21,515 nt of DNA. Source: a virus. A model generated the notes under the pieces. It had not been told where the DNA came from and searched no databases. It was given only the letters and a program-made list of their open reading frames with translations. The position numbers and the translations under genes are program-made. Shown here piece by piece: positions 1 through 21,515 of the stretch. The first letter of the stretch is position 1. Every line of letters begins with the position of its first letter. Location: the IMG/VR virus record IMGVR_UViG_3300028416_000096, positions 1 to 21,515 of that record. The stretch is one strand, 5' to 3'.

Positions 1-1
1 T

Positions 2-724
2 ACCCCTGTAGCAACTGGCGCTGATCTGGTGGCCTACAGTGGGTTCTCTGCCAGCAACTACCTTGAGCAGCCGTATAACAGTGACCTCGACTTCGGGACG
101 GGTGACTTCTGCGTGATGGGGTGGGTGACTAAATCAACAAACACTTATAGGGGTTTGCTGACACTATGGAATGTGGCTGGCACAGCGGGGTTCAAGCTAC
201 AGGGTGGCGGCAATTCGGATGGGATTGGCATACAGCCTGTATCTGGTGCTGGTTTATCTTTTCGTGGGCTTTCCTCTACGGAATTTTCACTGGTTTGCTT
301 TGTTAGGCGTTCTGGGGTGATTTATGGATACTTAAACGGAGAACTGAAAGGTTCTGTTGCTAACACGACAGACATATCTACCCTCGACGGAAGTTTGATT
401 ATCGGGCATCTGGCTAGCGAGCCTAATTTTGCGTGGCAAGGGAAGCTGTCACTCCTACGCATCTCAGCCACAGCACCCACAGCCGAACAGATTGCCAAAA
501 TCTACAACGACGAGAAGGTGCTATTCCAAGAGAATGCCCAAGCCACACTCTACGGCACTTCTGATGCAGTCACAGCCTTGGCTCACGATGATGCCACTAA
601 CCTGCTTCATGTAGGCACAAGCGCTGGACGTTCAGTCTTCCAAGGCTTGCGTCGAGTAGACAACACAACGACTGCGGTCGGAACTGCAATCAGTGCATCT
701 AACAATATGATCGTGGAGGAATAG
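2..724 (+). CDS. Tail fibre protein with LamG-like domain, 5' partial
   Basis: The reading frame is open to the left window edge, so the N-terminus is missing. The GTG at 29 is probably an internal valine rather than a start. The visible 240 residues begin with a concanavalin A/LamG-like jelly roll of about 150 residues. Typical signs are GDFCVMGWV near the front, a YGYLNGELKGSV strand pair in the middle, and the closing GKLSLLRISATAPTAEQI followed by IYNDE. A conserved-looking C-terminal piece follows (TLYGTSDAVTALAHDD, LLHVGTSAGRSVFQGLRRVD). LamG-type folds on phage fibres bind host surface glycans, so a receptor-binding role is inferred. It lies just upstream of a second fibre-type gene, whose ribosome binding site GGAGGA (715-720) is inside this coding end. 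The domain class is fairly secure; the exact role in the tail is not. Confidence 0.75.
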   Translation, partial: TPVATGADLVAYSGFSASNYLEQPYNSDLDFGTGDFCVMGWVTKSTNTYRGLLTLWNVAGTAGFKLQGGGNSDGIGIQPVSGAGLSFRGLSSTEFSLVCFVRRSGVIYGYLNGELKGSVANTTDISTLDGSLIIGHLASEPNFAWQGKLSLLRISATAPTAEQIAKIYNDEKVLFQENAQATLYGTSDAVTALAHDDATNLLHVGTSAGRSVFQGLRRVDNTTTAVGTAISASNNMIVEE

Positions 725-726
725 TC

Positions 727-1383
727 ATGACAGTTTTAGTATCGAAACCAGCAGTTAATCTGCGTTCAGAACTGGCTTCCCTGCGAAATCAGGGGGGCTA
801 CCAAGAGCAACAGTTTTACTTGGACGGGCTGATAACTAACGGCACGTTTGAGACTACATCTGGCTGGAATGGAATAGCCGCAACTACCGATTCTCGGTGG
901 TACATTGACAACGGTAGATTAACAAAAGGTGGCACTAACGGCACAGCTGCACAAATAGTAAACCCATTAATCTCGGGGCAGTCCTATAAGGTGGAGATTG
1001 ATGTTATAGCTAGACCTCTAGGAGATGTTCGTATTGGTATAGGTGATGTAAGCTATACTATCACTAGCACTCTTGGTACACAGTCTGTTGTGTTGTCACC
1101 TACAGATATAAACAATGGAATACGCCTATTTACAGGCGGTGCAGGAGGGGGCGGTGTAATCCTTGACAATTTATACGTCTTCGAAGTCGATGCAAACGGT
1201 AACGCAATCTACACGATGCCCAAAGGCTGGGTTCCCAAAGACGTTTACGAGGATGGCTTGTTGCAGCGTGAGGGAGCAGCCTACGACTATGAGGTGATCT
1301 ACGATGGCTTTGATTACAAAATTAAATCAACTGTAGCCCCCTCAGCCACTACCCAAACCTGCGTGATTGGAGTTAAAGCATGA
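727..1383 (+). CDS. Tail fibre/appendage protein with inserted carbohydrate-binding-like domain
   Basis: This 218-residue protein starts at ATG 727, six bases after a GGAGGA site. The first ~35 residues (MTVLVSKPAVNLRSELASLR, then NQGGYQEQQFYLDG) and the last ~65 (YTMPKGWVPKDVYEDGLLQR through TQTCVIGVKA) look like the two halves of a compact phage tail-appendage protein. Between them, residues ~37-155 form a beta-rich segment starting NGTFETTSGWNG and ending GGGVILDNLYVFEVD. That layout (N-G-x-F-E ... W ... final D-N-hydrophobic strand) resembles CBM4/9-type galactose-binding jelly rolls. The insert uses many ATA isoleucine codons, unlike the capsid gene, which suggests separate origin. Binding of host surface sugar is inferred. 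It overlaps the next gene by ATGA. Confidence 0.65.
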   Translation: MTVLVSKPAVNLRSELASLRNQGGYQEQQFYLDGLITNGTFETTSGWNGIAATTDSRWYIDNGRLTKGGTNGTAAQIVNPLISGQSYKVEIDVIARPLGDVRIGIGDVSYTITSTLGTQSVVLSPTDINNGIRLFTGGAGGGGVILDNLYVFEVDANGNAIYTMPKGWVPKDVYEDGLLQREGAAYDYEVIYDGFDYKIKSTVAPSATTQTCVIGVKA

Positions 1384-1895
1384 CCCAGTTTATAACCAAG
1401 GGCGATGCCCCTCTAACACCAGCACAGCTTGAGAAGCGGGCGCAGAAGCACATCAAGCGTGTTTGGCCTGACCAAGCCCGTGAGAAGTCTATCCGCCTTG
1501 CTGACGGTGCCTTCGATGCCTTCATGACTTCCTTCTCTGCTGACCACGATGTGAACCTCGCCAACAACACATTCAACTGGCAGCTTCTTGAGTACCGCAA
1601 GGCCACTGCACGGCTGGCTCGTTATGTCTTGGCTGATGGTCGTCCTGAGGTATGGGAAGACCAGCCTACTGGTGAGTACGACGAGGAAGGCAATGAGGTC
1701 ATGGAGAGTGTGCTTGTGCAGACTGCCGTAGAGCCACTGGAAGCCACCGTAGAGCAGCTAGTCTACTCAGATGACCCTGACGTAGAGCCAACCACAGAGA
1801 CCGTCCCTAACCCCCTCATAGTGGCTGACACAGAGGAACGTGCTGCGGCTCAGGCTGTAGTGGATGCAACACCGGAAGATGTGAAGGGCTTCTAA
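1380..1895 (+). CDS. Unrecognised acidic protein, tail-fibre associated
   Basis: The protein has 171 residues. Its start overlaps the upstream stop as ATGA, with GGAG at 1369-1372 as ribosome binding site. The first ~85 residues are mixed and helical-looking (LTPAQLEKRAQKHIKRVWPD, then repeated aromatic positions to ARLARYVLADGRPEVWED). The second half is very acidic and low in aromatics, with TGEYDEEGNEV and repeated VEPLEATVEQL / DVEPTTETV phrases, ending AAAQAVVDATPEDVKGF. I do not recognise a catalytic motif. Its place between fibre genes and the small tail-chaperone-like gene suggests a structural or assembly role for the tail appendages. A small terminase subunit is an alternative because none is otherwise visible next to the large subunit, but no HTH-like segment is evident. 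Confidence 0.7.
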   Translation: MTQFITKGDAPLTPAQLEKRAQKHIKRVWPDQAREKSIRLADGAFDAFMTSFSADHDVNLANNTFNWQLLEYRKATARLARYVLADGRPEVWEDQPTGEYDEEGNEVMESVLVQTAVEPLEATVEQLVYSDDPDVEPTTETVPNPLIVADTEERAAAQAVVDATPEDVKGF

Positions 1896-1896
1896 G

Positions 1897-2031
1897 ATGG
1901 ACCTACTCCTGCTGAATGTAGATGCTATTGCAGGTAATGCCCTTCGCTGGGCTGCATACCGTCAGGCTCTCTTGGATGTACCACAGCAGGTTGGTTTTCC
2001 ACATGATGTGGTAGGGTCTGTTAAGCCCTAA
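1897..2031 (+). CDS. Small tail assembly chaperone-like protein (44 aa)
   Basis: The ATG at 1897 lies one base after the preceding stop, with AAGGG at 1884-1888 inside the upstream gene as a plausible ribosome binding site. The product is only 44 residues. Its segment LRWAAYRQALLDVPQQVGFP resembles the W-x-x-(Y/L)-R-Q-A-L-x-x-(I/V)-P-Q-Q-x-G-F-P signature at the C-terminal end of phage tail assembly chaperone proteins (Phage_tail_APC type), although the usual longer N-terminal part is absent. The stop shares its last base with the terminase start (TAATG), so terminase translation is probably coupled to it. It is likely a real, minimal gene. The function rests on a short motif and the neighbouring fibre genes. 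Confidence 0.6.
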   Translation: MDLLLLNVDAIAGNALRWAAYRQALLDVPQQVGFPHDVVGSVKP

Positions 2032-3566
2032 TGTCAACCATAGACCAAATACGGCAAGCAGCAGAGACTGACTTGGTAACTTTTATCAAGTTGATTGCCC
2101 CTGAGCAAGTCTTAGGTCAGTGCCATGAGGATGTCTGTAATTGGTGGACTAGGCCTGACCATAAGAGCCACCAGTTGCTCCTCTTCCCACGGGACCACGG
2201 TAAGTCACGTTTGATTGCCTATCGTGTTGCTTGGGAGTTGACAAAGAACCCAACACTTCGTATACTATACATATCTGCTACAGCTAACCTAGCTGAGAAG
2301 CAGTTGGGTTTTATTAAAAGTATTCTTACCTCCGAGATTTACAGTCGTTACTGGCCTGAGCATGTTCACCCCGAGGATGGTAAACGTACTCGGTGGACTA
2401 ACTCAGAGATTATGCTTGACCACCCGTCCCGTAAGGCTGAGAAGATTAGAGACCCATCAGTATTTACTGGTGGTTTGACTACATCACTTACAGGTATGCA
2501 CTGTGACATTGCTGTACTCGACGATATCGTAGTCTACGAAAACGCATACACTGGAGAGGGCCGTAACAAAGTTAAGTCTCAGTACTCTCTGTTGTCGTCC
2601 ATCGAAGGGGCAGAGGCACAGGAGTGGGTTGTAGGTACTCGTTACCACCCTGCTGACTTGTATAACGACCTCCTACAGATGGTAGAAGATGTATACGATG
2701 AAGAGGGTAACAAGGTTAGTGAAGAGAATATCTACGAAGTATTTGAACGTCCTGTAGAAGACAGGGGTGATGGTACAGGGCAGATGCTCTGGCCACGTAG
2801 TCAACGTAGAGATGGTAAGTGGTTTGGGTTTGACATTAAGGTTCTAGCTAAGAAGCGTGGGCAGTACCTAGACAAGGGCCAGTTCCGAGCACAGTACTAC
2901 AATGATCCTAGTGACCCAGACAATGTTCCTGTGTCCTCTGACAAGTTCCAGTACTTTGAACAGAAGCTCCTACGACAAGACAGTGGTTACTGGTTCTATA
3001 AGGACCGTCGTATCAATGTCTTTGCTGCTGTAGACTTTGCTTTTAGTCTGAGTAAGAAGGCTGACTATACAGCCATTGTGGTTGTAGGCATTGACCATGA
3101 GAATAACATCTACGTCCTAGACATCGAAAGGTTTAGGACTGACCGTATCTCAGAGTACTTTGAACACATTATGCACCTCTCTAACAAGTGGTCATTCCGT
3201 AAGATGAGAGCAGAGACTACTGTTGCTCAGATGGCTATCGTTAAACAGCTTAAAGAGTTAATCAAACAACACGGACTGTCTATCAGTATTGAAGAGTTCA
3301 GGCCTAACAAGGCGCAGGGTAACAAACAGGAGCGTATCTCGTCTGTCCTTGAGCCACGTTATGACAACCTAAGTATCTGGCACTACCGTGGTGGTAACAC
3401 TCAAATCCTAGAAGAAGAGCTTTCCTCACGGAATCCCCCACATGATGACGTGATCGACGCCTTAGCTTCTGTAGTCGATATGGCAGTTAAACCTGCTCGG
3501 TCTACTCGTCGTCAGAAATCTAGCAACATTGTGTGGGCTAACAACAAATTTAGGGGTGCTGGTTAA
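2031..3566 (+). CDS. terL: Terminase large subunit (packaging ATPase and nuclease)
   Basis: This 511-residue protein is the DNA-packaging motor that docks on the portal and cuts the concatemer. The N-terminal ATPase has a Walker A-type loop PRDHGKSR (residues 53-60) and a Walker B DIAVLDDI (159-166) with paired aspartates. The coupling motif is VGTRYHPAD (201-209). The C-terminal RNase H-like nuclease shows the expected three acidic sites: D335 in AAVDFAFS, E395 in MRAETT, and the HDD/D cluster at 471-476 (PPHDDVIDAL). Length fits short-tailed phage terminases. The start overlaps the previous stop (TAATG) and the end overlaps the portal start the same way. A near-consensus sigma-70 promoter lies inside the gene at 2238-2266. 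All key residues are present, so it should be active. Confidence 0.96.
   Translation: MSTIDQIRQAAETDLVTFIKLIAPEQVLGQCHEDVCNWWTRPDHKSHQLLLFPRDHGKSRLIAYRVAWELTKNPTLRILYISATANLAEKQLGFIKSILTSEIYSRYWPEHVHPEDGKRTRWTNSEIMLDHPSRKAEKIRDPSVFTGGLTTSLTGMHCDIAVLDDIVVYENAYTGEGRNKVKSQYSLLSSIEGAEAQEWVVGTRYHPADLYNDLLQMVEDVYDEEGNKVSEENIYEVFERPVEDRGDGTGQMLWPRSQRRDGKWFGFDIKVLAKKRGQYLDKGQFRAQYYNDPSDPDNVPVSSDKFQYFEQKLLRQDSGYWFYKDRRINVFAAVDFAFSLSKKADYTAIVVVGIDHENNIYVLDIERFRTDRISEYFEHIMHLSNKWSFRKMRAETTVAQMAIVKQLKELIKQHGLSISIEEFRPNKAQGNKQERISSVLEPRYDNLSIWHYRGGNTQILEEELSSRNPPHDDVIDALASVVDMAVKPARSTRRQKSSNIVWANNKFRGAG
2238..2266 (+). promoter_or_regulatory. Candidate sigma-70 promoter inside terminase gene
   Basis: TTGACA (2238-2243) is followed by a 17-bp spacer and TATACT (2261-2266), an 11 of 12 match to the bacterial housekeeping consensus at optimal spacing. 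Predicted transcription would start near 2273 and run through the rest of terL into portal, scaffold and capsid. The -10 region falls on codons CGT ATA CTA TAC ATA, using two isoleucine ATA codons that are uncommon in the head genes. Being intragenic, it could be coincidence of coding sequence. Confidence 0.5.
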
Positions 3567-5308
3567 TGGCTGGTGAAGTAATCGAACTAGAGAATGTGCT
3601 TGATGTAGACCACATGGCTACACAGATTGCTTCTCGTTGGCAGGAGTGGACTACTCTGCGACAGAACAAAGTAGAGGAGTGGAAAGAACTTCGCAACTAC
3701 CTCTATGCTACAGACACCCGCACAACCAAGAACGCCATGCTACCGTGGTCTAACAGTACGACCACACCCAAACTAACACAGATCATGGATAACCTCCATG
3801 CTAACTACTTCGCCACTCTGTTTCCTCAGAAGCGTTGGTTTAAGTTTGAGGCCAACTCCCGTGATGCCAATGTAAAGCTCAAGCGTGAGACTGTACAGGC
3901 CTACATGGAAAACAAGGTTAGTGCTTCTGACTTTGAGAACACTGCCTCTGATCTCCTCTACGATTACGTACAGTATGGTAACTGCTTTGCTACTGTTACT
4001 TGGGAAGAGGGCTACAAGACCAAGAAGGATAACAGTCTTGTAGTCAACTACGTCGGACCACGGGCGGTACGTATCTCTCCCTACGACATTGCCTTCAACC
4101 CTACTGCATCCTCATTTGAGAAATCTCCTAAGATCATTCGGTCTGTCAAGACACTGGGTGAGATTAGTAAGAAGGTTCAGGAAGACCCTAGCAAGGGCTA
4201 CCTAAAGGATGTTTTTAGCAAGATGCTCTCTGCCCGTGCAGCTATCCGTGGCTCTGATGCTCAGCACAAGGCCGAGGGTTTTATTGCAGACGGGTTCTCC
4301 TCTATTGAGGAGTACTACGGTTCTGACTACGTAGAAATCCTGACCTTCTATGGTGACTACTTTGACGAGGTTGAGGGTAAGCTCTACGAGGACCGTATCA
4401 TCACTATTGTAGACCGTGCATACGTCCTAGCTAACGAGGAGAACCCTAGCTGGCTAGGCCACGCAGCTATCTTCCATGCTGGCTGGCGTCCACGTCCTGA
4501 CAACCTATACGCCATGGGTCCACTAGATAACTTGGTTGGTATGCAGTACCGCATCGACCACCTAGAGAACCTTAAGGCCGACGTGTTTGACCAGATTGCC
4601 TACCCTATCCTCAAGATACGTGGTGATGTAGAAGACTTCGACTTTGCCCCTGCGGAACGTATCTATCTGGGTGAGGAGGGTGACGTAGGCTACCTGTCCC
4701 CTGATACCACTGCACTAAACGCTGACTTCCAGATTCAGAACCTAGAGAACAAGATGGAAGAAATGGCTGGTGCACCCCGTCAGGCTATGGGTATCCGTAC
4801 TGCTGGAGAGAAGACAGCCTTTGAGGTGCAATCACTACAGAACGCAGCCTCACGTATCTTCGAGCACAAGACTGCCCACTTTGAACGTGTGTTCCTTGAG
4901 CCTTTGCTCAATGCTATGTACGAGGTTTCTGTACGTAACATGAACATCGCTGACACCATCCGTGTGTTTGACGATGCGGTTAATGCCAACATCTTCCGTT
5001 CTGTCACTAAGGACGACATTACAGCCTCAGGTAAGATCGTACCTATCGGTGCCCGTCATTTTGCAGAACGTGCCCGTCGTGTACAGAACATGACACAACT
5101 CTACCAACTCAAGCTGTCTGACCCTACTGTAGCTGCACACATGTCTGGTAAGGAGTTTGCTCGTATCCTCTCCGAGGAACTGGGTGAGCCTACACTCTTC
5201 TCTGAGAATATCTCAGTGCAGGAGCAACTAGAGACACAGCAGGAAGTTCAAGAAGCAGAAATGCAGAACCAAGAACGTCTAGCTCAACAACAAGAGTTAG
5301 GTATGTAG
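3566..5308 (+). CDS. Portal (head-tail connector) protein
   Basis: This 580-residue protein forms the dodecameric ring through which DNA is packed and ejected, and on which the terminase and tail tube dock. The size, the position directly after terL and before scaffold and capsid, and the sequence texture all fit short-tail phage portals. Seen are PWSNSTTTPKLTQIMDNL with aromatic LFPQKRWF (~60-92), a core strand VQYGNCFATVTWEEG (~136-149), LDNLVGMQYRIDHLENLKAD (~320-340), and a long helical wing with PRQAMGIRTAGEKTAFEVQ (~404-422). The last ~30 residues are Gln/Glu-rich and probably a flexible or coiled tail. Its ATG shares a base with the terL stop, and AGGGG at 3552-3556 is the likely ribosome binding site. 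Confidence 0.92.
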   Translation: MAGEVIELENVLDVDHMATQIASRWQEWTTLRQNKVEEWKELRNYLYATDTRTTKNAMLPWSNSTTTPKLTQIMDNLHANYFATLFPQKRWFKFEANSRDANVKLKRETVQAYMENKVSASDFENTASDLLYDYVQYGNCFATVTWEEGYKTKKDNSLVVNYVGPRAVRISPYDIAFNPTASSFEKSPKIIRSVKTLGEISKKVQEDPSKGYLKDVFSKMLSARAAIRGSDAQHKAEGFIADGFSSIEEYYGSDYVEILTFYGDYFDEVEGKLYEDRIITIVDRAYVLANEENPSWLGHAAIFHAGWRPRPDNLYAMGPLDNLVGMQYRIDHLENLKADVFDQIAYPILKIRGDVEDFDFAPAERIYLGEEGDVGYLSPDTTALNADFQIQNLENKMEEMAGAPRQAMGIRTAGEKTAFEVQSLQNAASRIFEHKTAHFERVFLEPLLNAMYEVSVRNMNIADTIRVFDDAVNANIFRSVTKDDITASGKIVPIGARHFAERARRVQNMTQLYQLKLSDPTVAAHMSGKEFARILSEELGEPTLFSENISVQEQLETQQEVQEAEMQNQERLAQQQELGM

Positions 5309-5311
5309 TCA

Positions 5312-5554
5312 ATGAAAGCATACTGGTTCAAAGAATGTAAGACGAAAGAGGAGAAGGATGCGGTACGTCAGAGTATACTGAGTAACCGTCAGAGCCTTGA
5401 CCGTCTCAAAGAAATCCTAGAGCCGATGCTCAAGGAAACTGCACTCACAACGGACTACGATAGTCCCTCGTGGGCGTATAAGCAAGCTGATCGTATCGGC
5501 TATAACCGAGCACTAAACCAAGTGCTTGAAATTATAAACCTAGACAAGGAATAA
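5312..5554 (+). CDS. Small conserved-type head-module protein (80 aa), function unknown
   Basis: The product is a short, charged, probably all-helical 80-residue protein (ECKTKEEKDAVRQSILSNRQ, then SLDRLKEILEPML), ending in DYDSPSWAYKQADRIGYNRA followed by a helix. No catalytic motif or membrane segment is visible. The gene sits three bases after the portal stop and four before the scaffold start, so it is part of the head operon. A similar small gene between portal and scaffold is familiar from related podoviruses, from general recollection only. A head-assembly accessory role is inferred from position. The ribosome binding site is weak, suggesting coupling to portal translation. Confidence 0.8.
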   Translation: MKAYWFKECKTKEEKDAVRQSILSNRQSLDRLKEILEPMLKETALTTDYDSPSWAYKQADRIGYNRALNQVLEIINLDKE

Positions 5555-5558
5555 CCAT

Positions 5559-6335
5559 ATGGTTTTCACTGACGGTACTGAAACCACACAGACCGAGCAG
5601 ACACCAGAGCAGAATGGACAAGTGACCCCACCACAGGAATCTTATCTACAGAAGCTCGTAGAGGCAAAGGGAGAGAACTGGAAAGACCCTGAGACTCTTG
5701 CCAAAGGTAAACTCGAAGCAGACGGGTACATTACGACTCTAGAAGAGCAACTAACCCAAATGCGAGAGGATATGAAGAAGCAAGACTACCAGTCCCAACT
5801 TCTCGAACAACTCCAAACCAAGGCCACTGACACCGCCGCAGTGAATACTGGAGAGCCTAATAAAGATAATAACGGCGACGTTGACACACAGAACACCACT
5901 GCGGCTGTTAACGAGGATGACTTGAAGAGCCTTGTTGAGAAGACACTGACCCAACGAGACAAGGATGCTGCTGTAAAGCACAACCTTAGTCAAGTGGATC
6001 AAGAGCTAGACAAAAGCTACGGCACAGAAGCTGCTAGTGTAGTCCAGAAGAAAGCTCAGGAACTAGGTATGTCGATGGATCGTCTACGTGATATCGCCTC
6101 CGAGTCCCCTAACGCCTTCTTCACTCTTATCGGTGAACCACAGAAGTCCTTTACCCCTATGGTGCAGGGTTCTGTACGAACCGAGGGTGTCAACATGCAG
6201 GCCTCGACGCAACGTGACTGGAGTTACTACCAGAAGATGCGTCGGGAAAACCCCAATGAGTATTACAGCCCTAAACTTCAACAACAACTTATCGCAGATA
6301 AGATGAAGATGGGCGACAAGTTTGGTAATACTTAA
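5559..6335 (+). CDS. Capsid scaffolding protein
   Basis: This 258-residue, highly hydrophilic protein lies immediately before the capsid gene, the position of T7 gene 9. It opens with a Thr/Gln/Glu-rich disordered stretch. Predicted helices and coiled coil follow (ITTLEEQLTQMREDMKKQDY and the following QSQLLEQLQ, residues ~58-86), then a polar linker rich in Asn/Asp/Thr (~88-117), a second helical block (LKSLVEKTLTQRDKDAAVKH), and a C-terminal Tyr/Arg-rich end (DWSYYQKMRRENPNEYYSPK). That composition fits internal scaffolds, which co-assemble with capsid subunits and leave before or during packaging, with the C-terminus usually contacting the capsid. AAGGA at 5546-5550 precedes ATG 5559. Assignment rests on composition and synteny. 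Confidence 0.85.
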   Translation: MVFTDGTETTQTEQTPEQNGQVTPPQESYLQKLVEAKGENWKDPETLAKGKLEADGYITTLEEQLTQMREDMKKQDYQSQLLEQLQTKATDTAAVNTGEPNKDNNGDVDTQNTTAAVNEDDLKSLVEKTLTQRDKDAAVKHNLSQVDQELDKSYGTEAASVVQKKAQELGMSMDRLRDIASESPNAFFTLIGEPQKSFTPMVQGSVRTEGVNMQASTQRDWSYYQKMRRENPNEYYSPKLQQQLIADKMKMGDKFGNT

Positions 6336-6366
6336 ATCTCTTCATATCTAAGAAAGGACTAGCAAA

Positions 6367-7341
6367 ATGGCTGGTATGATTTCCTCCAACGCAGACATGC
6401 AGCGTCTGATTCGTTCTGAGGTCTACTCCTCGGAACTCAAAGAAATCCTTCGGGACGAAATGCAAGCCCAGCGCTACGTGCGTATGCTTGATGGCTTCCC
6501 CGATGGTGACACCTTCACTATCCCAACGATTGGTGAGACCACTGTCTCTGACTACACAGAGGATGCAACAGTATCCTACGTCCCTATGGACACTGCTGAG
6601 TTTCAGTTCACCATCGACAAGTACCTCCAGTCGGGTACATACCTGACGAAGAAGGCTGCACAGGACTCGTTCTACAGTGCGCAGCTTGAGGCTCGTTTTG
6701 TTCCTGAGCAGTCCCGTGCTATTATGGAACACTTCGAGGCAACAACCTTTGCTTCCCCCGAAGTTGGTGTCACAGCTAACTCCGCAGAAGCTCAGGACGG
6801 TATTGCTCACCGCATCTCGGGTGGTAATGCTGGTCGTGTTGAATTGGAAGACTTCGCCTTTGCACGTTATGCACTGAAGAAGGCTCACGTTCCTGACACG
6901 AACATGGTTGCTATTGTTGACCCATCCATTGAGTTCCAATTGAACACACTGACCAACTTGGTTAACGTGTCCAACAACCCAATGTGGGAGGGTGTTGTCC
7001 GTGACGGTATCGCCACTGGTATGCGCTTTGTTGCCAACGTCTACGGCTTCGACGTGTACACCTCCAACTACCTCAAGACCACTGTAGCTGATGCTGCTCT
7101 GCTTGAGCGTGATGGTTCCACCGCACAGGACTTCTCGACCAACAATGGTGTTGCTAACTTGTTCTTCTCGGCTGATGCAGGTGCTAACCCATTCGTGGGT
7201 GCATGGCGTCAGATGCCTGAGGTTGACTACGAGTACAACAAAGACAAGCAACGTCACGAGTATGTTACGACTGCTCGTTACGGTGTTAAGAAGTACCGTC
7301 CAGAAGGCATCGTCACAATCGTGTCGAACCCTGCCGTATAA
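6367..7341 (+). CDS. Major capsid protein (HK97-fold type)
   Basis: This 324-residue protein is the principal shell subunit. Its length, its position right after the scaffold and the terminator directly behind it match T7-like gene 10. Readable features are an N-terminal helix region (LIRSEVYSSELKEILRDEMQ), an E-loop-like beta section (FPDGDTFTIPTIGETTVSDY, ~44-63), and helical and beta elements of the P and A domains, including MVAIVDPSIEFQ and YGFDVYTSNYL. It closes with YGVKKYRPEGIVTIVSNPAV. AAAGGA at 6353-6358 gives a good ribosome binding site for ATG 6367. All 14 isoleucine codons are ATT or ATC and none is ATA, as expected of the most highly expressed gene. No frameshift extension is possible before the terminator. 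Confidence 0.93.
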   Translation: MAGMISSNADMQRLIRSEVYSSELKEILRDEMQAQRYVRMLDGFPDGDTFTIPTIGETTVSDYTEDATVSYVPMDTAEFQFTIDKYLQSGTYLTKKAAQDSFYSAQLEARFVPEQSRAIMEHFEATTFASPEVGVTANSAEAQDGIAHRISGGNAGRVELEDFAFARYALKKAHVPDTNMVAIVDPSIEFQLNTLTNLVNVSNNPMWEGVVRDGIATGMRFVANVYGFDVYTSNYLKTTVADAALLERDGSTAQDFSTNNGVANLFFSADAGANPFVGAWRQMPEVDYEYNKDKQRHEYVTTARYGVKKYRPEGIVTIVSNPAV

Positions 7342-7352
7342 GCTAAAGGGTT

Positions 7353-7380
7353 GGGGGCTTCGGCCCCCTTCCTCTATTTT
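7353..7380 (+). terminator. Intrinsic terminator with UUCG tetraloop after capsid gene
   Basis: GGGGGC (7353-7358) pairs with GCCCCC (7363-7368) around TTCG, giving a six-pair all-G/C stem closed by the very stable C(UUCG)G loop. A pyrimidine-rich tract, TTCCTCTATTTT, follows. It lies 12 bases beyond the capsid stop, comparable to the terminator after T7 gene 10. The T tract is interrupted, so partial readthrough into the tail genes is plausible. Confidence 0.9.
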
Positions 7381-7384
7381 GTTG

Positions 7385-7412
7385 TTGACAGATTTGAGAT
7401 TAGCTGTATAAT
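7385..7412 (+). promoter_or_regulatory. Consensus sigma-70 promoter between capsid and tail genes
   Basis: TTGACA (7385-7390), a 16-bp spacer and TATAAT (7407-7412) give exact matches to both hexamers. It sits in non-coding DNA right behind the capsid terminator and upstream of the gene at 7472. The predicted start is near 7419. It should be read by unmodified host RNA polymerase and drive the decoration and tail-tube genes. Confidence 0.9.
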
Positions 7413-7418
7413 TTCATT

Positions 7419-7450
7419 ATCGGTCCCCGATGGTATATCTATAGTATACC
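7419..7450 (+). promoter_or_regulatory. Two adjacent hairpins in the 5' leader (stabiliser or operator)
   Basis: ATCGG (7419-7423) and CCGAT (7427-7431) form an inverted repeat around TCC. GGTATA (7432-7437) and TATACC (7445-7450) form a second around TCTATAG. The first begins at the predicted +1 and the two abut without a gap, leaving the ribosome binding site AAGGAAG (7460-7466) unpaired downstream. A structured 5' end can protect mRNA from decay. Alternatively, the palindromic DNA may bind a repressor or activator. Both readings are inference. Confidence 0.55.
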
Positions 7451-7471
7451 TACTCACTCAAGGAAGTTACT

Positions 7472-8038
7472 ATGGCAAACGTAAACCATTCTACTCTAAC
7501 TGACCCATACCTACATGAACCTAAGGGTGTAGCAGCAGCCTCTAATGGCTCTGTTTACTTTGCAGATGGTGTAGGTAGTGGTGGTTGGGAACACCTTGCT
7601 CACTACGTAGGTGGTTATGTAGCCTTTGATGCAACTAGCCCTACTACCCAAGTTCTTACGACAATCCTTGCACCATTGAATCCTCCCTTCTCTCTAGCTG
7701 AGAACAGTGGTTTTACAGCTTTATCTACTCCTAATGCTCGTCTTCGTTACGATGAGCCTGAAGCAATGATATGTAACATTAACTTTGCAGCTTCTATACG
7801 ACACACAGCTTCACCAGATCACAACATTGAACTTGCCTTGTACAAGAATGGTGTAGCTATCGCAGGTGCTCATGTCATCCAGACTTCAAGTAACGCTGTT
7901 TGGCAGAACATGAACTTGACTGGTCAGGTAGAACTAAATGCTACAGACTACATTGAAATTTACACGAAGGCTGATGCAAGTATAACTCTTGAGTTGGCTT
8001 CGGCTTACCTCACAATCAAGGGTGTGTACAAATCATGA
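7472..8038 (+). CDS. Probable head decoration/fibre protein with C1q/TNF-like jelly roll
   Basis: The product has 188 residues and is the first gene behind the strong promoter, with AAGGAAG at 7460-7466. The N-terminus (LTDPYLHEPKGVAAASNGSV, ending with YFADGVGSGGW) is a module familiar from phage virion proteins and probably acts as an attachment segment. The remainder is beta-rich. INFAASIR, NIELALYKNGVAIAGAHVIQ, the polar-aromatic VWQNMNLTGQVELNATDYIE and the final LELASAYLTIKG read as successive strands of a C1q/TNF-type trimeric jelly roll. Such proteins decorate capsids or form short head fibres. Position between capsid and tail adaptor supports a head location, but a tail role is possible. 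It overlaps the next gene by ATGA. Confidence 0.65.
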   Translation: MANVNHSTLTDPYLHEPKGVAAASNGSVYFADGVGSGGWEHLAHYVGGYVAFDATSPTTQVLTTILAPLNPPFSLAENSGFTALSTPNARLRYDEPEAMICNINFAASIRHTASPDHNIELALYKNGVAIAGAHVIQTSSNAVWQNMNLTGQVELNATDYIEIYTKADASITLELASAYLTIKGVYKS

Positions 8039-8760
8039 AGACTACACTCCTACAGATCGTACAGTCCATCCTAAATGACATGGACTCCGAGGAAGTTAAC
8101 AGTATCAATGACACGGTAGAGGCTCAGCAGATTGCTTCTGTAGTCGAGGATACCTACTACAACATTATTGCTGCCCGTGAGATTCCTGAACATAATAAGC
8201 TCATAACCCTGACAGCAATGGGTAACTCAGCCAAACCTACTCACTTCAAGTACCCCACCAACACTAAGAAGATTGAACGTGTTGAGTACAACGTAGGTAC
8301 TGTAAGTGACAAAGATTTCCGTATCATTGAGTTTGTAGGCCCTAGCTTATTTCTAGACCGCATGGATGAGAGTGGGTTGCTTGTTGAGACTTACGACGGT
8401 AGCTTAGATATCTTTGTAGGTACAGACAGCCCGCCCACGTATTATACATCCTTTGATGATGAGTACTTGATTATGAACAGCTATGACTCTGCTGTTGATT
8501 CAACACTACAGTCCTCTAAGGTTCGGGCCCTTGGCTCCTCGTACCCTACCTTTAGCCAGACGGACAGCTTTACTCCTGACCTAGACAACACTCTTATGCC
8601 CTACTTTCTTGCTGAGTCTAAGTCTACCTGTTTCTCTCTGTTCAAGGGAGGGCCAGACCCCAAGGTAGAACAGGCTGCTCGTCGCCTTAAGTCCTTCACA
8701 CAGAATGACATGTACAAGACTAAGAGAGCTAACAAGAAACCTAACTACGGACGTACCTAA
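8035..8760 (+). CDS. Tail tube adaptor (tail tubular protein A-like)
   Basis: This 241-residue protein occupies the position of T7 gene 11, two genes after capsid. In that family a ring of gp11-like subunits joins the portal to the tail nozzle. The first ~50 residues are helical (LLQIVQSILNDMDSEEVNSI, then VEAQQIASVVEDTYYNII), followed by the KPTHFKYP turn (67-74), where such adaptors move into a beta-sandwich. The C-terminal part has YFLAESKSTCFSLFKGGPDP and a basic tail of Lys/Arg/Asn. These features match the family by length, secondary-structure pattern and context. It overlaps the previous gene by ATGA and the next by TAATG. Confidence 0.82.
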   Translation: MKTTLLQIVQSILNDMDSEEVNSINDTVEAQQIASVVEDTYYNIIAAREIPEHNKLITLTAMGNSAKPTHFKYPTNTKKIERVEYNVGTVSDKDFRIIEFVGPSLFLDRMDESGLLVETYDGSLDIFVGTDSPPTYYTSFDDEYLIMNSYDSAVDSTLQSSKVRALGSSYPTFSQTDSFTPDLDNTLMPYFLAESKSTCFSLFKGGPDPKVEQAARRLKSFTQNDMYKTKRANKKPNYGRT

Positions 8761-9068
8761 TGGTAGAGTTTATTCATGACACCGAGAACCAACGGTGCGT
8801 GTGTAAGACCGACAAACTAACCACCGACATTCACATTGAGAAAGAGCTAGGTGGTTACAGGTTCTTTGTTGTCAGGTTTGAGAAGGGGCCAGTCCCTAAA
8901 GAACTTAGTGACAGGTACTCAAGTATCTACAAGGCTCAGGCTGGTGTAGAGAAGTACCTCAGAAACAAACCTCAGTCTGTCTCGGCTCGACGTAAGGAGT
9001 TTGGAGACAACTACGAGAAACGTAAGAAAGCTCGAAATGCCTCAAAGTCTCAACCAAAAGTCAGTTAA
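8760..9068 (+). CDS. Small basic protein of unknown function in tail module
   Basis: The protein has 102 residues, and its ATG shares a base with the adaptor stop. The N-terminal half is beta-rich with two cysteines (RCVCKT) and a compact YRFFVVRFEKGPVPKELSDR segment. The C-terminal third is strongly basic (SARRKEFGDNYEKRKKARNA). I do not recognise a family. The 3' end overlaps the start of the nozzle gene by 32 bases in another frame, so the two are translationally linked. A role in tail completion or nucleic-acid contact is possible but unsupported beyond position and charge. Confidence 0.72.
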   Translation: MVEFIHDTENQRCVCKTDKLTTDIHIEKELGGYRFFVVRFEKGPVPKELSDRYSSIYKAQAGVEKYLRNKPQSVSARRKEFGDNYEKRKKARNASKSQPKVS

Positions 9069-11187
9069 CAACTTTATCCGTGGTTTGATTACTGAGGCAG
9101 GGGAGATGACTTTTCCTGAGGGTGCCTCCGTAGACGAACTTAACTGTGACCTACGTCGTGATGGTTCTCGTCGTCGTCGGTTGGGTGTAGAAGTTGAGAG
9201 CAACAACACACTCTCCTCGTTTACAATTGCAGACACTGAGATTGTTACTACGGGTGACTGGATCAACGTAGCAGGTAATGCCGACCTAGAGTTTCTTGTA
9301 GTTCAGAAGGGTTCTACCCTTTACTTCTACAACAAGGCTGACCTACCCTACTCCTCTCAGATTATTGCTGACACAGTAGACTTGTCTGCTTTTGAGCACT
9401 CAGGTTCTAGTGGCGCTGAGACAGTTAAGTGCCAGTTCACTTCGATCAAGGGTACACTCGTTGTATCCTCCCCAGCTATTGAAGCTGTTTCTATTGAGTA
9501 CGACGCTGACACTCAGACATTCTCTGAGACACAGATTGACTTTCGTGTACGTGACTTTGAGTGGCAGGGTGACACTACAACGTACTACAATGATGATGGC
9601 ACACCATCACCTGACCGTCAGTACGATGCTAAGAACGCAGGCTGGAGTGTAGGTAACGGTACACCCTCTGACTTGACCAAACGCCTGACCCACCCATGGT
9701 ACTCAGGTAAGGACGTTAACGACAACTACTCCGAGGCTGCGTTTGATAAAGTCTATAGTGGTACAACCCTTACAGGTAATGGCCACTTCATCCTAGACTT
9801 CTTCTCTAAGAACCGTGGGTCTGTCTCTGGCTTATCAGGTCTTACCAAGAGTACAGACACAGAGGTTAACCGCTTCCGTTGTGTAGAAGCCTTCTCTGGT
9901 CGTGTGTTCTATGCTGGCCTTGAGAGTTCAGCCAACGCAGGTACTATCCTGTTTTCTGGTCTCATTGAGACTACAACAGACCTAGGTCGATGCCACCAGA
10001 TCAATGACCCTACCGCTGAATACCTGAGTGATTTACTCGACACTGATGGTGGTGTTATTAAGATTCCTGATGCGGTAAAGATTCAACGCCTCTACGCCTT
10101 CCAGTCCTCCCTCTTTGTATTTGCTGATAACGGGGTGTGGCAGATCACTGGTGTTGATGGTGTGTTCACAGCAGCCTCCTACTCAGTCAACCGTGTGTCT
10201 CGTGTAGGCCTGCTACAGCCTGATACTTTTGTGTCTGCGGGTGGTGTTCCCTTTTGGTGGTCCCGCTTCGGTATCCATACCCTAGGTACAGACCCTGTAT
10301 CCGGTCAGGGTCAGGAGCAGAACCTTTCTATCTCCACCATCCAGACCTTCTGGGATGTGATTGATCAAGACGCAAAGCTCAAGGTTACAGCAGCCTACGA
10401 TAGCATCAACAAACGTATTTACTGGGCCTACCCAGACGATAATGAGACTGTTGCATCTAAGTTGAACAACTTCCTAATCCTAGACATTCCACTACAAGCC
10501 TTTTACCCTTGGCGTATAGAGGACCAGACAGGCACAACTAGCTGTGTTGTAGGTTTTGACTTTTACTCAGGATATGGTGCTAAGGCTCTTGAGCTAGACG
10601 TTACAGCCAACAACGGTGTAGACGACGTAGTTCTGTCTAATGGTGATGATGTAGTCTCTGAGCAGGTAGCTACGTTCAACACGGGTGACCCAGCTATTGT
10701 GCTTCTGATCCGTGATGGTGCTACAAACAAACTCACAATGGGTTCCTTCTCTAGTATATCCTTCCTAGACTGGGGTGAGGTTAACTATGTGTCATACGCT
10801 GAGACAGGTTACGACTTCATAGGTGATGCAGTACTAAAGAAGTCTGCACCCTACCTCGTATCCTACTGCCGACTGACTGAGACTGGCTTTACGGGTAACG
10901 AGAGCATCGGTTATGAGGCTGTACGCCCCTCAGGGCTAACTGTTGCAAGTGCTTGGGACTTTAAAGATACCTTCTCTACTGCACAACAACTCTACCGAAA
11001 GAAGTTCCCTGTCGTAGTTGACCCGAATAACTTAAACGAGTATAATTACCCTGAGGATGTTATCACTTCACGTGTTAAGGTACGTGGTACTGGACGTTCC
11101 ATGCGTCTACGTTATGAGAGTGAACAAGGTAAGGATTTCCAGCTAATCGGCTGGGGTATGGTCCAAGGCCGCAACCCAAGGTTCTAG
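9037..11187 (+). CDS. Tail nozzle protein (tail tubular protein B-like)
   Basis: I choose ATG 9037 (716 residues) over the in-frame TTG at 9001. The protein then begins MPQSLNQKSVNNFIRGLITE and ASVDELNCDLRRDGSRRRRL, a natural opening for this family, whereas the extra 12 residues fall inside the coding end of the preceding gene. The body is beta-rich, with propeller-like repeats such as LYAFQSSLFVFADNGVWQIT and VPFWWSRFGIHTLG (~380-425). It ends in a basic RVKVRGTGRSMRLRYESEQG segment and ...QGRNPRF. Size and position equal T7 gene 12, the hexameric nozzle below the gp11 ring. A near-consensus promoter (11018-11046) lies in its 3' end. Confidence 0.83.
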   Translation: MPQSLNQKSVNNFIRGLITEAGEMTFPEGASVDELNCDLRRDGSRRRRLGVEVESNNTLSSFTIADTEIVTTGDWINVAGNADLEFLVVQKGSTLYFYNKADLPYSSQIIADTVDLSAFEHSGSSGAETVKCQFTSIKGTLVVSSPAIEAVSIEYDADTQTFSETQIDFRVRDFEWQGDTTTYYNDDGTPSPDRQYDAKNAGWSVGNGTPSDLTKRLTHPWYSGKDVNDNYSEAAFDKVYSGTTLTGNGHFILDFFSKNRGSVSGLSGLTKSTDTEVNRFRCVEAFSGRVFYAGLESSANAGTILFSGLIETTTDLGRCHQINDPTAEYLSDLLDTDGGVIKIPDAVKIQRLYAFQSSLFVFADNGVWQITGVDGVFTAASYSVNRVSRVGLLQPDTFVSAGGVPFWWSRFGIHTLGTDPVSGQGQEQNLSISTIQTFWDVIDQDAKLKVTAAYDSINKRIYWAYPDDNETVASKLNNFLILDIPLQAFYPWRIEDQTGTTSCVVGFDFYSGYGAKALELDVTANNGVDDVVLSNGDDVVSEQVATFNTGDPAIVLLIRDGATNKLTMGSFSSISFLDWGEVNYVSYAETGYDFIGDAVLKKSAPYLVSYCRLTETGFTGNESIGYEAVRPSGLTVASAWDFKDTFSTAQQLYRKKFPVVVDPNNLNEYNYPEDVITSRVKVRGTGRSMRLRYESEQGKDFQLIGWGMVQGRNPRF
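11018..11046 (+). promoter_or_regulatory. Candidate sigma-70 promoter inside the 3' end of the nozzle gene
   Basis: TTGACC (11018-11023), a 17-bp spacer and TATAAT (11041-11046) match 11 of 12 consensus positions at optimal spacing. The expected start is near 11053, about 135 bases before the acetyltransferase gene. It would drive the internal virion protein operon, comparable in location to the T7 phi13 promoter. Being within coding sequence, chance similarity remains possible. Confidence 0.6.
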
Positions 11188-11652
11188 ATGTCTGACAAAG
11201 TTACTTATCAAATAGAAAACTTCTATACCCTAAAAGAACAGGTACACGAACTGTTCGTAAAACATTGGGAGGAAGTAGCTCTCTACAAAGATAAGATGAA
11301 ACTTAACCCAGACTGGGGGTTCTACACTACTCTATATGAGCAAGGTAACTTAGGTTTGTTTACTGCCCGAAAAGGCACTAAGTTAATCGGGTACTTTGTT
11401 GTAGTAGCTCGACAGCACCCACACTACAAAGACCACCTTGTAGCAGCAAATGACATTATCTTTATCGACCCAGAATACAGAAAAGGTATGACGGGTTACA
11501 AGCTAATTAAGTTTGCTATGGATAACTTGAAAGAACTTGGGGTCTCAGTTATCTCTGTAAATGTAAAAGTACACAGACCTTTTGATAAACTTCTAGAGAG
11601 ACTTGGGTTTGAGAATACTGAGAGACTCTATACAGCCTATATAGGAGATTAA
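11188..11652 (+). CDS. GNAT-type N-acetyltransferase in the virion operon
   Basis: The protein has 154 residues and its ATG directly follows the nozzle stop, with AAGG at 11179-11182. The fold is recognisable: a helical N-terminus, strands FTARKGTKLIGYFVVVARQH (~58-77), then motif A AANDIIFIDPEYRKGMTGYK (87-106) leading into an alpha helix. Strand VISVNVKV and the terminal KLLERLGFENTERLYTAYIG hairpin follow. The acetyl-CoA pyrophosphate loop is R98-K-G-M-T-G103, a variant of the usual R/Q-x-x-G-x-G/A because Met occupies the central glycine position. It stands where T7 carries gene 13, and similar GNAT proteins are found there in many podoviruses (recollection). It may modify host or virion proteins, or have become a structural protein. 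Confidence 0.85.
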   Translation: MSDKVTYQIENFYTLKEQVHELFVKHWEEVALYKDKMKLNPDWGFYTTLYEQGNLGLFTARKGTKLIGYFVVVARQHPHYKDHLVAANDIIFIDPEYRKGMTGYKLIKFAMDNLKELGVSVISVNVKVHRPFDKLLERLGFENTERLYTAYIGD

Positions 11653-11656
11653 CACA

Positions 11657-12076
11657 ATGGCTATCGTAGCAGCAGTTACAGCCGCAGTAGGTACAGCAGC
11701 CTCTATCCAGCAAAGTAATAAGGCAGCTAGAGCAGGTCGGCAGGCGGCTGCGGTGCAGAAACAACAACAACAGGCTCAGGCTGCTCGGTCTCGTCGTTCT
11801 GCCCTACGTGAGGCACAGATCAAGCGTGCTCAGGCCCTTGTGCGGTCACAGGCTGTAGGTGGTGCAGGAGGCTCTGGTGTAGCTGGTGGCTTGTCTAGTC
11901 TTAATTCTCAGCTTGGTTCGGGCCTTGGCTTTGCTGGTGCCTCCACCGCTCGTTCGGGGCTTATCTCTGACTTCGGGGTGCAACAACAGACAGCACTTAC
12001 CAATGCACAGTCGGCAAGTGCCCTTGCAGGACTAGGTATGCAGGGACTACAGCTAAAAGGCTTTCCTGAGTTTTGA
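11657..12076 (+). CDS. Internal virion protein, gp14-like
   Basis: The protein has 139 residues, with a strong AGGAGA site (11643-11648) before ATG 11657. The N-terminus is a short hydrophobic Ala/Val helix (MAIVAAVTAAVGTAASIQ), followed by an Ala/Gln/Arg-rich amphipathic region (AAAVQKQQQQAQAARSRRSA, then REAQIKRAQALV). A Gly/Ser-rich flexible part (~66-95) and a Gln/Ala helix near the end complete it. Composition, small size and position before two long proteins match T7 gp14, which is ejected from the capsid and forms the outer-membrane part of the DNA conduit. The assignment rests on these general features, as such proteins diverge fast. Confidence 0.72.
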   Translation: MAIVAAVTAAVGTAASIQQSNKAARAGRQAAAVQKQQQQAQAARSRRSALREAQIKRAQALVRSQAVGGAGGSGVAGGLSSLNSQLGSGLGFAGASTARSGLISDFGVQQQTALTNAQSASALAGLGMQGLQLKGFPEF

Positions 12077-12115
12077 TAGTGACCTCCCCTACTACACCGT
12101 ACAAGGAAGCTCTTA

Positions 12116-15100
12116 ATGGCTACAGTACTAGGCGATAATACCGCCGAAGCTAAGATTCTAGGGGACGATCAAGTTGTTCCTACCCCTGAAACAGTTGACC
12201 CTAACTCTGCTTCTACGGAACGCAGGGATACTGCTGTTCTAGGGGCTACAGGTAAACTACCAGAAGAGCTAGATAACATCCCGTCTCTCGTTAGTGAAGA
12301 AGTACAGACTGCCCTTGCCACCCAACTCAGTAGCCTGACAGAGACCTATGCTGATGTAGAGGACTCCGCAGAAGACCTACAGGATCAGGCTGGTAAGGGT
12401 ACTGACCTTGTCACTGTAACTGACTACTTCGACAACTCCTTCCATGCTATGGCTAACCCAGCCCTGTCCAAGGCCCAGAACTTGGCGGCTATGAAGTACC
12501 AGATTACTGTTGAGAAACTTACTGATGCTATCCAGAAGCGTACAGCAGAGACTACAGCAGGCTCAGTAATTAACTGGGTAGACCGTTACCTGATCCGTCA
12601 GTTCCCTATCGGTGCCTTCGAAGACCTCACGATGAAACGTGCTAACGTCTCCGAACAGTTTGCTCGTGCTATCTCAGGTAACATGTCTGTACAGGAGTAT
12701 GACGTATTTCTGAATGACAATCTTGAAGAGTTCTTGGAGCAGGGTGTGTTGTTCTCTGACAACCCAATGGCTGTACAGGACTTGTTGTCGTCTATTGAGA
12801 AGTTCGGTAATGATGACTTTGCTGTAGCAGAGGCTCTCCTCGGTGCTGTAGACCTACTACCCGTAGCTACTCTTGCTGCTGCTCCTGCCAAGGCTGGGGC
12901 TAGGGCTATTAAGGCTAACAAGCTCGCCAAGACACTCAATGCCATTGCTAAGTCACCTACTGCTGCCACACGTGCTGGTGCCTTGAATGGCCCTGAGGCT
13001 GCTACCAGAGTAGCTGAGAATATTGCTGCTCGTTCAGACGAGGCAGAAAACCTAGCTGGTATGGGGCCACGTATTGCTGACCCTATGGGTGACAAGGCCC
13101 CTGTACGCCCACTGGGTGAGGCTGCACTACGTAACCAGACTGCTATGCAGGTTACCAAGGAGGCCTACGAGTACGCACGTACAGCCTTGGGTGATATCTT
13201 TGACCGCACCAAACTGGACGACTACATCGCTACTCGTGTCACGGCCCTTAACGAGACACTAAACCGTGGGGTGATGGACATTAGCTTAGACCAAGAGCTA
13301 GGCCGTATCACAGCCACTATGGGACACCCCCGTACAGGTAAGCCTATCACACGTGAGGCTGCTGAGAAGTATGCAGAGGACGTACCTGAGGCTACTGTTG
13401 TAGCTATTGATGAGAGTAAGGGTGCCTACGGTATTCAAGTCAGTGAAGTCATTGACATGGATCAGTTCGTTAAGACAGACAACTACACAAACCTCTTACA
13501 GGTAGAGGAAGTGTCTGATCGTCTGTTTAGTAGGGTGTTTCAGAGGTCTCCCTTTAGCGGCTTCCACCTACAAGACAATGCAAATGCCACCAACCTAGCC
13601 TACCGTGCGGAGTCTGGGGCTGTACGCATTGGTCAAATCCAGAAGCCTATGTTGGATAAGATCAATAAAATGTCTGGTCGTCAGATTGACGATGTAGGTT
13701 CCATCATTGAACGTCTACAGTCTAAAGACCTAGCCTCTAAGAGAAACTGGTTTACTGACGACGAGTTCATTGACATGTGGAAGGCAAGCCACAAGGGTGC
13801 AGCACCCTCTGCTAAAGTCTTGGAGGGCTATCGTGCTCTCGTAGACCTAGCTGATCACACTTATCACCTACGTGCTACGTCTATGATCCGTCGTATGCAC
13901 TCCGAGGGTTACCGTCGTATCTCTGTCAACATTGGTGGTGATGTTCGTTACACAGCAGGTAAGCAAGTAGACAGCATACCTGAGAGTGTTACCTCCTTCA
14001 TTGATGCCCAGACAGGGGCACGTCTGTATAAGTCAGAGTATGATGGCCCTATGGCTAACATCTTCAAGATTGACATTGAGGTAGGTGGTACTTCGTATGT
14101 TGTAGACACTGATGTTGTACGTCCACTCGACCCTAGTGATGCGTTGGGTTACAATGCTGGTGGTCCTCGTATCAACCCTGAGGCTACAGACTTTGTGGTC
14201 CTGCTTGACGTGAACAACAAACCCCTCAAGGTAGCCCTGTCTGCAAGCTCCACTAAGAGTGCTAGTCTTGCTGCTAAACAGATGGATAACATCTACCGTA
14301 GCATCAAGGCAGGTAACTTAACTGACGATGTAGTCAAGGCTAACAACAAGTGGAACCCCTCCCTTACCTCTGTAGCTGACTTTGAAGAGTTTGCTCAGCA
14401 GGCTGGTCTAGACTTCTCTGCCGATGGCCTACAATTCTCCTCTAAGGTGCGGGATGAACAAGTCTTTACTGGTGCGTCAAGTGATGTGTTTGTTCCTAAC
14501 GCTTCTCTTGACGAGTTTGCTCTTTACTCTAATCGTCGTAATGATGCACCCCTTACGCACTTTGGCGGAAAGTCTACAGTAAACGACAACCCCATCAATG
14601 GTATCCTTAATCAGGCTAACACTGAGGGCCGTAGGCTCGCCTTCTCTACCTACAACCAAGCCGTAGAGGTTTCGTTAGGTAAGAAGGTTAAGCAGATGGT
14701 AGACCCTGATAGCTCCGACACAGACTACCGTAAGTTCTACCGTAACATGGAGAGCCTGCTACCTACAGACTCCCGTAATCCTGTAGTCAAGACACTCCTA
14801 GAACGTAAACGTATTACTGAACTACGTAATGGTGCTGATGGTTGGGGTGACAGGTGGATTACCAACCTCGCCCAAGACCTCTCTAATGTAGTCTATGACA
14901 CCATCGGTGTGAAGTTCAACCCAAGTAACCCCGCACATGCGGTGAACAACTTCGGGTTTATCTCCACCTTCTTTGGTGACCCCTTCCAGTTGCTATTGCA
15001 GTCTGCCCACTCCATGAACATTGTAGCTATGGCAGGCTTGGACGATGGTCTACAGGGCATGAACATGGGTCGTATCCTCATGCAGTCCCTTAAGCTAGAG

Positions 15101-16501
15101 GGTAAGGAACTCGACATCGTCATGGAACGCCTAGGTAAGCACAACGGCTACACTAAGGCTGAGATGGTTGAAATACGTCAGTTGTTTATCGACATGGCAC
15201 GGTATGAGGTAGACCCTACTAACTACGTAGATGGTTTCCAAGCACCCTCTAACTCCGTGGCTCGTGGACGTAGACCCGCAGCCCGTGCTGTTGGTAACTC
15301 GGTAGGTAAGGCTTGGGAGAAGAGCAAAGGCGCTGGGCTTTTCTTCTTCAACAAGGGTGAGCAAATCTCCCGTGTGTCAGGTTTTGGTGCTGCTGTCCGT
15401 AAGTGGAAGGCTGAGAACAAGGGCAAGTCGATCCTCAGTGAGGAGGGACGTACTTGGGTGTCCAACAAGGAACAGGCCTACACCCTACAGATGACCAACA
15501 TGAGCCGTGGTACGGCCCAGCAGGGTCTTCTCCGTGTACCTACACAGTTCTACAGCTACATGCTTCGTTCCTTTGAGGCTGTATTTGTAGGCAAGAGCCT
15601 TACTCCTGCTGAACGTATGAAGCTGGCAGTTATGATCGGCCCCTTCTGGGGTATGACTGGTGTGGGAGCTACACGTCTAGCCTCTCCCATGGCCGAGGGT
15701 CTAAACGCCTTCCTACCAGAAGACTTCCAGATTGAGGCTGGTTCAGACTCCTACCGCCTAATCAAGAACGGCCCTGTGGATGCTCTGTTTGCATGGGCTG
15801 GTGACACTCTGGTGGGTGATGCAGCCCCTGAGGTGTCCGCTGCTAGTCGCCTGTCCCTTGGGGATGGTGTAGTCGATACCTTCCGTAACTACCGTGACGC
15901 CACTGTCCTTGAGATTGCTGGCGGTGCTGGTGGTGGCAAGGCTGGCGGTGCTCTAGTTGACTTTGCTCAGACACTGGGTGCCATCAAACGGGGTGATGAA
16001 ATCCTAATCACAGAGAAGTCTATGGAACTCTTCCGTAGCTTCAAGTTTGTAGACAACATCAGCAAGGCTTACGGTATCTACCAACACAACATCTACTCCT
16101 CACGTACAGGTAATGAAGTAGACGCTAGGTTCAACGATATCGACGCTTTGTTTGTACTGGCTGGTGTACCCCTAGAGGAAGTACAACAGGTCTACGACGC
16201 CAAGGATGTCATCTACAATTCTAACCGAGTGTACCGTCAGTACTCTAAAGAGATTGATAACCGTATCAACTCCTTCTGGAGGGCAGTAAACGACAGAGAC
16301 CCAGAGCTTGCCTCAGAGCATATGGAGAGTATCAAGCTATCTGTCAGTCGTTTCACTGGGCTAACACCAGAACAACGCCGTGACTTACAGGAACAGGTTA
16401 TGAGAGGCTTCTCCAACACCACTACCCATGAACGTGTAGAACAACTTAGACGTATGGGTCGTGAGTTTGAGGCTGAACAACTCCTACAGACAACAGAGTA
16501 G
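12116..16501 (+). CDS. Giant internal virion (DNA ejection) protein
   Basis: The protein has 1461 residues, with AAGGAAG (12103-12109) before the start. Length and place indicate a T7 gp16-type ejectosome protein, injected into the host to form the periplasmic and inner-membrane channel. The N-terminal ~100 residues are acidic and disordered. A hydrophobic helix lies at ~245-275 (VDLLPVATLAAAPAKAGARA). The long middle mixes helices with beta patches (RRISVNIGGDVRYTAG). The C-terminal third carries NFGFISTFFGDPFQLLLQSA (~945-964), FFFNKGEQISRVSGFGAAVR (~1075-1095) and LRVPTQFYSYMLRSFEAVFV, features I associate with large phage internal proteins. Unlike T7 gp16, no lysozyme domain is visible at the N-terminus. 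That activity appears to be encoded separately at 18516. Confidence 0.82.
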   Translation: MATVLGDNTAEAKILGDDQVVPTPETVDPNSASTERRDTAVLGATGKLPEELDNIPSLVSEEVQTALATQLSSLTETYADVEDSAEDLQDQAGKGTDLVTVTDYFDNSFHAMANPALSKAQNLAAMKYQITVEKLTDAIQKRTAETTAGSVINWVDRYLIRQFPIGAFEDLTMKRANVSEQFARAISGNMSVQEYDVFLNDNLEEFLEQGVLFSDNPMAVQDLLSSIEKFGNDDFAVAEALLGAVDLLPVATLAAAPAKAGARAIKANKLAKTLNAIAKSPTAATRAGALNGPEAATRVAENIAARSDEAENLAGMGPRIADPMGDKAPVRPLGEAALRNQTAMQVTKEAYEYARTALGDIFDRTKLDDYIATRVTALNETLNRGVMDISLDQELGRITATMGHPRTGKPITREAAEKYAEDVPEATVVAIDESKGAYGIQVSEVIDMDQFVKTDNYTNLLQVEEVSDRLFSRVFQRSPFSGFHLQDNANATNLAYRAESGAVRIGQIQKPMLDKINKMSGRQIDDVGSIIERLQSKDLASKRNWFTDDEFIDMWKASHKGAAPSAKVLEGYRALVDLADHTYHLRATSMIRRMHSEGYRRISVNIGGDVRYTAGKQVDSIPESVTSFIDAQTGARLYKSEYDGPMANIFKIDIEVGGTSYVVDTDVVRPLDPSDALGYNAGGPRINPEATDFVVLLDVNNKPLKVALSASSTKSASLAAKQMDNIYRSIKAGNLTDDVVKANNKWNPSLTSVADFEEFAQQAGLDFSADGLQFSSKVRDEQVFTGASSDVFVPNASLDEFALYSNRRNDAPLTHFGGKSTVNDNPINGILNQANTEGRRLAFSTYNQAVEVSLGKKVKQMVDPDSSDTDYRKFYRNMESLLPTDSRNPVVKTLLERKRITELRNGADGWGDRWITNLAQDLSNVVYDTIGVKFNPSNPAHAVNNFGFISTFFGDPFQLLLQSAHSMNIVAMAGLDDGLQGMNMGRILMQSLKLEGKELDIVMERLGKHNGYTKAEMVEIRQLFIDMARYEVDPTNYVDGFQAPSNSVARGRRPAARAVGNSVGKAWEKSKGAGLFFFNKGEQISRVSGFGAAVRKWKAENKGKSILSEEGRTWVSNKEQAYTLQMTNMSRGTAQQGLLRVPTQFYSYMLRSFEAVFVGKSLTPAERMKLAVMIGPFWGMTGVGATRLASPMAEGLNAFLPEDFQIEAGSDSYRLIKNGPVDALFAWAGDTLVGDAAPEVSAASRLSLGDGVVDTFRNYRDATVLEIAGGAGGGKAGGALVDFAQTLGAIKRGDEILITEKSMELFRSFKFVDNISKAYGIYQHNIYSSRTGNEVDARFNDIDALFVLAGVPLEEVQQVYDAKDVIYNSNRVYRQYSKEIDNRINSFWRAVNDRDPELASEHMESIKLSVSRFTGLTPEQRRDLQEQVMRGFSNTTTHERVEQLRRMGREFEAEQLLQTTE

Positions 16502-16507
16502 AGAACT

Positions 16508-18514
16508 ATGTCAATTTTCAGTCCTAAACTAGAGACCCAAATCCAGTCCGAGGCTCCTATTCGAGCACCTGAACAGTTCAGCCCACTGGCTGCTATCGCT
16601 GATGCAGGTTCAGACTTCCTACGTGCCACTCAACGTAGTAGCTCAGAGGGTAGTGCAGCCCGTGCTAAGCAAGCCAACACAGCAGCCCTAGGTCTTACCC
16701 TCGACAAGGCTACTCAACTTAACGAACAGGGCCGTAATGGTGCTGCCTTAGCCCGTGAGGGTGTACGTACCTTCCTAAGCTCAGGGGCGGGTGACCTACC
16801 AGAAGACCTCAAGTCTGTGTATGAGGGCATCACAGGTGAACCCTTCGAAGCATTCGGTTATGAGAGTGAGGAAGACTATCAGGATCAACAAGTACTTGCC
16901 AGTGAGGCTGGTGTAGCCCTGTCTGCTGCTATCCGTTCAGGCAATCCTAACTTCACACCTGAGCAAGTAGAGACTGCTGTCTTCGAGCAGCTTAATGAGA
17001 TCACACTACTCAATCAGGGTGTCGAACTTGAGAGGGCACGTATTGCTGCTGGCAAACCTATCCAAGTATCCCCTATCGTAGAGTCCATTCAGTCTGACTT
17101 CCGCCTTCTGGCTGGTCAGGTTGAACGTATTCGTCAGGATGGTATTGTCACCAAGGCTGAGTACGACAATGCTGTACTACAGACCCGTGCGCTTGTCTCC
17201 TCTAAGTATGCAGCCTTCGGCTCTAACACACAAGTTAAGGCTATCCAAGACCAGATGTTTGGTTTGCTGGACGACATTGGTAAGGGTGTTTCTCAGGATC
17301 AACTGGACGTTCAGCTTGACGCAGTACAGGTTGCCCTACAACAGGCTAACTTTAACCCTGCGACTATTGCTACCGTCCGTGCCCTAGTCAAAACCAACCC
17401 TGAGAAGTTCTCTGAAATCCTTAAGGACCAGCTAAATATTGAGGGTGAGAGTTTCATTAACGCCTTGGATAAAATCTGGGATGCACCAGCAGCCGACATG
17501 GAGTTGGATAACTTCTTCGGGAATGACACACGCCCCAGTACTAACCCTGAGACTACAGGGACTAACCCTGCCCTAATGGAAATCCCCTCAGTCAGTAAAG
17601 ACCCTCAGGCCTACGAGGCTGTAGTCAACAACTTCTCTGACCTGACTGGTTCAGCCAACCCTACCAACATCATCCAGTCCGAGACTACCCGTAACTCGTG
17701 GATTAAAACCATGAACGTCACAGCAAGTGCTGTAGCCTCACAGAGTGACGAGTATATCCTAGGTGAGAAGCTGCTCAATAAGTTTGCTAACAATGGTGTC
17801 CTCGGTAACCTTGACGCTGTCTACCGTACTGACCCCCTTAACGCAGCCCAGACTAACGACGCCCTACAACAAGCCCTAGCTGCTGAACGTATCCGTAACG
17901 ACAACGAACTAAACCAGCGGGTTAACTCTGGTATGGGCCGTGGTAGCCTTGTAGTTGTTGGATCAGATGGTCAACTCCAACTAAACAACGATATGATTAG
18001 TGCAAATGCGTCCAGCCTTGTCGGTGGTGAGGCTGCTTGGAACGACATGCGTAGTAAGGTTGAGGCTGCTGGTGGCCTTGAGGCGTTCCTCAGGCTTCCT
18101 AAGGTCACAGTCAATGGTGCTAACCCTGACGCCTCCGTTAACGTAAAGGGTCAGACGTACTTCCTGAGTGACATGCTAGGTACTAACTTCGAGGCTATAA
18201 CTAAACTCTCCAACAACATTCGTCTGATTGATACCAAGCTAAGTAACCTTACGGCACTGGAGGAGAAGTATAGCTCTGCTACTACACTATTCCGTGGTGT
18301 GTCAGACCCTGCTACACAGGCGTTGGCTGATGAGGCGGTGGAAACTGTACAGGGTGCTATCACTTCCTCAACCCTACCTCCCCAAGGAAGTAAACAGAGT
18401 CCGTTTATTTTCGAAGGAGTGACAGATGAAGAAGGTGCTACGTTCTATAATAACCTACCGTCGGGGGCTTTCTTTGTTGACCCTGCTGATGGTGTTACTT
18501 ACAGGAAGCCTTAG
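16508..18514 (+). CDS. Internal virion protein, gp15-like
   Basis: The product has 668 residues and starts six bases after the giant protein's stop, with only a weak purine-rich ribosome binding site. It is polar, mostly helical and without cysteine. The start is IFSPKLETQIQSEAPIRAPE, the middle is Asn/Gln-rich (RTDPLNAAQTNDALQQALAA), and the C-terminus has a beta-type end with LPSGAFFVDPADGVTYRKP. Length is close to T7 gp15 (about 750 residues), the other long ejectosome component. In T7 gene 15 precedes gene 16, so if both assignments hold, the order is swapped here. Its last 101 bases contain a strong Shine-Dalgarno and ATG in another frame (18414-18428) that could give a longer form of the next protein. 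Confidence 0.72.
   Translation: MSIFSPKLETQIQSEAPIRAPEQFSPLAAIADAGSDFLRATQRSSSEGSAARAKQANTAALGLTLDKATQLNEQGRNGAALAREGVRTFLSSGAGDLPEDLKSVYEGITGEPFEAFGYESEEDYQDQQVLASEAGVALSAAIRSGNPNFTPEQVETAVFEQLNEITLLNQGVELERARIAAGKPIQVSPIVESIQSDFRLLAGQVERIRQDGIVTKAEYDNAVLQTRALVSSKYAAFGSNTQVKAIQDQMFGLLDDIGKGVSQDQLDVQLDAVQVALQQANFNPATIATVRALVKTNPEKFSEILKDQLNIEGESFINALDKIWDAPAADMELDNFFGNDTRPSTNPETTGTNPALMEIPSVSKDPQAYEAVVNNFSDLTGSANPTNIIQSETTRNSWIKTMNVTASAVASQSDEYILGEKLLNKFANNGVLGNLDAVYRTDPLNAAQTNDALQQALAAERIRNDNELNQRVNSGMGRGSLVVVGSDGQLQLNNDMISANASSLVGGEAAWNDMRSKVEAAGGLEAFLRLPKVTVNGANPDASVNVKGQTYFLSDMLGTNFEAITKLSNNIRLIDTKLSNLTALEEKYSSATTLFRGVSDPATQALADEAVETVQGAITSSTLPPQGSKQSPFIFEGVTDEEGATFYNNLPSGAFFVDPADGVTYRKP
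18414..18428 (+). promoter_or_regulatory. Strong internal ribosome binding site and alternative start for the lysozyme-like gene
   Basis: AAGGAG (18414-18419), six bases and ATG (18426) form an almost ideal start inside the end of the 668-residue gene, in frame with the downstream lysozyme-like gene. It would add 30 residues: MKKVLRSIITYRRGLS, then LLTLLMVLLTGSLS. This is a basic N-terminus and a hydrophobic run, as in a signal peptide or signal-anchor. It could be a chance product of the overlapping frame. Confidence 0.4.
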
Positions 18515-18515
18515 T

Positions 18516-19112
18516 ATGTCAAGTTCTTGGAATAAGGGAGCACCTATTGCAGACGGTATGCCCGACTTTGTTGTAGATGATTCCCCTGAGTTGGCCGCTA
18601 TTGAACAGGCTCAATTAAATACACCTGCTGCACTACGCCCTAGTTCAGCTACACAGACTACACTTGAACGTGTTGAGGCGCAGAGTTACGATACATTGTA
18701 CGGTAACTTTGAGAAGGGTGACACCCCATTTAATGGTGTAACTGTATCTAACATGACTATCGGAGAGTTGACTGAGTTTTCTAGGGCTTCTGGTGCCTAT
18801 GGTCAGTATGTCAAGCCTCGCCTAGGACGTAACACTTATGCCTTTAAGCAAGGCCTAACATCTACACCTATGGGTAAGTACCAGATTGTAGGGTCCACTC
18901 TTCGAGACCTTACTAATCGTATGGGGCTTCCTCCTGAGACGGTGTTCAACAAAGAAACACAGGACAAAATGTTCTTGTTCCTTGCGAGAGAGAATGTAGC
19001 TGCTGGAAAGAATATAGCTGAGAAACGTAAAAGACTACGTAGTATCTGGGAGGGTTTCAAGTATGTGGATAATGCTACCCTTGACCAAGTTATCGGGGAG
19101 ATTGAACAGTAA
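18516..19112 (+). CDS. Lysozyme-like/lytic transglycosylase domain protein
   Basis: Using ATG 18516 (AGGAAG at 18503-18508), the protein has 198 residues. The first ~65 are acidic and disordered. From ~75 there is a lysozyme-superfamily pattern resembling the lambda R/GH104 core: TIGELTEF, with E84 or E87 as candidate catalytic acid, then TSTPMGKYQIVGSTLRDL (~115-132), MGLPPETVFNKETQD (136-150) and RLRSIWEGFKYV. The STxxG(K/R)YQ(I/L) and ETQD elements are the strongest. It would cut peptidoglycan, either as the endolysin or as a virion enzyme replacing the hydrolase domain that T7 gp16 carries. A second start at 18426 adds a signal-like N-terminus. The N-terminal M-x-SSWN motif is shared with the next protein, favouring 18516. 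It ends in a TAATG overlap. Confidence 0.72.
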   Translation: MSSSWNKGAPIADGMPDFVVDDSPELAAIEQAQLNTPAALRPSSATQTTLERVEAQSYDTLYGNFEKGDTPFNGVTVSNMTIGELTEFSRASGAYGQYVKPRLGRNTYAFKQGLTSTPMGKYQIVGSTLRDLTNRMGLPPETVFNKETQDKMFLFLARENVAAGKNIAEKRKRLRSIWEGFKYVDNATLDQVIGEIEQ

Positions 19113-19945
19113 TGGCTAGTTCATGGAACCTTGCGGCTAAGAAGACAGAGGAGACAGTATCCAATGTTACTAACGTTGTGTCAGATGTAACCTCACAGTA
19201 CGTTAGTAAGGGTTCATCACTGTGGCAGTCTGTCGTAGACGAAGCGGCAGATGCCTTACTGTCAGGTAAGGAGGCCGTTATTGACGTAGCAGATGACGTT
19301 TACGACGCCTTACCTGAGCAAGAAGACATTGAAGAAACTGCTTCTCAGGTAGGTTCTGCTGTAGGCTCTGTTGTTGAGACTGTAGGTAGTCTACCAAGAG
19401 TTATTAGTGAGGGTGTGGAGAAGGCAGGGTCAAACCTTCTTGAGTCAGGTACAAGCGAGTTTCGGTTCTTCCTACAGAACTACTTCAAACCAGGCTCAAC
19501 TGTTTCAGAGGATAACCTAAATGAAACTGACATCAGAATACTTAGGGATACAGTAGCTAAAGCTAAAGAAGAGGGTCGGTCCTTTGTAGACTACGAAGAC
19601 TTTCAGTCTACTCAAGGGACAGTTCTTAAAGGTAGTATGTTGACTGGCCTCTTCAACCCTGAGCTAAGAATGGCCAGAACTCTAGGAGGGTTTCAGTTTA
19701 AGGAGGACAAGGATGGTAACACAATTGTCACTAATACCTACAACTTCAACCCAGGACCTAAGAGGAAAGAATACCTTGAGGCTGTACGTGAGGGTAAGAC
19801 AATGGAAGGTTTAGAAGTACTTCTAGAATCAGCCACTGACCCTGTAGAACTGGCATCTATCTTGGCTTATGCCAAACAAGAGCTACGAAAGGATGAAGGG
19901 GAGCCTTCTGAAACTGAGATGGTAATCAACCTCGGTAAGATATGA
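19112..19945 (+). CDS. Unrecognised 277-aa protein, possibly virion-associated
   Basis: The ATG shares a base with the preceding stop. The N-terminus, MASSWNLAAKK, echoes MSSSWNKGAP of the lysozyme-like protein. Residues ~10-110 are rich in Val, Ser, Ala and acidic residues with a heptad-like feel (TEETVSNVTNVVSDVTSQYV; EDIEETASQVGSAVGSVVET), suggesting a long amphipathic or coiled-coil region. The C-terminal half looks folded, with FRFFLQNYFKPGS, MARTLGGFQFKEDKDGNTIV leading into TNTYNFNPGPKRKEY, and a helical end. I recognise no enzyme motif. Its position between the hydrolase and the spanin-like gene allows either a virion or a lysis role. The shared N-terminus suggests it acts with the hydrolase. 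Confidence 0.75.
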   Translation: MASSWNLAAKKTEETVSNVTNVVSDVTSQYVSKGSSLWQSVVDEAADALLSGKEAVIDVADDVYDALPEQEDIEETASQVGSAVGSVVETVGSLPRVISEGVEKAGSNLLESGTSEFRFFLQNYFKPGSTVSEDNLNETDIRILRDTVAKAKEEGRSFVDYEDFQSTQGTVLKGSMLTGLFNPELRMARTLGGFQFKEDKDGNTIVTNTYNFNPGPKRKEYLEAVREGKTMEGLEVLLESATDPVELASILAYAKQELRKDEGEPSETEMVINLGKI

Positions 19946-20277
19946 GACTTCTTGTAGCCCTCACTCTAGTCCTGCTCCTTGGTGGTTGCCTCAGTCCTCT
20001 CTCCCTCCTAGGTGGGGGTGGCCCTAACGTAGCAGCTAACGTACAGGCAGGGGCTGAGAACAACCAGACGGGTGCTCAGGTAGGTGACATCATTAAAGCA
20101 GAGACTGTGAACTCAGGGGTTGCTCCCAGCGGCTCTGTGGGCAGCCTAAATGTAAGTAATCAGGACATCCCTGCATGGGTTATCCTGCTCCTAATCCTTG
20201 GATGGATACTCCCCTCACCTCAGGAAATGTGGAGAGGTTTCTTAAAACTAATAACAATGGGTCGATACCGTGGATAA
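19942..20277 (+). CDS. Probable unimolecular spanin (lipoprotein with C-terminal membrane helix)
   Basis: The protein has 111 residues and its start overlaps the previous stop (ATGA). Residues 1-16 are a lipoprotein signal, MRLLVALTLVLLLGGC, with lipobox L13-G-G-C16. A small polar periplasmic-type linker follows (~25-74, Gly/Asn/Gln/Ser-rich), then one hydrophobic helix IPAWVILLLILGWIL (76-90) and a basic cytoplasmic-type end (MWRGFLKLITMGRYRG). An outer-membrane lipid anchor joined to an inner-membrane helix in one chain is the defining layout of u-spanins such as T1 gp11, which fuse the two membranes at the end of lysis. The linker is short and Gly-rich rather than clearly helical, so a simple lipoprotein or holin partner cannot be excluded. 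Confidence 0.68.
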   Translation: MRLLVALTLVLLLGGCLSPLSLLGGGGPNVAANVQAGAENNQTGAQVGDIIKAETVNSGVAPSGSVGSLNVSNQDIPAWVILLLILGWILPSPQEMWRGFLKLITMGRYRG

Positions 20278-20527
20278 CAACTCTTGGCACCTCTCTAAGT
20301 CCGTACCTGTCACACTTCTCTTTGCAGTTGTAGGTCAGACACTAGCAGTAGTCTGGTACATGTCAAATCTTGACAGTAATGTAGAAGCTAACGTCAAGGA
20401 GATTGCTCGTCACGAGGTACGTATCGTTAAACTTGAGGAGACTACACTCGCCCTGTCAATCCTCAACGCACGTATCGACGAGAACATTAAGGCTATTAGA
20501 CAGATGATGGAGGAAGGCCGTGAGTAA
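20270..20527 (+). CDS. Small membrane protein with coiled coil, holin candidate
   Basis: The start is GTG 20270, overlapping the upstream stop by eight bases (GTG-GA-TAA). The 85-residue product has a short polar N-terminus, one membrane helix at ~11-32 (SVPVTLLFAVVGQTLAVVWY), and then a heptad-patterned helix to the end (NLDSNVEANVKEIARHEVRI and onward). One N-terminal helix plus a charged coiled coil recalls small hemolysin/XhlA-type and holin-accessory proteins of phage lysis cassettes. The adjacent spanin-like and hydrolase genes support a lysis role. It could act as holin, holin regulator or inner-membrane scaffold. The sequence does not decide among these. Confidence 0.6.
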   Translation: MDNNSWHLSKSVPVTLLFAVVGQTLAVVWYMSNLDSNVEANVKEIARHEVRIVKLEETTLALSILNARIDENIKAIRQMMEEGRE

Positions 20528-20783
20528 GAAGGACCCACGTCTCGAACGTGCTGGTGTGTCAGGCTACAATAAACCTAAGGCTACACCAAACCACAAGACT
20601 AAATCCCATGTTGTTGTAGCCAAGGAGGGGGACAAAATTAAGACCATCCGCTTTGGTCAGAAGGGTGTCAAGGGTAGCCCTGATGGTTCAGCTAGGAACA
20701 AAGCATTCAAGGCTCGTCATGCTAAGAACATTGCCAAGGGTAAGATGAGTGCAGCCTACTGGGCTAACAAGGTGAAGTGGTGA
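20520..20783 (+). CDS. Small very basic protein of a widespread phage type (87 aa)
   Basis: GTG 20520 overlaps the upstream stop by eight bases (GTG-AG-TAA), the same geometry as the gene before it. The protein is rich in Lys and Arg, with PRLERAGVSGYNKPKATPNH, HVVVAKEGDKIKTIRFGQKG and KAFKARHAKNIAKGKMSAAY ending WANKVKW. This ordered series of motifs recurs in small proteins of many unrelated phages as I recall them, but I know of no established function. Charge suggests nucleic-acid binding, for instance in packaged DNA or on host nucleic acids. It is flanked by two small membrane plus coiled-coil proteins. Confidence 0.75.
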   Translation: MSKKDPRLERAGVSGYNKPKATPNHKTKSHVVVAKEGDKIKTIRFGQKGVKGSPDGSARNKAFKARHAKNIAKGKMSAAYWANKVKW

Positions 20784-20787
20784 GGAC

Positions 20788-20928
20788 ATGGACAACAAAG
20801 CGACAATGGGTGTCCTGTTTGCCGCCCTCCTAGCTTTACTTGGTTGGAATATCTCTACTACACATGAGCTTACCCTTCAGGTACAGAAGTTGGAGATCAT
20901 CCTCCTTAACGATGCCTTTTCAAAATAG
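20788..20928 (+). CDS. Tiny membrane protein (46 aa), second holin-type candidate
   Basis: The ATG at 20788 is four bases after the previous stop, with GAGG just upstream at short spacing. The chain is MDNKATMG, then a hydrophobic helix VLFAALLALLGWNI (~9-22), then a short helix with heptad-like hydrophobics (HELTLQVQKLEIILLNDAF). It begins MDN and has the same membrane-plus-coil layout as the 85-residue protein at 20270, so the two may be partners or distant duplicates. A holin or antiholin role is inferred only from size, topology and neighbourhood. Confidence 0.55.
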   Translation: MDNKATMGVLFAALLALLGWNISTTHELTLQVQKLEIILLNDAFSK

Positions 20929-20937
20929 GAGATAGAC

Positions 20938-21093
20938 ATGGCTAAAGGACTATATGCAAACATCCATGCTAAACGTAAACGTATTGCGGCTGGCAGTGGA
21001 GAGAAGATGAGGAAGGTAGGCTCCAAGGGAGCACCGACAGCAAAGAACTTCAAGCAGGCAGCTAAGACTGCAAAGAAGAAAGGGAAGAAGTAG
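20938..21093 (+). CDS. Small very basic protein (51 aa) of a recurrent phage type
   Basis: AGGAGA at 20927-20932 precedes ATG 20938. The 51-residue protein reads MAKGLYANIHAKRKRIAAGS, then GEKMRKVGSKGAPTAKNF and a Lys-rich tail. Roughly a third of the residues are Lys or Arg, with almost no acidic residues. The GLYANIHAKRKRI and SGEKMRK-x-GSKGAPTA phrases are ones I recall from numerous phages, always as short stand-alone proteins without assigned function. Ribosomal-protein-like basicity suggests RNA or DNA binding. It belongs to a run of three basic genes before the terminator. Confidence 0.7.
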   Translation: MAKGLYANIHAKRKRIAAGSGEKMRKVGSKGAPTAKNFKQAAKTAKKKGKK

Positions 21094-21230
21094 TGCCAGT
21101 ACGTAAAGTAAAAGGCGGCTACAAATGGGGTACAACAGGTAAAGTTTATCCTACGAAGGAACAAGCTGAGAGGCAAGGTAAAGCAGCTTACGCCTCAGGC
21201 TACAAGCCAAAGAAGAAACCCAAGAAGTAA
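21093..21230 (+). CDS. Small very basic protein (45 aa) with KVYPTKEQAERQGKAAYASG motif
   Basis: GTG 21093 shares its G with the upstream TAG stop (TAGTG), with a purine-rich AAGGGAAG site in the previous coding end. The 45-residue product has VRKVKGGYKWGTTGKVYPTK, EQAERQGKAAYASGY and a KPKKKPKK tail. The W-G-x-x-G-K-V-Y-x-T-K-x-x-A-x-x-Q-G-x-A-x-Y-A-x-G-Y pattern is a compact module I recall from the ends of other phage proteins. Here it stands alone. Its function is unknown. It is the last gene of the plus-strand late operon, eight bases before the terminator stem. Confidence 0.65.
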   Translation: MPVRKVKGGYKWGTTGKVYPTKEQAERQGKAAYASGYKPKKKPKK

Positions 21231-21238
21231 ACACAAAG

Positions 21239-21275
21239 AGGCCCCCAAGGAGAAATCCAAGGGGGCTTTTCTTTT
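21239..21275 (+). terminator. Intrinsic terminator ending the late operon
   Basis: GCCCCC (21241-21246) pairs with GGGGGC (21261-21266). A symmetric AA/AA internal loop separates this from GGA (21249-21251) paired with TCC (21256-21258), capped by a GAAA (GNRA-type) loop. A and G at 21239-21240 can extend the stem onto the T run. TTTTCTTTT (21267-21275) follows. On the minus strand the stem is followed by CTCTTTGTGTTT, so weak termination of the opposing transcript is possible. Confidence 0.88.
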
Positions 21276-21306
21276 AGATCACTTAGTGCGAAGCCCATTA
21301 AGGCTA

Positions 21307-21501
21307 TTAGGTCTGTTCATCCCACTTGTGGCAGAGGTAGTCTTTAACGTACAGGCCTTGCTGTTCGGCTACAACAATCCCCCTACTTAATGAGTCCATA
21401 CACATATCTTTATCTTGAAATGCGTAGGGGTGCATTAGGGTACGGCACTCAGTAAGGTTAACGTTACATGCTAGGATCAGGGCTGTAAACATATTAGTCA
21501 T
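21307..21501 (-). CDS. Small cysteine-containing, possibly exported protein (64 aa)
   Basis: It reads leftward from ATG 21501-21499, with GGAGG close upstream (three-base spacing; an in-frame ATG three codons later gives looser spacing). The N-terminus MTNMFTALILAC is short and hydrophobic. Four cysteines (C12, C19, C34, C57) and aromatic residues in YAFQDKDMCMDSLSRGIVVA and YVKDYLCHKWDE suggest a small disulfide-bonded fold in the periplasm, or a membrane-attached peptide if C12 is lipidated. I recall similar small phage proteins with this cysteine spacing, of unknown function. It converges on the late terminator and probably belongs to an opposing, likely earlier, transcription unit beyond the right edge. 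The upstream bases suggest an ATGA overlap with another minus-strand gene. Confidence 0.6.
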   Translation of the reverse strand: MTNMFTALILACNVNLTECRTLMHPYAFQDKDMCMDSLSRGIVVAEQQGLYVKDYLCHKWDEQT

Positions 21502-21515
21502 TCGCCTCCATTTCT

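Follow-up and report, generated by a model that had tools for sequence, protein, structure and literature searches.

The window analyzed here (record G000, 21,515 bases in full) is, by its gene matches, a late-arm fragment of a marine phage of the Cobavirinae (Zobellviridae), with ICBM2, CRP-4, CRP-5, and SIO1 as relatives. Few roseophage groups are as abundant in marine viromes as the cobaviruses, which have no RNA polymerase of their own. The major capsid protein gene lies at positions 6367–7341, on the plus strand like all features of the window described below, and was assigned by a match to phrog_267 (major head protein, E 5e-37); its product shares 87–91% amino acid identity with the capsid proteins of ICBM2, CRP-4, and CRP-5. 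This gene is the upstream neighbor of a cassette in the 130-nt gap at its 3′ side, where a UUCG hairpin, a promoter, a further hairpin (hairpin 1), and a palindromic element (element 2) follow one another in that order. On re-reading the sequence, we found every feature exactly where the original prediction had placed it. In the published cobavirus description, SIO1 lacks an RNA polymerase gene, and the sole signal annotated is a bidirectional terminator between the two genome arms (PMC6775973). CRP-4 and CRP-5, which both infect RCA strains, likewise have no RNA polymerase gene (PMC6918029). The word “promoter” does not occur in the cobavirus description (PMC6775973) or in the RCA-phage papers, including PMC6918029, and no cobavirus promoter map was present in the cobavirus and RCA-phage papers that we checked.

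Downstream of the cassette, a Shine-Dalgarno sequence, AAGGAAG (7460–7466), unpaired in the minimum free energy fold, precedes the gene at 7472–8038, which would be the first gene of a restarted transcript. Its product matched phrog_38624, a family of unknown function, and a sequence search against solved structures returned nothing convincing; only fold comparison was informative. An AlphaFold2 model built from 29 sequences (pLDDT 87) gave a predicted C1q/TNF-like jelly-roll, with ExsFA, the phi812 spike knob domain, and BclA as the best PDB matches in Foldseek (E 3e-7 to 1e-6). The N-terminus carries a conserved anchor, MANVNHSTLTDPYLHEPKG. Together, the jelly-roll fold and the conserved N-terminus suggest a trimeric virion surface protein, a head fiber or decoration, with both the trimeric state and the location on the head being presumptive. 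The next gene (8035–8760) encodes an adaptor or tail protein resembling tubular protein A, as judged by phrog_7592 (tail protein, E 2e-72) and by the position of tubular protein A in ICBM2. The cassette had been proposed to separate capsid dosage from the tail genes; the terminator/promoter boundary is indeed conserved, but the first gene beyond it encodes the predicted jelly-roll protein, and the adaptor and tail genes come after it. We also note that a small gene (8760–9068) overlaps the tubular-protein-B-like gene (9001–11187) when the listed TTG start is used; the latter may in truth start further downstream.

The first element of the cassette is an intrinsic-terminator-like hairpin, GGGGGC-UUCG-GCCCCC, at 7353–7368. 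Its 6-bp stem (GGGGGC/GCCCCC) has a fold energy of −14.1 kcal/mol (z −2.2), and its G+C-rich stem and short loop are those expected of an intrinsic terminator. It is followed by a T-rich tract, TTCCTCTATTTTGTTG (7369–7384), comprising the terminator tail and the spacer up to the −35 hexamer. The tail itself, UUCCUCUAUUUU, has 8 T among its first 12 bases and is interrupted by C; many relatives have better tracts. Strong termination is therefore not assured in the window.

From relatives of the capsid gene in IMG/VR and phage records, we obtained 78 distinct downstream regions; in 67 of them, a G+C-rich hairpin comes immediately after the capsid gene. The UUCG loop is present in 50 of these 67 hairpins, and the stems vary on both sides: GGGGGC/GCCCCC, GGGTATCCC/GGGGTACCC, AGGGTGATCC/GGGTCACCCT, and more. 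Relatives outside the 67 have another gene behind the capsid gene. At the 10 inspected loci with such an extra gene, the hairpin is found ahead of the jelly-roll gene, and at two extra-gene loci, L088 and L092, a promoter matching 12/12 and 11/12 consensus positions, respectively, also precedes the jelly-roll gene. The predicted C(UUCG)G terminator is thus borne out for its hairpin, by position and by conservation in relatives, and less clearly for the poor U-tract behind the stem. Outside the Cobavirinae, VpV262, PA11, ICP2, and Vibrio 1.015 have a terminator-like hairpin before the next virion gene, often with a good T-tract, and no sigma-70 promoter was found between the hairpin and that gene in any of the four. 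Since the hairpin is kept there without a promoter, it appears to be a family-wide stop signal, to which, judged by these sequences, cobaviruses have added the promoter and leader. A comparable stop signal is known from phage T7, where the intrinsic terminator T-phi lies directly behind capsid gene 10 and before the connector and tail genes, tuning the expression of capsid versus downstream genes; T7 transcribes with its own RNA polymerase. We know of no promoter directly behind T-phi. The cobavirus hairpin shares with T-phi its place directly after the capsid module and before the connector and tail genes, whereas in the cassette a host sigma-70 promoter starts 16 nt after the hairpin, and SIO1, CRP-4, and CRP-5 lack an RNA polymerase gene according to the literature, the window itself being only a late-arm fragment.

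The promoter, TTGACA-N16-TATAAT, spans 7385–7412, with the −35 hexamer at 7385–7390, a 16-nt spacer, and the −10 hexamer at 7407–7412. It is the only site in the window to match the sigma-70 consensus at 12/12 positions; by base composition, the expected number of exact TTGACA-N16..18-TATAAT sites is 0.01 for the window as a whole, counting both strands, and 3e-5 for the gap. The exact promoter noted originally is confirmed, both in its 12/12 match with a spacer of 16 and by the 49 relatives with 11–12/12 matches. Promoter scores across the 67 relatives form a bimodal distribution: 12/12 in 44, 11/12 in 5, and 7–8 in 18, with no score of 9–10. The −35 hexamer begins 3–27 nt 3′ of the hairpin among relatives (median 12; 16 nt in the window). 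A T-tract follows the hairpin in 45/49 relatives with the promoter vs 0/18 without it, and on the capsid-gene tree, the four promoter changes are concordant with changes in the T-tract. As a single deletion could remove both T-tract and promoter, this co-loss is concordance and not independent evidence of coupling. The cassette is also dispensable, as relatives without promoter and T-tract include L002/L138, whose capsid protein is the closest to that of the window (95% identity); L001 is almost identical to the window record.

CRP-4 is among the 18 relatives that keep the hairpin while lacking T-tract and promoter, and in these the downstream genes are presumably reached by read-through. These relatives, and the poor U-tract of the window, would fit a hairpin that acts mainly as an mRNA 3′-end stabilizer or attenuator with heavy read-through, the promoter then serving as a booster and not a replacement. 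We regard this as possible but doubtful, given the better T-tracts in most promoter-bearing relatives and in the outgroup Zobellviridae.

The all-or-none pattern may extend beyond this locus. No 12/12 promoter occurs anywhere in CRP-4 (L160), G003, G006, or G007, all of which lack the capsid-behind promoter, whereas each of the 9/9 genomes or fragments with that promoter has 1 to 6, counts that include several incomplete IMG/VR records. Perfect sigma-70 promoters may thus be a genome-wide trait of some lineages. As a separate observation, the CRP-4 genome, in which there is no 11–12/12 sigma-70 promoter, carries three ~23-bp palindromic-type repeats, ATAGGTAA..TTACCTAT, at its intergenic right end (40260–40442), possibly operators of another regulatory scheme.

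We consider it probable that the cassette is a terminate-and-restart device for the host sigma-70 polymerase, fitted with a 5′-protective hairpin. Host RNA polymerase leaving the capsid gene would meet the terminator-like hairpin, where some or most polymerases would stop, closing the capsid mRNA with a stable 3′ hairpin. The consensus promoter 16 nt further on would start a new transcript for the jelly-roll protein and the adaptor and tail genes, and polymerase freed at the hairpin may be reused there. In vitro, RNA polymerase released at a terminator reinitiates nearby in 37% of termination events, or 55% with added sigma-70 (PMC6978380), and the tight terminator-promoter spacing may therefore favor reuse. 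Those templates likewise had a terminator followed by a downstream sigma-70 promoter, but they were synthetic E. coli constructs assayed in vitro, while the arrangement described here is known from sequence alone. The original prediction had termed the locus a switch, a label that we dropped because the sequences give no sign of a regulated state. The parts of the cassette are ordinary and known; the cassette as a unit appears new, judged by the papers and records that we checked. Cultured phages with it (CRP-5, ICBM2) and without it (CRP-4) form a natural comparison that bears on how phages dependent on host polymerase set the ratio of capsid to fiber and tail proteins.

Hairpin 1, AUCGG-UCC-CCGAU (DNA ATCGG-TCC-CCGAT), occupies 7419–7431, and its first paired base, A7419, the seventh base past the −10, where transcription usually starts, is the predicted +1. 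Conditional on that transcription start, the hairpin begins within the 0–4 nt of the 5′ end typical of 5′-stabilizing stem-loops. With element 2 (7432–7450), it forms an abutting-hairpin geometry that occurs once in the 21.5-kb window, where only 27 hairpins with a 5-bp stem and 3-nt loop were found in all. Fold energies are close to those of shuffled sequences (z = −0.5 for the 53-nt leader and −1.5 for the 32-nt double hairpin); the leader is thus thermodynamically unremarkable, and the case rests on comparison. A permissive Rfam search gave only SprD, whose 22.9 bits fall far below the cut-off of 100 and which we judged to be chance.

Because MAFFT put hairpin 1 out of register from one leader type to another, we used a script to count pairing, with 79 promoters as controls, mostly from unrelated phages and drawn from among the matches listed in a broad early-promoter pattern scan. 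Pairing from positions 6–8 past the −10 was found in 20/27 cobavirus leader types (2.2 ± 1.4 in shuffles) vs 10/79 controls, a roughly sixfold excess (Fisher p = 6e-9, a descriptive value, as we assembled the 27 types manually and they include related ones). The stems show compensatory changes: AUCGG/CCGAU, GUCU/AGAC, GUCC/GGAC, AUCCC/GGGAU, and ACCCU/AGGGU. The compensation proposed for both hairpins therefore holds for hairpin 1 in most lineages and at different promoters, but several relatives with the promoter have only a weak hairpin or none, namely L207, those with short C-type leaders, and Siovirus. We rejected the idea that CTTTAACA, which follows the −10 in C-type leaders, is a boxA-like element, since it falls mostly 5′ of the predicted +1 and would hence be missing from the transcript.

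The C-type and Siovirus relatives, which keep a perfect promoter without hairpin 1 and have leaders of only ~20–30 nt, and the fold z-scores near zero leave some room for a cassette whose terminator and promoter work as proposed while the leader is inert, the +1 hairpin being incidental and only the promoter and ribosome site selected. Pairing in element 2 points the same way, as stems of its quality, in 11/27 leader types vs 17/79 controls (p = 0.075), are barely above controls. The excess of hairpins at the predicted +1 and the keeping of pairing in stems that differ in sequence between promoters make an inert leader unlikely. Hairpin 1, by these comparisons, behaves as an RNA structure, and under the terminate-and-restart model, it most likely shields the 5′ end of the new transcript from RppH/RNase E-type attack. 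Pairing of the 5′ end should slow RppH-dependent decay, and an added 5′ hairpin stabilized bla mRNA, though a sequestered 5′ end fails to stabilize some mRNAs (PMC3997798). The 5′ stem-loops of ompA and papA (cited in PMC3997798) similarly lie at or within a few nucleotides of the 5′ end and are expected to hinder RppH and RNase E. Hairpin 1 differs in that pairing starts with the predicted +1 itself, leaving no 5′ base unpaired, and in that hairpins of this type recur within a single phage group at its early, antisense, and late promoters; its stabilizing effect is a prediction.

Element 2, GGTATATCTATAGTATACC, is a 7-bp AU-rich hairpin or palindrome (GGTATA..TATACC) at 7432–7450, corresponding to +14 to +32. 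It carries the words GTATA and TATAC and a −10-like hexamer, TATAGT, at 7440–7445 (+22 to +27), which matches TATAAT at 5/6 positions. GTATA is present in 17/24 cobavirus leaders vs 3/79 controls (p = 3e-11) and TATAC in 16/24 vs 3/79. As a covarying RNA hairpin at the capsid-behind promoters, element 2 was ruled out, with no base pair changed on both sides. The two abutting hairpins predicted originally are thus where they were placed, the first starting from the predicted +1, but they are not equivalent: hairpin 1 is compensated and element 2 is conserved in its words, which is why hairpin 1 is the one read as RNA structure.

The palindrome had also been suggested to be a protein-binding operator. 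A DNA operator, bound by a protein of phage or host origin that would block or time the promoter, would account for the enriched words and for a stem without two-sided compensation; ICBM2 has a gene for a helix-turn-helix DNA-binding protein, and a single regulator could explain the likeness across early, antisense, and capsid-behind promoters. Further copies of the palindrome, which the original prediction had proposed to look for, were absent from the window at up to 4 mismatches, the three promoters of ICBM2 each have different palindromes, and element 2 is wholly missing from short-leader relatives, so that we hold an operator to be improbable. Element 2 may be an A/U-rich hairpin, an operator, or a sigma-dependent pause.

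Perfect promoters elsewhere in cobavirus genomes bear the same kind of leader, with GTATA/TATAC elements related but not identical to element 2, and such a matching leader on other strong promoters of the phage group is undescribed in the papers and records checked. One of these promoters, presumed to be early, is divergent from the late operon (CRP-5 38928+, G001 364−, G004 37123+, L215 2826+); the CRP-5 site matches at 11/12, and its +1 stem has one mismatch. A 12/12 promoter lies antisense to the early operon, between two early genes, in many cobaviruses (ICBM2 [L157] 2672−, G008/L198 13333+, G004/L190 498−, L215 5340−, L227 6283+) and could yield an antisense or regulatory RNA. Its leader is a compensated double hairpin whose stems share one geometry, with pairing kept as the sequence differs: CTTGTC/CCT/GACAAG, CTGCGT/CCT/GCGCAG, and CTTGCC/TCT/GGCAAG. 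This stem starts at the fifth base past the −10, and part of it may thus precede +1.

The recurrence of the leader from +1 at several strong promoters, early and antisense ones included, in a phage group that depends on host RNA polymerase would also fit a promoter-proximal RNA or pause element of the HK022 put or lambdoid sigma-dependent pause type, which would modify or pause polymerase and thereby let long transcripts resist later termination. A −10-like hexamer is enriched at +10 to +31 (13/24 cobavirus leaders vs 9/79 controls, p = 4e-5), and HK022 putL has one at +23 to +28 (PMC9378689). Of RNAs that act on polymerase, HK022 put offers the closest model, as like the cobavirus leader it has two stem-loops just 3′ of a strong phage promoter (putL) and a −10-like element (PMC9378689). 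It nevertheless differs in both size and structure: put is ~70 nt, with long stems and a triplex, and the cobavirus leader is 32 nt, with 5- and 7-bp stems. The leader has no Rfam match at gathering scores, and as its transcript starts 3′ of the operon’s main terminator, a use for antitermination here is not evident. We therefore think such an element quite unlikely. It would similarly be a long shot for the +1 hairpin and GTATA/TATAC to form one portable cis-element 3′ of strong host-sigma-70 promoters of cobaviruses (early, antisense, and capsid-behind), a compact element of the put or sigma-pause kind with polymerase or the 5′ end as its target; if so, the polymerase-less cobaviruses would gain a common handle on transcription elongation or timing. 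What the terminate-and-restart reading offers is a testable promoter map of all-or-none perfect sigma-70 promoters, a capsid/fiber restart cassette, and a +1 hairpin common to early, antisense, and virion-gene promoters.

In Siovirus, capsid-behind and late-operon promoters were located in ICBM1 (L158; 29377− and 39888−) and SIO1 (L159; 37512− and 8612−). The first 22 bases past the −10 (AGTCTTAACAAGTCTCCCCTGC) are identical at the capsid-behind and late-operon promoters, and this leader differs from that of Veravirus. One match in the control set, L292 (IMGVR 3300003635_000007), proved to belong to a relative of the group and to carry this module as well: a perfect promoter and double hairpin at 1852–1880, antisense, between a tubular-protein-B-like gene and a GNAT gene.
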